Source: Eubacterium sp. 14-2 (lineage in GTDB: Bacteria; Bacillota; Clostridia; Lachnospirales; Lachnospiraceae). From it: a stretch of 64,000 bases of DNA. The stretch is taken from contig NZ_KE159567.1 of NCBI RefSeq assembly GCF_000403845.2, forward strand, positions 1,186,911-1,250,910, written 5' to 3'. A model generated the notes under the pieces. The model saw nothing but the letters and a program-made list of their open reading frames with translations. It was not told where the DNA came from and searched no databases. Made by a program: the position numbers and the translations under genes. This document shows, in pieces, positions 1-64,000 of the stretch. Numbering within the stretch: position 1 is the first letter of the stretch; each line of letters begins with the position of its first letter.

Positions 1-1
1 T

Positions 2-952
2 GAATATGGCGCCCATATTTTTCATACTTCCAACCGGGAAGTCTGGGAATATGTGAATAAATTTGCAGAATTTAACCGTTATACCAACGCGCCGGTGGCA
101 AATTATAAAGGTGAAATCTACAATATGCCTTTTAATATGAACACATTCCATAAACTGTGGGGTGTGGTGACACCTCAGGAAGCAAAGGCAAAGATTGAGG
201 AGCAGAAAAAGGCCTGTGCAGTGGAACATCCCAAAAATCTGGAAGAACAGGCTGTTAATCTGGTGGGAACAGACGTATATACCAGGCTGGTAAAGGGCTA
301 TACGGAGAAGCAGTGGGGCAGACGTGCCACGGAACTTCCGGCTTTTATTATCAGACGTCTTCCGGTTCGGTTTACTTACGATAATAATTATTTTGATGAT
401 AATTATCAGGGGATTCCCATGGGCGGTTATACCGGAATGATTGAGGGGATGCTGGAAGGAACCGAAGTGCGCCTGCAGGAAAATTTTCTGGAAAAGCGGG
501 AGTATTATCAGAGTCTTGCGGAAACTGTTATCTATACCGGAATGATAGATGAATATTTTGATTACTGTTTTGGAGAACTGGAATACCGCTCGCTCCGGTT
601 TGAGACAGAAATTCTGGAAGAAGAAAATTATCAGGGAAATGCAGTGGTCAACTATACGGAATATGAAATTCCGTACACCAGAATCATTGAGCATAAGCAT
701 TTTGAATACGGGACACAGCCCAAAACCGTGATTACAAGAGAATATCCCCAAAGCTGGCAGAAAGGGGACGAGCCGTATTACCCCATGAGCGATGAAAAAA
801 ATATAAAGCTGTATGAAAAGTATCAGGAGCTTGCCCGCAGAGAAGGAAATGTGATTTTCGGCGGAAGGCTGGGACAGTATAAATATTTCGATATGGATGA
901 TACTGTGGAGGCTGCATTGCAGTGTGCACGGGAACATATAAAACAGCCATAA
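2..952 (+). CDS. glf: UDP-galactopyranose mutase, 5'-truncated by window edge
   Basis: Converts UDP-galactopyranose to UDP-galactofuranose for cell-surface glycans, using reduced FAD. The open frame runs from base 2 and shows family landmarks: YGAHIFHTSN near the visible start, FNRY, LPFNMNTF-like PFNMNTFHKLWGV, the YTEKQWG segment, and the C-terminal GRLGQYKYFDMD block that contacts FAD. About 316 residues are visible, so only roughly the first 50 (the FAD dinucleotide-binding loop) lie outside. A GTG at 53 is an internal codon, not the start. The gene ends 42 bp before apt, so read-through is possible, but the two functions are unrelated. Identification is firm; the start cannot be seen. 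Confidence 0.93.
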   Translation, partial: EYGAHIFHTSNREVWEYVNKFAEFNRYTNAPVANYKGEIYNMPFNMNTFHKLWGVVTPQEAKAKIEEQKKACAVEHPKNLEEQAVNLVGTDVYTRLVKGYTEKQWGRRATELPAFIIRRLPVRFTYDNNYFDDNYQGIPMGGYTGMIEGMLEGTEVRLQENFLEKREYYQSLAETVIYTGMIDEYFDYCFGELEYRSLRFETEILEEENYQGNAVVNYTEYEIPYTRIIEHKHFEYGTQPKTVITREYPQSWQKGDEPYYPMSDEKNIKLYEKYQELARREGNVIFGGRLGQYKYFDMDDTVEAALQCAREHIKQP

Positions 953-994
953 AGTTTGGAGAAACCATAAGAGGAAGGATTGGAGGAACCGAGA

Positions 995-1519
995 ATGAAA
1001 AAATTAGAAGATTATGTGAGAAGTATTCCTGATTTTCCGAAGCCAGGCATTATTTTCCGGGATGTGACAAGTATCCTGCAGGACGCGGACGGACTGCACC
1101 TTGCCATTGACGGACTGATAGAGAGTCTGAAAGACGTGGATTATGATGTGGTGGTTGGACCGGAATCCAGAGGATTTATTTTCGGTGTGCCGGTGGCTTA
1201 TGAAGCACATAAAAGTTTTGTGCCGGTGCGTAAACAGGGAAAACTCCCCTGTGAAACCATTGCGGCAAAATATTTTCTGGAATACGGAAGCGCAGTTATT
1301 GAAATGCATAAAGACGCCATAAAGCCGGGACAGAAGGTAGTCATTATCGACGATCTGATTGCAACCGGAGGAACCATTGAAGCCATTATCGGGCTGATTG
1401 AGCAGCTGGGCGGACAGGTAGTGAAAATCTGTTTTGTGATGGAGCTGGCCGGATTAAAAGGCAAAGAAAAATTATCCGGTTACAACGTGGAGAGCCTTAT
1501 TACATACGAAGGAAATTAG
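995..1519 (+). CDS. apt: adenine phosphoribosyltransferase
   Basis: Salvages adenine with PRPP to give AMP in the cytoplasm. The 174-residue protein has the usual family length, the N-terminal IPDFPKPGI.FRD stretch, the VVVGPESRGF block, and the PRPP-binding loop VVIIDDLIATGGT near residues 115-127. I chose ATG 995 because GGAGG at 982-986 sits 8 bases upstream; a TTG at 980 would add five residues and overlap that site. In many Firmicutes apt sits next to relA; here it is followed 21 bp later by ispF, so the context is unusual but probably cotranscribed. Confidence 0.95.
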   Translation: MKKLEDYVRSIPDFPKPGIIFRDVTSILQDADGLHLAIDGLIESLKDVDYDVVVGPESRGFIFGVPVAYEAHKSFVPVRKQGKLPCETIAAKYFLEYGSAVIEMHKDAIKPGQKVVIIDDLIATGGTIEAIIGLIEQLGGQVVKICFVMELAGLKGKEKLSGYNVESLITYEGN

Positions 1520-1540
1520 AGAAGGAGAATCGGAATATAT

Positions 1541-2107
1541 ATGAGAATTGGGACAGGGTATGATGTGCACAGACTGAAAGAGAGCAGAAAACTGATACTG
1601 GGGGGTGTGGAAATTCCCCATTCCATGGGACTGGAAGGCCATTCTGATGCAGATGTGGCAGTTCACGCTGTCATGGATGCACTGCTGGGGGCGGCAGCCC
1701 TTGGCGATATCGGAAAGCATTTTCCGGATACGGATGATACCTATAAGGGGATTTCCAGCCTGAAACTGCTGGCCCATGTGGGAGAACTGCTCAGACAGGA
1801 GGGATATGTGGTGGAAAATATTGATGTTACCATCATTGCCCAGAAGCCGAAGCTGCGCCCCTTTATTGAAGAGATGGAGCAGAATGTTGCCCATACCCTC
1901 CGGATTGCTCAAAATCAGATTAATATAAAAGCGACCACAGAAGAAAGGCTGGGATTTACCGGCAGAGAGGAAGGGATTTCCGCTCAGGCGGTCTGTATGC
2001 TGGCGGGCCTGTATGAGAGCAGCCTGCCCATGTATGACAGCGGAAGAGCCTGTGACGGCTGCGGCGGATGCCGCAGGCAGACGGAAGTTCCGGACGGTAA
2101 AGAGTAA
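1541..2107 (+). CDS. ispF: 2-C-methyl-D-erythritol 2,4-cyclodiphosphate synthase with Cys-rich tail
   Basis: Catalyses MECDP formation in the non-mevalonate isoprenoid pathway. The N-terminus [12 protein letters not shown] carries the metal-binding D-x-H pair, followed by GHSDADV.HA..DALLGA and the ATTEE.LGFTGR.EG block near residues 130-145. Family proteins are about 157 residues; this one has 188, with an extra tail of about 30 residues that ends in a CDGCGGC cluster. The stop overlaps the next gene's ATG by one base (TAATG), so the two are translationally coupled. The core assignment is certain; the role of the tail is unknown. Confidence 0.95.
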
Positions 2108-3309
2108 TGGAAATCATACGTTATCTGACCCAACCGGAAAAACATAAGACACGGATTTTATATGAAGCTGCCTTTCCGGAAGATTCCGGCCCCTTCGTGG
2201 ACTATTATTACCAGTGGAAAACAGCAGATAACCGTATTCTGGTGATGGAAGAAGAAGGCAGAATTCAGGTGATGATCCATCTGAATCCCTATGATTTTCA
2301 AATTTGCGGCTCAGGATGGCAGATACCTTATATTGTAGCTGTGGCGACCCGGCCGGACTGTCGCAGACAGGGAAAAATGGGGCGGGTAATGGAAAGGCTG
2401 CTGCAGGATCTGGAACAGCAGAATTGCCCTTTTACCATACTTTTGCCTGCGGACCCGGCCTATTACGAAGGACAGGGATTTGTATTTTTTCCCAGGCAGA
2501 ACGAATGGGAACTTCCTCCTGTTGTTTCCGATTTAAAAGCCGCAGAGCTGGAATGGAGACAGGACACAGCGAATATGCCGGAACTGGAATGGAAGCAGGA
2601 CATATCAGATATGCCAAAGCCGGAACGCAGGCAGGACACAGCGGATATGCCGGAACTGGAATGGAGACAGGCCAAAGAGGCAGATATAGCGGAACTGGTA
2701 AGATTGTCCAACGATATTCTGCAGAAAAAGAGTCAGATATTTGCAGTCCGCGACAGGGCCTACTACCAGCGTCTGCTGGAGGAAACCAGAGTGGAGCATG
2801 GCGGCGTTCTTCTTCTGACTTCAGAGGAGAAAATCTGCGGAATCCTTGTGTATGGTCTGGAAGCGGAAGAAAAACCTGCGGCGGAGATAAAAGAGCTGCT
2901 TCTCAAATTGCCCTCCGGGGAACAGGCAGCAGAATTTTTATGTCAGAAAGCACTGCCGGACTGTGAAATTTCCTTCAGCAGGCCGCGGATGATGTTTCGG
3001 GTTGCCAGCCTGGAAGCCTTTGTATCCATGTTGAAAAGTGAGAATCCCCGTTCTTTTACCGTGAAGGTGCGGGATTCTGCAGTGAAAGCCAACTGCGGAT
3101 ATTTTCAGATTACCCTGAACAGAGAAGGAGGCCGGCTGGAAAGAATTACGGACAGTTGCAGGAAGATACCGGAATTCCGCCGCCGGCTGGATGCTGTTTC
3201 CAGTGGCAGACAGGAGCCGGTCAGTGAGAAAATACAGGAAATGGATATTTCCCGGCTGGCGGTGGAACTTTTGCAGGATGTTTCTCTGGATTTTCGGGAG
3301 TGGGTGTGA
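2107..3309 (+). CDS. Eis-like GNAT N-acetyltransferase with SCP2-type C-terminal domain
   Basis: A 400-residue acetyltransferase with the Eis-like arrangement: an N-terminal GNAT fold (acetyl-CoA loop VAVATRPDCRRQGKMGRVM around residues 78-96), a second degenerate GNAT half, and a C-terminal sterol-carrier-like domain (residues about 290-400). The acceptor is unknown; Eis-family members acetylate amines on drugs or proteins. Between the two halves, residues 147-189 are a 12-residue tandem repeat absent from typical relatives (see the repeat entry). It is coupled to ispF upstream, and the transcript probably ends in the 3310-3600 gap. Confidence 0.8.
   Translation: MEIIRYLTQPEKHKTRILYEAAFPEDSGPFVDYYYQWKTADNRILVMEEEGRIQVMIHLNPYDFQICGSGWQIPYIVAVATRPDCRRQGKMGRVMERLLQDLEQQNCPFTILLPADPAYYEGQGFVFFPRQNEWELPPVVSDLKAAELEWRQDTANMPELEWKQDISDMPKPERRQDTADMPELEWRQAKEADIAELVRLSNDILQKKSQIFAVRDRAYYQRLLEETRVEHGGVLLLTSEEKICGILVYGLEAEEKPAAEIKELLLKLPSGEQAAEFLCQKALPDCEISFSRPRMMFRVASLEAFVSMLKSENPRSFTVKVRDSAVKANCGYFQITLNREGGRLERITDSCRKIPEFRRRLDAVSSGRQEPVSEKIQEMDISRLAVELLQDVSLDFREWV
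2545..2673 (+). repeat. 36-bp in-frame tandem repeat, about 3.6 copies
   Basis: Units begin at 2545, 2581, 2617 and 2653 (the last is partial). Each encodes a variant of ELEWRQDTADMP, so the reading frame is kept whatever the copy number. It lies in the linker between the two GNAT halves of the acetyltransferase. Units differ at several bases, so the expansion is not brand new. Confidence 0.9.
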
Positions 3310-3420
3310 CTTTTCTATTGACAAACAGGAAGTTTCTGCATAAACTAACAGGAAGAGAACAGAAATCTGTGGCTGAACGTGCGGATAATTTCGTCTCTGG
3401 ACAGAGATGGATTTATCCGT

Positions 3421-3495
3421 TTTTTATCTTATCAGGAAAGACTTTGCTGCTATAAAGCGTTAAAGTCCATGACTTTCCTATAAGAAAAAATAATT
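3421..3495. repeat. palindromic intergenic repeat, copy 1
   Basis: The 52-bp core 3434-3485 matches 50551-50602 with a single mismatch. Its ends are inverted (AGGAAAG...CTTTCCT, extended by TTATC/ATAAG), so it can fold into a long hairpin. A third, diverged copy in the opposite orientation is at 59567-59623. All three copies lie in intergenic gaps at gene ends, as REP/BIME-type elements do. Confidence 0.8.
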
Positions 3496-3549
3496 ATGCG
3501 CAGCTCGCGGGGTTGATGTTTATTGCTGCGCAATCCGCTCGCGCGCGGA

Positions 3550-3574
3550 GAATGCGCACAGCGCATTCTTTTTT
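3550..3574 (+). terminator. intrinsic terminator upstream of cysE
   Basis: Perfect 8-bp stem GAATGCGC / GCGCATTC with a 3-base ACA loop, followed by six T. It can end the ispF-acetyltransferase transcript. It lies only 30 bp before the cysE start, so it could instead attenuate cysE if the cysE promoter is upstream of it. A GC-rich inverted stretch (3497-3549) precedes it. No T-box consensus is visible. Confidence 0.75.
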
Positions 3575-3603
3575 ATCCTGACAGAAAGGAAAACAGGCAG
3601 AAA

Positions 3604-4278
3604 ATGGGATTCTGGAAGCATGTAAAAGAAGAATTTGAAGTGATCCGGGAACGGGACCCTGCAATAAAAACACCCTGGGAGGTATTGCTTTATCCCAGTT
3701 TTCGGGTGATGATAAGTTATCGAAAAGCCCACAGACAGTATCTGAGGGGCCATTATTTCCGAGCCAGAAGAATTTCTCAGAAAGCAGCCAGGAAAACCGG
3801 AATAGAGATTCATCCGGGAGCCGTCATAGGCAAAGGATTTTTCATTGACCACGGAAGCGGCGTGATTATCGGTGAGACTGCCATAATCGGAGACAATGTG
3901 ACCCTTTATCAGGGAGTGACTCTGGGCGGTACGGGAAAGGAAACGGGCAAGCGCCATCCTACCCTGTGCGACAATGTGATGGTCAGCGCCGGAGCCAAAA
4001 TTATCGGCTCCTTTACCATTGGGGAGAACAGCAAAATCGGTGCGGGCAGCGTGGTTTTGGAGGAGGTACCTCCGAACTGTACCGTGGTAGGCGTACCGGG
4101 GAGAATTGTAAAGCGGGATAACATCAAAGTTCCCAGAAGCGACATGGATCAGATACATCTGCCGGATCCGGTGATGGAGGACATTACCATTCTGCAGCAT
4201 GAGAATTCCGCCCTCTGTAACCGGGTGATAGATCTGGAAAAGGAACTGCGGGAACTGAAAAATCAGAACGGAAAATAA
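3604..4278 (+). CDS. cysE: serine O-acetyltransferase
   Basis: Makes O-acetylserine from serine and acetyl-CoA, the first step of cysteine synthesis. The 224-residue protein has the short CysE form: an N-terminal helical part, then hexapeptide left-handed beta-helix repeats from about residue 70 (IHPGAVIGKGFFIDHGSGVIIGE and following) with the active-site DHG...GE and TLGGTGK segments. The C-terminus is coiled-coil-like. I set the start at ATG 3604 (GAAAGGAAA upstream); the open frame extends back to 3523 through the terminator hairpin, which argues against that start. It is followed 16 bp later by cysS, a frequent Firmicutes pair. Confidence 0.92.
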   Translation: MGFWKHVKEEFEVIRERDPAIKTPWEVLLYPSFRVMISYRKAHRQYLRGHYFRARRISQKAARKTGIEIHPGAVIGKGFFIDHGSGVIIGETAIIGDNVTLYQGVTLGGTGKETGKRHPTLCDNVMVSAGAKIIGSFTIGENSKIGAGSVVLEEVPPNCTVVGVPGRIVKRDNIKVPRSDMDQIHLPDPVMEDITILQHENSALCNRVIDLEKELRELKNQNGK

Positions 4279-4294
4279 CCAGGAGGAAGAACTT

Positions 4295-5701
4295 ATGAGA
4301 GTATACAACACCCTGAGCAGACAGAAAGAAGAATTTATTCCTTTGGAAGAGGGAAAGGTAAAGATGTATGTGTGCGGCCCCACTGTGTATAATCTGATTC
4401 ATATCGGAAATGCCAGACCCATGATTGTGTTTGATACAGTGCGGCGTTATATGGAATATAAAGGCTATGAAGTGAATTTTGTGTCCAATTTTACGGATGT
4501 GGATGATAAGATTATCAAAAAGGCTCTGGAGGAGGGCGTTACTGCCCAGGAAATTTCACAGCGTTACATTGCTGAGTGCAAAAAGGACATGGCAGCCATG
4601 AATGTAAAGCCGGCGACTACCCATCCGCTGGCCACAGAAGAAATTGACGGTATGCTGGAAATGATTTCCACCCTGATTGAAAAGGGCTTTGCCTATCCGG
4701 CGGCAGACGGTACCGTTTACTTCCGTACCCGGAAATTTGAAGAATACGGAAAACTGTCTCATAAAAATCTGGATGACCTGCAGGCGGGGCACCGTGATAT
4801 TAAAATAACCGGGGAAGAAAAGGAAGATTCCCTGGATTTTGTACTGTGGAAACCCAAAAAAGAGGGAGAGCCTTACTGGGAGTCTCCCTGGTGTCAGGGA
4901 AGGCCAGGCTGGCATATTGAATGCTCCGTTATGTCCAGAAAATATCTGGGAGAGGAAATCGACATTCATGCGGGCGGAGAGGATCTGATTTTCCCTCACC
5001 ATGAAAATGAGATTGCCCAGAGCGAGGCCTGCAACGGGAAAGTTTTTGCCAGATACTGGATTCATAATGGATTTTTAAATATTGACAATAAGAAAATGTC
5101 AAAATCACTGGGGAATTTCTTTACCGTAAGGGAAATCAGTGAGAAATATGACTTGCAGGTACTGCGGTTTTTCATGCTGAGCGCCCACTACAGGAGCCCT
5201 CTGAATTTCAGTGCAGATTTGATGGAAGCGGCTAAAAACGGTCTGGACAGAATCCGCAATGGAGCTTCAAATCTGAAACATCTGTCTAAAAATGCACTGA
5301 CAGAACAGATTACGGACCAGGAAAGAACGGTTCTGGAGGAAAGCGGCAGATTTGTGGAAAAATTCGAGGCTTCCATGGATGACGATTTTAATACGGCGGA
5401 CGGAATTTCTGCTGTATTTGAACTGGTAAAATATATCAATACCAAAACAGACGAAACTTCGTCACGGGAGCTTGCAGAGCAGCTTTACCAGAGGATGGAA
5501 CAGCTGTGCGGCATTCTGGGTATTATCCTGGAGGAAAAGGAAGAAATCCTGGATGAGGAAATTGAACAGCTTATTGCGGAGCGGCAGGCAGCCCGGAAGG
5601 AAAAGAATTTTGCCAGAGCAGACGAAATCCGCGGCATTCTGCTGGAACGGGGAATTATTCTGGAGGATACCAGAGAAGGGGTAAAATGGAAAAGGGCATA
5701 A
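4295..5701 (+). CDS. cysS: cysteinyl-tRNA synthetase
   Basis: Charges tRNA-Cys. The 468-residue class I synthetase shows the zinc-site start MYVCGPTVYN, the HIGH-type HIGN at about residue 33, GRPGWHIECSVM, HHENEIAQSEA, and the KMSKS loop (KKMSKSLGNF) near residue 268. AGGAGGAAGA precedes the ATG. Its last 16 bases overlap the start of mrnC, giving translational coupling. Pairing with cysE links cysteine supply to its use. Confidence 0.97.
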   Translation: MRVYNTLSRQKEEFIPLEEGKVKMYVCGPTVYNLIHIGNARPMIVFDTVRRYMEYKGYEVNFVSNFTDVDDKIIKKALEEGVTAQEISQRYIAECKKDMAAMNVKPATTHPLATEEIDGMLEMISTLIEKGFAYPAADGTVYFRTRKFEEYGKLSHKNLDDLQAGHRDIKITGEEKEDSLDFVLWKPKKEGEPYWESPWCQGRPGWHIECSVMSRKYLGEEIDIHAGGEDLIFPHHENEIAQSEACNGKVFARYWIHNGFLNIDNKKMSKSLGNFFTVREISEKYDLQVLRFFMLSAHYRSPLNFSADLMEAAKNGLDRIRNGASNLKHLSKNALTEQITDQERTVLEESGRFVEKFEASMDDDFNTADGISAVFELVKYINTKTDETSSRELAEQLYQRMEQLCGILGIILEEKEEILDEEIEQLIAERQAARKEKNFARADEIRGILLERGIILEDTREGVKWKRA

Positions 5702-6177
5702 ATGAATATATTTTAGGAAAATTCGGTATGCAGCGGGCGGATATCCGCAGCTATTCGCCTCTGGTGCTGGCTTATATCGGAGACGCCATTTACGATCTGG
5801 TTATCCGCACCATGATGGTGGGCCGGGGAAATACACATGTGAACTTTATCCATAAAAGAACGGCCCAGCTTGTAAAAGCCCATGCCCAGTCGGAACTGGC
5901 CGAGGCGCTGCTGCCAGATTTGACAGAAGAAGAACTTTCCGTATACAAACGGGGAAGAAATGCCAAATCCTTTACCATGGCCAAAAATGCAACAGTGGCG
6001 GATTACCGCCGGGCAACGGGATTTGAAGCGCTGGTGGGCTACCTGTATCTGAAAGACGAGACAGAACGCATGATGGAGCTGATTCTGCGGGGCCTGAAAA
6101 AAACAGGAATCTGTAAGAACAGACCGGAAGCCCTGCAGTCGGCTGCCGGAACACGGGAAAGGAAAAAACAGTCATGA
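5686..6177 (+). CDS. mrnC: Mini-ribonuclease 3
   Basis: A 163-residue RNase III-like enzyme lacking the double-stranded-RNA-binding domain; in Bacillus it matures the 23S rRNA ends. The catalytic motif is visible as LAYIGDAIYDLVIR near residues 26-39, with the second acidic motif in the FEALVGYLYL block (about residues 106-117). The C-terminal tail is longer and basic. It overlaps cysS by 16 bp and rlmB by 4 bp, so all three are coupled, as in the Bacillus cysS-mrnC-rlmB order. Confidence 0.93.
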   Translation: MEKGINEYILGKFGMQRADIRSYSPLVLAYIGDAIYDLVIRTMMVGRGNTHVNFIHKRTAQLVKAHAQSELAEALLPDLTEEELSVYKRGRNAKSFTMAKNATVADYRRATGFEALVGYLYLKDETERMMELILRGLKKTGICKNRPEALQSAAGTRERKKQS

Positions 6178-6911
6178 GATATGAAGAACTGACCATTGAA
6201 GGAAGAAATGCAGTGATGGAGGCATTTCGTTCCGGAAAAACCATAGATAAGCTGTTTGTGCTGGAAGGCTGCCAGGACGGGCCGGTGCGCTCTGTCACCA
6301 GAGAAGCCAGAAAACACGACACCATTGTGACTTTTGTCACAAAGGAACGGCTGAACCAGCTTTCCGAGACCGGAAAACATCAGGGAGTCATTGCATTTGC
6401 AGCAGCTTACGAATATGCGGAAGTGGAGGATATGCTGAAACTTGCGGAAGAAAAGGGAGAGCCGCCCTTTCTGATTCTCCTTGATAATATTGAAGACCCC
6501 CACAATCTGGGGGCAATTATCCGTACGGCCAATCTGGCGGGAGCCCATGGCGTAATTATTCCCAAACGCCGGGCTGTGGGCCTGACAGCTACCGTGGCCA
6601 AAACTTCAGCAGGAGCCATCAACTACACGCCGGTGGCCAAAGTTACCAACCTTTCCGGTACCATCCGGGAACTGAAAGAGCGCGGCATCTGGTTTGTCTG
6701 CGCTGATATGGACGGAACTGTCATGTATGAACTGGATTTGAAAGGGCCCATCGGTCTGGTAATTGGCAGTGAGGGAGACGGAGTCAGCAAACTGGTCAGG
6801 GAAAACTGTGATTTTACAGCAGCCATTCCCATGGCAGGAGAAATAGATTCACTGAATGCTTCCGTGGCGGCAGGCGTGCTTTCATACGAAATTGTGCGGC
6901 AACGCCTGTAA
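6174..6911 (+). CDS. rlmB: 23S rRNA (guanosine-2'-O-)-methyltransferase RlmB
   Basis: A SpoU/TrmH-family methyltransferase (245 residues) that methylates the 2'-O of a guanosine in 23S rRNA. An N-terminal substrate-binding domain is followed by the knotted SPOUT fold with motif 1 NIEDPHNLGAIIRTA, motif 2 IGLVIGSEGDG, and motif 3 IPMAGEIDSLNASVAAGVL at the C-terminus. It starts inside the mrnC stop (ATGA). The usual Bacillus neighbour rae1 (yacP) is absent between this gene and sigH. Confidence 0.95.
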   Translation: MRYEELTIEGRNAVMEAFRSGKTIDKLFVLEGCQDGPVRSVTREARKHDTIVTFVTKERLNQLSETGKHQGVIAFAAAYEYAEVEDMLKLAEEKGEPPFLILLDNIEDPHNLGAIIRTANLAGAHGVIIPKRRAVGLTATVAKTSAGAINYTPVAKVTNLSGTIRELKERGIWFVCADMDGTVMYELDLKGPIGLVIGSEGDGVSKLVRENCDFTAAIPMAGEIDSLNASVAAGVLSYEIVRQRL

Positions 6912-7015
6912 CCAGTATGCGAAGCATACTGATTACCTGCCTGCCCGCTGTCACGAAGTGAATTTCATGCGGGCAATACCCGTCGTAACCAGTATGCGAA
7001 GCATACTGATTACCT
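6908..7015. repeat. two exact 31-bp direct repeats, each a hairpin
   Basis: Identical 31-bp units at 6908-6938 and 6985-7015, each containing the 7-bp stem AGTATGC / GCATACT around a GAA loop. The spacer is itself a hairpin (GCCCGC...GCGGGC at about 6943-6976). The block fills the rlmB-sigH gap and could attenuate or process the transcript before sigH. No T-run follows either stem, so it is not a classical terminator. Confidence 0.85.
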
Positions 7016-7056
7016 TAAGGAAGTAAAACAGCAACGAAAAATCAGGGGAAAAATCA

Positions 7057-7665
7057 GTGCAGAGAGATACCGAATACCGGAACCAGACCGATGAAATGTT
7101 AATTGAAGAATTGCGGAAAGGGCAGCCGGATATTATTGATTACATTATGGAGAAATATAAGTATCTGGTGCGGAAACGGGCCAAAGCCATGTTTCTCATT
7201 GGCGGTGATACGGATGATCTGATCCAGGAAGGGATGATAGGGCTGTTTAAAGCCATCCGGGATTACCGGAAAGAAAAAGATACGTCTTTTTATCATTTTG
7301 CAGACCTGTGTATTACCAGACAGATATACCATGCGGTAGAAGCGTCTCAGCGGAAAAAACATCAGCCGTTAAACAGTTATATCTCCCTTGATACGGAGCT
7401 GGGGGAAGAAGGCACCGATACCCTGCTGGATTTGCTGGAATCCTTTGAGAATGTCAATCCGGAACAGCTTTTTATCGACAGGGAAAACGCCAGGGCGATT
7501 CAGGAAAAACTGGAAAGCAGTCTCAGCCTTCTGGAGCAGCAGGTTCTTGGCCTGTATCTTGGCGGCATGAATTACCGCCGGATTGCCGTGGTACTGGAAA
7601 AGGAGCCGAAAGCAATCGACAATGCCCTGCAGCGCATCCGGGGAAAATTTGCAAAAATATTGTAA
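7057..7665 (+). CDS. sigH: RNA polymerase sigma factor SigH
   Basis: The 202-residue sigma-70-family factor of the transition to stationary phase and sporulation in Firmicutes. Region 2 is clear (DDLIQEGMIGLFKAIRDY, residues about 49-66) as is region 4 with LEQQVLGLYLGGMNYRRIA near residues 162-180. The start is GTG 7057 behind CAGGGGA. Position downstream of rlmB matches the conserved Firmicutes cluster. The expected next genes (rpmG, secE, nusG) are not here; a tRNA and an accessory island follow instead. Confidence 0.92.
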   Translation: MQRDTEYRNQTDEMLIEELRKGQPDIIDYIMEKYKYLVRKRAKAMFLIGGDTDDLIQEGMIGLFKAIRDYRKEKDTSFYHFADLCITRQIYHAVEASQRKKHQPLNSYISLDTELGEEGTDTLLDLLESFENVNPEQLFIDRENARAIQEKLESSLSLLEQQVLGLYLGGMNYRRIAVVLEKEPKAIDNALQRIRGKFAKIL

Positions 7666-7672
7666 AAATATA

Positions 7673-7701
7673 TTGACAATCTATGCAGAGTGTAGTATAT
7701 T
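7673..7701 (+). promoter_or_regulatory. sigma-A promoter for tRNA-Thr
   Basis: TTGACA (7673-7678), a 17-base spacer, then TATATT (7696-7701). The tRNA begins 38 bases after the -10 box. This is the best housekeeping promoter match in this region. Confidence 0.85.
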
Positions 7702-7738
7702 AGACAAGTCGGTTGGGAAACCATCCGGTAAGAAAAAC

Positions 7739-7811
7739 GCTGCTGTGGCTCAGTCGGTAGAGCGTCGCATTGGTAGTGCGGAGGTCACGGGTCCGATTCC
7801 CGTCAGCAGCT
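7739..7811 (+). tRNA. tRNA-Thr (anticodon GGT)
   Basis: A 73-base cloverleaf: acceptor stem GCTGCTG / CAGCAGC pairs perfectly, D-arm GCTC...GAGC, anticodon stem TCGCA / TGCGG with loop TTGGTAG (GGT at positions 34-36), T-arm ACGGG TCCGATT CCCGT. No CCA is encoded. It has its own promoter and terminator. The accessory island starts immediately downstream, so it may have been the integration site, but I found no repeated copy of its 3' end on the far side. Confidence 0.95.
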
Positions 7812-7815
7812 TAAG

Positions 7816-7841
7816 AAACCCTGAGGAATCAGGGTTTTTTT
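7816..7841 (+). terminator. terminator after tRNA-Thr
   Basis: The stem AAACCCTG(A) / (T)CAGGGTTT around GGAA runs directly into a T tract. It closes the single-tRNA transcription unit. Confidence 0.9.
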
Positions 7842-8155
7842 GATACTAAAATTCAAAAGGTAATCAGAACAAGTGTACGAACAAATTAGTATCTAAGAAA
7901 GGAAGAATCCTGTACATCGTGAAATTAAATATTTGGACACATACATAAGTCCATTATCAGTTGTAGAAATATGATTGATAGTGGGCTTATTTTAGTGCCT
8001 GAATACATTTTGAGGAATTACATGACCTTATCCAAAATGTCTCTATGAGCCTCACAGAGCGTCAGGAGGGCAAATACATACACCACTAATTGAAAGCGTC
8101 ATTTCATTGGCGAAAAGAAAGGAGAAACAAAACCAATGGCAGGAGTATTCTTCTT
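7842..8155. other. non-coding gap at the left edge of the island
   Basis: No convincing gene. It contains an imperfect 14-bp stem at 7946-7959 / 7976-7989 (two G-U pairs) followed by a short T-rich tract, which could be a terminator or a structured RNA. The composition is clearly more AT-rich than the left flank. Confidence 0.5.
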
Positions 8156-8431
8156 ATGTATATGGATGAATGCAGAAAAGCATTAGCCGAAGGAGAAAGG
8201 ATAGAAATATCAAAGGTCGGTTCCATCATACCGGAAGTAAAAGTCCACGAAGGTAATTTTAACCTTCCCATGTGCAATAAAGATGGCGGCAATCCACTAT
8301 ATACAAAACTAAAGATAACCCGGAATCACCTGTTAAGTGAGACCATGAACAGAAATCTGCTTAAAAACATTGAAAACGGTATCTGTGGATTAGAACAATT
8401 ACCATTCAGCAGACAGCAGATGGATATTTGA
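8156..8431 (+). CDS. small HU/IHF-like DNA-binding protein (probable)
   Basis: About 91 residues from ATG 8156, which has GGCAGGAG roughly 10 bases upstream; longer in-frame starts exist but lack a site. The segment ALAEGERIEISKVGSIIPEVK resembles the helix-turn and first strand of HU/IHF-like proteins (compare the pattern 'L..G..V.I.G.GSF..K'), and the tail is Asn/Arg-rich. Such proteins are common on phages and integrative elements. The match is by eye and covers only part of the protein; it may be a fragment. Confidence 0.4.
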   Translation: MYMDECRKALAEGERIEISKVGSIIPEVKVHEGNFNLPMCNKDGGNPLYTKLKITRNHLLSETMNRNLLKNIENGICGLEQLPFSRQQMDI

Positions 8432-8486
8432 GGAAAAGCGGACATATACCAGAAAATGCAGAAATTGAAAATGGAGATGAAAAATA

Positions 8487-8792
8487 ATGGCAAAACACAT
8501 TAGTAACATGGATCAGCTACAGAAAGCATTACAGCCCATCATGACGGGAATGATAGACGAATTAGCAAAGAGGGCATGTGTATTTATTGACTATAATTCC
8601 ATGGATGATTATGTAAGTGCAACTGGGTACCAGGTGGCAATATGGGCGAATACAGGCTTACATGGAGGTCTGTCCGTAAACCATAAGCCCCGTGTATGGG
8701 ATAGCACCATGGATGAAACCATCAACAATGGAAGCCTGCTGCAATTGGCAGTCCAGTATCTACACAGCCAGGGAATATCAGTAAAAAGTTAA
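8487..8792 (+). CDS. hypothetical phage-type protein
   Basis: 101 residues, preceded by a purine-rich GAGATGAAAAATA. It begins MAKHISNMDQLQKALQPIM, and the segment VFIDYNSMDDY...AIWANTGLHGG resembles short tail-component or minor structural proteins I associate with Clostridia prophages. The central part seems shorter than in those proteins. I cannot assign a function. It sits in a run of four same-strand small genes (8156-9440) that look like the remains of one phage or ICE operon. Confidence 0.5.
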   Translation: MAKHISNMDQLQKALQPIMTGMIDELAKRACVFIDYNSMDDYVSATGYQVAIWANTGLHGGLSVNHKPRVWDSTMDETINNGSLLQLAVQYLHSQGISVKS

Positions 8793-8822
8793 AGAAAGAG
8801 AATCAGGAAAGAGAAAAACATT

Positions 8823-9140
8823 ATGGAAACCGTAAATAAAAAAGAATTCGCCTGTAAAATGGGAGAATTGAGCAGATATTTTGACCTGGATGATTATTGC
8901 ACCAAAAGTATGAAAAGGACAGGAAAGATCAATATTCAAACAGATTGCCCATTGAGAAAATCCGGGATCAGAAGATGTGCCAGGAAGATTTTCAGGGCAT
9001 TGCAGGATAGAAAGAAAGCGGAATATAAGACAGAAGATATTATACAAATGGATACAGATATTACATTGACAGATAAAGATGGAAAGTTAATTGAAGTGAA
9101 AACACCAGAGCCGGAATATTGGTCAGATTCAATTTTTTAG
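8823..9140 (+). CDS. hypothetical protein
   Basis: 105 residues, not recognised. It is mixed-charge and soluble with four cysteines (C11, C26, C42, C52), and the C-terminal half is acidic and probably disordered. It starts 30 bp after the previous gene and ends 15 bp before the next, so it belongs to the same small operon. GAGAAAAACATT precedes the ATG. Confidence 0.5.
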   Translation: METVNKKEFACKMGELSRYFDLDDYCTKSMKRTGKINIQTDCPLRKSGIRRCARKIFRALQDRKKAEYKTEDIIQMDTDITLTDKDGKLIEVKTPEPEYWSDSIF

Positions 9141-9155
9141 GGAGGCAAGTTATAT

Positions 9156-9440
9156 ATGCGGTTTAAGGACTTAGAATGGAAAGACATTATATCAGATGGA
9201 ACGGTTGTTTGCAGTAATTGCAGGATAAATCTATTCGATGTAATCAATATGGAATTCAAAATCAACTATGAACCAAAAGAGGATAAGTATATGCTGTATT
9301 CTTTTGGCAAAGGCAGTCTCAGAAGGTTACAGCCAGATACATATGATTCTTTAGAGGAAGTAAAGAATGTAGCATACAGGATATATTCAAATGAGATGGC
9401 AAGGATAAAGAAAGCGGTTGACTATCGGGTAGCTATTTAG
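9156..9440 (+). CDS. hypothetical protein
   Basis: 94 residues behind a good GGGAGGCAAG site. Not recognised. It is rich in aromatic and charged residues, with a single CSNC pair near residue 20 and no membrane segment. It is the last gene of the four-gene run; a terminator follows at 9556. Confidence 0.5.
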   Translation: MRFKDLEWKDIISDGTVVCSNCRINLFDVINMEFKINYEPKEDKYMLYSFGKGSLRRLQPDTYDSLEEVKNVAYRIYSNEMARIKKAVDYRVAI

Positions 9441-9555
9441 AAAAAGTAATGAGATTTCTGAAATCAATTTATTAAATTTCCATAAACAGTTCCATTGTGT
9501 ATATCTGTACAGAAAATCCAATATAAAAACTGGATATTTAACATGGTAGTTACAG

Positions 9556-9586
9556 AAAGGGCTGAATGAAATGTTCAGTCCTTTTT
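9556..9586 (+). terminator. intrinsic terminator
   Basis: An 11-bp stem (AAAGGGCTGAA / TTCAGTCCTTT, one G-U pair) and T tract, about 115 bp after the small-gene run. Confidence 0.75.
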
Positions 9587-9639
9587 GAAACAGAAGATAT
9601 ATTTTATCTGCCAATAGAACAAAAAAGAGAATATTCGTA

Positions 9640-9837
9640 TGGAATGAAACATTTACGGATTTAAAGGAATTGAAATTGAAGTTATGGGATTATGTGAACT
9701 GGTATAATCATCACAGAATACATTCTTCCCTCGGATATCAAACTCCAGCAGAGTACAGGGGAACAACCTTAAAAAAGTTATCTGAAAAAGTGGTGACAAT
9801 CCAAGGGTTTTTCCGTTTGGAGAAAGGCTCATTCTAA
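9640..9837 (+). pseudogene. IS3-family transposase, C-terminal fragment
   Basis: The frame encodes WNETFTDLKELKLKLWDYV followed by WYNHHRIHSSLGYQTPAEYRG, the hallmark end of the IS3-group rve integrase domain (YN..R.H.SLGY.TP..Y). Only about 65 residues remain; the DDE residues upstream and orfA are missing. No matching pair of IS ends was found. It marks a past insertion and deletion in the island. Confidence 0.85.
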
Positions 9838-10065
9838 GCGTATCCTTTAAAATATATGGTTATTCGCCGATTAGTTCGATTGGAAGAATCCAGGTTACTG
9901 TTAGTTACCTTCATTGTAAAGGTGGCAAAATGAAAAACTTTTTAATTTTGCAGGATCAACCTACCATTCTGGAAGGGTGACAGTATTCCCATTATAGGAA
10001 CCTGATTGTCCAGATTTGGACAGTGAATATACTTTGCGATTTCGGTTCACCCAGATTCCGTAAAT
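9838..10065. other. gap between IS remnant and phage-like gene
   Basis: About 230 bp with no credible gene on either strand. It may hold leftover IS sequence (an open minus-strand stretch at 9961-10152 has no recognisable content). No repeat or terminator stands out. Confidence 0.4.
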
Positions 10066-10527
10066 ATGGAAAGTGTTGTACATCGTGTACAATGGTTGTC
10101 CGCTGTGTACAACGTTGCAGCTTTTTGCAATGATTGTGACATCGTGACACAACGGACTGCTGCATATTCCATATGGAATGGCATTTATATTCGCTGCTAT
10201 AAAAATGACAATGTGTATGACGGTTCTTACATGTGCGATTTATGGAGACATGACAAAGATTCCTTTGCTGAGTGGCGGAGCTATGAATATTATGAGTGTG
10301 ACAGTGGATCCATGGCGGTCGATAAGGATCTGTTATTCCCTGGTAATAAAGAGTATGCGCCTGATAAATGCTGCATTATCCCACAATCATTAAATACTCT
10401 ATGCTGTCAAACTGCAAGAAGTATAGGACGGGAAAATGGAAGAATGCAAAGATGGATGATTAGGGAATTGCATCATGAAACAATTGCTTTACATGTTTGC
10501 TTCCTGTATGGTATATTAAATACATAG
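10066..10527 (+). CDS. phage AP2/HNH-associated-type protein (possibly decayed)
   Basis: The segment AAYSIWNGIYIRCY...MCDLWRHDKDSFAEW...LDKD-like VDKDLLFPGNKEYAPDKCCIIPQSLN follows the pattern of phage proteins that pair an HNH-like part with AP2-type DNA binding (W.GM..RCY, C.EW..F..FA.W, DKD...GNK.YSP..C..VP..N). Residues about 38-125 match; the first 35 residues and the last 25 do not look like the family, and the start at 10066 has no clear ribosome binding site. Such genes are often homing or selfish elements. It may be a decayed copy. Confidence 0.5.
   Translation: MESVVHRVQWLSAVYNVAAFCNDCDIVTQRTAAYSIWNGIYIRCYKNDNVYDGSYMCDLWRHDKDSFAEWRSYEYYECDSGSMAVDKDLLFPGNKEYAPDKCCIIPQSLNTLCCQTARSIGRENGRMQRWMIRELHHETIALHVCFLYGILNT
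10488..10517 (+). promoter_or_regulatory. candidate promoter for the RelBE-type module
   Basis: TTTACA (10488-10493), an 18-base spacer, TATATT (10512-10517), 38 bases before the antitoxin ATG. It lies in the 3' end of the preceding reading frame. Confidence 0.55.
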
Positions 10528-10554
10528 AGAGATGGCAAAAGGAATGGTGAAGGT

Positions 10555-10773
10555 ATGAGTAATAAAGAACGCGTTATGCAGTTAATTGATGATATGCCGG
10601 ACAGTAAACTTATATTTGTAGTTAATATGTTGGAATCTTTAAAAGCCTATGCAGGAGAAGAAATAGAACCTGATGAATGGGATTTGAAAATGATTACGGA
10701 TGCAGAAAAGGTGAATGATGGAAATACAATGACAATGGATGAAGTTGCAAAAGAGTTGGGTATAACATTATGA
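10555..10773 (+). CDS. type II antitoxin (RelB/DUF2683-like)
   Basis: A 72-residue acidic protein beginning MSNKERVMQLIDDMPDSKL, with a helical N-terminus and a C-terminal MDEVAKELGITL tail, a pattern typical of antitoxins encoded directly before RelE/ParE toxins. GGTGAAGGT precedes the ATG. It overlaps the toxin ATG by 4 bases, the normal coupled arrangement. It should bind the toxin and repress its own promoter; no clear operator palindrome was found. Confidence 0.8.
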   Translation: MSNKERVMQLIDDMPDSKLIFVVNMLESLKAYAGEEIEPDEWDLKMITDAEKVNDGNTMTMDEVAKELGITL

Positions 10774-11027
10774 ATGGGTACACAGTAACCTTTGAAAAAG
10801 CTGCTTTAAAATTTATGCGTAAACAGGACAGAGTTTTACAGGAAAGAATTATGAATATTATCAAACAATTGCCAGGTGGTGCAGATATAAAAAGACTACA
10901 GGGATATGAGAATTTATACCGTACAAGAGCTGGAAATGTCAGGATCATATATTCAATTAAGGAAACGTTAAAAATAATCAATATTGAAAACATTGATAAT
11001 CGTGGAGATGTATATAAAAGATATTAA
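10770..11027 (+). CDS. RelE/ParE-family toxin
   Basis: 85 residues, the full length for the family. It shows the N-terminal helical hairpin (FEKAALKFMRKQDRVLQERI), the KRLQGYENLYRTRAGNVRIIYSI core, and a C-terminal strand ending NRGDVYKRY. The basic and aromatic residues of RelE-type mRNA interferases (R in YRTRAGNVRI, Y near the C-terminus) are present, so it looks functional. Coupled to the antitoxin by ATGA overlap. Confidence 0.88.
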   Translation: MNGYTVTFEKAALKFMRKQDRVLQERIMNIIKQLPGGADIKRLQGYENLYRTRAGNVRIIYSIKETLKIINIENIDNRGDVYKRY

Positions 11028-11035
11028 AGTGAGTA

Positions 11036-11075
11036 AGGCATATTCGAAGTAGGAATCTGGGGTGCCTGTTTTTTT
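11036..11075 (+). terminator. weak terminator after toxin gene
   Basis: AGGCA / TGCCT with an inner ATTC / GAAT pairing, followed by seven T. The stem is short, so confidence is limited. Confidence 0.45.
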
Positions 11076-11078
11076 GCG

Positions 11079-11364
11079 TGTTTTTGAAATAGATTTATTG
11101 ATATATTTACTCTAAAACGAATTGGAAGCCATTTTACATGATAACAGAAAGGTAATTGAGATTTCTGCAAAATATCCGTTCAAACAGCCACAGAAAGGAC
11201 AGGTACATTGATCGTGGAGAAGTGAGGAGAACTTGTCTACTTTTGATAAAATGGGGATCATAGGACTATGTGAAAGGAAAGAAAAAATTTACAGGTTATT
11301 TTCTTGTATGGAAAGGGGTTTTCGAGTATCCTAAAGATATGTTTGAGTGAAAGAGGTGAGTTAT
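11079..11364. other. gap with possible coding remnants
   Basis: About 285 bp between the two toxin-antitoxin modules. A short plus-strand frame near 11119-11212 is open but unrecognised and has no start. I see no RNA gene or strong promoter. Confidence 0.35.
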
Positions 11365-11535
11365 ATGAGTCCGGCACAGCAAGTTTTGGATTATCGGAGA
11401 GAAATAGATGAAAATCAGAAACAGGTACGGGAAATGGTGATGGAAAGCTACCGGGACATTGCTGCAGGAAAAGGTCGGGACTGCAACGATTTTTTTGACG
11501 AACTGGAGAAAAGGTATACCAATGACAAAGTATAA
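11365..11535 (+). CDS. antitoxin-like small protein (ParD/RelB-type)
   Basis: 56 residues from ATG 11365, preceded by AGAGGTGAG; an in-frame ATG at 11347 would add six residues. It is a charged helical protein (QQVLDYRREIDENQKQVREMV) ending FDELEKRYTNDKV, as in short antitoxins encoded ahead of ParE toxins. It overlaps the next gene by 14 bp. Because that toxin is truncated, this gene may be an orphan antitoxin. Confidence 0.6.
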   Translation: MSPAQQVLDYRREIDENQKQVREMVMESYRDIAAGKGRDCNDFFDELEKRYTNDKV

Positions 11536-11686
11536 GGTAATCCCTCTGCCGCTGGCAGAGGGGGATATTGCAGACCAGACGGATTACATTGCCTTTGAAC
11601 TGAAGTCTCCGGAAACTGTGGTCAATATGGTAAAAGGCATTCGGAAGATAATAAACAGTCTCAGCCTGTTTCCTCAAAGCACATGA
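11522..11686 (+). pseudogene. ParE/RelE-type toxin, 3'-truncated
   Basis: 54 residues: MTKYKVIPLPLAEGDIADQTDYI followed by the helical region IRKIINSLSLFPQST, then a stop. ParE-type toxins are 90-105 residues; the C-terminal strands with the catalytic or gyrase-contact residues are missing. The sequence after the stop does not restore the family in another frame. Overlap with the upstream antitoxin is typical of an originally functional pair. Confidence 0.7.
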
Positions 11687-11760
11687 TATTCGTTGTATAT
11701 AATGTATTAGAATATAAAGCAATATATGGCGTTATAAAGACTTATATGCGAATAAATCAG

Positions 11761-11789
11761 TTGACAGCATACATAGAATGCTTTAAGAT
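11761..11789 (+). promoter_or_regulatory. promoter facing the small membrane-peptide gene
   Basis: TTGACA (11761-11766), 17 bases, TAAGAT (11784-11789). The transcript would run toward and into the 3' end of the minus-strand peptide gene at 11893-12024 and stop at the hairpin 11895-11928. I read it as a candidate antisense RNA promoter of a type I toxin-antitoxin system. Confidence 0.6.
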
Positions 11790-11892
11790 AATGAGTATAG
11801 AAAAGACTCTATATAAAAATGCAAAACAGCATCCGTTAGATGGTTTGAGCCAAATAATTAAAAGTGGCTGATAAATTGAATTCATTAACGCA

Positions 11893-12024
11893 TTAATGAC
11901 CGTGCTTTGGCGAGTGGCGGTCATTTTTGCGTCTTTTATCAAGAAATCTGACTATGTACGCAGAGATTACTCCGCTAACAATGCCAGTTACCAAAGTAAA
12001 AATTAGTAATTCACAAAATGTCAC
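11893..12024 (-). CDS. small hydrophobic peptide, candidate type I toxin
   Basis: 43 residues from a GTG at 12024, with the strong site AAGGAGGG (plus-strand 12035-12042) 10 bases upstream. One membrane helix (about residues 5-28) starts after a short N-terminus and is followed by RFLDKRRKNDRHSPK, a basic tail. This is the architecture of Fst/TxpA-like and 'putative holin-like' toxins (helix then W/F-LDKR basic tail). A near-perfect sigma-A promoter lies about 130 bases upstream, leaving a long leader typical of these genes. No family search was possible, so toxicity is inference. Confidence 0.65.
   Translation of the reverse strand: MTFCELLIFTLVTGIVSGVISAYIVRFLDKRRKNDRHSPKHGH
11895..11928 (+). 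terminator. terminator inside the 3' end of the small-peptide gene
   Basis: An 8-bp stem AATGACCG / CGGTCATT with T tract on the plus strand only. It would end the plus-strand RNA within the coding end of the opposite gene, so the two RNAs would be complementary over about 35 bases. Confidence 0.7.
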
Positions 12025-12154
12025 TTCTTTATCACCCTCCTTTCTTAGCAAGGGTATCTATCCGATAAACAGAACATTGCTGTCCTGACGTGACTCAACC
12101 ACCTAACCGTCCTATCTGGCCAAAATAAAACGTTGGACGCTGCTTGCAATTTTT

Positions 12155-12183
12155 ATTTTACAAAACATTCCATATATTGTCAA
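12155..12183 (-). promoter_or_regulatory. sigma-A promoter for the small-peptide gene
   Basis: On the minus strand, TTGACA (12183-12178), exactly 17 bases, TAAAAT (12160-12155). The implied 5' leader is about 125 bases. Confidence 0.8.
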
Positions 12184-12408
12184 TCTATTGTAATATCTAT
12201 AAATTTACACATTTAGGAGAATAATTAAAACATCGCCAATGTTGACACCCCGGGATATAAGTATTACAAGCACATCTTCGTTTTTGATTGAAAACGTAAC
12301 AATGGCGGATATGATGTTAAAAAGAAGTAAATAGGAAATGAGAAAGAGCCACTGAAAGATAATCTGGTGGCTTTTATAGTGAAAAAAATATGGAAAGAAG
12401 GAATTAAA
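12184..12408. other. gap right of the type I candidate
   Basis: AT-rich, without a convincing gene. A weak inverted pair (GCCACTGAAAGATAATC / GGTGGC) lies just upstream of 12409. Nothing else stands out. Confidence 0.35.
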
Positions 12409-12579
12409 ATGGATAATAATGCATACACACCTGGAAAGAAATTTGAATGTTGCGGAAATACTATGGCAACTGTTATAATAAAAGGCAGAACAGTTTGTGT
12501 AATGACAGAGTTGGAATATAACAGGATTGTCGAAACTGAACGGAAATATAGACAAAGAAGTAAAAGAAAAGTAGCGTAA
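12409..12579 (+). CDS. small protein upstream of Fic remnant
   Basis: 56 residues from ATG 12409 (AGAAGGAATT upstream). Not recognised as a known antitoxin. It has a CC pair at residues 14-15, a central beta-like stretch MATVIIKGRTVCVMTELEYNRIV, and a basic tail. It lies 20 bp before the fic remnant in the same direction, the position where fic-linked antitoxins are found, so a partner role is possible. Confidence 0.5.
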   Translation: MDNNAYTPGKKFECCGNTMATVIIKGRTVCVMTELEYNRIVETERKYRQRSKRKVA

Positions 12580-12599
12580 ATAATTTGGAGATTATGATT

Positions 12600-12949
12600 A
12601 TGAGAGATACAGCTATAGAAATGGCAAAAAGGATGTTGGTAGATAGTATATGGAAAAGTGCCAATCTGGAAGGATTAGGAACTACATTTCCTAAAACAGA
12701 AGCGATTCTTGCTAATGCGCCTACAACTACAAAAACAGAGGAAGTGTTATTTGTAATCAATATGAAACGCGCGTGGCGCAGCTTATGGCTAATAAGGTGT
12801 TGATTGAAAATAATATGGGTATTTTTCAGATACCCATTGAAAAGTTGGAAGAATTTAAAGGAATACTTATTGAATTCTATGAGACTGGAAACGATACAAA
12901 AATCATAGGATTCATGAAGAATTGTTGTATTAGAAGAATACAAAGTTAA
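12600..12949 (+). pseudogene. Fic-family protein with catalytic core deleted
   Basis: The N-terminal part (from ATG 12600) reads MLVDSIWKSANLEGLGTTFPKTEAIL...EEVLFVINMKRAW, as in the N-terminus of Fic proteins, and includes SANLEG, fitting the inhibitory [S/T]xxxE[G/N] motif. After residue about 62 the frame breaks; the downstream frame (about 12778-12949) gives QLMANKVLIENNMGIFQIP...FYETGNDTKIIGFM, the C-terminal end of the same family. The Fic motif HPFxxGNGR is gone, so AMP-transferase activity is lost. Confidence 0.75.
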
Positions 12950-12986
12950 AAGGATTATTTCATTGGGTGAGATTGGAGGGATAATC

Positions 12987-13348
12987 ATGGGAGATAAATA
13001 TAATTTGATTTAGGAAATATAAGTGAGCCGGCGGCAGGAGTTGTCAATAATTTTGCAGATAAGATCTCAGGTGCATTAGGCTGGATGGTTACTCCTAAAA
13101 ATATTAAGCCATCTATAATCGAAGCTAATAAGTCCATAATTGAAGAAATATCAAACAGGCAAGATATAAATCCTGTTGAACGGGCTGCCATTGTAAGTAA
13201 TTATAGGAAAATAGTGAAAGAATATAAAAATCAGGTGGATATAATGAGAATAGCTGTTGAGCACTTAGAGCCAAATTATATTCCGGAAAATGTAAATAAT
13301 GATTGGATTACTTTTTTCTTTGATAAACTTGAAATAGTAGATTTATAG
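12987..13348 (+). pseudogene. DUF2806 protein, frameshifted and truncated
   Basis: ATG 12987 with GGAGGG upstream opens MGDKYN and hits a stop after eight codons. One missing base would join it to DLGNISEPAAGVVNNF...GALGWMVTP and then the long frame to 13348 (IIEEISNRQDINPVERAAIVSN, KEYKNQVDIMRIAVEHL, NNDWITFFFDKLE), which follows the N-terminal half of DUF2806 proteins. The C-terminal half is missing. DUF2806 proteins often occur in accessory and defence islands; function is not established. Confidence 0.65.
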
Positions 13349-13368
13349 AATGGATGGAGGCTGATTTT

Positions 13369-13638
13369 ATGGTATATCCTTATGCAACATTAGGTGATAC
13401 AACAGAAGTTGTTCATTCTGAAATGAAGTCAGATGGACGGGTTAAAGTTTATATTGAAAAAGCTGTTTCTGATGGCTTTCATAATGCAACATGTTATCTT
13501 CCCGATTATACATGGGAAAATATAGTTGGATTTTCTGATGCTGAAATGGAGTATTATAAGGAGTTTGTTGAAAATAATGCTCATTTAATTCTGGAATTTG
13601 CAAAAGAAGGAGGCTTTGACAATGCCTCAAATTTTTAA
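13369..13638 (+). CDS. hypothetical protein paired with DUF4160
   Basis: 89 residues from ATG 13369, with GGAGG 8 bases upstream. It is acidic (VVHSEMKSDGRVKVYIEKAV, then LPDYTWENIVGFSDAEMEYYKEFVENN). I do not recognise a named domain. It overlaps the DUF4160 gene by 17 bp; the two-gene arrangement of a small acidic protein with DUF4160 recalls toxin-antitoxin-like pairs, but this is only context. Confidence 0.6.
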   Translation: MVYPYATLGDTTEVVHSEMKSDGRVKVYIEKAVSDGFHNATCYLPDYTWENIVGFSDAEMEYYKEFVENNAHLILEFAKEGGFDNASNF

Positions 13639-13900
13639 ATTTGGTGGTTATATAATTTTCTTCTGGTCAAATGAAAATAAACCAACGGAACCTATTCATA
13701 TCCATATTGCAAAACATGACCCAAGAGCAAATTCGACAAAGGTATGGATAACTAAAAAAGGGAAAACGCTGGTATGTAATAATAATTCGCAGATACCTTC
13801 AAAGGATTTAAGAAAATTATTGGTGTTTATAGAAGCGAATAGTAAGGAAATTATGGAAAAATGGTATGAATATTTTGGTGAGATTACATATTATTGTTGA
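13622..13900 (+). CDS. DUF4160 domain protein
   Basis: 92 residues from ATG 13622 (AGAAGGAGG upstream). The start MPQIFKFGGYIIFFWSNE and the block PIHIHIAKHDP...ATKIW-like STKVWITKKGKTLVCNNNSQIP define DUF4160. The C-terminus IEANSKEIMEKWYEYFGEI is also typical. The function is unknown; the conserved HIHI resembles a possible metal or nucleotide site. Many copies sit on mobile elements next to a small partner, as here. Confidence 0.85.
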   Translation: MPQIFKFGGYIIFFWSNENKPTEPIHIHIAKHDPRANSTKVWITKKGKTLVCNNNSQIPSKDLRKLLVFIEANSKEIMEKWYEYFGEITYYC

Positions 13901-13943
13901 TGGACTTAAAATTTAAAAATTATCAAAGTGACGGTGATAATAA

Positions 13944-14108
13944 ATGTATGTGTACAATACAGAAAGTATGAGTGAAGATATTATTAATACAATATTGAAT
14001 TCTAATTTAGTTGTAGGTATAAGAAGAGATGGAGACTTTTTGTTATCAAAAGAATTTTCAGAGCATGATGAAAGTAAAGCCTTTGAGCAAAATAGCTTGA
14101 AGGCTTAA
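13944..14108 (+). CDS. small hypothetical protein
   Basis: 54 residues from ATG 13944. It begins MYVYNTESMSEDIINTILN, followed by a short beta-like stretch LVVGIRRDGDFLL. It lies 43 bp after DUF4160 in the same direction. The ribosome binding site is weak (GGTGATAATAA). Probably the third gene of that unit; it may be truncated. Confidence 0.45.
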   Translation: MYVYNTESMSEDIINTILNSNLVVGIRRDGDFLLSKEFSEHDESKAFEQNSLKA

Positions 14109-14231
14109 CTTATGGGAGGACGTATAACAGATGGAATTTGCGGAACAGATTATGATGGCAGATGAAGTGGAGGTGGAATCGGAGCATGATTGTTTTGTTT
14201 AGTGACTGATTATATATTTTAAAACTGATTC
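14109..14231. other. right edge of the accessory island
   Basis: Short degenerate frames only (for example a 23-codon frame at 14131-14202). Composition changes back toward the chromosomal average after about 14300. I found no duplicated attachment sequence. Confidence 0.35.
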
Positions 14232-14291
14232 TTGACTTTTAAGTACAAAGGTTGTATTATATATATGACTTAAATAGTATTTTTAGTCATA
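14232..14291 (+). promoter_or_regulatory. promoter and inverted repeat upstream of TetR gene
   Basis: TTGACT (14232-14237), 17 bases, TATTAT (14255-14260). Just downstream, TATGACT (14264-14270) and AGTCATA (14285-14291) form a perfect 7-bp inverted pair with a 14-base spacer over the expected transcription start. It is a plausible autoregulatory operator for the TetR protein. Confidence 0.6.
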
Positions 14292-14307
14292 GACAGGAGA
14301 GAAACAT

Positions 14308-14886
14308 ATGGCAAGAAGTTTTACAGAACGGGAAAAGGAAAATATCAGAAGGAGCTTGCAGGAGGCCTGTAAGCAGAGCTGGACGCAGTATGGCTATAAG
14401 AAAACCAGTGTGGATGACCTTTGCAGGCAGACAGGTATCTCGAAGGGAGCATTTTATCTTTTTTTTGAATCGAAGGAAGCGCTTTTCTGTGAAGTTCTCT
14501 GCTCCGTGCAGGAGCAAATCTGCCGGGCGGCGTCTGAGGTAATAGAAAAGCACAGAGATAAACATGGCGTTGCAGAAGCCCTGAAGCTCATTTACCGGGA
14601 ATATGATAAAAACAATTTTCTGTATGAGTCGGACAGTACGGACTTCACAATTTTAATGAACCGGTTATCAGAGGAACAGGCGAAGAAAATCCAGGAATCC
14701 AGTGACATGAGCCGGCAGCTGTTTTTAAATCAGCCCTGCCTGAAATGCAAAGTGGATGCGGATCTGGCCATGTCTGTTATTTATTCTTTAATCATGAATA
14801 TCAGAAACAGGGATATCCTGCCATATCATCACCTGGAAACCTTTGATTTTATGATTGACCATCTGGCTGACAGTTTGTATGAATAG
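14308..14886 (+). CDS. TetR/AcrR-family regulator
   Basis: 192 residues. The N-terminal helix-turn-helix is clear: YGYKKTSVDDLCRQTGISKGAFYLFFESKEALF (residues about 29-61). The C-terminal ligand-binding half is helical and not assignable. GACAGGAGAG precedes the ATG. The following DUF4180 gene is 38 bp away and probably cotranscribed, so the pair may form one regulatory unit. Confidence 0.88.
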   Translation: MARSFTEREKENIRRSLQEACKQSWTQYGYKKTSVDDLCRQTGISKGAFYLFFESKEALFCEVLCSVQEQICRAASEVIEKHRDKHGVAEALKLIYREYDKNNFLYESDSTDFTILMNRLSEEQAKKIQESSDMSRQLFLNQPCLKCKVDADLAMSVIYSLIMNIRNRDILPYHHLETFDFMIDHLADSLYE

Positions 14887-14924
14887 CAGGAAATGAAACC
14901 AGTTCAGGATAAATGGAGGTAAAA

Positions 14925-15329
14925 ATGAAAACAGAAGTTATAAAGAAAAATAATACGGAGATTGCAGTGGTAAGCAGCGATGAGCTGCTGATTACGGATG
15001 TCCAGTCAGCGTTAGACCTGATTATGACGGTAAAGTACGAAACGGGATGCTCAGATATAGCCCTGAATAAAGAGGCTGTTACAGATGATTTTTTTATCCT
15101 GAGTACCTGTCTGGCAGGAGAAATCCTGCAGAAATTCATCAATTATGGCGTAAGGATTGGGATATACGGCGATTTTTCAAAATATACCAGTAAGCCGCTG
15201 AAAGATTTTATGTACGAATGCAATAACGGAAAGGACATTTATTTTCAGCCTTCCGTTTCTCTGGTGGTTGACCGGCTCGCCGGGTGTACCGGAAACAGCA
15301 GAACAGCAAAAGGCCTGTCCGGAACGTGA
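14925..15329 (+). CDS. DUF4180 domain protein
   Basis: 134 residues from ATG 14925 with GGAGG 7 bases upstream. It has the DUF4180 core: VQSALDLIMTVKYETGCSDIALNKEAVTDDFFILSTCLAGE followed by FINYGVRIGIYGDFSKYTSKPLKDFMYECNNG. The expected C-terminus ends soon after DRLAG; here about 15 extra residues (CTGNSRTAKGLSGT) follow, which may reflect a late frameshift. The function of the family is unknown. It is often linked to TetR genes, as here. Confidence 0.85.
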   Translation: MKTEVIKKNNTEIAVVSSDELLITDVQSALDLIMTVKYETGCSDIALNKEAVTDDFFILSTCLAGEILQKFINYGVRIGIYGDFSKYTSKPLKDFMYECNNGKDIYFQPSVSLVVDRLAGCTGNSRTAKGLSGT

Positions 15330-15387
15330 AAGGTCTGCCCTTACTTTTGCAAACCCATGAGCAGTATTTGAGGAGGAACCCCTGCAA

Positions 15388-15936
15388 ATGAATGCATCGG
15401 AAAAAATCAAAAGAAAATTTATAAAAGTGCTGGTATCGTTGATGGAGCAGGAACAGCTGGACCGGATTACCGTAACGGAAATCGTAGATGCCTGTGAAGT
15501 AACCAGGCCCACTTTTTACCGTCATTTCAAAGACAAATATGATCTGGTAAACTGGTATTTTGATATTCTGGCCCAGAAGTCATTCCGGCAGATGGGCGTC
15601 AGTCTGTCGCTGCGGGAAGGACTGATTACAAAATTCAGGCTGATGATGGAAGAAAAGATATTTTTTACTTCAGCTTTTTCATCTTCTGCCCAGAATTGCC
15701 TGATAGACTATGATTACGAATGTATTTATCAGTTTTATAAGGATGTCATTCATAAAAAAGGAGATGGCCTTTTAACACCGGAAATTGATTTTCTGCTGCG
15801 TATGTACTGCCATGGCTCCATCTGTATGACAGCCGAGTGGACGAAAAACAGGATGCCCCTTACACCGGAAGAAATGGCAGATCTTCTGATTGCGGCCATG
15901 CCGCCAGGATTATATGAATTGCTGAAAGACCTGTAA
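15388..15936 (+). CDS. TetR-family regulator (DhaS-like)
   Basis: 182 residues. The helix-turn-helix reads ITVTEIVDACEVTRPTFYRHFKDKYDLVNWYF (residues about 29-60), a variant typical of the TetR subgroup with DhaS-like C-terminal domains. GAGGAGGAACC upstream supports the start. It precedes the alcohol dehydrogenase gene on the same strand, with a cluster of inverted TGTTACATA elements between, so it probably controls that gene. Confidence 0.88.
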   Translation: MNASEKIKRKFIKVLVSLMEQEQLDRITVTEIVDACEVTRPTFYRHFKDKYDLVNWYFDILAQKSFRQMGVSLSLREGLITKFRLMMEEKIFFTSAFSSSAQNCLIDYDYECIYQFYKDVIHKKGDGLLTPEIDFLLRMYCHGSICMTAEWTKNRMPLTPEEMADLLIAAMPPGLYELLKDL

Positions 15937-16018
15937 TGTTACATATTGAGGCAGGTGTAACATTTTTAACATTTGCCTTAATGTGTAAGATATGTAACAT
16001 TTCCGGGGATATGTAACT
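15937..16018 (+). promoter_or_regulatory. inverted-repeat cluster upstream of alcohol dehydrogenase
   Basis: TGTTACATA at 15937-15945 is inverted at 15991-15999 (TATGTAACA); related half-sites GTGTAACA (15955-15962) and ATATGTAAC (16010-16018) lie between and beyond. The whole 15938-15999 span can fold back on itself (TTGAGGCA / TGCCTTAA). A probable operator for the adjacent TetR regulator. Confidence 0.6.
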
Positions 16019-16098
16019 TGTATCGGAAGCAGTGGGATTTTACAATAAAAGTACAGATTCAACAGTAAAAAAACAGATGGAGAAAGGATGGTATTTTT

Positions 16099-17205
16099 AT
16101 GAGTAATATTCCACAGACAGCAAAGGTTGCAGTATTGACAGGGGAAAGGAAAATTGATGTCAGAGAGCTTCCGGTTCCGGAAATCAATGAAGATGAAGTT
16201 TTGGTAAAAGTAGAGGGGTGCGGCATCTGCGGAACAGACGTACACGAGTATAAGGGAGATCCTTTTGGCTATATCCCCATTCAGCTCGGCCATGAGGGAA
16301 CAGGTACGGTGGTAAAAATCGGAAAGAATGTAACCACAGATTATTCCGGTAAACCTCTGGCTGTGGGGGATAAGATTGTAACCGGTTTAAAACCCTGCGG
16401 AACCTGTGATACCTGTAAGAATCATCCGGAGCAGATTCACCTGTGCGACGGAGGCGAAATTTTCGGTCTTCTGGCCGGAGAAGAACATTTCTTTAATGGC
16501 TGGTTTGGAGAATATATTAAAATCAATGCCGGAGGAGTGATTTTCAATGTATCCGATATGGAAGATACGGACAGCAGGCTTCTGATTGAACCTGCCGCAG
16601 TTGTGGTTCATGCGGTGGAGAAAGCAAAGGAAATTTTTAATTTTAAACACAATTCCTTTGTGCTGGTACAGGGATGCGGCCCCATTGGCCTCCTTCTTCT
16701 TACCACTGTGCGGACAATGGGATGCCGGAATATCATTGCTGTGGACGGGGATGAGAAACGTCTGGCCATGGCTGAAAAACTGGGGGCAAGATGGACCGTG
16801 AATTTCCTGAAAGAGGAAGCGGAAAAAGTAATAAAAGAACTGACAGAAGGCAAGGGAGCTGAAATGGCGTTCCAGTGCACCGGCTCTCCAAAAGCAGCTT
16901 CCACCATATGGCATTATGTGCGCCGGGGCGGTTCCATGTGCGAACTGGGATTCTTTGTAAATAATGGCGATGCTGCCTATAATCCCCATCTGGATATCTG
17001 CAACAAAGAGATTAAAGTTGTGGGCTCCTGGACCTATCAGGCAAAAGACTGGCTGCAGGCCATGGAAATGCTGAAAGAGGCCGTGAAACAGGGGCTGCCG
17101 GTGGGAGAACTGGTGTCTCATAAGTTCTCATTGGATGAAATTAATGAGGCAATGGAGACGAATATTCGGATGGACGGATTTAAAATTGCGATTGTCAATC
17201 AGTAA
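16099..17205 (+). CDS. zinc-dependent medium-chain alcohol/polyol dehydrogenase
   Basis: 368 residues of the MDR superfamily. The catalytic zinc site is visible in GCGICGTDVHEYKGD and GHEGTG; four cysteines for the structural zinc lie in CGTCDTCKNH.....LC (about residues 99-116, with a longer last gap than usual). The Rossmann motif is GCGPIGLLLL near 196. It resembles threonine/butanediol/sorbitol dehydrogenases, but the substrate cannot be read from sequence. AGAAAGGATGG lies upstream. A terminator directly after makes it monocistronic or paired with the TetR gene. Confidence 0.88.
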   Translation: MSNIPQTAKVAVLTGERKIDVRELPVPEINEDEVLVKVEGCGICGTDVHEYKGDPFGYIPIQLGHEGTGTVVKIGKNVTTDYSGKPLAVGDKIVTGLKPCGTCDTCKNHPEQIHLCDGGEIFGLLAGEEHFFNGWFGEYIKINAGGVIFNVSDMEDTDSRLLIEPAAVVVHAVEKAKEIFNFKHNSFVLVQGCGPIGLLLLTTVRTMGCRNIIAVDGDEKRLAMAEKLGARWTVNFLKEEAEKVIKELTEGKGAEMAFQCTGSPKAASTIWHYVRRGGSMCELGFFVNNGDAAYNPHLDICNKEIKVVGSWTYQAKDWLQAMEMLKEAVKQGLPVGELVSHKFSLDEINEAMETNIRMDGFKIAIVNQ

Positions 17206-17228
17206 AAACAGATAAAAAGAGTATGATA

Positions 17229-17273
17229 AAATCAGGGAAACCCGGCGGATGTAAAGCTGTGTTTCCCTGATTT
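17229..17273 (+). terminator. strong terminator after alcohol dehydrogenase
   Basis: A perfect 13-bp stem AAATCAGGGAAAC / GTTTCCCTGATTT with a 19-base loop. The arms provide an A/T tract at either side, so it may work on both strands. Confidence 0.85.
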
Positions 17274-17287
17274 GCTGTAAATAATCT

Positions 17288-17316
17288 TTGAAAAGTCAAT
17301 ATTTTTCTGGTATTTT
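17288..17316 (+). promoter_or_regulatory. candidate promoter for S1-domain gene
   Basis: TTGAAA (17288-17293), 17 bases, TATTTT (17311-17316), about 70 bases before the ATG. Confidence 0.5.
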
Positions 17317-17388
17317 TCCGCTGTTTCTGTTAAAATAAAAATAATTATGTAATACATGGCCAGGCCATGGTGAAAAGGAGTGTTGATT

Positions 17389-18291
17389 ATGGCGGAATCT
17401 ATGGAAGATTACAGGGAAGAACTGGAAGCCTCCTTCCGGAAAATCAGTGAAGGAGATATTATTTCCGGGACAGTGATCAGTGTAAGTGAAGAGGAAGTGA
17501 CACTGGATCTGAAATATTATGCCCAGGGAATTATTAAGGTGGAAGATTTGAGCAATGACCCGGAGTTTCATGTAATGGAAGAGGTACATCCGGGGGATGT
17601 GATAGAAGCTACTGTGGTACGGACAGACGACGGGGAAGGCAACATTCAGCTGTCCCGAAAAGAAGCCAATGATATTCTTGCCTGGGAGAAACTGAATACC
17701 TGCCTGGAAGAAGGCACAGAGCTTTCCGTTAAAGTGGCAGGAATTGTACCCAGCGGCGTTGTGGCCTATGTGGAAGGGATCCGGGGCTTTATTCCCGCTT
17801 CACAGCTTGCCCTCTCTTATGTGGAAGCCACAGAGGAATGGCTTGGAAAAGAAGTGAACGTAAGAGTCATTACAGTAGATGAATCCAGGAAGAAACTGGT
17901 ACTTTCTGCCAAAGTGATTCTGAAGGAACAGCAGCAGGAAGAGCACAACCGGAAAATTTCCATGATGGTGCCGGGAAGTATTCTGGAGGGAACGGTGGAA
18001 TCCCTGATGCCCTATGGAGCCTTTGTGGATCTGGGAGACGGAATCAGCGGGCTGGTACATATTTCTCAGATTTCCAGGAAGAGAATCGGAAAACCATCTG
18101 AAGTATTGAACGTGGGACAGAAAGTAAAAGTAAAAGTTCTGAACACCAATGACAATAAGGTAAGCCTCAGCATGAAGGCGCTGGAAGAAGAAATGGTGGA
18201 TGTGGACAGGCCGAAAGAAGTGGAAGAATATGTGTCTCATGAAAATGCTTCCACCAGCCTGGGAGATCTGCTTTCCAAAATTAAACTGTAA
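17389..18291 (+). CDS. S1 RNA-binding domain protein (ribosomal protein S1-like)
   Basis: 300 residues from ATG 17389 (AAAAGGAG 8 bases upstream; a GTG at 17380 is in the site itself). Three S1 OB-folds: about residues 22-95 (GDIISGTVISVSEEEVTLDL), 107-180 (GTELSVKVAGIVPSGVVAYVEGIRGFIPASQ) and 193-265 (GSILEGTVESLMPYGAFVDLGDGISGLVHISQ). This is the short S1 homolog of Clostridia, thought to assist mRNA binding or stability. The last domain is closest to the consensus. It is the first gene of a likely unit with the transglycosylase and dUTPase genes. Confidence 0.88.
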   Translation: MAESMEDYREELEASFRKISEGDIISGTVISVSEEEVTLDLKYYAQGIIKVEDLSNDPEFHVMEEVHPGDVIEATVVRTDDGEGNIQLSRKEANDILAWEKLNTCLEEGTELSVKVAGIVPSGVVAYVEGIRGFIPASQLALSYVEATEEWLGKEVNVRVITVDESRKKLVLSAKVILKEQQQEEHNRKISMMVPGSILEGTVESLMPYGAFVDLGDGISGLVHISQISRKRIGKPSEVLNVGQKVKVKVLNTNDNKVSLSMKALEEEMVDVDRPKEVEEYVSHENASTSLGDLLSKIKL

Positions 18292-18323
18292 TGATTCAGA
18301 AGTGACAGAAAGGAGTCCGTTCC

Positions 18324-19097
18324 ATGAGAGTAAACGGAGTACAGAGTACAGACAGTACGGGAACCCAGACAACGGCCCCTGTGGCGGCACAGAATGAAGA
18401 CTTTTCTTCCTATCTGCAGACCACAGCCTCACTGGAGCAGATTTTTGACGAGGCAGCAAGAACCTACAATGTGCCCAAAAATCTGATTAAGGCCATTGCA
18501 AAGGCAGAGTCTGACTTCAGACCGGACGCCACCTCCAAAGCCGGGGCTCAGGGAATTATGCAGTTGATGCCGGCAACGGCGCGGGAACTGGGTGTGACAG
18601 ACGCTTATGATCCCTATCAGAATATTATGGGAGGAACCAAATACATCAGCCAGATGCTTGCAAAGTATGACGGAGATGTGAGTCTGGCTCTCGCGGCTTA
18701 CAATGCAGGAAGCAATAACGTGGCAAAGTACGGCGGGATACCGCCTTTTAAGGAAACTCAGAATTATGTGGTAAAAGTCACCCAGTATATGAACGAGGGT
18801 GTTTCAGCGCCAAATGCTTCCTACAGTGTGAATGCAGGAACAGCCGGCGGCAGCAATGTGGCGGCAGCTTCCGTGGAAGAAGCAGAGGAAAGCTATTATC
18901 AGGGAATTCTGGAACAGCTTTTTTCCTACGAAGATTACCTGAAATTTATAGATTTGTATACAAAGATACAGGAAGCACAGCAGGAAAAGGCAGAAGAGGA
19001 AGAAGAAAAGCAGCAGGAACAGTCAGATTCCTATCGTGCATATCAGGATCTTTCCTATAATCCGGTAGCCATGAATCTGCTGGGAGGCGGCTTCTGA
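18324..19097 (+). CDS. lytic transglycosylase (SLT domain)
   Basis: 257 residues. The goose-lysozyme-like SLT domain spans about residues 45-150: AKAESDFRPDATSKAGAQGIMQLMPATARELGV contains the catalytic Glu and the GxMQLMP motif, then LALAAYNAG. It cleaves peptidoglycan glycan strands. There is no signal peptide or lipobox; the N-terminus is Thr/Gln-rich, and a C-terminal QEKAEEEEEKQQEQ stretch is coiled. In motile Clostridia such leaderless SLT proteins may be flagellum-linked. It overlaps dut by one base. Confidence 0.85.
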   Translation: MRVNGVQSTDSTGTQTTAPVAAQNEDFSSYLQTTASLEQIFDEAARTYNVPKNLIKAIAKAESDFRPDATSKAGAQGIMQLMPATARELGVTDAYDPYQNIMGGTKYISQMLAKYDGDVSLALAAYNAGSNNVAKYGGIPPFKETQNYVVKVTQYMNEGVSAPNASYSVNAGTAGGSNVAAASVEEAEESYYQGILEQLFSYEDYLKFIDLYTKIQEAQQEKAEEEEEKQQEQSDSYRAYQDLSYNPVAMNLLGGGF

Positions 19098-19531
19098 TGG
19101 AAAAAATCAGAATTAAGTATTTTGATCCGGAACTGGAGAAGCTGGCTTATATCGGCGGAAAATCAGACTGGATTGATTTGCGCGCCAGTGAGACCATGGA
19201 GCTGAAAGCAGGGGAATTCAGGCTGATTCCTCTGGGAGTTGCCATGGAGCTTCCGGCCGGATATGAAGCCCATGTGGTGCCCAGAAGCTCCACATTTAAA
19301 AATTATGGAATTCTGCAGGTCAACAGCTGCGGCGTAATTGACGGGAGCTACTGCGGAAATGAAGATATGTGGCGGATGCCCGTTTATGCTACCAGAGATA
19401 CCATCATTCACAAAAATGACCGTATCTGCCAGTTTCGGATTCTGGAGAACCAGCCTGCCATCGTCTTTGAAGAGACAGAGATTCTGGAAAACAGCAACAG
19501 AGGCGGGTTTGGAACAACAGGAGTGAAATAG
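19097..19531 (+). CDS. dut: dUTP diphosphatase (trimeric type)
   Basis: 144 residues. It hydrolyses dUTP to dUMP, limiting uracil in DNA. Motifs visible: IDLRA (motif 1), VPRSSTFKNYGI (2), GVIDGSYCGNEDMWRMPVY (3), ICQFRI (4) and GFGTTG at the C-terminus (5). The motif 3 insertion NEDMW is characteristic of a Firmicutes subgroup. The start (GATGG) overlaps the preceding stop codon. A terminator follows 115 bp later. Confidence 0.9.
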   Translation: MEKIRIKYFDPELEKLAYIGGKSDWIDLRASETMELKAGEFRLIPLGVAMELPAGYEAHVVPRSSTFKNYGILQVNSCGVIDGSYCGNEDMWRMPVYATRDTIIHKNDRICQFRILENQPAIVFEETEILENSNRGGFGTTGVK

Positions 19532-19645
19532 CCGGAAGAAACGGTTTTTCCGCTTTATGTATCCAGAAAGCCGGAATGAGAGGATATTCGTCAATTTGTA
19601 CAGAAAACATCATAAATTTCGTTAAAGTAACGAAGAGACAGAGCG

Positions 19646-19692
19646 GAAGTATTCTTTTCTGGCGAATGTGACAGGAAAGAATACTTCTTTTT
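19646..19692 (+). terminator. terminator after dut
   Basis: A perfect 12-bp stem GAAGTATTCTTT / AAAGAATACTTC with an 18-base loop and five T. Confidence 0.88.
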
Positions 19693-19786
19693 GTGTAGTT
19701 GGCGGGTGGTAATTCCGGGGGAAGTCTGGTAGTATATTCACATAAAGAATTCTGCAGGGACAGAATATTACAGGAGGAAATGAAAA

Positions 19787-20899
19787 ATGGCAAGTTTATC
19801 ATTAAAGAATATTTGTAAAAAATATCCCAACGGATTTGAAGCGGTTAAAGATTTTAACCTTGAGATTGAAGACAAGGAATTTATCATTTTTGTAGGACCT
19901 TCAGGATGCGGTAAGTCCACAACCCTTCGTATGGTGGCAGGTCTGGAAGAAATTTCTTCCGGTGAACTCTCCATTGACGGCAGAGTGGTAAATGATGTGG
20001 AACCCAAGGACAGAGATATTGCGATGGTATTCCAGAACTACGCACTGTATCCTCATATGACCGTATTTGACAATATGGCATTTGGTCTGAAACTGAGAAA
20101 AGTTCCGAAGGAAGAGATTAAACAGAAGGTAGAAGAAGCTGCAAGAATCCTTGACCTGGAGAAACTGTTAGACCGTAAGCCCAAGGCTTTATCCGGTGGA
20201 CAGAGACAGCGTGTTGCTATGGGACGTGCAATTGTCCGTGAACCCAAAGTATTCCTGATGGACGAACCGTTATCCAACCTGGATGCAAAACTTCGTGTAC
20301 AGATGCGTGCTGAGATTGCTTCCCTTCATCAGAGACTGGGCGCAACCATTATCTATGTAACACATGACCAGACAGAGGCTATGACACTGGGAACCAGAAT
20401 CGTTGTACTGAAAGACGGAATCATCATGCAGGTAGATTCTCCGCAGAAATTGTACAATGAGCCGGATAACCTGTTTGTTGCAGGATTCATCGGATCTCCT
20501 CAGATGAACTTCCTGGATGCTGTATGCAAGATTGAAGGAGATACCGCAAAACTGCAGGTTGGCGATACTGCTATTACACTGCCTCCTTCCAAGAGCAAGA
20601 AACTGGTTGACGGTCGTTATAATGGTAAGACGGTTGTAATCGGTATCCGTCCGGAAGATATTGACGATTCCCAGATTGCTCTGGAGACTCATAAAGACAG
20701 CATTTTCAACACAAAAGTTACCGGATACGAATTACTGGGTTCCGAAGTATTGTTATACTACACCATCAATGGAACCAGCATGACTGCAAAAGTGGATTCC
20801 AGAACACCGGCACGTCTCGGCGATTCTATCCAGCTGGCAATGGATGTTGAAAAGATTCACATTTTCGATAAAGAAACTGAATTGACAATTACTCACTAA
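19787..20899 (+). CDS. msmX: carbohydrate ABC transporter ATPase (MsmX/UgpC type)
   Basis: A 370-residue ATPase of the CUT1 class. Walker [10 protein letters not shown] at about residues 38-46, Q-loop [13 protein letters not shown], signature [14 protein letters not shown], Walker [17 protein letters not shown]-loop [11 protein letters not shown], then a C-terminal regulatory OB domain (residues about 240-370). It stands alone between two terminators, as the shared ATPase MsmX does in Bacillus, so it probably energises several sugar importers encoded elsewhere. TACAGGAGGAAATG gives a very strong site. Its codon usage looks biased as in a highly expressed gene. Confidence 0.9.
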
Positions 20900-20930
20900 T
20901 TCGGTAATATAATTTCATAACACTAATGTT

Positions 20931-20966
20931 CGGAAGCGATGCAGAGATGTGTTGCTTCCGTTTTTT
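20931..20966 (+). terminator. terminator after msmX
   Basis: CGGAAGC / GCTTCCG with a 16-base loop and six T. Confidence 0.85.
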
Positions 20967-21035
20967 CTTACAGGAACCTTTCATGGATGTCTGTCGGACA
21001 AAGCGGAACAGGATGGTATTTTTAGGAGAAAACAT

Positions 21036-22139
21036 ATGCTGTCAAATCATAAATTACAGGTTACATTAGAAGAAATCAAGGAAATATCCAGAGTGGATCT
21101 GGCTCTGTACAGTGATAAGGGAAAGCTGCTGGCTTCCACTTACCAGCCAGAAGAGGAAATGGAGGAGGCAATTCGTTTTTTTGCAGATTCCATGGCGGAG
21201 AGCCAGATGCTTTCCGGATGCCATTTTTTTAAGATAATGATAGAGAATGAACTGGAATATATTCTGCTTGCTCGGGCAGGCAGCGAAGAAGCCTACATGA
21301 TTGGAAGGCTGGCAGCCTGCCAGATTCGGAATATGGTCAGCGCTTTCCAGGAGCAGTTTGACCGGAACAGCTTTATGCAGAATGTGGTGCTGGGCAATAT
21401 GCTGGTGGTGGATATGTACAATAAGGCCAAGAAGCTGCATATTGAGACAGCCCAGCGGGTGGTATATATTATTGAAGTATCCGGTAAAAAAGACGGAATT
21501 GTAATGGAAACCGTGAAGAATCTTTTTGCTTCTACCACCAGGGATTTCATTACGGAGGTAGATGAGAAATCTGTGATTCTGGTGAAAGATGTGCGGGAAC
21601 TTTCCCAGGAAGAAGAACTGGCAAATCTTGCGGAGATGATTGTGGATAACCTTCAGATGGAAGCCCTTGTAAAAGTGCGTGTTGGCTATGGCAATCGTGT
21701 GGAATTGCTGCAGGATATTGCACGCTCCTATCAGGAGGCGAGAATGGCGCTGGAGGTTGGAAGTATTTTTTATGCGGAAGACCATACGGTTTCCTACAGC
21801 AATCTGGGAATCGGGCGGCTGATTTACCAGCTTCCCGCCAGCCTGTGTGAGATGTTCCTGAAAGAGGTATTCGGAGAAAAAGTGCCGGATATTTTTGATG
21901 AGGAAACTACCGTCACCATTAATAAATTTTTTGAAAATAATCTGAATATTTCAGAAACAGCCCGTCAGCTGTATGTACACCGGAATACACTGGTGTATCG
22001 TCTGGAGCGGATCGAAAAGGTACTGGGGCTGGATATCCGTACCTTTGAGGATGCCATGCTGTTTAAAATCGCCCTGATGGTCATTTCTCATATGAATTAT
22101 CAGAGAAGTCTGACAGAGAAGAAAGCAGAAGAAGACTGA
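21036..22139 (+). CDS. PucR/CdaR-type transcriptional regulator
   Basis: 367 residues from ATG 21036 (AGGAGA 6 bases upstream). The C-terminal domain is the PucR helix-turn-helix: FFENNLNISETARQLYVHRNTLVYRLERIEKVLGLDIRTFEDAMLFKIAL (about residues 300-350). The N-terminal 100 residues form a putative sensory domain like CdaR sugar-diacid recognition, and the middle is GGDEF-like in such proteins. It follows msmX immediately after a terminator, so it may sense carbohydrate, but the ligand is unknown. Confidence 0.82.
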   Translation: MLSNHKLQVTLEEIKEISRVDLALYSDKGKLLASTYQPEEEMEEAIRFFADSMAESQMLSGCHFFKIMIENELEYILLARAGSEEAYMIGRLAACQIRNMVSAFQEQFDRNSFMQNVVLGNMLVVDMYNKAKKLHIETAQRVVYIIEVSGKKDGIVMETVKNLFASTTRDFITEVDEKSVILVKDVRELSQEEELANLAEMIVDNLQMEALVKVRVGYGNRVELLQDIARSYQEARMALEVGSIFYAEDHTVSYSNLGIGRLIYQLPASLCEMFLKEVFGEKVPDIFDEETTVTINKFFENNLNISETARQLYVHRNTLVYRLERIEKVLGLDIRTFEDAMLFKIALMVISHMNYQRSLTEKKAEED

Positions 22140-22165
22140 GTGGCCAGAACAGGAAGGAATGACAT

Positions 22166-22603
22166 ATGAAAGTTTCTACAAGAGGGCGGTATGCCCTGCG
22201 TCTGATGCTGGAACTGGCGCTGGAAGAAAATCAGATTGTCAGGTTGAAGGATGTGGCGAAACGACAGGAAATTTCCATAAAATACCTGGAGCAGATTATT
22301 TCGGTTCTTCAGAAATGCGGCTACGTGAAAAGCATCCGGGGACCGGGCGGAGGCTATACCCTGGCCAGAAAACCGGAAGAATACACGGTGGGCATGATTC
22401 TGCGCCGGATTGAGGGAAGTCTGGCTCCGGTAAGCTGTCTGGAGCAGCCGGAAAATGACTGCAGCCGCCGGGGAGAGTGTGTTACTCTGCGGTTCTGGCA
22501 GATGCTTTATGACGCCATAAATGAAGTGGTGGACAAAGTGACTCTGGCAGATCTGGCAGAATGGGAACGGGAACTGAAAGAAACGGTGAATTATGTAATC
22601 TGA
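22166..22603 (+). CDS. Rrf2-family regulator with IscR-like cysteine cluster
   Basis: 145 residues. The winged helix (residues 1-60: MKVSTRGRYALRLMLELAL, VAKRQEISIKYLEQII, GYVKSIRGPGGGY) is characteristic. Cysteines C91, C99 and C105 (SCLEQPENDCSRRGEC) match the IscR Fe-S ligand region, so it probably binds an iron-sulfur cluster and senses Fe-S status or oxidative stress. IscR regulons often follow as nifS/iscU; here they do not, so its targets are distant. AGGAAGG lies upstream. Confidence 0.85.
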   Translation: MKVSTRGRYALRLMLELALEENQIVRLKDVAKRQEISIKYLEQIISVLQKCGYVKSIRGPGGGYTLARKPEEYTVGMILRRIEGSLAPVSCLEQPENDCSRRGECVTLRFWQMLYDAINEVVDKVTLADLAEWERELKETVNYVI

Positions 22604-22746
22604 CGCAGCCGCTGTTTATGGCAGAAAATGCTCCTTTCACACCCTGTTATGTGGGAAAATTAAGGAAATTCCGAAAAAAACCGATATATAATGCAGGTAA
22701 ACGAAGACTGGAATGGATTTTTGACCACAGAAAGGGGCAGAGAGGC

Positions 22747-23646
22747 ATGAAGATAGGAAATGCAGCAGAAAAAGAAATGGCTGTGAGAAACGGGTATGGA
22801 AAAGACCGTCTGGAAAATGCAGCGGAAAAGGATCAGAAGGATAAAGGGAAACAGGGCAAAAGTATTCAGGCTTCAGAACTGAACCTGTTTCAGGACGGAA
22901 TTGCGGACAGGAAGAAAAAAGCAATGAAGGACGCCATGGACTTTGTGAAAAAGCAGTTTGAATCAGATTCGGAAGTGGATGCGGTAATGGACGAGTGCCG
23001 GACTCAGATTGAAGATGGCAAAGAGCAGACACTGGAGGCATCCGGAGAACTGAAGAGCATTGAAGAGCAGAAAGCACAGCTCAGGGAAGAATATCCCGAT
23101 GGCGGTGAAGAATATGATGCTTATATGAAGGATCTGAACGAACAGGCAGGCTACTGGAAGAAGGAAATGGTAACAGGCCAGTCCATGGTTTCTGACTCCA
23201 CAAAGGCCATTAAATCCATGAAACAGGAAGCTCTGAAACATCATGGTATGGTGGACGCCTCCAAAGCCGCTGAGAAGGCCATGGAAGCTGCCAGCAAGGA
23301 AATAGTGGGAATGCTTCTGAATGAAGCAAAAGACACGGTGGATGAGAAACTGGAAGAGACCGTGGAGAAGGCTGAGGAAACCAAAGAAGAAAAGACTGAG
23401 CAGGAAGAAGAAATGAAGGAAGCTCAGGCAGAACAGGAGAAGCAGGCGCAGGAAATCGAAGAAGAGCTGGAGAAGCAGAAACAGACCAGAGAACGCAGAA
23501 GCGGTGTTCAGGCAGCGCGGTCTCTCCCGGTGGAAGATCTTCAGGACAGACAGCAGAAGATTCTGGAAAACACCAGATTCATTCTGGAAGAACAGAGTTT
23601 ACTGCCGGAAGAGATCAAAGGAATTATGGTGGACTTTAATTTATAA
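22747..23646 (+). CDS. uncharacterised charged coiled-coil protein
   Basis: 299 residues from ATG 22747 (AAAGGGGCAGAGAGG upstream); the open frame extends to 22561 over the end of the Rrf2 gene, which is unlikely to be translated. Not recognised. No signal peptide or membrane segment. Residues about 50-130 are helical with an acidic heptad pattern; 190-280 are very rich in Glu/Lys/Gln and should form a long coiled coil; the end (LPEEIKGIMVDFNL) is conserved-looking. It resembles lineage-specific proteins of Lachnospiraceae with no known role. A terminator follows, so it is a single-gene unit. Confidence 0.6.
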   Translation: MKIGNAAEKEMAVRNGYGKDRLENAAEKDQKDKGKQGKSIQASELNLFQDGIADRKKKAMKDAMDFVKKQFESDSEVDAVMDECRTQIEDGKEQTLEASGELKSIEEQKAQLREEYPDGGEEYDAYMKDLNEQAGYWKKEMVTGQSMVSDSTKAIKSMKQEALKHHGMVDASKAAEKAMEAASKEIVGMLLNEAKDTVDEKLEETVEKAEETKEEKTEQEEEMKEAQAEQEKQAQEIEEELEKQKQTRERRSGVQAARSLPVEDLQDRQQKILENTRFILEEQSLLPEEIKGIMVDFNL

Positions 23647-23706
23647 AAAACGCTGTTTTTGTTTTTTGACAGCGCTGTGAAGTTTTTCATTCAGGACAGT
23701 ATTAGA

Positions 23707-23757
23707 ACAGAAAGCCGGGCTTTCAGGATTATTTGATAAAGACCGGCTTTCTGTTTT
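23707..23757 (+). terminator. terminator
   Basis: A perfect 12-bp stem ACAGAAAGCCGG / CCGGCTTTCTGT with a 24-base loop and T tract. Confidence 0.85.
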
Positions 23758-23809
23758 ATGCGTGCAGAGAAAAAATATCATTTTAAATGGATGACAGAAA
23801 GGGGAACAG

Positions 23810-25054
23810 ATGTTGAAAAACAGAAGAAAACAGATGTGGAGCAGAGTTTTGCTGCTGCTTCTTCTGGTGAGCCTGTGGACCGCAGGCTGCGGAAATCTCC
23901 TGCAGGAGAACCCGGCGGGGCAAAATACCCGGTCAGAGACAGGAGGAGCAGAACAGGGCAGTCTGTCAGCGGAGAAAAGTCAGCGGGGTACAGCCAGTGG
24001 CAGCGTGAATGGAACACTGGAGGTCCATTACATAGATGTGGGACAGGGAGACGCCACCTTAATCCGTCAGGGAAGCCATGCCATGCTGATTGACGGCGGA
24101 AATAACGATCAGGGCACTGCACTCTGGTCTTACCTGCAATATCAGGGCATTGAGCATCTGGACTATGTGATTGGAACGCATCCTGACGCTGACCATGTGG
24201 GCGGTCTGGATGTGGTAATGTACAAATTTTCCTGGGACACGGTGATTCTTCCGGATCTGGAGAAAGATACCAGGACATATCAGGATGTGCTGAAGGTGAT
24301 TGAAGAAAAAGGGAAAGAGATTACATATCCCGTTCCAGGTACGGTATATAAGCTGGGGGAGGCAGAATATACCATTATAGCTCCGGCCAAAGAGGACTAC
24401 GGAGACAGCTGGAATGATTATTCTGTGGGAATACTCCTGCAGTACGGGGAGAACCGTTTTATCTTTACCGGGGACGCGGAAGAACAGGCGGAACAGGATA
24501 TGATGGAAGAGGGAGGGGATTTGTCGGCAGATGTGCTGAAAGCGGCTCACCATGGCAGCGACACTGCCAATACCATGGAATTTCTGGAGGAAGTGAATCC
24601 GTCTTCTGTGGTGATAAGCTGCGGGGAGGGGAACAGCTACGGCCATCCCAGAGCCGGAGCCATGAATAATTTCCGCAGTATTGGGGCGAAGGTGTACCGT
24701 ACCGATGAACAGGGAACCATTGTGGCAGTCTCTGACGGAAAGGAAATTACCTGGAACTGTTCGCCCAGTGAGAGCTGGCAGGCAGGAGAGCCCGGAGGAC
24801 ACAGCACAGAAGGTCATAACGCTGAGACGGGCCATAACGCTGAGACGGGCCATAATGCCGAAACGGGACAGGATCTCTCAGAGGAAGAACTGGCAGAATC
24901 CGAATATGTGCTCAATACCAATACCGGAAAAATCCATCGGCCTTCCTGCGGCAGCGTTACTCAGATGCAGGAAGAAAACAGGGAGTACAGCAGCCAGAGC
25001 AGGCAGGAACTGCTCAGTCAGGGGTATGAGCCCTGCGGCAGATGTAATCCCTGA
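23810..25054 (+). CDS. ComEC/Rec2-like metallo-beta-lactamase-fold lipoprotein
   Basis: 414 residues. The N-terminus is a lipoprotein signal (MLKNRRKQ, LLLLLLVSLWTAGC with Cys about residue 27). The MBL fold follows (VHYIDVGQGDATLIRQGSHAMLIDGG, then THPDADHVGG with the HxDxDH site, FTGDAE, and AAHHGS), as in the soluble nuclease domain of ComEC. Residues about 335-352 are three 6-residue repeats (GHNAET). The C-terminal 50 residues (NTNTGKIHRPSC...YEPCGRCNP) are a small cysteine-rich domain of the Ada-like metal-binding type often fused to nucleases. It is probably a surface-anchored DNA or nucleotide hydrolase. Confidence 0.82.
   Translation: MLKNRRKQMWSRVLLLLLLVSLWTAGCGNLLQENPAGQNTRSETGGAEQGSLSAEKSQRGTASGSVNGTLEVHYIDVGQGDATLIRQGSHAMLIDGGNNDQGTALWSYLQYQGIEHLDYVIGTHPDADHVGGLDVVMYKFSWDTVILPDLEKDTRTYQDVLKVIEEKGKEITYPVPGTVYKLGEAEYTIIAPAKEDYGDSWNDYSVGILLQYGENRFIFTGDAEEQAEQDMMEEGGDLSADVLKAAHHGSDTANTMEFLEEVNPSSVVISCGEGNSYGHPRAGAMNNFRSIGAKVYRTDEQGTIVAVSDGKEITWNCSPSESWQAGEPGGHSTEGHNAETGHNAETGHNAETGQDLSEEELAESEYVLNTNTGKIHRPSCGSVTQMQEENREYSSQSRQELLSQGYEPCGRCNP
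24812..24865 (+). repeat. 18-bp tandem repeat, three copies
   Basis: Units at 24812, 24830 and 24848 encode GHNAET; the first two differ by one base and the third by four. It lies in the linker between the MBL domain and the C-terminal cysteine-rich domain. In-frame, so copy-number change would alter only linker length. Confidence 0.9.
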
Positions 25055-25118
25055 GAAGAAAATGAAATGACGCCAGGGCAGGAAGCGCTCTGGCAGACAG
25101 GAAGGAAAAGGAGGGAAA

Positions 25119-26942
25119 ATGAAAAAAGAAGAGACGGATGAAAAAAATCAGTCCGGTATGCCTCTTTTTCAGGTGCTGAGGCGTATGCTGCAGAACATGG
25201 CCCAGAAGGACAGAAAACAGATAATAAGAATTCTGCTCTTTACGCTGGCGGCCGGGATTTATCCCCTTTTTGCAGTATTTCTGCCTAAAATAGCCATCGG
25301 TATTCTGGAACAGGGCGGACAGGAGGCAGCCAGAAAACTGATGACAGCCATGGCAGTGTACCTGGGGGCGGCGGGACTGACCGGCACGGTAAAAGTTTAC
25401 CTGGACAATGTGATCCGGGTTCACAATACCAGAATTCGTTTGAATTATCTCAGTGACGTTTTCAGGAAAATGGTAACCATGGACTACTGCCATACGGAAG
25501 ATGCGTCGTTTTTTGAGCGGAACCAGAGAGGAATGAATGCCGGAAGCAACAACACGGAAGGAATTGAAGGAATTTACAATAAATTAGCGGAGATTCCCTC
25601 CCAGGCCGTTGGCATCACAGGTATGGCTGTGGTAATCGGAAGCCTGAATGTGTGGATTCTGCTGGCAGTTATTTTCCATGTGGCGGTAACGCTTCTGGTT
25701 TCCTGGAAGGGCCACCGGTACAGTTACAGCCGAAAGGAAGAAGTGGCAAAAGCAGAGCGGAAAATGAATTATTATTATCGGACAACCCATGATTTCTCTT
25801 ATGGAAAGGATATCCGCATTTACAATTTCAGAGAGCGTATTCTGAAAAATTATGGAGACAGGATCCGGGACTATGCTCAGATTATGGGGCAGATTGCCCG
25901 CCGGGAATACCTGCTTGGGTTTTGCTCTCTGTTTACCCTGCTGCTGGCAGACAGCATGATATATGGAATCCTGATTTATCAGGCCTGGCAGGGAATGGCT
26001 GTGAGTTCCTTTTCCATGTATCTGACGGCAGCTGTTTCCCTGATGGCTTCCATGCTGTCTTTCGGGGAAAATCTGGCCTTTATTCAGGAGCAGGGCCAGT
26101 ATGTGGGTGACTTTTACCGTCTTCTGGATGAAAATCTCAATATGCCGGGCGGGACAGCCAGAAAGCCGGAAGATACCCTGGAGGTGGTGTTTGAGGATGT
26201 GACGTTCCGTTATCCCGGCAGCGATACCAATATATTCAGCCATCTGAATTTCACGATACATAAGGGGGAACGTCTTGCTATTGTGGGGGTCAACGGCGCC
26301 GGGAAATCCACGCTGGTGAAGCTGATGACCGGGCTGTTTGAGCCCACAGAAGGGCACATTTACATTAATGGCCGGGAAATCCGGGAATATCACAAAGAAG
26401 AGCTGTATCAGATGTACGGAGCAGTATTTCAGGACGTCAACGTATTTGCATTTACCCTGCGGGAAAATGTTTCCTGTACTTCTGAAGGAACGGATGACAG
26501 ACGGGTTCGGGAAGCTCTGGAAAAGGCAGGACTTCTGGAGAAAGCGGAAAGTCTTGAAAAAGGCCTGGATACCATGATGTTAAAGGTAATTGATGAAAAT
26601 GGGACGGATTTTTCCGGAGGAGAGCGCCAGAAGCTGTCCATTGCCAGAAGCCTGTACAAAGGCGGAAACATGGTGATTATGGATGAGCCCACTGCGGCTC
26701 TGGACGCCCTGGCAGAAGCAGAGATTTATGAAAAATTCAGTGTTCTGGTGGAAGGAAAGACAGCTGTTTATATTTCACATCGCCTTGCCAGCACCCGGTT
26801 CTGTGACAAAATTGCATTATTTGACAAAGAAGGGCTGAAAGAATACGGAAGCCATGAAGAACTTATGGAGCAGAAAGGGGAATATTACCGGATGTTTCAG
26901 ATACAGGGAAAATATTACCAGAAGGAAGGGCAGGCAGGATGA
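25119..26942 (+). CDS. ABC exporter half-transporter (first subunit)
   Basis: 607 residues. An N-terminal membrane domain of six helices (about residues 35-330) is fused to an ATPase domain with Walker A GVNGAGKST, signature FSGGERQKLSIARS, Walker B MVIMDEPTAALD, and H-loop YISHRLAS. AGGAAAAGGAGGG precedes the ATG. It overlaps the second subunit by 4 bp, so the two should form a heterodimeric exporter. No peptidase domain and no clear cargo gene nearby, so the substrate (peptide, drug or lipid) is unknown. Confidence 0.88.
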   Translation: MKKEETDEKNQSGMPLFQVLRRMLQNMAQKDRKQIIRILLFTLAAGIYPLFAVFLPKIAIGILEQGGQEAARKLMTAMAVYLGAAGLTGTVKVYLDNVIRVHNTRIRLNYLSDVFRKMVTMDYCHTEDASFFERNQRGMNAGSNNTEGIEGIYNKLAEIPSQAVGITGMAVVIGSLNVWILLAVIFHVAVTLLVSWKGHRYSYSRKEEVAKAERKMNYYYRTTHDFSYGKDIRIYNFRERILKNYGDRIRDYAQIMGQIARREYLLGFCSLFTLLLADSMIYGILIYQAWQGMAVSSFSMYLTAAVSLMASMLSFGENLAFIQEQGQYVGDFYRLLDENLNMPGGTARKPEDTLEVVFEDVTFRYPGSDTNIFSHLNFTIHKGERLAIVGVNGAGKSTLVKLMTGLFEPTEGHIYINGREIREYHKEELYQMYGAVFQDVNVFAFTLRENVSCTSEGTDDRRVREALEKAGLLEKAESLEKGLDTMMLKVIDENGTDFSGGERQKLSIARSLYKGGNMVIMDEPTAALDALAEAEIYEKFSVLVEGKTAVYISHRLASTRFCDKIALFDKEGLKEYGSHEELMEQKGEYYRMFQIQGKYYQKEGQAG

Positions 26943-28717
26943 AAATACTGATACATTTTTTAAAACTGGTGTGGCGGATTTCACCGGGATATGTGCTCCT
27001 GCTGATTTTCGGTGGATTTCTCACCTGCGGCCAGCTGCTTTTGAATGTGGTTATGCCGAAATTTCTCATCGAAGAGCTGATGGGAAGCCGTCGGCCCGGA
27101 ACTCTGCTGCTTCTGGGCCTTGTGGTGGTGCTGGGAAATGTGGGAATTGCCTTTTTGAATCATACCGTGAAATGTGTAATGAAAGAGAAGCGGTCTTTTG
27201 TGGTGCCTTCCATGAATAAAATCATGGCGGAAAAAATCATGAATCTGGAATACTCCTGTCTGGAAGATCCATATTATCTGGATTTAAAAGAACGGGCCAT
27301 GTTTGCCATCCGCAATCAGGATGCTGTTGCACAGGTAGTCACCTGTTCGTCAGAGCTGTTCAGCGGATTTCTGACGCTGGCGGGCCTTGTGGCAGTCATT
27401 GCAACCCTGGGGCCGGTGCTGCCGGCTGTGCTGGGCGTGTCTATCACGCTGATGCTTCTGATTTATGCCTCTTATGGAAAATATCAGAGATTTTTTACCG
27501 GCGAAATCATTCCCCTGAACCGGAAATACGGATATTATTTTCAGCTTGGTTTTGAAAAAGAATACCAGAAAGACATTCGTTTGTATCAGATGCAGAACAT
27601 GCTTCATAACCGGGTCATGGAAGAGGCGGAAGCAGGAAACCGACTGTATATCAAAATAGCCAGGCGGGGCGGCCTTTGCCTGGGGGCCATGCGGTGGGTG
27701 AACGAGGCGGTAACGGCTGTCTGCTATGGTTATGTGGGGCTTCGCACTCTGTCAGAATCCTTTGGAGCCAGAATTTCCATTGGTTCTCTGACCATGTATG
27801 TGTCTGCGGCCATGAATTTTTCCAGTTCTGTGGTGGAGTTTGGAATGAAGGTGGTGCAGACCTGGCAGTGCCTGTCTTTTCTGGAGCCCTATATGGAATT
27901 TATGGGCCTGGAGGAGGAAACTGCCGACAGGGGAAAAGAGCCCTTTACAGGAGAAATTGAGGAAATTTCATTTTGCCATGTGAGCTTTACCTATCCAAAG
28001 GGACAGCAAAAAGTGCTGGATGATGTTTCTTTCCGGATAAACCGGGGAGAAAAAATATCTATTGTGGGGCTGAACGGTGCGGGAAAATCCACGCTGGTGA
28101 AGCTCCTGTGCCGCATGTACCGGGTGGACAGCGGGGAGATTCTCATAAACGGAAAAAATATTCAGGATTATGATTACAAATCCTACATGGAAAAAATTGC
28201 AGCGGTATTTCAGGATTTTCGGCTGTTTGATTTTACCATTGGTGAAAATATTTCCTGTCAGCAGGAAGATGCGGACAGGGAGCGTATGAACCGCCTGGTT
28301 GACGAAGTGGGATTAAAGGAAAAAACGGACAGTCTGAAACAGGGGCTGGACACCAGATTCGGAAAAGAATACGAGGAAGACGGTATTGAAATGTCAGGAG
28401 GAGAAGGGCAGAAGGTTGCCATTGCAAGGGCGCTGTACAAGGAAGGTTCCCTGGTGATTCTGGATGAACCGGCAAGCGCTCTGGATCCCGTTGCGGAAGC
28501 GGAAATTTATGAGAAATTCAACCGGCTGGTGGAGGATAAAACCGCCGTATATATTTCTCACCGCATGTCCAGCAGCGTGTTCTGTGACAGAATACTGATT
28601 CTGGACGGCGGGAGAGTGGCTGACTACGATACCCATGAAAATCTGATGAAGAAAACGGACAACCTGTATTATAAACTGTTTATGTCTCAGGCAGAGAATT
28701 ATCAGATGGAGACATAA
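26939..28717 (+). CDS. ABC exporter half-transporter (second subunit)
   Basis: 592 residues. Six membrane helices (about residues 12-310), then an ATPase domain: Walker A GLNGAGKST, signature MSGGEGQKVAIARA, Walker B LVILDEPASALD with catalytic Glu, and H-loop YISHRMSS. The signature departs from LSGGQ in both partners (FSGGE and MSGGEGQ). Its start lies inside the upstream stop (ATGA). A strong bidirectional terminator closes the unit. Confidence 0.88.
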   Translation: MKILIHFLKLVWRISPGYVLLLIFGGFLTCGQLLLNVVMPKFLIEELMGSRRPGTLLLLGLVVVLGNVGIAFLNHTVKCVMKEKRSFVVPSMNKIMAEKIMNLEYSCLEDPYYLDLKERAMFAIRNQDAVAQVVTCSSELFSGFLTLAGLVAVIATLGPVLPAVLGVSITLMLLIYASYGKYQRFFTGEIIPLNRKYGYYFQLGFEKEYQKDIRLYQMQNMLHNRVMEEAEAGNRLYIKIARRGGLCLGAMRWVNEAVTAVCYGYVGLRTLSESFGARISIGSLTMYVSAAMNFSSSVVEFGMKVVQTWQCLSFLEPYMEFMGLEEETADRGKEPFTGEIEEISFCHVSFTYPKGQQKVLDDVSFRINRGEKISIVGLNGAGKSTLVKLLCRMYRVDSGEILINGKNIQDYDYKSYMEKIAAVFQDFRLFDFTIGENISCQQEDADRERMNRLVDEVGLKEKTDSLKQGLDTRFGKEYEEDGIEMSGGEGQKVAIARALYKEGSLVILDEPASALDPVAEAEIYEKFNRLVEDKTAVYISHRMSSSVFCDRILILDGGRVADYDTHENLMKKTDNLYYKLFMSQAENYQMET

Positions 28718-28741
28718 ATACAGAAAACAAATGTGCACAAT

Positions 28742-28772
28742 AAAAAGAATCCGGCAGAGCCGGATTCTTTTT
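28742..28772. terminator. bidirectional terminator between convergent genes
   Basis: A perfect 14-bp stem AAAAAGAATCCGGC / GCCGGATTCTTTTT with a 3-base AGA loop. The A and T ends give T tracts on both strands, serving the ABC exporter operon and the LTA synthase gene, whose stop codon (28771-28773) overlaps it. Confidence 0.95.
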
Positions 28773-31026
28773 ATTGTGTTACTGGAATTTCCAGATTCTC
28801 ATTTTCATTATCTACAGCTTCGCTGTCTTTTGCATTATCTGTTTCATCGGTACGGTTTCCGTTTACAGCCTTGTCAATGCTGCTGGGTGTATTTTCCACC
28901 GTGTCGTCCACCGGAATTTCTTCTGTGCCTTCCGGCTGTTCTGTCAGAGGCTTCAGCCAGGAGATTTCATTGGAGCTTCGGAATACGGTGTCTGAAGAAC
29001 CCATCTGGTTGACAATAATGGTATTGGGGCCTTCTTCAAAATTGCTCATGGAAATAATCAGTTCCGTATCGCTGACAAAGGAAGTGGAGACTTTGGTGCC
29101 ATTGATAAATACCTTGCTCCAGGGAGTAAAGTTGCTGCCGAATATGTGCATACCGTCTTCCCGTTCTTCCAGCCTTTCCGCAGTTACGTTCTGTACGCCC
29201 ATCTGCATTTCAGAAGCGGGATATAAATCCTCGCCATGGTATGCGTAGCGTTTTCCGTACAGGATGTCGTACTGGAGAAGTTCCATGTCTCTGGAGGAGT
29301 CCTCTGTAACCTGATAACCGCTGTTCTGATGGAAAGAGAACATGGTTCCTTCATGTATGCCTGCCTGATCCATGGCAGAAGCAAGCAGCTGATAAGAAGT
29401 CAAATCCTGATTTACTTTTTCCATACCGAAATTGTTCCAGGTGGCGTATTTGGTTTTGAAAATACTTCCGCTTTTCATGTCCTCATCAGTCAGGCCCATG
29501 GTGGGAAGGTGGTCTCCGAAAAATACCACCAGTGTTTTTTCATCCCGTCTGGAAAGCATGTCAGTGAGGTTTGCAATAAATTTATCTACTTCATGAAGCT
29601 GATTTACATAGTATTCCCATTCGTTGTTTCTGGCCTCTGTTTCCCCTCCGGTTACGGTAATTTCCGGATTTTCAATTATTTTTTCCGTGGGATATGCACC
29701 GTGGCCCTGAACGGTAATAGTATATATAAAATCCTGCTGTTCTGTGGAATCCAGCGCCTTTTCCACCTCTCCGATGAGAATATCGTCGGTGGGCCATGTG
29801 CCCAGAGGCGTATATTCCTGGATGTTCATCATTTCCTTGCTGATGAAGCTGTCAAATCCCATCTGAGTAAAAGCATTTCTCCGGCTGTAGAAGTTACCGC
29901 CGTTGTTATGTACCACATGGGAGCCATAACCCAGATTTTTCAGGTCGGAGGCAACACTTTCACAGGAGGTGGATTTCAGGATGGTTTTGTAAGGATACTC
30001 CCCCAGTCCGAAATACTGCATACCCATACCCGTCAGAATTTCAAATTCCGTGTTGGCGGTGCCTGCACCTACCACCGGAACCGTCAGATAACCGGAAGAG
30101 TAGTTGTTGTACAGGTTGTCAAAATTGGGCACCGGGTTTTCAGAGAAATTCAAAAAGTTTACTTCTTTTGGGTCTGTAAAGGATTCCAGCAATACGCAGA
30201 TAATGTTGGGAAGATCTTCCCCGGCGGAAGGTTTGTCTTCCACTTTGGAAAGGGCTGCGTCCACCGTTTCCTGAGAATAATCTCTGGGGGCGGTCATGCC
30301 CTGGTCCACCACGCTGGCGGAAAAGCTGTATACAAATCCGTAATCCTCATAGCCCTGGGCAATATTTTCAAAGTAATCTGCCAGTATATTGTTGCTTACC
30401 GCCGCCTGTGTTACCATGGGAATAAAAAATGCAAAAATTCCGATGGCGCCGATGCTGGCAAAACGATTTTGTTTTCCCTGATATACGGGGCCTTTTTTCC
30501 ATAAAATTATGATTCCTGTCAGTACAGCGGCAACCAGAAGAATTACGGCAAGGGCCTCTTTGTTGCTGAAATAATTGCTCTGCATGGTAAACAGGTCGTT
30601 AATCAGTTTTACATCTGTATAGGTAAAGGGTGTAACTCTTTTGGCCAGGATACATCCGTTGATGGTTCCCAGAAACAGCCATGCCACACAGATAATGGTG
30701 CGCATCAGGGCCCGTCTGCGGAAGAAGTACACCAGATGCAGAGAGGTAAATACAATCATGGAATTATATAAAAATACCAGGCTCCGGTCGAACATGAACT
30801 GAAAAGCCCCGATAAAGGAATGTCTGGAAATCACTTCTATAAAAAAGCAGATGCCGCATGACAACAGATAATGAAATACCAGAGAATATCGGTTCAGAAT
30901 ATGTATCATGGTCTCTTTCTGCTCCGGCTTCAGGAGATGCTTTCGGGGACGGGCATTTCTTTTTTCGCGAAAAGCCTTGTATTTTGCTGTAACTTTCTGT
31001 AAAGTGTTTTTTGCAGTATTAAACAT
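28771..31026 (-). CDS. LTA synthase-family sulfatase with C-terminal Ig-like domain
   Basis: 751 residues. Five membrane helices (about residues 50-220) then an extracellular sulfatase-like domain (about 265-600) with the catalytic threonine in GAGTANTEFEILTG, HGAYP, and the metal site VVFFGDHLP. This is the fold of lipoteichoic acid synthases, which polymerise glycerol-phosphate from phosphatidylglycerol outside the cell. After the catalytic part, residues about 610-700 form a beta-rich IPT/Ig-like domain (MHIFGSNFTPWSKVFINGTKV), and the end is Asp/Glu/Asn-rich. The extra domain is unusual for LtaS and may bind the wall. A second substrate cannot be excluded. Confidence 0.88.
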   Translation of the reverse strand: MFNTAKNTLQKVTAKYKAFREKRNARPRKHLLKPEQKETMIHILNRYSLVFHYLLSCGICFFIEVISRHSFIGAFQFMFDRSLVFLYNSMIVFTSLHLVYFFRRRALMRTIICVAWLFLGTINGCILAKRVTPFTYTDVKLINDLFTMQSNYFSNKEALAVILLVAAVLTGIIILWKKGPVYQGKQNRFASIGAIGIFAFFIPMVTQAAVSNNILADYFENIAQGYEDYGFVYSFSASVVDQGMTAPRDYSQETVDAALSKVEDKPSAGEDLPNIICVLLESFTDPKEVNFLNFSENPVPNFDNLYNNYSSGYLTVPVVGAGTANTEFEILTGMGMQYFGLGEYPYKTILKSTSCESVASDLKNLGYGSHVVHNNGGNFYSRRNAFTQMGFDSFISKEMMNIQEYTPLGTWPTDDILIGEVEKALDSTEQQDFIYTITVQGHGAYPTEKIIENPEITVTGGETEARNNEWEYYVNQLHEVDKFIANLTDMLSRRDEKTLVVFFGDHLPTMGLTDEDMKSGSIFKTKYATWNNFGMEKVNQDLTSYQLLASAMDQAGIHEGTMFSFHQNSGYQVTEDSSRDMELLQYDILYGKRYAYHGEDLYPASEMQMGVQNVTAERLEEREDGMHIFGSNFTPWSKVFINGTKVSTSFVSDTELIISMSNFEEGPNTIIVNQMGSSDTVFRSSNEISWLKPLTEQPEGTEEIPVDDTVENTPSSIDKAVNGNRTDETDNAKDSEAVDNENENLEIPVTQ

Positions 31027-31248
31027 CTGGTCACCATCCTTAAATTATGCTGAAAATTCAATATGTGAACTAATTGTGAACAAAATATGAATATTAGAAT
31101 TTCCATAGCAAAGATTAGCTCACTTTTTAAGAAAAGTCAACTGATAAAATCAAATTTTATACATACTATAATAAATATTAAGAATTTCTTTATAAATTTG
31201 GTGATATTTCCGAAGGTATATTATTATACTGGCAGAGAGGACAGAAAT

Positions 31249-32544
31249 ATGTTAAATGAAAAGGAAGTACAGGAATTTCTGGAAGAGACAGGAAGAACAG
31301 GCGGTATCATTCCCGGCCTGGATGCCATGGAAGCCCTGATGAAGGAACTGGGGGATGTGCAGGACAGGCTGAATACGATTCATGTGGCGGGAACCAATGG
31401 AAAAGGTTCCGTATGCGCCATGCTTTCTTCTGTGCTGCAGGAAGCCGGATACCGGACTGGCATGTATACATCTCCGGCGGTGTTCCACAGAAGAGAGCAG
31501 TATCAGGTGAATGGGGCATGGATTTCTCCTGCGGAGTTTACGGAGGTGGTAAACCGCGTGAAAGAAGGCTGTGACCGGGTAAAAGCAAAAGGCGGTCGGA
31601 TGCCTACGGTTTTTGAAATTGAAACAGCAGCAGCTTTTCTGTATTTTTACCGGAAACGCTGTCAGGTGGTGGTACTGGAAACAGGCATGGGCGGAGAGGA
31701 AGACGCCACCAATATAATAAGGAAACCTCTGGTGAGCGTTCTCACCTCCATCAGCATGGACCATATGAAATTTCTGGGAAACAGTCTGGAGGAAATTGCC
31801 CGCAAAAAAGCCGGAATTGTCAAAGAAGGAGGAACAGCAGTGGCCCTTATGCCCCCACAGGCGCAGGTCAGGCAGATACTGGAGGAAGTGTGTGAAAGGC
31901 AGCAGGCGGTTCTTTCTTATGCAGAACCAAAATGGGCCCGCCAGGTGCGCAGAGAACAGGGACAGCTGCGCTTTTTCTGTGAGGAAGCGGGAGAAATCCG
32001 CCTGTCTATGACAGGAGGGTATCAGGTGGAAAATGCAGTCTGCGTACTGGAAACCGTAAAGGTACTGAGAGAGGCAGGGTGGGAGATTCCAGAGGAAGCC
32101 CTGGTGAAGGGGCTGGGACAGGCCCGTTGGGAAGGACGGTTTTCTGCGGTGTGTCAGAAGCCGTTGTTTCTGCTGGACGGGGCTCATAATGAGGACGCGG
32201 CAAAAAAATTGCGGGAAACTTTGAAAATGGGTTTTACAAATGGAAAAATAATCTATATAATAGGGGTACTTGCAGACAAAGAGCATGAGAAAATGTTAAA
32301 GCTCCTGCTGCCCCTGGCCTTTAAGGTATTTACCGTTACGCCGGATCATCCCAGAGGGCTGGACGGACAGGTTCTGGCAGAGGAGGCCCGCCGCTGTCAC
32401 GAAGATGTGACCTGCTGCCGGAAGGTTTCAGAAGCAGTGTCCGCTGCGCTGGCTCTGGCAGAGCAGGAAAATGCCGTGATACTTGCTTTTGGCTCTTTGT
32501 CGTATCTGAGAGAGATTAAGGAGAACATGTGCCATGATAGATAA
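31249..32544 (+). CDS. folC: folylpolyglutamate/dihydrofolate synthase
   Basis: 431 residues from ATG 31249 (AGAGAGG 8 bases upstream); the open frame reaches 31087 through AT-rich non-coding sequence. P-loop [11 protein letters not shown] near residues 44-54, [16 protein letters not shown], and [11 protein letters not shown] are visible. It adds glutamate to dihydropteroate or folates. First gene of a folate operon with folE, folP and folB-folK. A terminator-like structure is not seen between them. Confidence 0.92.
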
Positions 32545-33091
32545 AGGGAAAATAGAACAGGCTGTGACCCTTCTGCTGGAAGGAATGGGAGAGGACGTCA
32601 GCCGGGAGGGACTGAAAGAAACCCCCGGCCGGATTGCCAGAATGTATGAGGAGATTTTTGCAGGTATCGACCAGACGCCGGAGACGTATCTTACCAGAAC
32701 CTTTTCGGTGAAGGACAGCGGTATGGTACTGGAAAAGGATATTGTGTTTTACTCCACCTGTGAACACCATCTGCTGCCTTTTTACGGAAAGGCTCACATA
32801 GCCTATCTTCCCGATGGAAAAGTGGTGGGACTGAGCAAACTGGCCAGAACGGTGGAGGTATATGCAAGGCGTCCCCAGCTCCAGGAACAGCTTACGGTTC
32901 AGATTGCAGACGCTCTGATGAAATATCTCAGGCCAAAAGGCGTAATGGTAATGGTGGAGGCGGAGCACATGTGCATGACCATGCGGGGCGTGAAAAAACC
33001 TGGCACTCAGACGGTAACACTGGTGACCAGAGGCGTCTTTGAGCAGGAGGAAAGGCTGCAGGAGGAATTCTGGCGCATGATGGGCCGATAG
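32534..33091 (+). CDS. folE: GTP cyclohydrolase I
   Basis: 185 residues. It makes dihydroneopterin triphosphate from GTP. The zinc site appears as [32 protein letters not shown] (about residues 75-105) and the second cysteine in [12 protein letters not shown]. The start overlaps the end of folC by 11 bp, giving translational coupling. Committing enzyme of the operon's pathway. Confidence 0.95.
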
Positions 33092-33164
33092 GCAGAAGGA
33101 AAAGCACAGGGAAACAGAAGGCAGAGGACAGCGGAAACCGAAGACAGCAGAAAGAGGAGACAGC

Positions 33165-33989
33165 ATGAAGATAGGAAACAGAATTTTTGAGACAGAGAAA
33201 CATACCTATGTGATGGGGATTTTGAATGTGACGCCGGATTCCTTTTCAGACGGGGGCCGGTTTAACACCATTGACCAGGCCCTTGCCCATGTGGAGCAGA
33301 TGACAGCAGAAGGGGCAGATATTATTGATGTGGGCGGAGAATCCACAAGACCGGGCTATCAGCAAATTTCAGCGGAAGAGGAAATGGAGCGGACAGCTCC
33401 CGTGATTGAAAAAATAAAAGAGCGGTTTGACATTCCTGTTTCTGCTGATACTTACAAAACAGAGGTGGCCAGAGCTGCGCTGGAAGCCGGAGCAGATATG
33501 ATTAATGATATCTGGGGACTGAAATATGACAGGGGACTGGCAAAACTGATTGGAACCTCCGGGGCTGCCTGCTGTCTGATGCACAACCGGAAGGAAAGCC
33601 TTTACCGGAATCTTATGGAAGAACTGAAATCTGATCTGCAGGAAACACTGGCCCTTGCCAGGGCAGGAGGAATTTCAGATGAGAAAATAATACTGGACCC
33701 AGGGGTTGGCTTCGGGAAGACATACGAGCACAATCTGGAGGTAATCTGCAAATTGAATGAACTGAAAAGTCTGGGTTTCCCCATACTGCTGGGAGCCTCC
33801 AGAAAGTCTGTCATCGGCCTGACCTTAAATCTCCCCGTGACGGAGCGGATGGAGGGCACCCTGGCCACTACCCTGCAGGCGGTGATGAGCGGCTGTGCTT
33901 TTGTGCGGGTTCATGATATCCGGGAAAACAAACGGGCCATTCAGATGGCAGAAGCCATCCGGGAAGGATGGAAGCAGGTGGAAAAGTGA
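33165..33989 (+). CDS. folP: dihydropteroate synthase
   Basis: 274 residues, a TIM barrel. Motifs: VMGILNVTPDSFSDGG (residues about 18-33), DVGGESTRPG, DTYKTEVARAAL, MHNRKE, DPGVGFGK and GASRKS. It joins pterin pyrophosphate to p-aminobenzoate and is the target of sulfonamides; the residues visible are the standard ones. AGAGGAGACAGC lies upstream. A 73-bp gap of repetitive GA-rich sequence separates it from folE. Confidence 0.95.
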   Translation: MKIGNRIFETEKHTYVMGILNVTPDSFSDGGRFNTIDQALAHVEQMTAEGADIIDVGGESTRPGYQQISAEEEMERTAPVIEKIKERFDIPVSADTYKTEVARAALEAGADMINDIWGLKYDRGLAKLIGTSGAACCLMHNRKESLYRNLMEELKSDLQETLALARAGGISDEKIILDPGVGFGKTYEHNLEVICKLNELKSLGFPILLGASRKSVIGLTLNLPVTERMEGTLATTLQAVMSGCAFVRVHDIRENKRAIQMAEAIREGWKQVEK

Positions 33990-34036
33990 AAGCCTGGGAG
34001 GAAACAGGTGCAGGAAAGACAGAAGGGACAGCAGAT

Positions 34037-34864
34037 ATGGAAAGAAACAGAAATCTGGACAGAATACACATCAGGAACCTGGAAGTGTTTGGAAAACACG
34101 GAGTGCTGCCGGAGGAAAACAGGCTGGGGCAGAAGTTCCGGATTAATGCGGTTCTCTATACCCATACCAGGAAAGCGGGATTAAAGGATGATTTAACAAA
34201 AACCATCCACTATGGAGAAGTTTCACGTTTTATGACGTCTTTTATGGTGGAACATACCTTTCAGCTTATAGAGACCGCGGCGGAGCAGATGGCACGGGCC
34301 CTGCTGCTTACTTTTCCCGCCATGGAAAAAATCAGGCTGGAAATCGAAAAACCCTGGGCGCCCATCGGCCTTCCCCTGGAAGCCGTGTCTGTGGAAATCC
34401 AGCGGGGCTGGCATCATGTGTTTGTGGCTCTGGGCTCCAATCTGGGGAACAGGGAAGAATATCTGGAACAGGGAATCGAGAGCCTGAGGAATCTGGAGGA
34501 CTGTGTGGTGGAGCAGGTATCAGAAATTCTGGCCACCAGGCCTTATGGAATGACAGAGCAGCCGGATTTTCTGAATGGAATGGTAAAACTGCGGACGCTG
34601 CTGACTCCCTGGGAACTGTTAGAACAGCTTCACAGAATTGAACAGGCGGCGGGCCGGGAACGGCTGGTGCACTGGGGCCCCAGAACACTGGATCTGGATA
34701 TTATTTTTTATGACGACTGTGTCATTGACACGCCGGAGCTGACCATCCCCCATCCGGATATGCAGAACCGGGAGTTTGTACTGAAGCCGCTGACAGAGCT
34801 GGCGCCCTGGATTCGGCATCCTCTTCTGGGAAAGACAGCGGCCCGGCTTCTGGAGGAACTGTAA
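34037..34864 (+). CDS. folBK: bifunctional dihydroneopterin aldolase / HPPK
   Basis: 275 residues from ATG 34037 (AAGGGACAG upstream); starts at GTG 33986 or ATG 33968 are possible and would add 17-23 residues. The N-terminal half is FolB (RIHIRNLEVFGKHGVLPEEN...GQKF, then HYGEV, EKPWAPI) and the second is FolK (VFVALGSNLGNREEYL, RTLDLDIIFYD, IPHPDMQNREFVLKPL). The fusion catalyses two consecutive steps before folP. Last gene of the folate operon; folA is not here. Confidence 0.93.
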   Translation: MERNRNLDRIHIRNLEVFGKHGVLPEENRLGQKFRINAVLYTHTRKAGLKDDLTKTIHYGEVSRFMTSFMVEHTFQLIETAAEQMARALLLTFPAMEKIRLEIEKPWAPIGLPLEAVSVEIQRGWHHVFVALGSNLGNREEYLEQGIESLRNLEDCVVEQVSEILATRPYGMTEQPDFLNGMVKLRTLLTPWELLEQLHRIEQAAGRERLVHWGPRTLDLDIIFYDDCVIDTPELTIPHPDMQNREFVLKPLTELAPWIRHPLLGKTAARLLEEL

Positions 34865-34939
34865 GCCTTACAGATGGCCATTGCCGCAGGAAAAAGCGGA
34901 ATTCTTATGGTAACGATCATATAACAGGAAGAAACGGGC

Positions 34940-34968
34940 TTTACACACCAGGGCTCATTTGCTATAAT
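34940..34968 (+). promoter_or_regulatory. sigma-A promoter of the ABC-F gene leader
   Basis: TTTACA (34940-34945), exactly 17 bases, TATAAT (34963-34968). The next substantial gene starts 445 bases later, so this promoter makes a long untranslated leader. Confidence 0.85.
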
Positions 34969-35412
34969 AGGAGCGGAAACGTCATCCTGTGGGGCCGGAT
35001 GCTGATTTTACAGGGCCTGCCAGAATGAAAGAATAAATTAAGAAAAGCGAGGAATAACATGTTCAGATAATCCATTTTGTATCAACAGAAAATGTATGGA
35101 AAGATTTGCCTGAAGAAAATATGCTGCCAGGCGGCGTATTTGCTGCACAGAATTCTGCAGGGGAAATTCTTTTTCTGATTGTTTGCTGAAATGGATTTTG
35201 TACATGATATTCCGGATTTTGTCTGCACAGACGGATTACTGTCTGTCTGCAGAGCAATATGGAAAATTTATGATGTGATACCGGAATCATGTCCGGGAGA
35301 AATCTGCTTTCGGCGGCAATCTTTGCCTTCAGGTGAAAGCAGATTTTGACGTATTTCAGAACATGGGAATTCCCTGAATTCCGTCTCTGAAAGCAGTACA
35401 GGAGGAGGTATC
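34969..35412 (+). promoter_or_regulatory. attenuator-like leader of the ABC-F gene
   Basis: The 440-base leader contains a three-codon frame (ATG TTC AGA TAA, 35059-35070) with GCGAGG 6 bases upstream, several hairpins (CCGGA / TCCGG at 35281-35296), and a terminator-like stem at 35300-35311 / 35335-35346 (AAATCTGCTTTC / GAAAGCAGATTT) with an inner GGCAA / TTGCC hairpin and four T. A short upstream peptide plus terminator before an ABC-F gene is the layout of antibiotic-inducible ribosome-mediated attenuation. The RBS GGAGGAGGT sits at 35401-35409. Confidence 0.6.
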
Positions 35413-36975
35413 ATGATGTTACAGCTGAAAAATATAACTATTACCCACAGAAAAGATTTACGGGAAATCGTAAAGGATTTTTCCTTTGTATTGCATCCGG
35501 GCGACAAGGCAGTAATGATTGGAGAAGAAGGAAACGGAAAATCCACATTGCTGAAGCTGATTTATCAGGAAGTGCTGGTGGAACCTTATGTGGAGTACAC
35601 CGGAGAAATTATCCGCAATAACCATCGCCTGGGCTATCTGGCTCAGGAATTGTCTCCGGAGCAGAAGCGGGGAAGGGTGGATGAGTATTTCTATCATATT
35701 CCTGAATTTTTTGAAAAAACCCCCAGGGAACTGGGAACTCTGGCCAGGGAACTGGGACTTTCCAAAAGTTTCTTTTTTGAAGACCAGGAAATCGCCACAT
35801 TGTCCGGCGGGGAAAAGGTAAAAATGCAGATGGCGGGAATTCTGCTGAGTCAGCCGGATATCCTGCTGTTGGATGAGCCCTCTAACGACCTGGATCTGGA
35901 CACGCTGGAATGGCTGGAACAGTTTATCAGCCAGAGTGACCTGCCGGTGCTCTATGTGTCCCATGATGAGACTTTTATCCGGCGGACAGCCAATGTAATT
36001 ATTCATATGGAGCAGGTGAAACGAAAAACCCAGGCCAGACATACCATAGTGAAAATGGGGTATGAGCAGTATGTAAGGGAGAGGCTGAATGGTCTGCAGC
36101 GGCAGGAACAGCTTGCCCGCAAGGAGCGCAGCGAGCATGAAAAGCAGATGGAAAAATATCGGAAAATCCAGCAGAAGGTAGAATATCAGCAGAACATGAT
36201 AACCAGACAGAATCCCCACGGGGGCCAGCTGCTGAAAAAGAAAATGCACAGCGTAAAAGCCATGGGCCGGAGACTGGAAAAGCAGCAGGAAAACCGGACG
36301 GAGATACCGGACACAGAAGATTCCATCTTTGCCAGATTTTCCGAGGATATCCGGATGCCAAATGGAAAAATAATTCTTGATTTAACCATTGATGCGTTAT
36401 ATGCGGGAGAAACCGGGACGCCGGGGCAGCCTGAAATGGGAAAGAAACTGGCGCAGAACATTCATCTCAGGGTACAGGGTCCGGAAAAAATCTGCATTGT
36501 GGGCAAAAACGGAACGGGAAAGACCACATTGCTTTCCCGGATTGCAGAGGAGCTGCTGGCCAGAACAGATATTCATGCGGCATATATGCCCCAGAATTAT
36601 GAAGAACTGCTGGAACTGGAAAAAACCCCGGTGGAATTTCTGCAGAAATCTTATGATAAGGAAGAATACAGCAGAATCTGCACATATCTGGGCAGCATGA
36701 AGTATACAGCCGACGAAATGGAACACAGTATTTCGGAGTTGTCCGGGGGACAGAAAGCAAAGCTGCTGTTTCTGAAAATGAGCATGGAGGGAAATGACGT
36801 GCTGATTCTGGATGAACCCACCCGGAATTTCTCGCCTCTTTCAGGCCCGGTGATCCGGGAACTTCTTAAAAATTTTGGAGGCGCCATTATCAGCGTGTCC
36901 CATGACAGGAATTATATGGCCCAGGTCTGCAGCAGGATTTGCCGGCTGACAGAGCAGGGATTAGAGCCTGCCTGA
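35413..36975 (+). CDS. ABC-F family ATPase (ribosome protection type)
   Basis: 520 residues with two ATPase domains and no membrane segments. Domain 1: Walker A GEEGNGKST (about 38-46), signature LSGGEKVKMQMA, Walker B LLLDEPSNDLD. Linker about residues 205-300, basic and helical, long enough to reach the peptidyl transferase centre. Domain 2: Walker A GKNGTGKTT, signature LSGGQKAKLLFLK, Walker B LILDEPTRNFSPLS. Resistance-type ABC-F proteins displace antibiotics from the ribosome; whether this one does, or is a translation factor, is open. The attenuator-like leader favours an inducible resistance role. Confidence 0.85.
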   Translation: MMLQLKNITITHRKDLREIVKDFSFVLHPGDKAVMIGEEGNGKSTLLKLIYQEVLVEPYVEYTGEIIRNNHRLGYLAQELSPEQKRGRVDEYFYHIPEFFEKTPRELGTLARELGLSKSFFFEDQEIATLSGGEKVKMQMAGILLSQPDILLLDEPSNDLDLDTLEWLEQFISQSDLPVLYVSHDETFIRRTANVIIHMEQVKRKTQARHTIVKMGYEQYVRERLNGLQRQEQLARKERSEHEKQMEKYRKIQQKVEYQQNMITRQNPHGGQLLKKKMHSVKAMGRRLEKQQENRTEIPDTEDSIFARFSEDIRMPNGKIILDLTIDALYAGETGTPGQPEMGKKLAQNIHLRVQGPEKICIVGKNGTGKTTLLSRIAEELLARTDIHAAYMPQNYEELLELEKTPVEFLQKSYDKEEYSRICTYLGSMKYTADEMEHSISELSGGQKAKLLFLKMSMEGNDVLILDEPTRNFSPLSGPVIRELLKNFGGAIISVSHDRNYMAQVCSRICRLTEQGLEPA

Positions 36976-37009
36976 AAACACTCCGGCAAAGAAGAAAGAG
37001 AGGAAGCGG

Positions 37010-38032
37010 ATGGAAGAACAGAGCTTTGCCTTTGAAAAAGTTGATAAGGGAATCCGTATTCTGAGATGTTACGGCGCCAGCGGCAGGGTGGTAATACCAG
37101 AGGAGCTGGAGGGCCTTGCAGTGACGGAACTGGCGGATTATGCCTTTGCAGAAGAGATGGACGGGGAACCGGAACATTCCGGCGGCCTGCCCTGTATCTG
37201 CGGAGAGGCGCTGGAAGAACTGTATCTGCCCAGGACCATCCGACGGCTGGGCAGATATGTGTTTTATAACTGTATCGGGTTTCGGAAGCTGTCTTTTTAC
37301 AGCAATATCAGTTATATGGGAGCCGGCGGGTTCACCGGATGCGGAAAGCTGGCCCATCTTGTGTGCCGGCAGCAAACGGGGCCTTCCTGTCTCCGGGAAA
37401 TCCTGCAGGATCTGAAACAGTCTGTGGTGGTGGAATGTTACTGGGACGGGCCTCTGGCAGAGGGACTTTCTTCCGGCAGCAGGAACCGGCAGGATGAGCC
37501 GGAAAGAAGCTCTGAACGGGAAAAAGCAGGATGTTGTCTGGTTTATCCGGAATTTTTTGAAGAAGCCGTGGAAAATACGCCGGCCAGAATTATTTCCACC
37601 CAGACCCACGGCATGGGCATCCAGTACCGGAATACCTTTCAGAACACCAGAATTATTTTTTCAGAGTATGATAAACTGTTTGAAACCGGGAAATATAATA
37701 TGGATTTAACAGATAATATAAAAATGTCTGCGGCAAGGCTGTCCTGCCCCTGGGAATTATCGGAAACTGCCGAAAAAGAGTACAGCTTCTGGCTGAGACA
37801 GCACATCCGGGAAGGTGCGGCGTATTTTCTGGAACAGGAGCAGCGGGAAGCATTGAAATGGATGGCAGAATCGTTTGCAGAGACCAGGGAAGAACTGGAA
37901 CAGATGATACAGGCGGCCGGAGACCGGAAAAACACCGAACTCTTAAGTGTCCTGATGGATATCTGCCACCGGCGGTTTCCGGGGAAGCGGAAGCGGTTCG
38001 ACTTGTTCGGGAAAGGTTGTCATGATGTTTGA
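37010..38032 (+). CDS. leucine-rich-repeat-like protein of a MoxR/VWA cluster
   Basis: 340 residues. Residues about 10-120 follow the BspA-type LRR pattern (GRVVIPEELEGLAVTELADYAFAE, LEELYLPRTIRRLGRYVFYNC, LRKLSFYSNISYMGAGGFTGC). The rest is helical and not assigned. No signal peptide, so it is cytoplasmic. It overlaps the VWA gene by 11 bp, so the LRR part may be the substrate-recognition subunit of the VWA/MoxR machine. AGAGGAAGCGG precedes the ATG. Function unknown. Confidence 0.75.
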   Translation: MEEQSFAFEKVDKGIRILRCYGASGRVVIPEELEGLAVTELADYAFAEEMDGEPEHSGGLPCICGEALEELYLPRTIRRLGRYVFYNCIGFRKLSFYSNISYMGAGGFTGCGKLAHLVCRQQTGPSCLREILQDLKQSVVVECYWDGPLAEGLSSGSRNRQDEPERSSEREKAGCCLVYPEFFEEAVENTPARIISTQTHGMGIQYRNTFQNTRIIFSEYDKLFETGKYNMDLTDNIKMSAARLSCPWELSETAEKEYSFWLRQHIREGAAYFLEQEQREALKWMAESFAETREELEQMIQAAGDRKNTELLSVLMDICHRRFPGKRKRFDLFGKGCHDV

Positions 38033-39332
38033 GGAAGCGTTACTGGAAAAAGTGGATATCTGCAATGAAATTCTCCGGGACTGCAGAAGTGAGCTGTACC
38101 TGAACCTGCGTTTTCTGGATGTGGCCCTTCACAGCCTGAGTCCGGAACCGTCCATGTCCCTGACCACTGCGGCCACCGATGGTCTGGTCTACCGTTACAA
38201 CCCGAAGTTTCTCACAGAACAGTATAAAATCGGGAACGTTTTAGTCAACCGCTGTTATCTGCACAGCATTCTTCACTGTCTGTTGGGCCATGTCTGGAAA
38301 CAGAGACAGGAGGAAGAACTGATGTACTGGAATCTGGCCTGTGACATTGCGGCAGAATATGTTCTGGACAGTCTGCCTCTGCGCTGTCTGCGCAATCCCC
38401 CCAGACCTTACCGCCGGGCGGTGTATGACGGGCTTCTGAAAAAAATACCTGTTATTCACGGAGAGGGTGTGTTTCACCTGCTGCAGAAAGCAGAGCCTGA
38501 CATCCGGGTGACAGCCAGACTGATACAGGAATTTGCAGTGGACGACCATATGCTCTGGCAGCGGGACAGTTCCGGGGCCAAATCTCCCATGGAGCAGCAG
38601 AACCGGTGGCAGGATATCCGGGATAAAATGGAGACGGAACTGGAAACCTTCTCCAAAGAAGCGGCAGAGGATTCCAGGGGACTGCAGGAACAGCTTCGGG
38701 TGGAGAACCGGGAACGGTATGATTACCGGGATTTTCTGAAAAAGTTCTGCGTTCTGAAAGAAGAAATGCAGGTGGATCTGGACAGTTTTGATTATATCTT
38801 TTACAATTATGGCATGGAATTATATGGAAACATGCCATTAATAGAGCCTCAGGAAACTCGTGAAGTACAGAAAATCGAAGATTTTGTAATTGTCATTGAC
38901 ACCTCCATGTCCTGCAAAGCAGTGCTGGTGCGGAAATTTCTGGAGGAAACCTTCAGTATTTTAAGTCAGTCAGAATCTTTTTACCGCAGATTTTGCATTC
39001 ACATTATCCAGTGTGATGAGCGGGTGCAGTCAGATGTGGTGATCGAAAATCAGAAACAGCTTGGAGAATATATGGAACAGTTTCAGGTGAAAGGCATGGG
39101 CGGCACCGATTTTCGTCCGGCTTTTTCCTATGTGAACACTCTTCTGGAGAAAAAAACCTTTCGAAAGCTCCGGGGGCTGATTTATTTTACGGACGGATTC
39201 GGAATTTATCCCCTGAAAAAACCCGTGTATGATACGGCTTTTGTATTTTTCCGGGAAGATTACCAGGACGTGGATGTACCGCCCTGGGCCATTAAGCTGA
39301 TTCTGGGGGAAGAGGAACTGCAGACATTATGA
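38022..39332 (+). CDS. VWA-like protein with DUF2201-type metallopeptidase-like domain
   Basis: 436 residues. The N-terminal half matches putative metallopeptidase-like DUF2201 proteins, with H81-SIL-H85...H90 where relatives usually have HExxH; the Glu is replaced by Ser, so proteolysis is doubtful. The C-terminal half is a VWA fold with a complete MIDAS: D293-TSMS, GGTDFRP, and YFTDGFG. Such proteins act with MoxR ATPases. It sits between the LRR gene (11-bp overlap) and the AAA ATPase gene (21 bp). Confidence 0.8.
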   Translation: MMFEEALLEKVDICNEILRDCRSELYLNLRFLDVALHSLSPEPSMSLTTAATDGLVYRYNPKFLTEQYKIGNVLVNRCYLHSILHCLLGHVWKQRQEEELMYWNLACDIAAEYVLDSLPLRCLRNPPRPYRRAVYDGLLKKIPVIHGEGVFHLLQKAEPDIRVTARLIQEFAVDDHMLWQRDSSGAKSPMEQQNRWQDIRDKMETELETFSKEAAEDSRGLQEQLRVENRERYDYRDFLKKFCVLKEEMQVDLDSFDYIFYNYGMELYGNMPLIEPQETREVQKIEDFVIVIDTSMSCKAVLVRKFLEETFSILSQSESFYRRFCIHIIQCDERVQSDVVIENQKQLGEYMEQFQVKGMGGTDFRPAFSYVNTLLEKKTFRKLRGLIYFTDGFGIYPLKKPVYDTAFVFFREDYQDVDVPPWAIKLILGEEELQTL

Positions 39333-39353
39333 GAAAGAGAGACGGATCAGATT

Positions 39354-40859
39354 ATGAATATCAGACGAGTGAAGGAAGAAATCAGAAATACCATAGAGTC
39401 TTATCTGAAAAAGGATGAATTCGGGGCTTACGAAATCCCTTCCATCCGCCAGCGTCCGGTGCTTCTTTTAGGGCCTCCCGGAGTTGGAAAAACCCAGATT
39501 ATGGAACAGATTTCAAAAGAGTGCGGAATCGGACTGGTATCCTATACCATTACCCATCACACCAGACAGAGCGCCATCGGCCTGCCTTTTATTTCCAGAA
39601 AACAGTACGGTGGGCGGGAATATGCCGTGACGGAATACACCATGAGCGAAATTGTGGCGTCTGTTTATGAAAAAATGGAGCAGACGGGACTGAAAGAAGG
39701 AATTCTTTTTATTGATGAGATTAACTGCGTGTCGGAAACGCTGGCGCCGGCCATGCTGCAGTTTCTGCAGTGCAAATCCTTCGGCACCCATAAGATTCCC
39801 GAAGGATGGATGATTGTGGCGGCAGGAAATCCTCCGGAATACAACAAATCTGTCCGGGAATTTGACGTGGTGACCATGGACCGGGTGAAAAAGACTGAGG
39901 TGGAAGCAGATTTCGAGGTGTGGAAGGAATATGCATATCATCAGGGAATTCACGGAGCAGTGATTTCCTATCTGAATACCAGGAAACAGAATTTTTATCG
40001 GATGGAGACCGCCGTGGACGGGAAAAATTTTGCCACCCCCAGAGGATGGGAAGATCTGTCAGATTTTATAAAGGTATACGAACAGCTGGGAAAAACGGTG
40101 GATTGGGAAGTGGCGGGCCAGTACATCCAGTTTCCGAAAATAGCGAAAGATTTTGCAAATTATCTGGAATTATATTATAAATATCAGACGGATTATCAGC
40201 TGGATGAGATTTTTCAGGGACATCTGGATGAAATCCTTCTGAAAAAAATTGCCCATGCTTCCTTTGATGAACGTCTCAGTGTTCTGGGGCTGATTCTTTC
40301 CAGGGTCAGTGAGGAACTGAAAAAGGCGGTGCAGTGGGAAGATTATATGGAAATGCTTCAGTCCTGTCTGCTGGAATTTCGGGAGCTGACGGAAACAGAT
40401 GCTGATTCAGCGGATGGACGCCTGATGTTTTCCAGTGTGTGCCAGAAGTTAAATAAAGATTATACAAATAAGAAAAAGGCGGAACTTCTCACCCGTGAGG
40501 AGGAGAAGCAGTACCGCAGACTGATGCAGACCATGGAAAAATTCCAGCAGACCCTGAAACTGGAAGGGGCCGGGGAACCCCGGAAAGCATTTCAGCGTGT
40601 GGGAGAACTGTTTGAAGAGGAAAATCAGGGGTATGAACGACAGCAGGCGCTGGCATTGAGTACGTTGGAATATGCCTTTGATTTTCTGGAAGGAGCCTTT
40701 GGCACCGGACAGGAACTGGTGATGTTTATTACAGAGCTGAATTCGGGATTTTACAGTGTCAGATTTTTGCAGGACTGCAATTGTGAACGGTATTATCAGT
40801 ATAACCGGGAACTGCTTTTTGACGAAAAGCGCAGAAAACTGCTGGAACGCCTGGAATAG
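39354..40859 (+). CDS. MoxR-type AAA ATPase
   Basis: 501 residues. Walker A GPPGVGKTQ at about 40-48, Walker B GILFIDEINCV at about 117-127, sensor-1 region IVAAGNPPEYNKSVREFDVVTMDRVKK. These features place it in the MoxR branch of AAA+ ATPases, which remodel partner proteins with VWA subunits. The C-terminal 180 residues are helical and specific. It is the third gene of the LRR-VWA-MoxR trio; the trio is followed 41 bp later by a HAD phosphatase gene. Confidence 0.85.
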   Translation: MNIRRVKEEIRNTIESYLKKDEFGAYEIPSIRQRPVLLLGPPGVGKTQIMEQISKECGIGLVSYTITHHTRQSAIGLPFISRKQYGGREYAVTEYTMSEIVASVYEKMEQTGLKEGILFIDEINCVSETLAPAMLQFLQCKSFGTHKIPEGWMIVAAGNPPEYNKSVREFDVVTMDRVKKTEVEADFEVWKEYAYHQGIHGAVISYLNTRKQNFYRMETAVDGKNFATPRGWEDLSDFIKVYEQLGKTVDWEVAGQYIQFPKIAKDFANYLELYYKYQTDYQLDEIFQGHLDEILLKKIAHASFDERLSVLGLILSRVSEELKKAVQWEDYMEMLQSCLLEFRELTETDADSADGRLMFSSVCQKLNKDYTNKKKAELLTREEEKQYRRLMQTMEKFQQTLKLEGAGEPRKAFQRVGELFEEENQGYERQQALALSTLEYAFDFLEGAFGTGQELVMFITELNSGFYSVRFLQDCNCERYYQYNRELLFDEKRRKLLERLE

Positions 40860-40900
40860 AGAAACCATACAGGAAATGGCACAGGAAGAAAGGAGACATT

Positions 40901-41572
40901 ATGAAAAAGACAACGATTCTGTTTGACCTGGACGGAACTCTGGTCAATACGGAAGAAGGTGTTTCAAAAAGCGTGCGGTACGCACTGGAAAGATATGGGC
41001 TGGAAGAACCGGACAGAGCCACAGTCCGGCGTTTTATCGGGCCCCTGCTGGCGGACTCTTTTCAGAGAGAATATGATTTTTCCGAAGAAAAGGCCAGAGA
41101 GGCAGATCTGGTTTTCCGGGAACGTTATGAAACCATCGGCCTGTTTGAATGTGAACTGTTTCCCGGTGTGGAGGAAGCATTAAAGACATTAAAGGAAAAA
41201 GGCTATAAAATCAGCGTGGCTTCTTCCAAAGAGGAAGTGCCCTGCCGACGGATTCTGGAACGTCTCGGCGTGGCTCAGTATTTTGACCTGATAGGGGGAG
41301 CCAGACTGAAAGAAAATATCGGTACGAAGATAGAAGTGCTCAATGATGTGATGAAACGTCTTGACATCAGAGATAAAGAAGAAGTGGTGCTGATTGGAGA
41401 CAGCCGGTATGACGCCAGGGGAGCCAGAGAAGCAGGCATTGACTGCATCGGGGTTTCCTATGGATTTGAAGAAGATTTTGAGGAAATGAGAAAGGCCGGG
41501 GTAAAGGAAATTTTTGATACGCTGGCGGAAGTCATTGAATATCTGGAAAGGAGTACGGAAGATGAGCATTAA
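40901..41572 (+). CDS. HAD-family hydrolase (phosphoglycolate phosphatase-like)
   Basis: 223 residues. Motif I FDLDGTLVNTEEG (nucleophile Asp10, then Asp12), motif II SVASSKEE, motif III GTK, and motif IV IGDSRYDARGARE are all present. The cap domain is the small helical type of Gph-like enzymes. The natural substrate is unknown. AGAAAGGAGAC lies upstream. It overlaps the ddh start by 11 bp, so the two are coupled, but no metabolic link is obvious. Confidence 0.85.
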   Translation: MKKTTILFDLDGTLVNTEEGVSKSVRYALERYGLEEPDRATVRRFIGPLLADSFQREYDFSEEKAREADLVFRERYETIGLFECELFPGVEEALKTLKEKGYKISVASSKEEVPCRRILERLGVAQYFDLIGGARLKENIGTKIEVLNDVMKRLDIRDKEEVVLIGDSRYDARGAREAGIDCIGVSYGFEEDFEEMRKAGVKEIFDTLAEVIEYLERSTEDEH

Positions 41573-42548
41573 AATTGGTATTTTAGGTTATGGAAATCTT
41601 GGAAGAGGTGTGGAATGTGCGGTGAAACAGAATCCGGACATGGAACTTGCGGCTGTATTTACCAGAAGAGAACCGGAATCCCTTACCATTCTCACCGAAG
41701 AAGCGGCTGTGTGCCATATTTCTCAGGCAGAGGAATGGAAAGACAGGATTGACGTGATGATTCTCTGCGGAGGAAGCGCCACTGACCTGCCGGAGCAGAC
41801 GCCGGAATATGTAAGGCATTTCAATGTGGTGGACAGTTTTGATACCCATGCGAAAATTCCGGAGCATTTTGCAAATGTGGATGCAGCGGCAAAGGAAAAC
41901 AGCCATGTGGGAATTATTTCCGTGGGCTGGGATCCAGGAATGTTTTCTTTAAACCGGATGTATGCCAACGCAATTCTGCCGGAAGGAAAAGACTATACCT
42001 TCTGGGGAAAAGGCGTCAGCCAGGGGCATTCCGATGCCATCCGCCGGATTCCGGGTGTGAAAAATGCGAAACAGTACACCATTCCGGTGGACAGTGCTCT
42101 GGAATCTGTACGGGCAGGGGACAATCCGGAACTTACCACTCGGCAGAAACACACCAGGGAGTGTTTCGTGGTACTGGAAGAGGGAGCAGACGGGGCAAAG
42201 GTGGAAGAAACCATTAAGACCATGCCCAATTATTTTGCAGATTACGATACAACAGTGCATTTTATCAGTGAGGAAGAACTGCTGAAAAATCACAGCGGAA
42301 TTCCCCATGGAGGTTTTGTAATCCGTTCCGGTAAAACCGGATGGGAACAGGAACACAGCCATGTGATTGAGTACAGCCTGAAACTGGATTCCAATCCGGA
42401 ATTTACCGCCAGTGTGATTGTGGCTTATGCCAGAGCTGCTTATCGCCTGGCCCAGGAAGGCCAGACAGGATGCAAAACAGTATTTGATATTGCTCCGGCT
42501 TATCTGAGCCCACAGAGCGGGGAGGAACTGCGCAGACATCTGCTGTAA
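41562..42548 (+). CDS. ddh: meso-diaminopimelate dehydrogenase
   Basis: 328 residues from ATG 41562 (GGAAAGGAG upstream). It makes meso-diaminopimelate from tetrahydrodipicolinate in one NADPH-dependent step, for peptidoglycan and lysine. The N-terminal Rossmann motif GILGYGNLGRGVE, the VDSFDTHAKIPEHF block, GWDPGMFSLNRMY and the WGKGVSQGHSDAIRRI segment are characteristic. Its start overlaps the HAD gene. A hairpin terminator follows about 65 bp later. Confidence 0.93.
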   Translation: MSIKIGILGYGNLGRGVECAVKQNPDMELAAVFTRREPESLTILTEEAAVCHISQAEEWKDRIDVMILCGGSATDLPEQTPEYVRHFNVVDSFDTHAKIPEHFANVDAAAKENSHVGIISVGWDPGMFSLNRMYANAILPEGKDYTFWGKGVSQGHSDAIRRIPGVKNAKQYTIPVDSALESVRAGDNPELTTRQKHTRECFVVLEEGADGAKVEETIKTMPNYFADYDTTVHFISEEELLKNHSGIPHGGFVIRSGKTGWEQEHSHVIEYSLKLDSNPEFTASVIVAYARAAYRLAQEGQTGCKTVFDIAPAYLSPQSGEELRRHLL

Positions 42549-42612
42549 AAAGATGGCAGACAAATGACTGTTAATTTTTTCCGGAAATTGCCGATATGTA
42601 TCATAGCTACGG

Positions 42613-42655
42613 ATGGCATTTATTTCCAGGGAGATGGAAGTAAGTGCCATTTTTT
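42613..42655 (+). terminator. terminator after ddh
   Basis: Outer stem ATGGCA / TGCCAT, inner TTCC / GGAA, then T6. No riboswitch consensus was recognised in the rest of the 42549-42737 gap. Confidence 0.7.
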
Positions 42656-42737
42656 ATTCTACAGGAAATTCCTCCGGATTTCCTGTAAAATAAAAAACAA
42701 TTACCGCACTTTTAATATCTGGTAAGGAGGAAAAATT

Positions 42738-43595
42738 ATGTCAGGCAAAGTACAGGGAATTTCCGGAAACGGTTATTTTACACAGGCAGCTCAGGGATAT
42801 GCAGATGGAGTGATACAGGAGGAAAAGAAGGGGAATTTCGGCGGGAAGCTGGCGGCGGAATATGCCCGTATGGAACAGGAAAAAATTCTGAATGAAATGG
42901 ATCATTCTGCTGTGGAGTACAGAGGCTACGGGGCAGACGGAATGTGGAAAGGCAACTTTTTCTGTGAGGATTCCCGGAACAGGAAGGATGAAGATGCCAA
43001 AGATAAGGATGGACAGGAAAAACAGCCGGATATTTTGAAACATATATCTGACGAAGTAAGGGAAGAAGCAATCCGGAAGCTGATTGGGGACAGGAACGCG
43101 CCTTATTCTGCTCTGGCAGACGGAAATGGAGAGATTATCTATAACGGGGTGATTTTCCAGTGCGATTATGAGAATAACAGGCTGTGTCTGGGCGATGTGT
43201 CCAATCCGGATAACTGTCTGAATATCCCCCTGGAAAAAGGCGGCAGTCTGGTGGTAAACCGGGATAATATTGACGGACTGGTGAAAGCCATCGGCATGTT
43301 TTCACCGGCAGATGTGCGGCGGATTATGCAGGCCCTTGCACAGGACGCCAAAGTGCGGCAGACAGAGCTTCAGATTGAGGATGAGACCAGCGGGGAACAG
43401 GTAGTGGAAAAAGAAGATAAGAAAACCGGTGAAATAAAAGCGCCGGGAGAAAACGATAAAAAACCTGGTGAGGAAAAAACACCGGAAGAACATGGAAAGA
43501 CCGGCGTAGTACAGACGTTGGAGAAAGAAAAAGCAGAGTCCGACGAAAAAGCGGTACAGAACCGGAAAAAGGAAGGAGATCATGAATCAGAATAA
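42738..43595 (+). CDS. uncharacterised protein, possibly secreted-effector-like
   Basis: 285 residues behind GGTAAGGAGG. The N-terminus (MSGKVQGISGNGYFTQAAQGYADGVIQEE) is Gly/Gln/Ala-rich without a signal peptide, the centre (about 100-205) is a compact domain with EIIYNGVIFQCDYENNRLCLGDVSNPDNCLNIPLEKGG, and the C-terminal 80 residues are Lys/Glu-rich repeats. I do not recognise a family; the N-terminal style recalls other lineage-specific proteins of Lachnospiraceae. It overlaps the CPBP protease gene by 14 bp and may be its partner or substrate. Confidence 0.6.
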   Translation: MSGKVQGISGNGYFTQAAQGYADGVIQEEKKGNFGGKLAAEYARMEQEKILNEMDHSAVEYRGYGADGMWKGNFFCEDSRNRKDEDAKDKDGQEKQPDILKHISDEVREEAIRKLIGDRNAPYSALADGNGEIIYNGVIFQCDYENNRLCLGDVSNPDNCLNIPLEKGGSLVVNRDNIDGLVKAIGMFSPADVRRIMQALAQDAKVRQTELQIEDETSGEQVVEKEDKKTGEIKAPGENDKKPGEEKTPEEHGKTGVVQTLEKEKAESDEKAVQNRKKEGDHESE

Positions 43596-44478
43596 TAATC
43601 CTTACAGCAACAATGCGATGTTTAAATCCTGGAATGTGATTTATCCCGTATTTATTTATTTTGTGGTGACGAATCTGGCCATGTCCCTGTTTGCCATGCT
43701 GGCTTCCTTTCTGGGAGCCGATTACCAGAAACAGTACATGGCCCTGCAGACAGCGGCGGTGGCGGTAACCATACCTTTTATTGCCAGATATTATCAGAAG
43801 GACAGAAAAGAACCCACTGTGTTCTGGGAACATATGGGAATGGCATTTGCCCGGAAAACAAACCGTCAGAAAATCATCAACGGTCTGCTGATGTTCCTGG
43901 CAGGAGCGATAGTGGGCATGGCGTTAAACAATGTGCTGGCGCTGACTACACTGGAGGAAATTTCAGAAGGTTATCAGGAAGCGGCGGGGCATTTTTTTGC
44001 CGGCGGAATTTTCTTTGAGCTGCTGGGCGCCTGCCTGCTGACGCCTTTTCTGGAAGAACTGCTGTACCGTGGCGTGGTGTATGGAAGACTCTGTGACCTG
44101 ATGATTCTGAATAATGAAAAGAAGACAGAAGAAGGCACAAAACGGGAACAACGCAGCAGGATAACAGCCATGGTGTTTTCGGCGCTGCTGTTCGGTGTGC
44201 TGCATATGAATCTGGTGCAGTTTGTCTATGCAGGCCTGCTGGGCGTTCTTCTGGCCTGGTTTATGGAAAAATCCGGTCATTTTTACGGAGCGCTGTTGGC
44301 CCATGTTGGGGCAAATCTCACCTCCGTGCTTCGGGTGGAGACGAGGCTGTTTGGATGGATGGAGCAGAATAAAGGCGTGTTTGCAGGAGCCACAGCAGGT
44401 CTTGTTCTGGCGGGAACTGTTCTGATTGGGGCAATCTGGCTGCTGAACAGAAAGGATCAGGCAGCATCAGACAGCTAA
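43582..44478 (+). CDS. CPBP-family intramembrane glutamic protease
   Basis: 298 residues, about eight membrane helices. The active-site motifs are present: FLEELLYRGVVYGR (EExxxR), FGVLHMNLVQF (FxxxH), and HVGAN near the C-terminus. Family members cleave or process membrane-bound peptides, including bacteriocin immunity and CAAX-like processing. The start overlaps the orphan protein gene (14 bp). A terminator follows 43 bp after the stop. Confidence 0.85.
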   Translation: MNQNNNPYSNNAMFKSWNVIYPVFIYFVVTNLAMSLFAMLASFLGADYQKQYMALQTAAVAVTIPFIARYYQKDRKEPTVFWEHMGMAFARKTNRQKIINGLLMFLAGAIVGMALNNVLALTTLEEISEGYQEAAGHFFAGGIFFELLGACLLTPFLEELLYRGVVYGRLCDLMILNNEKKTEEGTKREQRSRITAMVFSALLFGVLHMNLVQFVYAGLLGVLLAWFMEKSGHFYGALLAHVGANLTSVLRVETRLFGWMEQNKGVFAGATAGLVLAGTVLIGAIWLLNRKDQAASDS

Positions 44479-44521
44479 AAGTTGTGTCAGAGGAAAATTA
44501 TTTTTGCATAAGTACAAAGAG

Positions 44522-44556
44522 GCGGCAGAGCATAAAAAAGCTCTGCTGCTTTTTTC
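44522..44556 (+). terminator. terminator after CPBP gene
   Basis: A 10-bp stem GCGGCAGAGC / GCTCTGCTGC (one G-U pair) with an 8-base loop and seven T. Confidence 0.85.
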
Positions 44557-44603
44557 GTTCTATCAGGAAAACTCCTGCCACTTTAAAGACGGAAAGTGAT
44601 TTG

Positions 44604-44810
44604 ATGATATTTATACAGGCGTTTTTTCATGGAGAACTTTTTACTTCTTTTTTGGGACAGGGTGATTTGGTGGGTCATAGCGGATCCACAGGCTCATTTG
44701 CATTTTATTATCCTGCCAAAGAGTTGTTTTTTGTTGGGGATTTTAATCAGATGAAATATCCTGCACTGCCTGTAAGGTTTGTAATACAGCTTGCTATGTT
44801 TGCTCCATAA
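44604..44810 (+). pseudogene. serine beta-lactamase-like hydrolase, C-terminal fragment
   Basis: About 55 residues matching the end of class C/serine beta-lactamase-like esterases: GDLVGHSGSTGSFAFYYPAKELFFVGDFNQ. The catalytic SxxK and YxN regions lie upstream in intact genes and are absent here. Cause is probably deletion on insertion of the neighbouring genes. The gap 44811-44966 contains nothing further. Confidence 0.7.
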
Positions 44811-44966
44811 AAATAATGGGGTGATAATAAATACTCTGTGTCACAGTTTTGTAGTGTTATGAAATTTCCTGGAAGCCAGTATACAGGCAGGCCTTTGAAG
44901 ACTGCCTGAGCAGTAAGGAGAGCCTGCATTTATATAGCCATAATAGAAATCCATACGATAACGTTT

Positions 44967-45584
44967 TCAGGAGTTGGATAAATTTTCAATCCAGTATGTC
45001 TCATCACCGTGGTTCTGAATGTAACATTCAGGTGGAGTTTGTTTTAGCACCTGATAAACATTAAAGTAATCCGGATACGGACTGATAAGTCCCATGATTG
45101 AAAGGCCAAACCAAAAACCATTCCAGGGCTTCCAGGCAACAGGGCTAAACCAGAATATCACAACAGGCACAATCCCTGATAACAGAGGAAGTAAAGACAT
45201 TAGGATAAATCTCCATTTTTTCAATGGATAAGAGACCAGAGCAACAGCAGCAAAAGACTTTAGATGAAAACCTATATAAACAGTTGCGTTTGCAGGATAT
45301 ACAATAGCGTGCAGCCATTCGTGGGCAATCAATCCGATAAAACCCGCAATAAATCCAATAACAAAAAATACAGGGGATATAGTCATTTCACCTGCAAAAA
45401 AAGTTTTAAGAAAAATGGATAAAAAAATTACAATGAATGGAAGAACCGCAAATGGTAATGCTTTTATCATCATTTCTTTTATTGTAGCAGGTAATACCAT
45501 TTTCTTTGCGCTGCAATCCATATTTCCTTTTTGATAATCTGCTATTTCACTATTAATTATTCCAACCCATTTTATGTGTGGCAT
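44967..45584 (-). CDS. DUF3267 domain membrane protein
   Basis: 205 residues from ATG 45584 with AGGAGG 10 bases upstream. At least four membrane helices. The DUF3267 signature HEWLHAIVYP (HExxH within a helix) suggests an integral membrane zinc metalloprotease of the M50-like kind, substrate unknown. The C-terminus DYFNVYQVLKQTPPECYIQNHGDETYWI is typical. It is isolated between two gene fragments, on the minus strand. Confidence 0.82.
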   Translation of the reverse strand: MPHIKWVGIINSEIADYQKGNMDCSAKKMVLPATIKEMMIKALPFAVLPFIVIFLSIFLKTFFAGEMTISPVFFVIGFIAGFIGLIAHEWLHAIVYPANATVYIGFHLKSFAAVALVSYPLKKWRFILMSLLPLLSGIVPVVIFWFSPVAWKPWNGFWFGLSIMGLISPYPDYFNVYQVLKQTPPECYIQNHGDETYWIENLSNS

Positions 45585-45737
45585 TGAAATCTTTCCTCCT
45601 GTAAAATCTGTATTCAACTATGTAACGAATTATAGCATAAAAATCCCTGGATTTCTACTATCTATCAAAAACCCTTATTCTTTTTCTTCGTAAGATACAG
45701 GCTTCAAGGTTGAAAAACGCCTTGGAATGGTACGGAG

Positions 45738-46016
45738 ATGCCTGTATCCCTGTTCATAATCAGGAAAATACCTGCCTTTTGGGTATGCTATATAGCAGGT
45801 TTGTTTATAGCGGAAGGACTTGTTATTCTTTTGCATTTTGCATTGGGAAAGAACATGCTTGTGGGTGATGTGTTTGGTGCAGAGACTGCTACGTTGATTA
45901 CTTATCACGGCTATTTTATAATAGCGGGTGTTGCATTGTTTTACTGGAAAGTGATTGAAAAGAAACCTTTGACTGCAATGGGACTGTCAAAAGAAACTGC
46001 ACTTATTTTGCCCAAA
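45738..46016 (+). pseudogene. CPBP-like membrane protein, N-terminal fragment
   Basis: The N-terminal ~93 residues (RKIPAFWVCYIAGLFIAEGLVILLHFALGKN, then TYHGYFIIAGVALFYWKVIEKK) contain two to three membrane helices with the style of CPBP proteases, without the EExxxR motif. The reading frame then runs into the 3' end of the minus-strand PNPOx gene, so the original C-terminus has been lost. The left end is uncertain. Confidence 0.5.
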
Positions 46017-46078
46017 ATGGAACCCCTTTTATTTATATTTGTTTGCCGCCCCTTCGCACTATCTGGCATCCTTTGCAT

Positions 46079-46510
46079 CTACCACTTTAAATCCTCAATA
46101 TCAAAACTTTCTGTTTTCAAATCACAATAATATCTGCCTTTTATTGCAGTAAATTTTAATACACAGTAATCCGGGTCAGTTACGCCCTGTTTATAATACA
46201 TGGTATCCCCGGTACGCCAGATTTCCCGCTTCGTTTTATCGTCCTGCAGGACTTCCATTGTACCAGTTAGCATTATGCCCTCATATTTGAAGCGTCCCTT
46301 ACTGAAAAAATAAATACTTGCCTTTGGATTTTTCATAAACTGCCGGGAGCGCATAGCGGATGTATTGGTTGAAAAATAAAAACAGTTTCCTTCAATCCTG
46401 CGTGGTGCAAACATTGCTTTTATATTGGGGAAACCATCTTCATCTACGGAAGCAATAAATGCCACTTTTTGTTTTTTAATAAATTCAATGATATGTTCTC
46501 CTGTTTTCAT
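46079..46510 (-). CDS. pyridoxamine 5'-phosphate oxidase-like flavoprotein
   Basis: 143 residues with the split-barrel flavin fold: KVAFIASVDEDGFPNIKAMFAP (first strands), FSTNTSAMRSRQFMKNPKASIYF, and the final YYCDLKTESFDIEDLKW. Small members of this family bind FMN or F420 and often act as reductases of unknown substrates. GAGAGGAGCATTTCC is upstream. It forms a two-gene unit with the MarR regulator (24 bp apart), which probably controls it. Confidence 0.85.
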   Translation of the reverse strand: MKTGEHIIEFIKKQKVAFIASVDEDGFPNIKAMFAPRRIEGNCFYFSTNTSAMRSRQFMKNPKASIYFFSKGRFKYEGIMLTGTMEVLQDDKTKREIWRTGDTMYYKQGVTDPDYCVLKFTAIKGRYYCDLKTESFDIEDLKW

Positions 46511-46534
46511 CGGAAATGCTCCTCTCTGTAAAAA

Positions 46535-46984
46535 TTATTTGTCTGTATGCAGATTTTCAGTCAGGGTTTTAAGTATTCGAGCAAGATACCGCTCAAATTC
46601 TCTTTGTTCTTCTTCTGAAAAGCCCTGATAAAATAATGCGTTCATCTGCTGAGATACCAATTCATATTTTTCCTGTAAAGATTTTGCATACTCAGTGAGT
46701 GACACAATCGTTTGCCGGCGATTGTGGGGGTTAATATTTCTTTCAACAATTCCCTTATTTACCATTCCATTTATGACAACAGATACGGTATTTTTTGCAA
46801 GAGAGGTTTTTTCACTTATTTCACTGATCGTAAGATTATCTGTTTTCCATAGAATAAATAAAATCCGTCCCTGCCCGCCGCTTATTTCAATGCCGTTATC
46901 AAGGAGTAACCGTTCAAAAATCCTGTCCTGAAGCTGTTTAATCTGTGTAATATAAAATCCACCTTTCGTTTCTATGGTTGTCAC
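46535..46984 (-). CDS. MarR-family transcriptional regulator
   Basis: 149 residues from GTG 46984, with ACAGGA 6 bases upstream; a longer frame to 47047 crosses the promoter and is unlikely. Winged helix: LTISEISEKTSLAKNTVSVVINGMVNKGIVERNINPHNRRQTIVSLTEYA (about residues 52-101). It probably represses itself and the downstream flavoprotein: the perfect palindrome TTCTATATAGAA lies just after its -10 box. It is at the left side of the invertible segment. Confidence 0.88.
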   Translation of the reverse strand: MTTIETKGGFYITQIKQLQDRIFERLLLDNGIEISGGQGRILFILWKTDNLTISEISEKTSLAKNTVSVVINGMVNKGIVERNINPHNRRQTIVSLTEYAKSLQEKYELVSQQMNALFYQGFSEEEQREFERYLARILKTLTENLHTDK

Positions 46985-47004
46985 CTCAATTCCTGTTAGA
47001 ATAT

Positions 47005-47024
47005 TTCTATATAGAACAATTATA
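47005..47024 (-). promoter_or_regulatory. MarR promoter element and palindromic operator
   Basis: On the minus strand, TATAAT (47024-47019) is followed within two bases by the perfect 12-bp palindrome TTCTATATAGAA (47005-47016), which would cover the transcription start. A textbook MarR autoregulatory layout. No good -35 box is seen; the sequence upstream is a T8 run. Confidence 0.7.
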
Positions 47025-47147
47025 TCAAAAAAAATTTGGAAGATCAATCTCCAGGCTGAAATTTTTCATTGTGTAATTCTCAAAAAGTAATATGCGCGGA
47101 GTCTGCCCATTTTGTTTCAGATCTAATAAAATGGATATACTAAAAAA

Positions 47148-47174
47148 TGCAACATTTCTTACAAAAATGTTGCA
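47148..47174 (+). repeat. left recombination site (also terminator-like)
   Basis: Ten-base arms TGCAACATTT and AAATGTTGCA, perfectly inverted, around the 7-base spacer CTTACAA. T6 follows on the plus strand and, on the minus strand, also T6, so the site doubles as an intrinsic terminator in both directions. Confidence 0.8.
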
Positions 47175-47193
47175 TTTTTTCTTTACAGTTCTT

Positions 47194-47220
47194 ATATCGG
47201 AGCTTCTCTGAAAAACTTTA
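47194..47220 (-). promoter_or_regulatory. sigma-28 (flagellar) promoter inside the invertible segment
   Basis: On the minus strand TAAAGTTT (47220-47213), 11 bases, TCCGATAT (47201-47194). The enterobacterial consensus is TAAAGTTT-N11-GCCGATAA and the Bacillus SigD one is TAAA-N15-GCCGATAT: the -35 is exact and the -10 departs at only the first position from the Bacillus form. It points left, out through the left site, away from flagellin. It lies in the 75-bp gap after the recombinase stop. Confidence 0.75.
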
Positions 47221-47249
47221 GCCCCTGGATTCATTTTTCAGGATAAAAT

Positions 47250-47831
47250 TTATGACAAATCAATTTTCATAAAAATGGAATCCCGCTCATCCTGTTCAAT
47301 TCCCAGATATTTTTTGGTTACGCCATAAGAAGAATGATTGAAAATATCCATTAACAGAGCAGGCGGAACCCCCTGTTTCCATGCATGATAGCCAAAGGTT
47401 TTGCGGAGAGAATGGCAGCTCACATGGGAGGTGTGCAGTGTTTCTTCTGCCGCTTTTTTCATAATACGGAAGGCCTGAGAACGACTCAGAGGCCTTCCGT
47501 AATTGGTTGTTTTGGTAAAAAGATAATCTTCCGGAGCCGGATTACGGCTTTTCATATAGAGCTTCAGTGTTTCTTTCAGGTGGTTATTCAGCGCCACGAT
47601 ATTTTCTTTTCCGGTTTTCTGTTCCCTGAGAAACAGATGGTCTCGAAAGCATGTCCCGTCAAAATCATAAACGTCTTCCCAGTTCAGATTCAGAATGTCG
47701 CTGATACGCAGGGCGGTGTGCAGCCCAAACAGGACCAGAGAATAGTTTCTGATGTTGGGCTGGCAGTTCTGATAGTAATTCAGAAATTTTTTCAGTTCAT
47801 CTTTTCCGCGAATTGGTTGTGTTGTTCCCAT
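47250..47831 (-). CDS. tyrosine site-specific recombinase (FimB/FimE-like size)
   Basis: 193 residues, catalytic domain only, without the N-terminal core-binding domain of XerC/D. All catalytic residues can be placed: R42 (TALRISD), K72 (QKTGK), H140-SL-R143 (CHSLRKTFGYHAW), H166 (NHSSYG) and Y175 (KKYLGI). FimB and FimE, which flip the E. coli fim promoter, have the same size and layout. GGAGGTATGAAAT precedes the ATG (47831), and the right site lies just beyond. It is probably the invertase for the flanking sites. Confidence 0.9.
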   Translation of the reverse strand: MGTTQPIRGKDELKKFLNYYQNCQPNIRNYSLVLFGLHTALRISDILNLNWEDVYDFDGTCFRDHLFLREQKTGKENIVALNNHLKETLKLYMKSRNPAPEDYLFTKTTNYGRPLSRSQAFRIMKKAAEETLHTSHVSCHSLRKTFGYHAWKQGVPPALLMDIFNHSSYGVTKKYLGIEQDERDSIFMKIDLS

Positions 47832-47848
47832 ATTTCATACCTCCGTTC

Positions 47849-47875
47849 TGCAACATTTTTGTAAGAACTGTTGCA
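47849..47875 (+). repeat. right recombination site
   Basis: Ten-base arms TGCAACATTT and AACTGTTGCA (one mismatch) around the spacer TTGTAAG, which is the exact reverse complement of the left spacer. The whole site is the reverse complement of the left site with one mismatch. It lies 17 bp upstream of the recombinase start, in its leader. Confidence 0.8.
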
Positions 47876-48063
47876 AAAGTTTTTTCTTATGTGGAAAAGT
47901 CTTTCAGCTTTTCTGTGCAGGAAAAATCCTTCGGATTTTCCATGTGATAAAAGTTTACCACGGTAAAGTGCAGGAAAACAGGATTTTCCATTGTGGAGGA
48001 AATGTGCGGCCTGCAGATTCAGAAAGAAGTCTGGATTTCGCAGGAGAGAACAGGAGGTTTAAA
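47876..48063 (+). promoter_or_regulatory. csrA leader with GGA hairpins
   Basis: Two hairpins share GTGCAGGAAAA (47916-47926 and 47968-47978). The second, GGAAAA-CAGGA-TTTTCC (47973-47989), shows GGA in its loop within ACAGGAT, like a CsrA binding site. No sigma-28 or good sigma-A promoter for csrA is visible in this stretch, consistent with dependence on the invertible promoter. Confidence 0.5.
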
Positions 48064-48363
48064 ATGCTGAAATTATCGGTAAGACCAGGGGAATATGTGC
48101 TGATTGGAGACGATATCAAGCTGGTATTTGCGGGAGGCAGTTCCAACAATCTGCGGATTCTGATTGATGCCCCCAGAGCTTATAACATTGTGAGAAGTGA
48201 AGCGCTGGAGCGTTACGGTATGGCGGCAGATCCGGGCAACGAGGTAAAGCATTACCGGGACAGAGAAATTTCCCCGGAAGCAAAGGAAAAAATCAAAGCC
48301 ATTCTTATGGCGGAGCGCAGGAAAGCGCGCAGGGAAGAGCGGACAGCAGAGTTACACAGGTAA
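48064..48363 (+). CDS. csrA: carbon storage regulator CsrA
   Basis: 99 residues from ATG 48064 (ACAGGAGGT upstream). MLKLSVRPGEYVLIGDDIKLVF followed by RILIDAPRAYNIVRSEALERYG corresponds to the CsrA fold, with R-type contact residues at both ends. It binds GGA-containing mRNA and blocks translation; in Bacillus its target is flagellin mRNA, and FliW antagonises it. Here it directly precedes flagellin. The usual partner fliW is not in the window. The protein is longer (99 vs about 74) owing to a basic C-terminal tail. Confidence 0.88.
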   Translation: MLKLSVRPGEYVLIGDDIKLVFAGGSSNNLRILIDAPRAYNIVRSEALERYGMAADPGNEVKHYRDREISPEAKEKIKAILMAERRKARREERTAELHR

Positions 48364-48396
48364 TAATGCGGAGAAATCCTCTGCTTATTATAAAAT

Positions 48397-48413
48397 GCCG
48401 GCAGCGCTGCCGG
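48397..48413 (+). other. palindrome between csrA and flagellin
   Basis: The GC-rich inverted repeat GCCGGCAGCGCTGCCGG is not followed by a T tract. It may be an RNA processing or stability hairpin. A weak TAAA-N14-GCCGGAAT across it is listed among the rejected items. Confidence 0.6.
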
Positions 48414-48433
48414 AATACAACAACATCCGCTGT

Positions 48434-48506
48434 CTCCTGCAGACTGAAAGGCAGGAGGCAGCCCACATGCACGCAAACGGATTTGCGGCATTCAAAGACA
48501 AGGAGG
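48434..48506 (+). promoter_or_regulatory. candidate CsrA-binding leader of flagellin mRNA
   Basis: ACAAGGAGG (48498-48506) is the flagellin Shine-Dalgarno and fits the CsrA consensus ACARGGANG. Upstream, the hairpin CTCCTGC / GCAGGAG (48434-48440 / 48451-48457) presents GCAGGAGG. Two GGA sites, one on the Shine-Dalgarno, mirror the Bacillus hag leader. Confidence 0.6.
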
Positions 48507-48513
48507 AAAAATT

Positions 48514-50463
48514 ATGTCAATGGTAGTACAACACAATTTAACAGCCATGAACTCGAACAGAATGCTGGGAGTTACCACCAGCGCTCAGGCAAAATCTTCG
48601 GAGAAATTATCTTCCGGTTATCGGATTAACCGTGCAGCAGACGATGCGGCAGGTCTGACCATTTCTGAGAAAATGAGAAAACAGATTCGTGGTCTGGATC
48701 GTGCATCCACCAATGCAGAAGACGGTGTTTCCGCAGTGCAGACAGCAGAAGGTGCTCTGACAGAAGTACATTCCATGCTGCAGCGTATGAATGAACTGGC
48801 TACCCAGGCTTCCAACGGAACCAATTCAGAATCTGACCGGGATGCAATTCAGGCGGAAATCAACCAGCTGACCACAGAAATTGACCGTGTGGCTGAGACA
48901 ACCAAATTCAATGAGATTTATCTGCTGAAAGGCAACCGTGCCGGTGCAGTGACTACCCAGAAAGTAGCAGCCCATGACGCAGGCCTTAAGGGAACACTCA
49001 CTGATTTGGGCGGCGGAACATCCACTTTCACGCTGGATAAAGCTCTGGAAAACGGAGATAAGGTTACCATTGCCGGACAGGAATATACCATTGGTACCTC
49101 AGAAAACCATAAAGAAGCCGGAGAACTGAATACTTCTACGGACGGGTATGTAAAATCTGACGCTGTTCCATTTGTCACAACTACCCTGAATGCAGGAGAC
49201 AGCGTAACCTATCAGGGAAATACCTATACTTTAACCGATAAAATTGCGGCTGATGACCTGAAATGGAAAGCAGGCGATAAAGTAAAGGTTGGAGATGTGG
49301 AATTTACAGTAGCTGCCGGCAGCGGTGCCCCTGATGAAGCGGCAGGAACTGTTGGTGTGGATGTAGTTGCAAAATTTGTGGAATCTGCTCTGGCAGACGG
49401 AAAGCAGGTTGTGGGAACCAATGTGACCGTATCTGAAACAAAAGCGGGTGCTACTGATAATTCAGATGTGACGAAGGCGGGAAACTTTACCATAGTTTCT
49501 GCTCTGGAAGCAGGAGAAATCAGCTCTGCAAAAGTGGTAGACAAAACAGCGGCAACCATCGCCAAAGCAGGGGCAGGACTTACCACAGTAGCCGCAGCAT
49601 TCAGTACAGGGGACAGCGTTACCATTGGAGGCGTTACCACGACAGCCACAGCGGAAACTCCAATTGCCGCAAAAGATGTATACGATGCAGTCAACGGACT
49701 GGCTGTGGGAGGTACAGTAGTAATTGGAAGCGGTACAGATCAGATTACCTATACAATCGTTGATGAAGCGGATGTGGATGAAGAAGCCTTTAAACTTACA
49801 AAAGATGCGATTCTGGCAAAGATTCATGATGGTGACAGTGTCAGCACAGACGGAGGAACAACCACCAATACCGTTATCGGTGACATTGCCCTGCCAAAGA
49901 GCGATGAAAAAGTAATCAGCGCCAAAGAGGCTTATTCCATGATGGCAGAAGAACTGCAGAAGGCTTCCAGTATTGGAGCCGACGAGGCAGCTGCCGTAAC
50001 AAATGATGGAAATGGAAAATTCACCATTACACAGGGTTCTGTGGAAGTGAAAAAATCCCTGTCCTTCAATCTCCATGTAGGTTCTGACGCCGATATGACC
50101 AATAAGATTACCGTTGATATCGACGCCATGGACGCAGCAGGACTGGGTGTAAAGAATCTGAATGTATCCGATGAAACCGGAACAGCCGCAACCTATGCAA
50201 TCGACGCCATTGCAGACGCAATTTCCAAAGTATCCGCACAGCGTTCTGCTCTCGGTGCAGTTCAGAACAGACTGGAGCACACCATTGCCAACCTGGATAA
50301 CGTTGTGGAAAATACCACAGCAGCAGAATCCAGAATCCGCGATACGGATATGGCATCCGAGATGGTGGAATACAGCAAGAACAATATTCTTGCACAGGCA
50401 GGCCAGTCCATGCTTGCACAGGCAAATCAGTCCACACAGGGTGTACTGTCCCTGCTTCAGTAA
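48514..50463 (+). CDS. flagellin
   Basis: 649 residues. The conserved D0/D1 ends are textbook: MSMVVQHNLTAMNSNRMLG...SSGYRINRAADDAAGLTISEKMR, with ELATQASNGTNSESDRDAIQAEINQL in the first 140 residues, and the C-terminus NRLEHTIANLDNVVENTTAAESRIRDTDMASEMV...ILAQAGQSMLAQANQ. Between them about 380 residues of Ala/Gly/Thr-rich variable D2/D3 sequence replace the usual 150-300. It forms the filament; the ends interact with TLR5 in hosts. It is the last gene before a terminator, probably expressed with csrA and controlled by the invertible promoter and CsrA. Confidence 0.95.
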   Translation: MSMVVQHNLTAMNSNRMLGVTTSAQAKSSEKLSSGYRINRAADDAAGLTISEKMRKQIRGLDRASTNAEDGVSAVQTAEGALTEVHSMLQRMNELATQASNGTNSESDRDAIQAEINQLTTEIDRVAETTKFNEIYLLKGNRAGAVTTQKVAAHDAGLKGTLTDLGGGTSTFTLDKALENGDKVTIAGQEYTIGTSENHKEAGELNTSTDGYVKSDAVPFVTTTLNAGDSVTYQGNTYTLTDKIAADDLKWKAGDKVKVGDVEFTVAAGSGAPDEAAGTVGVDVVAKFVESALADGKQVVGTNVTVSETKAGATDNSDVTKAGNFTIVSALEAGEISSAKVVDKTAATIAKAGAGLTTVAAAFSTGDSVTIGGVTTTATAETPIAAKDVYDAVNGLAVGGTVVIGSGTDQITYTIVDEADVDEEAFKLTKDAILAKIHDGDSVSTDGGTTTNTVIGDIALPKSDEKVISAKEAYSMMAEELQKASSIGADEAAAVTNDGNGKFTITQGSVEVKKSLSFNLHVGSDADMTNKITVDIDAMDAAGLGVKNLNVSDETGTAATYAIDAIADAISKVSAQRSALGAVQNRLEHTIANLDNVVENTTAAESRIRDTDMASEMVEYSKNNILAQAGQSMLAQANQSTQGVLSLLQ

Positions 50464-50510
50464 GCAGTGCAGCCTGTTATTCAGCAGACAGTATGATATG
50501 CTGCAATATA

Positions 50511-50543
50511 AAAGACGCCGGAATGAGCCGGCGTCTTTTTTTC
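50511..50543 (+). terminator. terminator after flagellin
   Basis: Perfect 11-bp stem AAAGACGCCGG / CCGGCGTCTTT and T8. Confidence 0.93.
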
Positions 50544-50550
50544 ATCTTAC

Positions 50551-50602
50551 AGGAAAGACCTTGCTGCTATAAAGCGTTAAAGTCCATGACTTTCCTATAA
50601 GA
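50551..50602. repeat. palindromic intergenic repeat, copy 2
   Basis: 51 of 52 bases match copy 1 at 3434-3485, in the same orientation. The mismatch is at the tenth base. It follows the flagellin terminator directly. Confidence 0.9.
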
Positions 50603-50648
50603 TAAAAATATGGATGCGCACTCGTGCGGACTGTATAAATTTTTTCAG

Positions 50649-50677
50649 TTGTAAAAAAATTTTCCGTATGGTATAGT
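50649..50677 (+). promoter_or_regulatory. promoter of the HhH protein gene
   Basis: TTGTAA (50649-50654), 17 bases, TATAGT (50672-50677), about 95 bases before the ATG. Confidence 0.65.
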
Positions 50678-50772
50678 CAGGTCAGCGAATGGAATTTCCC
50701 CCACATACAATTTGTATTCAGGAGAGCTGACAGAGACTGATGTTGAAAAGGAAAGAGAAGGAGAAAAATCAA

Positions 50773-51075
50773 ATGAAAGCACCGAAAAACACTTCAGGAG
50801 CGGGACTTCCCACCGGGGATCTGAAAAATATTCCGGGAATCGGGAAAAAAATGAAACAGCATCTGGAAAATATTGGAATTCACCGTATTGAAGATTTAAA
50901 GGGAAAAGATCCGGAAGAACTCTATGGACAGGACTGTCTGAAAAAAGGGTTTCAGGAGGACAGGTGCGCCCTGTATGTATACCGCTGCGCAGTATATTTT
51001 GCGGAGCATGAACAGCACGAAGAGGAAAAATTAAACTGGTGGTACTGGAAAGAGAAAGAATATCCGGAAAAATGA
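50773..51075 (+). CDS. helix-hairpin-helix 'pathogenicity locus' (Cdd1) protein
   Basis: 100 residues from ATG 50773 (AAGGAG 9 bases upstream). It has a helix-hairpin-helix (LKNIPGIGKKMKQHLENIGIHRIEDLKGKDPEELYG) and the C-terminal CALYVYRCAVYFAEH...WWYWKE typical of the Cdd1 family. It probably binds nucleic acid non-specifically; the role is unknown. Single-gene unit with promoter and terminator. Confidence 0.85.
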   Translation: MKAPKNTSGAGLPTGDLKNIPGIGKKMKQHLENIGIHRIEDLKGKDPEELYGQDCLKKGFQEDRCALYVYRCAVYFAEHEQHEEEKLNWWYWKEKEYPEK

Positions 51076-51179
51076 TGTCTGCCAGTCTGCAATTCTTGCA
51101 CAATTCTCACACAATTCGTAAAAATCTGAATTTTCTCCGGATTTTAAACGGTAAGACAAAAGAAAAATCAGGAAATATC

Positions 51180-51211
51180 AGCAGTGAATTGTTTGCAATT
51201 ACTGCTTTTTT
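51180..51211 (+). terminator. terminator after HhH gene
   Basis: AGCAGTgAATTG / CAATTACTGCT with one bulge, loop TTTG, then T7. Confidence 0.8.
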
Positions 51212-51226
51212 ATAAAACACTTCCTT

Positions 51227-51279
51227 ATATTATCTGAAAATAATTATTTATATTTATATATAATCATATTATCTGAAAA
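51227..51279 (+). promoter_or_regulatory. repeated box around the gltB promoter
   Basis: ATATTATCTGAAAA occurs exactly at 51227-51240 and 51266-51279 (39 bases apart), bracketing a TATAAT-like -10 at 51259-51264 that lacks a good -35. The layout suggests a regulator-binding pair controlling gltBD in response to nitrogen. Confidence 0.6.
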
Positions 51280-51392
51280 CAGAAAGAAAAAAACTGTTTA
51301 CAGCGGAGGAAAAAAGGTGTATAGTTAGTTCAGACAGAGCAATGATTTACCATGATAAAGTGCCAGGAATGGACAGCAGGGAGGATGAGAGA

Positions 51393-54300
51393 ATGCAGGA
51401 AACAAAAAGAACAGCCATGGGCATGTATGACCCGGCGCTTGAACATGACAACTGCGGAATTGGCGCGGTAGTTAATATCAAAGGAATAAAAAGCCACCGG
51501 ACTGTGGAAAATGCATTGAAAATTGTGGAAAATTTAAAACACAGAGCCGGAAAAGACGCAGAAGGAAAAACCGGAGACGGTGTGGGAATTCTGCTGCAGA
51601 TTTCTCATAAATTTTTCAAAAAGGCCGCCCAGGAAGCGGGAATTACGCTGGGAGAAGAGCGGGATTACGGAATCGGCATGTTCTTCTTTTCCCAGGATGA
51701 ACTGAAACGGAACCAGGCCAGAAAAATGTTTGAAGTCATTGTAAAAAAAGAAGGCATGGAATTTCTGGGCTGGCGGAACGTACCCATTGCTCCTGGACAG
51801 CTTGGCCAGAAAGCCGTAGACTGTATGCCTTATATCATGCAGGGGTTTGTAAAGCGGCCCAAAGGGGTGGAGCGGGGACTGGATTTTGACCGGAGGCTTT
51901 ATGTGGCAAGACGTGTTTTCGAGCAGTCCAGCGACGACACCTATGTGGTATCCCTGTCCAGCCGTACCATTGTATACAAAGGCATGTTTCTGGTGGAGCA
52001 GCTTCGGCTGTTTTTTGCAGATTTGCAGGACAGAGATTATGAATCGGCCATTGCCACGGTGCATTCCAGGTTTTCCACCAACACCAATCCCAGCTGGGAG
52101 CGGGCCCATCCCAACCGTCTGATTGTGCATAACGGGGAAATCAACACCATCCGGGGAAATGCCGACAAAATGCTGGCCAGAGAGGAAACCATGGAGTCCG
52201 AATATTTAAAAGGGGAACTGCAGAAGGTGCTTCCGGTGGTCAATGCGGAAGGCTCCGACTCTGCCATGCTGGACAACACCCTGGAATTTCTGGTAATGAG
52301 CGGTATGGAGCTGCCGCTGGCGGTAATGATTACTATTCCGGAGCCCTGGGCCAACAACGGACTTATGAGCCAGAAGAAAAAAGATTTCTACCAGTATTAT
52401 GCCACCATGATGGAGCCCTGGGACGGCCCGGCGTCTATTGTATTCAGCGACGGAGATCTTATGGGCGCGGTACTGGACCGGAACGGACTGCGGCCCTCCC
52501 GGTATTATATTACCGAGGATGACAACCTGATTCTTTCCTCGGAAGTGGGAGTGCTGGATATGGATCCCACCAGAATTGTGGCAAAGGAACGTCTCCGTCC
52601 GGGAAAAATGCTTCTGGTGGACACGGTACAGGGCAGAGTTATTGACGATGATGAATTAAAGGAAAAATATGCGGGCCGGCGGCCCTACGGAGAATGGCTG
52701 GACCGGAATTTAATCAGTCTGGAGGATTTGAAAATTCCCAATCAGCGTGTGCCGGAATATGAGAAAAAAGAACGCCAGCAGATGCAGAAAACCTTTGGTT
52801 ATACCTATGAATCTCTGAAAGAAGCCATTCTTCCCATGGCCAGAAACGGCGTGGAAGGCACAGCGGCCATGGGAATTGATACCCCCCTGGCAGCGCTGGC
52901 GGGGGATCACCAGCCGCTGTTCAATTATTTCAAACAGAAATTTGCCCAGGTGACCAATCCGCCCATTGATTCTATCCGGGAAGAGGTGGTGACCAGTACC
53001 ACCGTATATATCGGGGAAGACGGGAACCTGCTGGAGGAAAAACCCATCAACTGCCAGGTGCTGAAAGTTGACAATCCCATTCTCACCAATACGGACCTGA
53101 TGAAAATTAAGGCCATGAAGGTGGAAGGCTTCAAAGTAGTGGAAATACCCATTATTTATTACAAGAATACCAGTCTGGAAAAAGCCATTGACCGGCTCTT
53201 TGTGGAAGCAGACCGGGCTTACCGGGACGGAGCCAATATTCTGATACTGTCAGACCGCGGGGTAGACGAGAATCATGTGCCCATTCCTTCTCTGCTGGCG
53301 GTGTCTGCACTGCAGCAGCATCTGATTAAGACGAAAAAGCGTACTGCGCTGGCAATGATTCTGGAGTCCGGGGAACCAAGGGAGGTACATCACTTTGCCA
53401 CACTGCTGGGATATGGAGCCTGTGCCATCAACCCATATCTGGCACAGGATACGGTAAAGCAGCTGATTGACGACCACATGCTGGACAAGGATTACTATGC
53501 GGCCATTGCAGATTACAACCATGCCATTATCCACGGGATTGTAAAGATTGCAGCAAAAATGGGAATTTCCACCATTCAGTCCTATCAGGGAGCCAAAATT
53601 TTTGAGGCAATCGGCATCAGCTCCGATGTGATTGAAAAATATTTTACCAATACGGTAAGCCGGATCGGCGGCATTACGTTAAAAGATATTGAGCAGGATG
53701 TGGACGCCCTTCATTCCAGTGCCTATGACCCTCTGGGGCTGGAAACAGACCTGACGCTGGAAAGCCGGGGCCGCCATAAAATGCGAAGCGGCGCAGACAG
53801 CCATCTGTATAATCCTCTGACGATTCATCTGCTGCAGGAATCCACAAAGCGGGGGGATTACCAGATGTTCAAACAGTACACGGAAGCGGCGGACAGAGAG
53901 GAAAAGAAAGCCAATATCCGGGGAATGCTGGATTTTCATTATCCGAAAAAAGAAATACCGTTAGAGGAAGTGGAAAGTGTGGATTCCATTGTGACGCGGT
54001 TTAAGACAGGAGCCATGTCCTACGGTTCCATTTCTCAGGAAGCCCATGAGACACTGGCAATCGCCATGAACCGCCTGCATGGAAAATCCAACAGCGGTGA
54101 GGGCGGAGAGAGTCCGGAACGTCTGGTGACAGGTTCTGACGGAAAAAACCGCTGTTCCGCCATCAAACAGGTGGCTTCCGGACGGTTTGGCGTCACCAGC
54201 CGCTACCTGGTCAGCGCAAAAGAAATTCAGATTAAAATGGCACAGGGGGCAAAACCGGGAGAGGGCGGCCATCTGCCGGGACAGAAGGTTTATCCCTGGA

Positions 54301-55934
54301 TTGCACGGACCAGGCTGTCCACACCGGGAGTATCGCTGATTTCCCCGCCGCCTCATCACGATATTTACTCCATTGAGGATCTGGAGCAGCTGATTTACGA
54401 TTTGAAAAACTCCAACAAAGATGCCAGGATTTCTGTGAAATTAGTTTCGGAAGCAGGTGTGGGAACCGTGGCGGCAGGCGTTGCCAAAGCAGGAGCCCAG
54501 GTGGTGCTGATTTCCGGCTACGACGGAGGAACCGGGGCGGCTCCCGGCAGTTCCATTCACAATGCAGGGCTTCCCTGGGAGCTGGGGCTTTCCGAGACCC
54601 ATCAGACTCTGATTTTGAACGGTCTGCGCAACAAGGTGCGGATTGAGACAGACGGAAAGCTGATGACAGGCCGGGATGTGGCCATAGCGGCCATGCTGGG
54701 TGCAGAAGAATTCGGCTTTGCCACAGCGCCTCTGGTAACCATGGGCTGTGTGATGATGCGGGTCTGCAATCTGGATACCTGTCCGGCAGGAATAGCCACT
54801 CAGAATCCAAAATTACGGAAACGTTTTTCAGGCAGGCCGGAATATGTGGTTAATTTCATGCGGTTTATAGCAGAGGAACTGCGGGAATACATGGCAAAAC
54901 TGGGGATCCGCACCCTGGACGAGCTGGTGGGCAGAAGCGATTTGCTGAAAATGCGGGAGGATCTGACTGGACGGGAAAAAGAGCTGGATTTATCCCGTAT
55001 TCTGAATAATCCCTTTGCCGGGCCAAAATCGAAGGTTATTTTTGATCCGAAACAGGTCTATGATTTTGAACTGGAAAAGACCAAAGACGAAAAAGTGCTG
55101 ATGAAACAGCTGAAATCCGCACTGGAAAGCGGCCAGAAGCGCAGTATAGATCTGGAGGTCAGCAATACGGACCGTTCTTTCGGTACCATTTTCGGTTCGG
55201 AAATTACCAGACGGTTTGATGATACCCTGGAGGAAGACACCTTCCTGGTGAAATGTTCCGGGGCAGGCGGACAGAGCTTTGGAGCCTTTATTCCCAAAGG
55301 CCTGACGCTGGAACTGGTGGGCGACAGCAATGACTATTTCGGAAAAGGGCTGTCCGGCGGCAAGCTGGTGGTATATCCGCCCACCGGAGTGAAATTCAGG
55401 CAGGATGAAAATATTATTATCGGAAACGTGGCTCTTTACGGAGCCACCAGCGGCAAGGCCTTTATCAACGGTGTGGCAGGAGAACGGTTCTGTGTCCGCA
55501 ATTCAGGGGCCATTGCAGTGGTGGAAGGCGTGGGAGACCACGGCTGTGAATACATGACCGGCGGCCGGGTAGTTGTTCTTGGAAAAACCGGGAAAAACTT
55601 TGCGGCAGGCATGAGCGGCGGCATTGCCTATGTGCTGGATGAAGAAAATGATCTGTATACCAGAATCAACAAAGAAATGGTATTTTCTGAGGAACTTACG
55701 TCCAAATATGACGTGATGGAACTGAAAGATATGATAAAGGAACATGTGGCCCTGACCAATTCCCGGAAAGGAAAAGAAATTCTGGACAATTTCAGCAGTT
55801 ATCTGCCCGGATTCAAAAAAATCATTCCATATGACTATAACCGGATGATGATGTCCATTGTACAGATGGAAGAAAAGGGCTTAAGTTCGGAACAGGCACA
55901 GATTGAGGCATTTTACGCCAATATGAAACAATAA
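51393..55934 (+). CDS. gltB: glutamate synthase large subunit
   Basis: 1513 residues from ATG 51393 (AGGGAGG 8 bases upstream); an earlier ATG at 51342 lacks a site. The N-terminal glutaminase domain starts after a propeptide of about 20 residues (EHDNC21GIGAV, the catalytic cysteine). Then the central domain, the FMN/synthase barrel with PPPHHDIYSIEDLEQLIYDLK, the Fe-S cysteines (CVMMRVCNLDTCPAG), and the C-terminal GXGXG-rich beta helix. It converts glutamine plus 2-oxoglutarate to two glutamates with GltD. Confidence 0.95.
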   Translation: MQETKRTAMGMYDPALEHDNCGIGAVVNIKGIKSHRTVENALKIVENLKHRAGKDAEGKTGDGVGILLQISHKFFKKAAQEAGITLGEERDYGIGMFFFSQDELKRNQARKMFEVIVKKEGMEFLGWRNVPIAPGQLGQKAVDCMPYIMQGFVKRPKGVERGLDFDRRLYVARRVFEQSSDDTYVVSLSSRTIVYKGMFLVEQLRLFFADLQDRDYESAIATVHSRFSTNTNPSWERAHPNRLIVHNGEINTIRGNADKMLAREETMESEYLKGELQKVLPVVNAEGSDSAMLDNTLEFLVMSGMELPLAVMITIPEPWANNGLMSQKKKDFYQYYATMMEPWDGPASIVFSDGDLMGAVLDRNGLRPSRYYITEDDNLILSSEVGVLDMDPTRIVAKERLRPGKMLLVDTVQGRVIDDDELKEKYAGRRPYGEWLDRNLISLEDLKIPNQRVPEYEKKERQQMQKTFGYTYESLKEAILPMARNGVEGTAAMGIDTPLAALAGDHQPLFNYFKQKFAQVTNPPIDSIREEVVTSTTVYIGEDGNLLEEKPINCQVLKVDNPILTNTDLMKIKAMKVEGFKVVEIPIIYYKNTSLEKAIDRLFVEADRAYRDGANILILSDRGVDENHVPIPSLLAVSALQQHLIKTKKRTALAMILESGEPREVHHFATLLGYGACAINPYLAQDTVKQLIDDHMLDKDYYAAIADYNHAIIHGIVKIAAKMGISTIQSYQGAKIFEAIGISSDVIEKYFTNTVSRIGGITLKDIEQDVDALHSSAYDPLGLETDLTLESRGRHKMRSGADSHLYNPLTIHLLQESTKRGDYQMFKQYTEAADREEKKANIRGMLDFHYPKKEIPLEEVESVDSIVTRFKTGAMSYGSISQEAHETLAIAMNRLHGKSNSGEGGESPERLVTGSDGKNRCSAIKQVASGRFGVTSRYLVSAKEIQIKMAQGAKPGEGGHLPGQKVYPWIARTRLSTPGVSLISPPPHHDIYSIEDLEQLIYDLKNSNKDARISVKLVSEAGVGTVAAGVAKAGAQVVLISGYDGGTGAAPGSSIHNAGLPWELGLSETHQTLILNGLRNKVRIETDGKLMTGRDVAIAAMLGAEEFGFATAPLVTMGCVMMRVCNLDTCPAGIATQNPKLRKRFSGRPEYVVNFMRFIAEELREYMAKLGIRTLDELVGRSDLLKMREDLTGREKELDLSRILNNPFAGPKSKVIFDPKQVYDFELEKTKDEKVLMKQLKSALESGQKRSIDLEVSNTDRSFGTIFGSEITRRFDDTLEEDTFLVKCSGAGGQSFGAFIPKGLTLELVGDSNDYFGKGLSGGKLVVYPPTGVKFRQDENIIIGNVALYGATSGKAFINGVAGERFCVRNSGAIAVVEGVGDHGCEYMTGGRVVVLGKTGKNFAAGMSGGIAYVLDEENDLYTRINKEMVFSEELTSKYDVMELKDMIKEHVALTNSRKGKEILDNFSSYLPGFKKIIPYDYNRMMMSIVQMEEKGLSSEQAQIEAFYANMKQ

Positions 55935-55949
55935 GGAGGGACGCGGAAG

Positions 55950-57440
55950 ATGGGAAAACCAACAGGATTTATGGAATATGAAAGACAGACAGCAAAGGCG
56001 GCTTCACCCAAAGAGCGTACCGGGAACTTTCTGGAGTTTCACACGCCTCTGACCAGAGAAGAACAGCAGCGGCAGGGCGCCCGGTGTATGGCCTGCGGCG
56101 TACCCTTCTGTCAGTCCGGCATGGAGCTGATGGGAATGACGTCCGGCTGCCCTCTGCACAATCTGGTACCGGAATGGAATGATCTGGTCTATACGGGTAA
56201 CTGGGAGCAGGCTTATAACCGTCTGGTGAAAACCAATAATTTTCCGGAATTTACGTCCAGAGTATGTCCGGCTCTCTGTGAAGCGGCCTGTACCTGCGGT
56301 CATTACGGTGACCCCGTGACGGTGAAGGAAAATGAATATGGAATCACTGAAAATGCATACGAGCAGGGATTTGCCGGAGCAAAACCGCCGAAGGTGCGCA
56401 CAGGCAAGAAAGTGGCCATTGTGGGCTCCGGCCCGGCAGGCCTTGCGGCGGCTGACCAGCTCAACAAACGGGGCCATCAGGTTACCGTATACGAACGGGA
56501 TGACCGTGTGGGAGGCCTTCTGATGTACGGAATTCCCAACATGAAGCTGGAAAAGCATGTGATTGACCGGAAAATCCGCATTATGGAAGAAGAAGGGATT
56601 GAATTTGTTACCGGGGTCAATGTGGGAAAGGACGTTAAGGCGGCAAAACTGCTGAAGGAGTACGACCGGGTGATTCTGGCCTGCGGCGCCAGAACTCCCC
56701 GTGATATCAAAGTGCCCGGCCGGGACGCCAAAGGTATCTTTTTTGCGGTGGATTTCCTGACATCAACCACAAAAAGCCTTCTGGATTCCGATTTGAAAGA
56801 CAACCGGTACATTTCCGCCAAAGGCAGGAAAGTTGTGATTATCGGCGGCGGGGATACGGGAAATGACTGTGTGGGTACGTCCATCCGTCATGGAGCAGTT
56901 TCTGTGATACAGCTTGAAATGATGCCAAAGGCGCCGGAGCAGAGGGCCTGGAATAATCCCTGGCCCCAGTGGCCGAAAGTCTGTAAGACAGATTACGGTC
57001 AGGAAGAAGCCATTGCTCTGTTCGGCCAGGATCCCCGTATTTATCAGACCACAGTGAAAGAATTTTTAAAAGATAAAAGCGGGAAGCTCTGCGGCCTGAC
57101 CACAGTGAAGCTGGAGCGTAAAAAAGACGAGAAAACAGGGCAGATGGTGATGACAGAGGTGCCGGGCTCCGAGATGAAACTGGATGCGGATCTGGTACTG
57201 ATTGCGGCAGGATTCCTGGGAACGGAAAAATATGTGGCAGACGCCTTTGGGGTTGCTTTAAATCAGAGGACAAACGTGGAAACGCTCAAAGAAACGTATG
57301 AAACCAGTGTAAAACACGTGTTTACCGCCGGGGATATGCATCGTGGACAGTCTCTGGTAGTATGGGCTATCCGGGAAGGCCGGGAAGCTGCCAGAGCAGT
57401 AGACGAGAGCCTGATGGGATATACCAATCTCGGAACATAG
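55950..57440 (+). CDS. gltD: glutamate synthase small subunit
   Basis: 496 residues. It passes electrons from NADPH through FAD to GltB. N-terminal Fe-S cysteines CMACGVPFCQSGMELMGMTSGCPLHN and CPALCEAAC, then the FAD motif KVAIVGSGPAGLAAADQLNKRGHQVTVYERDD and NADPH motif VVIIGGGDTGNDCVG are visible. It starts 15 bp after gltB with AAGGAGGGA, so the two are coupled. Convergent with the chemoreceptor gene. Confidence 0.95.
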   Translation: MGKPTGFMEYERQTAKAASPKERTGNFLEFHTPLTREEQQRQGARCMACGVPFCQSGMELMGMTSGCPLHNLVPEWNDLVYTGNWEQAYNRLVKTNNFPEFTSRVCPALCEAACTCGHYGDPVTVKENEYGITENAYEQGFAGAKPPKVRTGKKVAIVGSGPAGLAAADQLNKRGHQVTVYERDDRVGGLLMYGIPNMKLEKHVIDRKIRIMEEEGIEFVTGVNVGKDVKAAKLLKEYDRVILACGARTPRDIKVPGRDAKGIFFAVDFLTSTTKSLLDSDLKDNRYISAKGRKVVIIGGGDTGNDCVGTSIRHGAVSVIQLEMMPKAPEQRAWNNPWPQWPKVCKTDYGQEEAIALFGQDPRIYQTTVKEFLKDKSGKLCGLTTVKLERKKDEKTGQMVMTEVPGSEMKLDADLVLIAAGFLGTEKYVADAFGVALNQRTNVETLKETYETSVKHVFTAGDMHRGQSLVVWAIREGREAARAVDESLMGYTNLGT

Positions 57441-57450
57441 AAAAAATTTA

Positions 57451-57480
57451 TCCCGCAGGGACCTGAGTGTTCCTGCGGGA
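57451..57480 (-). terminator. terminator between gltD and chemoreceptor gene
   Basis: TCCCGCAGG / CCTGCGGGA stem; on the minus strand it is followed by TAAATTTTTT, so it mainly serves the chemoreceptor gene. Confidence 0.75.
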
Positions 57481-57487
57481 ATGAAAT

Positions 57488-58957
57488 TCAGTTTTCAGGC
57501 ATATCATCGGACATGGAAGAATATGCTTCAAAAATCCGAACCTGCTGCTCAGACAGTGATTCGATGGTCCGGGACAGGGCCTGGAAATCGGAAATCAGGT
57601 CTGAAGAACAGAGTTCTGCCTTCTCGTAAATGTTCTGCAGTTCTTCGGTGCGGCCGGAGCGGACAGCGGAAATCATTTCTGTTCCGTAAGAATGAAATGT
57701 TTTGTGTTTCTGGTCGAGTCCGTTCCAGAGCCCGGTGACGGCCGGGTTTACCGGCCTGAATGCATAATAAAAATGACCAAGGCCGCATTTGGTGCAGTCT
57801 GTCTGCAGGATTCTGAGTTTTCCGGTACAGGCGATACTCTCCAGTGTTTTCAGCCAGTCCTGATGGGCTTTGACTGCATTGTTCAGGCAGTTCAGGATAA
57901 TCTGGTTGTCCAGCATGTAAAAGGCATCTTTTGCCATATTTCCCATGATTTTTGTAGATTCATCCAGCTGCTTTTCAATTGTTTTGGAGGGTTCTACAAG
58001 TTCTGCGATGGACTGGCTGGCGCCGGTAAGAGAACCGGTGTCGTCCTGCAGGCTCTGACACTGTTCATTTACATGCTGCATCTGATTATCCAGTTCGTTC
58101 ATGGAGCTGCTGATTTCTTCACTGACAGCGGCCAGAGCAGAAACGGAATCGGCGATGCTGTCCATGCCGGCCCGGTTCTTTCCGGTGATTTCCCAGACAT
58201 TCCGGATAGAATCGTTGATATGCTTCAGTTCAGCTACGGTGGTATCCACACTGTCGGAACTTTTGCGGGAGGCAATCTGAATATCATTTACGAATACGCC
58301 CATGCGTCCGGTCAGCGATTTGGTCTCATCTGCAAGTTTCCGTATTTCATCAGCCACAACGGCAAAACCTCTGCCGGCTTCTCCGGCGCGGGCGGCTTCT
58401 ATGGAAGCGTTTAAGGCCAGAAGATTGGTCTGGGCAGAAATAGAGCTGATGGCTGCAATAGCTTCATTCATGTTCTGAATAATATCGAGAAGCCCGTGAA
58501 TATCCGCTTTCATTCCGGTGGCTGTGGTGGTGGCAGAGGCGGATAATTCAGTTATGGAAGTAAGTTCACTTTCACAGTTTCGGATACCTTCCATTATTTT
58601 GCCGGATTCGTCAGAGACCTCGATAATCGTGGAAGTCAGATTATCGTGGGCCTTTGATACTTCTGTGGCAATTCCGGCAGTCAGTTCCGCTGACTGGCTG
58701 ATGGCGCCCGAAGAAGATGAGATGGAAGTGTTGATCTGTTCCAGGGCTTCAACGTTTGATTCCAGAGTTAAATCCATGGAACTCATCTGTATCACTGCAT
58801 CCATGGTTTTTGTCACAGCCTGTTCAAATTCTTTTCTTCCGTTTACCAGTCTCTGATGGATATGGTTGAGTTCTCCGTTTGCAGGCTCATAGGGCATATC
58901 AATAAGGCGGGAGACAGATGCAATAGCAGCATACAGAGACTTTTTTCCTGATTTCAT
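57488..58957 (-). CDS. soluble methyl-accepting chemotaxis protein with CZB domain
   Basis: About 489 residues from ATG 58957 (GGAGG 5 bases upstream; earlier ATG 58969 is nearly as good). No membrane segments. The receptor signalling hairpin is clear: [44 protein letters not shown]. The C-terminal ~120 residues are a CZB zinc-binding domain: [31 protein letters not shown] (His-Cys-His-His). CZB receptors sense zinc or oxidants such as hypochlorite. A sigma-28-like -10 lies upstream, fitting chemotaxis control. Confidence 0.88.
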
Positions 58958-59006
58958 AATTTCCTCCATTCTGTGCCCTTTACGGCATAAACAGACAGTC
59001 AGTGAA

Positions 59007-59034
59007 AAATCGGCAGATTCCTTCACCCTGTTTT
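59007..59034 (-). promoter_or_regulatory. candidate sigma-28 promoter of chemoreceptor gene
   Basis: GCCGATTT on the minus strand (59014-59007) is close to GCCGATAA; the -35 is only an A-rich stretch near 59030-59034 rather than TAAA. About 50 bases before the start. Confidence 0.45.
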
Positions 59035-59045
59035 TTCATACACAG

Positions 59046-59444
59046 TTATAATGTACAGGGTGTCTGGTTGTCTTTGCTGTCCTGTTCTTTTTTCAGACAT
59101 TCATCACAAATGTAATTTATTTTCAAATCGTAGGAGAGCATAGTTACATCCACCTGTTTTTTCAGCAGTTCCGTCAGGTCTTTCAGCACAACATCTGATA
59201 ATTTTCCGCATTTTCTGCACAGTAAATGGTCATGACGGAGGATTCTGTCATAGCGGTCCGGGTATCCTTCAATGGAAATTTTCCGAATCAGCCCCTGTCT
59301 GTACAGAGCAGATAAATTATTGTAGACGGTAGCCTGTGCTACCGTCCGGTTTTTATCTTTTAAACGAAGATAAATCTGTTCTGCTGTTAAATGGCATTCA
59401 GAACTGTTAATTATTTCTAAAATATACGCAGCGTTTTTTGTCAT
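59046..59444 (-). CDS. Fur-family regulator (PerR/Zur-like)
   Basis: 132 residues from ATG 59444 (GAGGAG upstream); the open frame reaches 59501. The winged helix (TAEQIYLRLKDKNRTVAQATVYNNLSALYRQGLIRKIS), the metal site RHDHLLC, and two CxxC pairs (CRKC, CDEC) for structural zinc are present. Metal specificity cannot be told from sequence alone; the lack of a nearby uptake operon leaves Fur, PerR or Zur open. It is followed on the same strand by the CZB chemoreceptor. Confidence 0.88.
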   Translation of the reverse strand: MTKNAAYILEIINSSECHLTAEQIYLRLKDKNRTVAQATVYNNLSALYRQGLIRKISIEGYPDRYDRILRHDHLLCRKCGKLSDVVLKDLTELLKKQVDVTMLSYDLKINYICDECLKKEQDSKDNQTPCTL

Positions 59445-59566
59445 AAGCTCCTCACTGAAAGAAAAAGAATTTCGCAGAGCGAAATTCTGCGTTTTAAACA
59501 TGCTGGCTTATGAAATGCTTCTTTTTTGCCGGAGCATGTATGTTTCCTGAATAAAATTGTTTTTTG

Positions 59567-59623
59567 TCTTACAGGAGAATACTTTCACGCGTTAGCGTAA
59601 CAAGGTCTTTCCTGACTATAAGA
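59567..59623. repeat. palindromic intergenic repeat, diverged copy 3 (inverted)
   Basis: Read on the minus strand, the ends match copies 1 and 2 (TCTTA...AGGAAAGACCTTG and TAAGA), but the centre has diverged. It lies between the Fur gene and the 59630 palindrome. Confidence 0.6.
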
Positions 59624-59629
59624 TAAAAT

Positions 59630-59674
59630 AAACTATTAAAATTAGAATTATTCCAATTCTAATTTTAATAGTTT
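59630..59674. repeat. perfect 20-bp AT-rich palindrome
   Basis: Arms 59630-59649 and 59655-59674 are exact inverse copies (AAACTATTAAAA... / ...TTTTAATAGTTT) with a 5-base ATTCC loop. It can terminate the DUF6512 transcript from the right and perhaps the leftward Fur promoter region. Confidence 0.85.
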
Positions 59675-59712
59675 TCCAGGATTTGTCAATAGCAAAATAG
59701 CAGTTTGGGGAT

Positions 59713-60219
59713 TTACGGATGGTACACAGCAAATATTCCCATATTGGGAGGATCATAAGTAAACACCATAAAACACAGCAGCAGAACCAGTACAGCACAG
59801 TACAGAAGGAGGCGGCAGGGGCTGAGTCTGCAGTTTTGGGTGAATTTATAAGCGCTGAAAAACCCAAGGATAACACCCAGCAGAAAAGAGAGGAGGTCCA
59901 GAACAAATACATTTTTACCCAGAATGAAGGTGTAGCTGTAGAAAAAGGCCGGGATAAACAGTGTTCCTGCCAGAATTCCAAAAGAAAGAGAGGAAGCAAT
60001 ACAGGGATAAGTTTTTCTCAGACTCAGAATCATGATGGCGGAAAAGAACAGCATGGGGAAAAACAACAGTTTCAGATGCTCCCAGACCGATTCATTTACA
60101 GGGGTAAACAGACCCGCCAGAGAATTTCGTCCGGTCCATTCATACAGAAAGTGGGAAAGGGTTCCGATGATCAGAACAAAAAAGGTGCCGGCCAGGAACC
60201 AGCATTTTAATTGTTTCAT
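59713..60219 (-). CDS. DUF6512 family membrane protein
   Basis: 168 residues, five membrane helices. FFVLIIGTLSHFLYEWTGRNSLAGLFTPVNESVWEHLKLLFFP at the start matches DUF6512 (a Clostridia family with the conserved P-N-E-S-x-W-E-H-L). Function unknown. CAGAGTGAGGTGAATGC upstream is a reasonable site. A single-gene unit that ends at the 59630 palindrome. Confidence 0.85.
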   Translation of the reverse strand: MKQLKCWFLAGTFFVLIIGTLSHFLYEWTGRNSLAGLFTPVNESVWEHLKLLFFPMLFFSAIMILSLRKTYPCIASSLSFGILAGTLFIPAFFYSYTFILGKNVFVLDLLSFLLGVILGFFSAYKFTQNCRLSPCRLLLYCAVLVLLLCFMVFTYDPPNMGIFAVYHP

Positions 60220-60327
60220 TATGCATTCACCTCAGAGTCAGTATATGTGGACAGCCGGATTTTATGCGTATTTCATCTGAGGAGGCTTTGTGCCGCCGGA
60301 TACACCTGATAAAGTGAATTTCCTTAC

Positions 60328-60356
60328 TTGACGAAGGCAGAGTTTTTGTTCATAAT
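60328..60356 (+). promoter_or_regulatory. promoter of gntR-family gene
   Basis: TTGACG (60328-60333), 17 bases, CATAAT (60351-60356), 41 bases before the ATG. Confidence 0.75.
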
Positions 60357-60396
60357 AAGAACAGAAATAAAATCTACGGGCATGGGAGAATACGTT

Positions 60397-61107
60397 ATGA
60401 AAGAATCGCAGTCACTTCAGGGGCAGGCATATGATTATCTGATTGAAATGATAAAAGACGGGGAGCTGGAGGCCGGAAAAATTTATTCGTTAAATCAAAT
60501 GGCTCAGAAAGCCGGAGTTTCCAGAACTCCTTTTCGTGATGCAGTGCTGCGACTGGAACAGGAACGTTACCTGGATATGCTGCCCAGCAAAGGATTTATT
60601 CTGCACAGTATGACAAAAGAAGACATCCATGAGACCTATCAGATCAGGAATGCCATTGAGTCCTATTGTTTCAAACAGCTGTCTCTGCATCTGGACACGT
60701 CCAGAGGACAGGAATATTTTCTGAAAATGAACAGTAAAGTGGTCAGTCAGAAAGAAATTTTTCATTCCACCGGGTCCGGTGAGGAATTTGGAAGAAAGGA
60801 CTATGAATTTCATCGAAGTGTGGTTCAGTATCTGGGAAATGAGTCCATGCTTGAAATTTACCGCAGTTTTATGTACCGGATTTTCTGGCTGAACGTAACT
60901 TCTTTTTCCAGAGAAGGCCGAATGGAGGATACCATTACCGAGCACAGGACCATACTGGAAACCATAAAAGAGGGGGATCTGGACAGGCTGGAGTGGCTGA
61001 TTGAGCGGCATCTGACAATTGCCCAGAATATCAATCTGCAGTTCCTGGAACAAAAGGAAGAACAGTCAGAACAGCATTTATCCGGCAGGGCTGAGGTTTC
61101 TTTTTAA
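60397..61107 (+). CDS. GntR-family regulator (FCD domain)
   Basis: 236 residues from ATG 60397 (GGGAG upstream). The winged helix QAYDYLIEMIKDGELEAGKIYSLNQMAQKAGVSRTPFRDAVLRLEQERYLDMLPSKGF is the FadR-type; the helical C-terminus is an FCD domain for small organic acids. It is convergent with the permease-cyclase-kinase operon and its putative operator CAGGTATATACCTG lies in that operon, so it is the likely regulator. Confidence 0.88.
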   Translation: MKESQSLQGQAYDYLIEMIKDGELEAGKIYSLNQMAQKAGVSRTPFRDAVLRLEQERYLDMLPSKGFILHSMTKEDIHETYQIRNAIESYCFKQLSLHLDTSRGQEYFLKMNSKVVSQKEIFHSTGSGEEFGRKDYEFHRSVVQYLGNESMLEIYRSFMYRIFWLNVTSFSREGRMEDTITEHRTILETIKEGDLDRLEWLIERHLTIAQNINLQFLEQKEEQSEQHLSGRAEVSF

Positions 61108-61153
61108 ATGTAAGGTAACCGGATGGAATGAAATAATATCAGATACATAAGGC

Positions 61154-61188
61154 AGGAGCCCTTCCCAGGCAGTGGAAAGGGCTCCTTC
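61154..61188. terminator. terminator between convergent gntR and permease genes
   Basis: A 10-bp stem AGGAGCCCTT / AAGGGCTCCT with an internal CC...GG extension. T tracts are modest on both sides. Confidence 0.7.
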
Positions 61189-61232
61189 TGACAAAAGAAG
61201 AAATCAGGTTGTTTTGAGAAACACGTCTGCTC

Positions 61233-62144
61233 TTATCCTATGGGAAAGCAGGCATTAATCAGGAATGTCATAATTAAAATGGCAGTTGCCGGCGGGTCAA
61301 TATGGGAGTCGGTTCCGCTGTTGACCATATTGCCGGTGATATCGGCAAGGAGTCCGGACAGAGTGCCGAACAGGATGCTGACTGCAAGAGCAATATAGAG
61401 ATTTTCTGTTGCTCCGTAGGACTGCACCACAGCGGCAGCGGCAATGATTACGATATGATGGCAGCCAAAAAAGTTATGTCCCATGGCAGCGAATGCCAGG
61501 CCAAAGGCGGCCATGCCGAAAATCAGCTGGGGATAGCAGCCGCCAAATCCTTCGACGGGTACTCCTGCGTAAACAGCGCCCACATAGACGCCGCCCACCA
61601 CAAGGCTGTAAGACATGCTGATCAGCAGAGTGGTGGAAAAGGCTTTTCCTTTGCTGATGAGTTCCGTTCCTGTTCTCAGTTTGCCGCCGAACAGGAGACG
61701 GACCAGGATGGCAGAGAAGAATACGGTAAGTCCGGGGGTATCGGTAACCAGACGGGGAGAAATGGTTCCGGCAAAGAGGTTTCCCGCCACCAGTTCTTTG
61801 AACAGAAAACCGATGACACCGAAAACACCGCCCACCAGCAGTACACCAGGCTCATTTAATCCGGACAGCGGCGTAATGGTATCGGCTCCGTTTTCTGTGA
61901 GGCCCTTCTTTTTTGCAAAAGCAGAAGCGGCAACACCTCCGGCAAAGGCAACGTACGGACCAAAAAAAGGACCGAAGGCAACATAGTTCAGCAGAATATT
62001 GGATGCGTCGCCTGCGCCGCACATGCTGGCCACGGAACCTGCGATGGCAAAAACGCCGGTGAGGACGAAAGATGCTAATCCGCCGATGGAAGCGGCAAAA
62101 ACGCCGCCGCCGAAGGCAGCAATAAGACATAATATGTTTATCAT
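61233..62144 (-). CDS. multi-helix permease of an organic-acid operon (uncharacterised)
   Basis: 303 residues from ATG 62144 with AGGAGG 10 bases upstream; the GTG at 62156 falls in that site. About nine membrane helices, very Gly/Ala-rich (GGGVFAASIGGLASFVLTGVF, GAGDASNILLNYVAFGPFFGPYVAF). I do not recognise the family; the pairing with a cyclase and a DUF1537 kinase suggests uptake of the sugar acid or ring compound that these enzymes process. It is the promoter-distal gene of the operon (minus strand). Confidence 0.7.
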   Translation of the reverse strand: MINILCLIAAFGGGVFAASIGGLASFVLTGVFAIAGSVASMCGAGDASNILLNYVAFGPFFGPYVAFAGGVAASAFAKKKGLTENGADTITPLSGLNEPGVLLVGGVFGVIGFLFKELVAGNLFAGTISPRLVTDTPGLTVFFSAILVRLLFGGKLRTGTELISKGKAFSTTLLISMSYSLVVGGVYVGAVYAGVPVEGFGGCYPQLIFGMAAFGLAFAAMGHNFFGCHHIVIIAAAAVVQSYGATENLYIALAVSILFGTLSGLLADITGNMVNSGTDSHIDPPATAILIMTFLINACFPIG

Positions 62145-62181
62145 AAGTAATGGCACCTCCTGTAATGGATAGTAATATGGT

Positions 62182-62203
62182 CAGGTATATACCTGTATAT
62201 ACA
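62182..62203 (-). promoter_or_regulatory. overlapping palindromes, candidate GntR operator
   Basis: CAGGTATATACCTG (62182-62195) is a perfect 14-bp palindrome and overlaps TGTATATACA (62194-62203), another palindrome. They lie 38 bp upstream of the permease start. FCD-type GntR operators have this AT-centred form. Confidence 0.65.
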
Positions 62204-62351
62204 TAAAAGAAACTATTGATTTTATGGTCTGTTTGCGTTATACTTTACGGCGAAATCAGAAGCTGCAGCTCTGATTTTCATGCAAGGCACCTTTTTGTAA
62301 ATGATATTCGTCAAAATGGAGTTTACGAAAGGGTGCTCTTCTGTTTTGGAT
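62204..62351. other. cyclase-permease gap
   Basis: About 150 bp with no gene. It should contain the permease promoter, but no canonical -35/-10 pair was found. Confidence 0.4.
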
Positions 62352-63041
62352 TTAATCTTCGATTTCAGCAATGCATACCACCTGGCTGGAATCCAGTCCT
62401 TTGATTCTGAGAGGTGCATTGAAGAATCTTGTGATTTTTGCGCCTTTTGGAATTTCTGATAAATGCATGTCTTCCACACCGGTGACAAATTTTCCGGTAT
62501 AATACCCAAGCATATGGCGGTGGCAGTCCGGGGGAAGTTCGCCTTCCGGGCATTTGGAGGAAGCAGAGCCGATGGCAAGGAAGTCCATGCCCACACCTTT
62601 CAGGTTGGGGAATTCCTCTGTCAGGTAATCACCTGCATCCGGTGCGATGTAAGCGCCTTCGTTCTGGTAAAGGTTCTGGCTGGTATCTCGATACTGTTCC
62701 ATTCCGGTACGGATCAGAGCAAAGGAAACTTCAGAAAGTGTGTCAGCAAAAGGCTCCAGGTCTGATTTGTGGATGCCCTCGGCAGGACCTTTGGGGATTT
62801 CCAGCAGGGCTACTTTCGTATGGCAGAAATACTCTATGGGCAGTTCATTGATGTTCAGCCCGTCTTTTACGAAATGGCGGGGTGCATCCATGTGGGTGCC
62901 GCAGTGGTTGGGCAGTTCTGAAGTGAAACTGCAGAACGGGCAGTCTTCTGACACATCAGTGCACTGCTTTACTTTGACAACAGGTTCTCCCGGCCATGCA
63001 TATCCTTCCGGGTCCAGCGGGTGTGATAAAAAAAGAAACAT
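62352..63041 (-). CDS. cyclase family (kynurenine formamidase-like) metal hydrolase
   Basis: 229 residues. The family metal motif HxGTHxDAPxH appears as H-C-GTHMDAPRHF (about residues 46-56). The second half carries FPNLKGVGMDFLAIGSAS and HRHMLGYYTGKF. Members hydrolyse amides or cyclic compounds such as formylkynurenine or isatin; the substrate here is unknown. GGAGGATTTATT precedes the ATG. The gene lies between the kinase (which reads into it) and the permease. Confidence 0.85.
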   Translation of the reverse strand: MFLFLSHPLDPEGYAWPGEPVVKVKQCTDVSEDCPFCSFTSELPNHCGTHMDAPRHFVKDGLNINELPIEYFCHTKVALLEIPKGPAEGIHKSDLEPFADTLSEVSFALIRTGMEQYRDTSQNLYQNEGAYIAPDAGDYLTEEFPNLKGVGMDFLAIGSASSKCPEGELPPDCHRHMLGYYTGKFVTGVEDMHLSEIPKGAKITRFFNAPLRIKGLDSSQVVCIAEIED

Positions 63042-63146
63042 AATAAATCCTCCTTATATATGATACAGTTCATATGGTTCCTGAAATTTTAAAGGGGGGG
63101 GGGCAGCCTGCGGAAAACGGAAGTCTTGTCTTTGGCAGGCAGTGCC
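63042..63146. other. kinase-cyclase gap with poly-G tract
   Basis: Contains an uninterrupted run of ten G at 63094-63103 (ten C on the coding strand), a slippage-prone tract, in an otherwise AT-rich stretch. No promoter is recognised. Confidence 0.6.
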
Positions 63147-64000
63147 TTATTTTTGCATTAAAATTTCAGCAGCTTCTTTCAGTGTGGAAATTTCTCCCAC
63201 ATTTCCAGGGAAAATAACGTAAGGTGTCAGCGGAAATTTGCTTTCCGCCCCGGTCTGCCATACAGGAATGCCGGGTTTAATCTGGCCCAGTACACTGGCT
63301 TTTTGGACAGCAAGGGCTTTTGTGCCTATATCAGAAGAGGTAATGCCTCCTTTTGCGATGACAAAGGCGGGGACTGCGGATAAATTTCCCACCAGGGACT
63401 GTACAGCGTCCGAGATTTTTACAGACAGCCGCAGGTCGTCTTCCCTGTCTCCGGTGTCAGCGGTAATCAGTGCTCTTGTGGTATAAACGCAGACTGTGGT
63501 TCCGGCTTTCAGATATTCTTCTTCCAGAGCAAGGCAGCGGGCCACCTCTTTGTTAAAAGCCTCTTCGTCTCTGACCAGTGTTGCGTCCAGTTCCACAAAT
63601 GCAATGTGGGAATTTTCCCTGAGCATTTCCAGCTGACGGGTGGTTTTTTCCGTATGGGAGCCCACAACGATAATACCTCCGTTGTCTGTTTCCTTTACCA
63701 CCATTTGCTTTTTGGTGAGCAGGGGCTGCTCAGATACGCCGCCCATGACTCTGACAATAGCGGCAGCGGTGCGGAACAGGAAGGTTTTGCCTTTGGCCAT
63801 GGCCCGGTACAGAGCGATACAGAATACTTTTATGTCAGCATAGTCAATGGCGTTTACAATGATTTTGTTAAAACCTGTGACTTCCATGAGCTGCTGTTCG
63901 ATGAGGTCGAGGCGCATTTCCCGCAGGTCTTTCAGGGAGATGGCAGTTACCGTTTCTTTCCGGTAAGCGCCTTTTGTTTTTTCTTCCACATATTCTTTCA
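63147..64000 (-). CDS. four-carbon acid sugar kinase (DUF1537), 5'-truncated by window edge
   Basis: The open frame runs beyond base 64000, so the GTG at 63989 is internal (KEYVEEKTKGAY precedes it in frame). About 280 residues show the C-terminal nucleotide-binding half of OtnK/DtnK-like kinases: VRVMGGVSEQPLLT, GGIIVVGSHTEKTTRQL, GDREDDLRLSVKISDAV, VIAKGGITSSDIGTKAL and VIFPGNVGE. These kinases phosphorylate C4 acid sugars such as threonate. It is promoter-proximal in the operon with cyclase and permease. N-terminus not visible. Confidence 0.88.
   Translation of the reverse strand, partial: KEYVEEKTKGAYRKETVTAISLKDLREMRLDLIEQQLMEVTGFNKIIVNAIDYADIKVFCIALYRAMAKGKTFLFRTAAAIVRVMGGVSEQPLLTKKQMVVKETDNGGIIVVGSHTEKTTRQLEMLRENSHIAFVELDATLVRDEEAFNKEVARCLALEEEYLKAGTTVCVYTTRALITADTGDREDDLRLSVKISDAVQSLVGNLSAVPAFVIAKGGITSSDIGTKALAVQKASVLGQIKPGIPVWQTGAESKFPLTPYVIFPGNVGEISTLKEAAEILMQK

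Follow-up and report, generated by a model that had tools for sequence, protein, structure and literature searches.

The fljB promoter of Salmonella is dependent on sigma-28. The hin/fljBA system of that organism is described as an inverted segment that contains both the fljBA promoter and the recombinase and that flips flagellin expression (PMC9368917), with hin lying within the inverted DNA (PMC2784873), a segment length of 966 bp (PMC5903667) and a recombinase, Hin, of the serine class (PMC3798978). In the fim system of E. coli the segment that flips carries a promoter and is inverted by a small tyrosine recombinase; the recombinases FimB and FimE lie outside it (PMC2784873). The flagellar and cwpV switches of Clostridioides difficile, which depend on RecV, have a segment (154 bp in the flagellar case) without a promoter, with the promoter upstream and recV elsewhere, and a terminator logic has been proposed for the OFF state of cwpV (PMC5386303, PMC2784873), a switch reported to be ON in about 5% of cells (PMC2784873). 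Providencia stuartii has a fimbrial inversion of 844 bp that encloses a recombinase gene between 14-bp imperfect repeats (PMC5903667).

The locus described here lies in a window of 64,000 nucleotides (the whole stretch of DNA analyzed) from the gut bacterium Eubacterium sp. 14-2, and it shares something with each of these systems. As in hin/fljBA, the recombinase gene and a flagellin promoter are inside the segment, which at 728 bp is of the same size class, but the recombinase belongs to the tyrosine family (PF00589) and not to the serine class, and the co-oriented partner gene is CsrA-like, whereas the fljBA unit encodes a repressor that acts on the other flagellin. The likeness to fim is that of a small tyrosine recombinase and the promoter-bearing segment it would flip, with the difference that the gene is inside the segment rather than outside. 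With the RecV switch the locus has in common a tyrosine recombinase, a flagellar or surface target and a proposed terminator logic; here, however, promoter and recombinase are both within the cassette, and the candidate terminator consists of a recombination site and a fixed outer T-run. The Providencia stuartii inversion likewise lies close to genes for a surface appendage and has a recombinase gene enclosed, but it concerns fimbriae, has imperfect 14-bp repeats and comes from another phylum. The original prediction stated that no described switch was known to have its recombinase, flagellar promoter and both sites travelling together beside csrA and flagellin. This was overstated, since the layout itself is known from hin/fljBA, and what sets the locus apart is its recombinase class, its csrA-like partner and its host group. 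In our literature search, whose reach largely excluded subscription papers, no account of such a switch in Lachnospiraceae came up. The text of an earlier study of flagellin promoters in Eubacterium and Roseburia notes sigma-28 promoters; the terms recombinase, integrase and phase variation are absent from it, and invert appears once. The cassette has the inverted repeats around a promoter that are expected of an inverton, and it may already be catalogued as one in the 2019 PhaseFinder study.

We interpret the locus as a self-contained invertible sigma-28 promoter cassette, sequenced in its OFF state, whose recombinase would flip the promoter of the csrA-like and flagellin genes, and we assign this interpretation, drawn from sequence comparisons, a probability of roughly 0.85. 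It can be envisioned that the recombinase breaks and rejoins the DNA at both 27-bp sites, with the exchange spanning the 7-bp core, and that everything between the sites, the recombinase gene included, is inverted. In the arrangement as sequenced, the promoter faces away and its transcript would probably end at the distal palindrome and the outer T-run, leaving flagellin OFF. Inversion would turn the promoter to the right, from where it would, presumably with sigma-28, transcribe the CsrA-like gene and flagellin via a leader of about 228 bases, giving the ON state, in which the CsrA-like protein might in turn control the flagellin. The support at the level of the sequence consists of the anatomy of the locus, its conservation including that of the promoter, an identity rule for the cores, which covary across loci, and the presence of both orientations across related species; with these, an invertible promoter in the OFF state, as originally proposed, is still the best reading. 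The features are collected in Table 1.

Table 1. Coordinates of the cassette and the adjoining genes within the window
Feature	Position	Strand	Remarks
csrA-distal recombination site	47148..47174	none	TGCAACATTT-CTTACAA-AAATGTTGCA, 27 bp, perfect 10-bp arms
Core of distal site, CTTACAA	47158-47164		covariation across loci
csrA-proximal recombination site	47849..47875	none	TGCAACATTT-TTGTAAG-AACTGTTGCA, 27 bp, 1 arm mismatch
Core of proximal site, TTGTAAG	47859-47865		
Six T outside distal site	47142..47147	-	putative terminator U-tract, ending the OFF transcript that runs leftward
A-run inside distal site	47175..47180	-	pairs with the T-run and lengthens the hairpin stem; conserved in 7 aligned relatives
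Tyrosine recombinase, 193 aa	47250..47831	-	PF00589, 99.4 bits
Sigma-28 promoter match, TAAAGTTT-N11-TCCGATAT	47194..47220	-	faces away from csrA-flagellin (OFF)
Leader from proximal site to csrA-like gene	47876..48063	+	contains the conserved AACAGGAGG ribosome-binding region
CsrA-like gene, 99 aa	48064..48363	+	PF02599, 59.9 bits; first gene of the predicted switched unit
Flagellin gene, 649 aa	48514..50463	+	Flagellin_N 149.1 bits, Flagellin_C 98 bits; presumed switched product

The segment from 47148 to 47875 is bracketed by inverted 27-bp sites that share a 7-bp core, and encloses an intact tyrosine recombinase gene and a strong sigma-28 promoter match beside csrA-flagellin, and to this extent the original prediction was confirmed in the sequence. 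Its 10-bp arms held for the distal site, while the single mismatch in the proximal site had gone unmentioned. The two sites match at 26 of 27 inverted positions and form the sole inverted 27-mer match in the 64-kb window (at most 4 mismatches, 30-1200 bp apart), where this one pair was picked up in 7 registers that overlap, with 0 in 5 block-shuffled windows. Across the 4-Mb genome the pattern TGYAACN15GTTRCA is present in 5 places, 4 of which belong to this cassette and to a second one, described below; the reversed-pattern control gave 0. On inversion the promoter would come to lie at 47803-47829, about 20 bp away from the 47822-47849 first suggested, and an assumed start near 47836 would then be 228 bases from csrA and 678 from flagellin, in keeping with the anticipated distances of about 230 and 680. 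Within the csrA leader (47876-48063), a stretch near TTTTACCACGG is conserved in close relatives. To the left of the cassette (46079-47047 of the window) are genes for a MarR-type regulator and a PNPOx-like protein, in the place of which the related genomes G018 and G028 have a CAAX-protease gene.

The window recombinase has the complete R-K-H-R-H-Y catalytic set of the tyrosine family (R42, K72, H140, R143, H166 and Y175). When compared with two NCBIfam models of tyrosine-type DNA invertases, which we take to be those of FimE and FimB, it scored 46.5 against a cut-off of 222 and 39.5 against 221, and by these curated cut-offs it is not a member of FimB/FimE. No convincing conserved promoter was seen for the recombinase gene itself, the start of which is only 18 bp from the proximal site. 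Close relatives of the recombinase exist within the genus and the wider family. Matches at E 0.001, general integrases included, were present in 96 of 99 sampled genomes, and matches at E 1e-40 in 30 of 397 sampled genomes of the family, the window's genome counted. Relatives were confirmed in named genomes in 150 cases, the best 80 of which include those in Lachnospiraceae bacteria A2 and 3-1, Petralouisia muris and Roseburia faecis. From 141 distinct copies gathered, we set aside 44 without csrA in the stretch examined; of the 97 with a csrA hit, another 8 were set aside because the hit was over 400 bp away, which left 89 copies, the window included, with csrA at no more than 400 bp. The catalytic residues are invariant across the 141 copies save the tyrosine, which is kept in 140. 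Seven recombinase relatives (L105, L107, L109, L113, L114, L116 and L117) have neither csrA nor flagellin in the vicinity, nor a site pair that convinces, and L114, L116 and L117 adjoin genes read as ATP synthase subunits. A phage origin was considered and set aside, as the recombinase had no relative in the viral contigs searched (one pattern match, unconfirmed).

The cassette turned out to be neither a chance arrangement nor confined to this genome, as many relatives carry it, nearly always in the OFF orientation. In 78 of the 89 csrA-linked copies the own flanks contain 27-mers that match in inverted orientation at 21/27 or better, where 445 shuffles peaked at 20, and in the other 11 no site pair was found; at a match of at least 24, the own flanks gave 62 of 89 and flanks paired across loci 32 of 1059. 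The seven central positions agree within a locus in 99-100% of cases and across loci in 26-57%, and the agreement of the arm positions within a locus is 61-100%. Within a locus, 77 of 78 in-frame pairs have the same core throughout, as do 116 of 6162 cross-locus comparisons. In the total of 78, 11 csrA-linked pairs that were out of frame have been replaced by 11 from other cassettes, and the selection of pairs at 21/27 raises core identity somewhat, the arm positions serving as internal control. In two held-out sets, the first of 26 loci (12 without csrA, 4 without a pair, 2 duplicates and 8 new pairs) and the second of 50 loci with 17 new pairs, the core was identical in 7 of 8 and in 17 of 17, counts that, like those of the main set, come from copies related to each other and do not represent independent events. 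The exceptions to the rule are L126 in the main set and L203 in the later one. Such covariation of the cores is expected of a strand exchange over a 7-bp overlap that has to be the same in both sites.

Inside 67 of the 78 cassettes, in the interval from recombinase to site, there is a sigma-28-like promoter, which points outward in all 67 (shuffled segments: 8 of 1560); the other 11 site-paired copies gave no promoter match. The promoter of the window is among the blocks conserved in 7 relatives, and the window's genome encodes sigma-28 (264.1 bits; cut-off 189.6). A relaxed sigma-28 pattern has 8 matches in this genome as against 1 for the control, two of them in the two cassettes and one preceding flgM-flgN. 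Elsewhere in the same genome, a full sigma-28-type match (L188, G000:C1:1570423-1570448) has no recognised flagellar gene or site pair beside it. With respect to the recombinase, the promoter is on the 3' side in 63 copies and on the 5' side in 4 (L054, L164, L171 and L177), and the latter layout is also found in L211 and L213.

With regard to csrA-flagellin, 63 of the 67 promoters face away (OFF) and 4 face toward it (ON: L108, L151, L164 and L175), and the later sets added 7 and 17 more in the OFF orientation and none in the ON, for an overall ratio of about 87 to 4. Three ON loci were compared with relatives (L132 with 4, L108 with 3 and L175 with 2), and in each case the recombinase is in the opposite orientation while csrA-flagellin is direct. 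L132, which is ON by orientation, has one degraded site (best pair only 20/27) and is possibly locked ON. The ON loci are from metagenome assemblies. No pair of genomes in opposite states was found within one species, in a sample of one genome per species. A comparison of the distal flanks of five ON loci with those of other csrA-linked loci revealed no orthologue, with one L151 ORF at 26-31% identity, and an extended comparison around three ON loci revealed no orthologous distal flanks either, apart from a 29% match at L271/L273; a distal ORF of L266 has matches at 35-40% in L267 and L269, on the far side of the flagellin there. Because no ON/OFF pair has orthologous distal flanks, the flip is seen against one flank only, and together with the lack of an opposite pair within a species this leaves some small room for insertion in either orientation. 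Two further lines were tried and given up: a direct match of 45-55 bp to the left of L151 spans little beyond the site and the T-run, and contig breaks at the sites, considered as a sign of mixed populations, were limited to 2 of 78 loci (L112 and L028, 16 bp past the distal site), which is too few.

The predominance of the OFF orientation would be expected if flagellin is selected against in the gut, or if flips are rare, and since cwpV is ON in so small a fraction of cells, a strong OFF bias is not unusual. The excess could also mean that inversion has been lost. It can then be argued that the cassettes are remnants of an ancestral switch whose flipping was lost in most species, with csrA-flagellin silent or otherwise expressed, and the 63 to 4 bias followed by 24 more OFF and no ON, the degraded site of L132, and the frameshifted recombinase of the second cassette in two relatives are all in line with such decay. 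However, the core is identical between the two sites of a locus and yet varies between species, which would need continuing constraint, and the catalytic residues and the promoter have been retained, so that we regard decay as an unlikely explanation. The direction of the promoter could alternatively hint that it serves an RNA or gene reading leftward on the distal side, to which it faces in 63 of 67 copies, and that csrA-flagellin is driven by a fixed promoter of its own, for which there is a weak sigma-70-like match over the csrA start (48037-48065, 9/12). But the distal genes are not conserved, the distal site resembles a terminator and ON copies exist; moreover, the sigma-70-like scan gave 6 sites in the region where 2.9 are expected, so a single weak match means little. 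We give this alternative hardly any credence, and the invertible promoter is the reading that we follow below.

Among the 67 promoter-bearing copies, the 8 positions of the outer flank have on average 6.31 T on the distal side and 2.19 on the proximal side, and the distal flank is T-rich in all 67, the four ON copies included. For all 78 pairs the values are 6.24 and 2.14, against a background of 2.53 further out, and the distal outer flank is the more T-rich of the two in 78/78 pairs and in 8/8 and 17/17 of the later sets; the distal flank of L216 has only 3/8 T. As this T-rich flank is outside the cassette, it would stay put on flipping and mark the OFF side. In the window, the minus-strand fold of the OFF transcript (47190-47134) has an energy of -17.9 kcal/mol and a z of -5.40, with 0 of 200 shuffles as good. 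The ON junction of the window also folds, with T nearby (-13.6 kcal/mol, z -2.68), so the terminator contrast is weaker in the window than in most relatives. A consensus terminator scan of the region did not list the distal site, which it probably missed as the stem takes up the T-run. The distal site may double as the terminator of the OFF transcript, a point that is new and that looks good for the cassette family and weaker for the window locus.

The fixed position of the T-rich flank also bears on the notion that the cassette is a mobile element with its own promoter, which inserts either way round, its sites being the ends of the element and flipping not its function. The distal neighbours vary even among close relatives (MarR/PNPOx in the window, the CAAX-protease in G018 and G028), the recombinase is also found without sites or csrA nearby, and ON and OFF loci lack orthologous distal flanks, all of which such an element would account for. 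Yet 89 of the 141 distinct copies have a constant place beside csrA-flagellin, the T-rich flank is csrA-distal regardless of the direction of the cassette, and the viral contigs searched held no relative, and we consider a mobile element highly improbable in comparison with an invertible promoter.

The partner gene, which had been taken for csrA, passes the Pfam cut-off (PF02599, 59.9 bits against 27) but falls below those of NCBIfam (30.4 against 73 and 27 against 70.1), and by these scores it is better called CsrA-like than a canonical CsrA. The same genome has a second such cassette (L039, G000:C1:217427-218253, sites TGTAAC..GTTACA), with a recombinase 51% identical to that of the window and a sigma-28-like promoter that faces away; it adjoins a gene for a 570-aa protein with Big_2 domains. 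The counterparts of this second cassette in G028 and G018 (L084 and L085) have the recombinase in two frames and retain the promoter together with one site or more. At L044, L081 and L082 a short site pair adjoins csrA, with start-to-start distances of 152, 190 and 423 bp and the recombinase just outside; bigger segments of about 2.3-2.5 kb, which enclose the recombinase and further ORFs, are seen at L046, L166 and L173.

In L140 (5918-6678), the recombinase and its sites are between two divergent flagellins that are 79% identical, the outer flanks CTGATCTT and TCAGCCTT are both free of a T-run, and one of the flagellins is faced by a promoter match of lower strength (score 2.5). The absence of a T-run on either flank is what a two-way toggle would need, and L140 is possibly such a two-flagellin toggle. 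A broader scheme can be put forth, in which tyrosine-recombinase flagellin switches extend across Lachnospiraceae: a distal site with a T-run would end the OFF transcript, a proximal site without one would let the ON transcript pass, cassettes with cores of their own would flip independently, and L140 would toggle both ways. We see the chances of this scheme being right or wrong as about level. Cores were shared in 0 of 16 within-genome pairs (10 genomes) and in 59 of 2987 between genomes; given the latter figure, a separate core for each cassette is only consistent with independent flipping. That cores are kept private within a genome was dropped as a claim, as about 0.3 shared pairs were expected where 0 of 16 were seen, which is not significant.

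If the core rule holds as interpreted here, natural variation would be enough, with no experiment, to locate the 7-bp crossover core in this family of recombinases, and it would also offer a set of possibly non-cross-reacting inversion sites. For the organism, the presence of further flagellin genes in the window's genome suggests that the switch would probably change the make-up of the filament and not motility as a whole. Flagellins of gut Lachnospiraceae are described as pro-inflammatory in cell tests for some members (PMC3720852). If an accessory flagellin is under a heritable ON/OFF switch, which in assembled genomes is mostly OFF, this would explain variable flagellin output from an unchanged gene content, and the selection of OFF cells by antibodies could be tested by counting orientations in sequencing reads.
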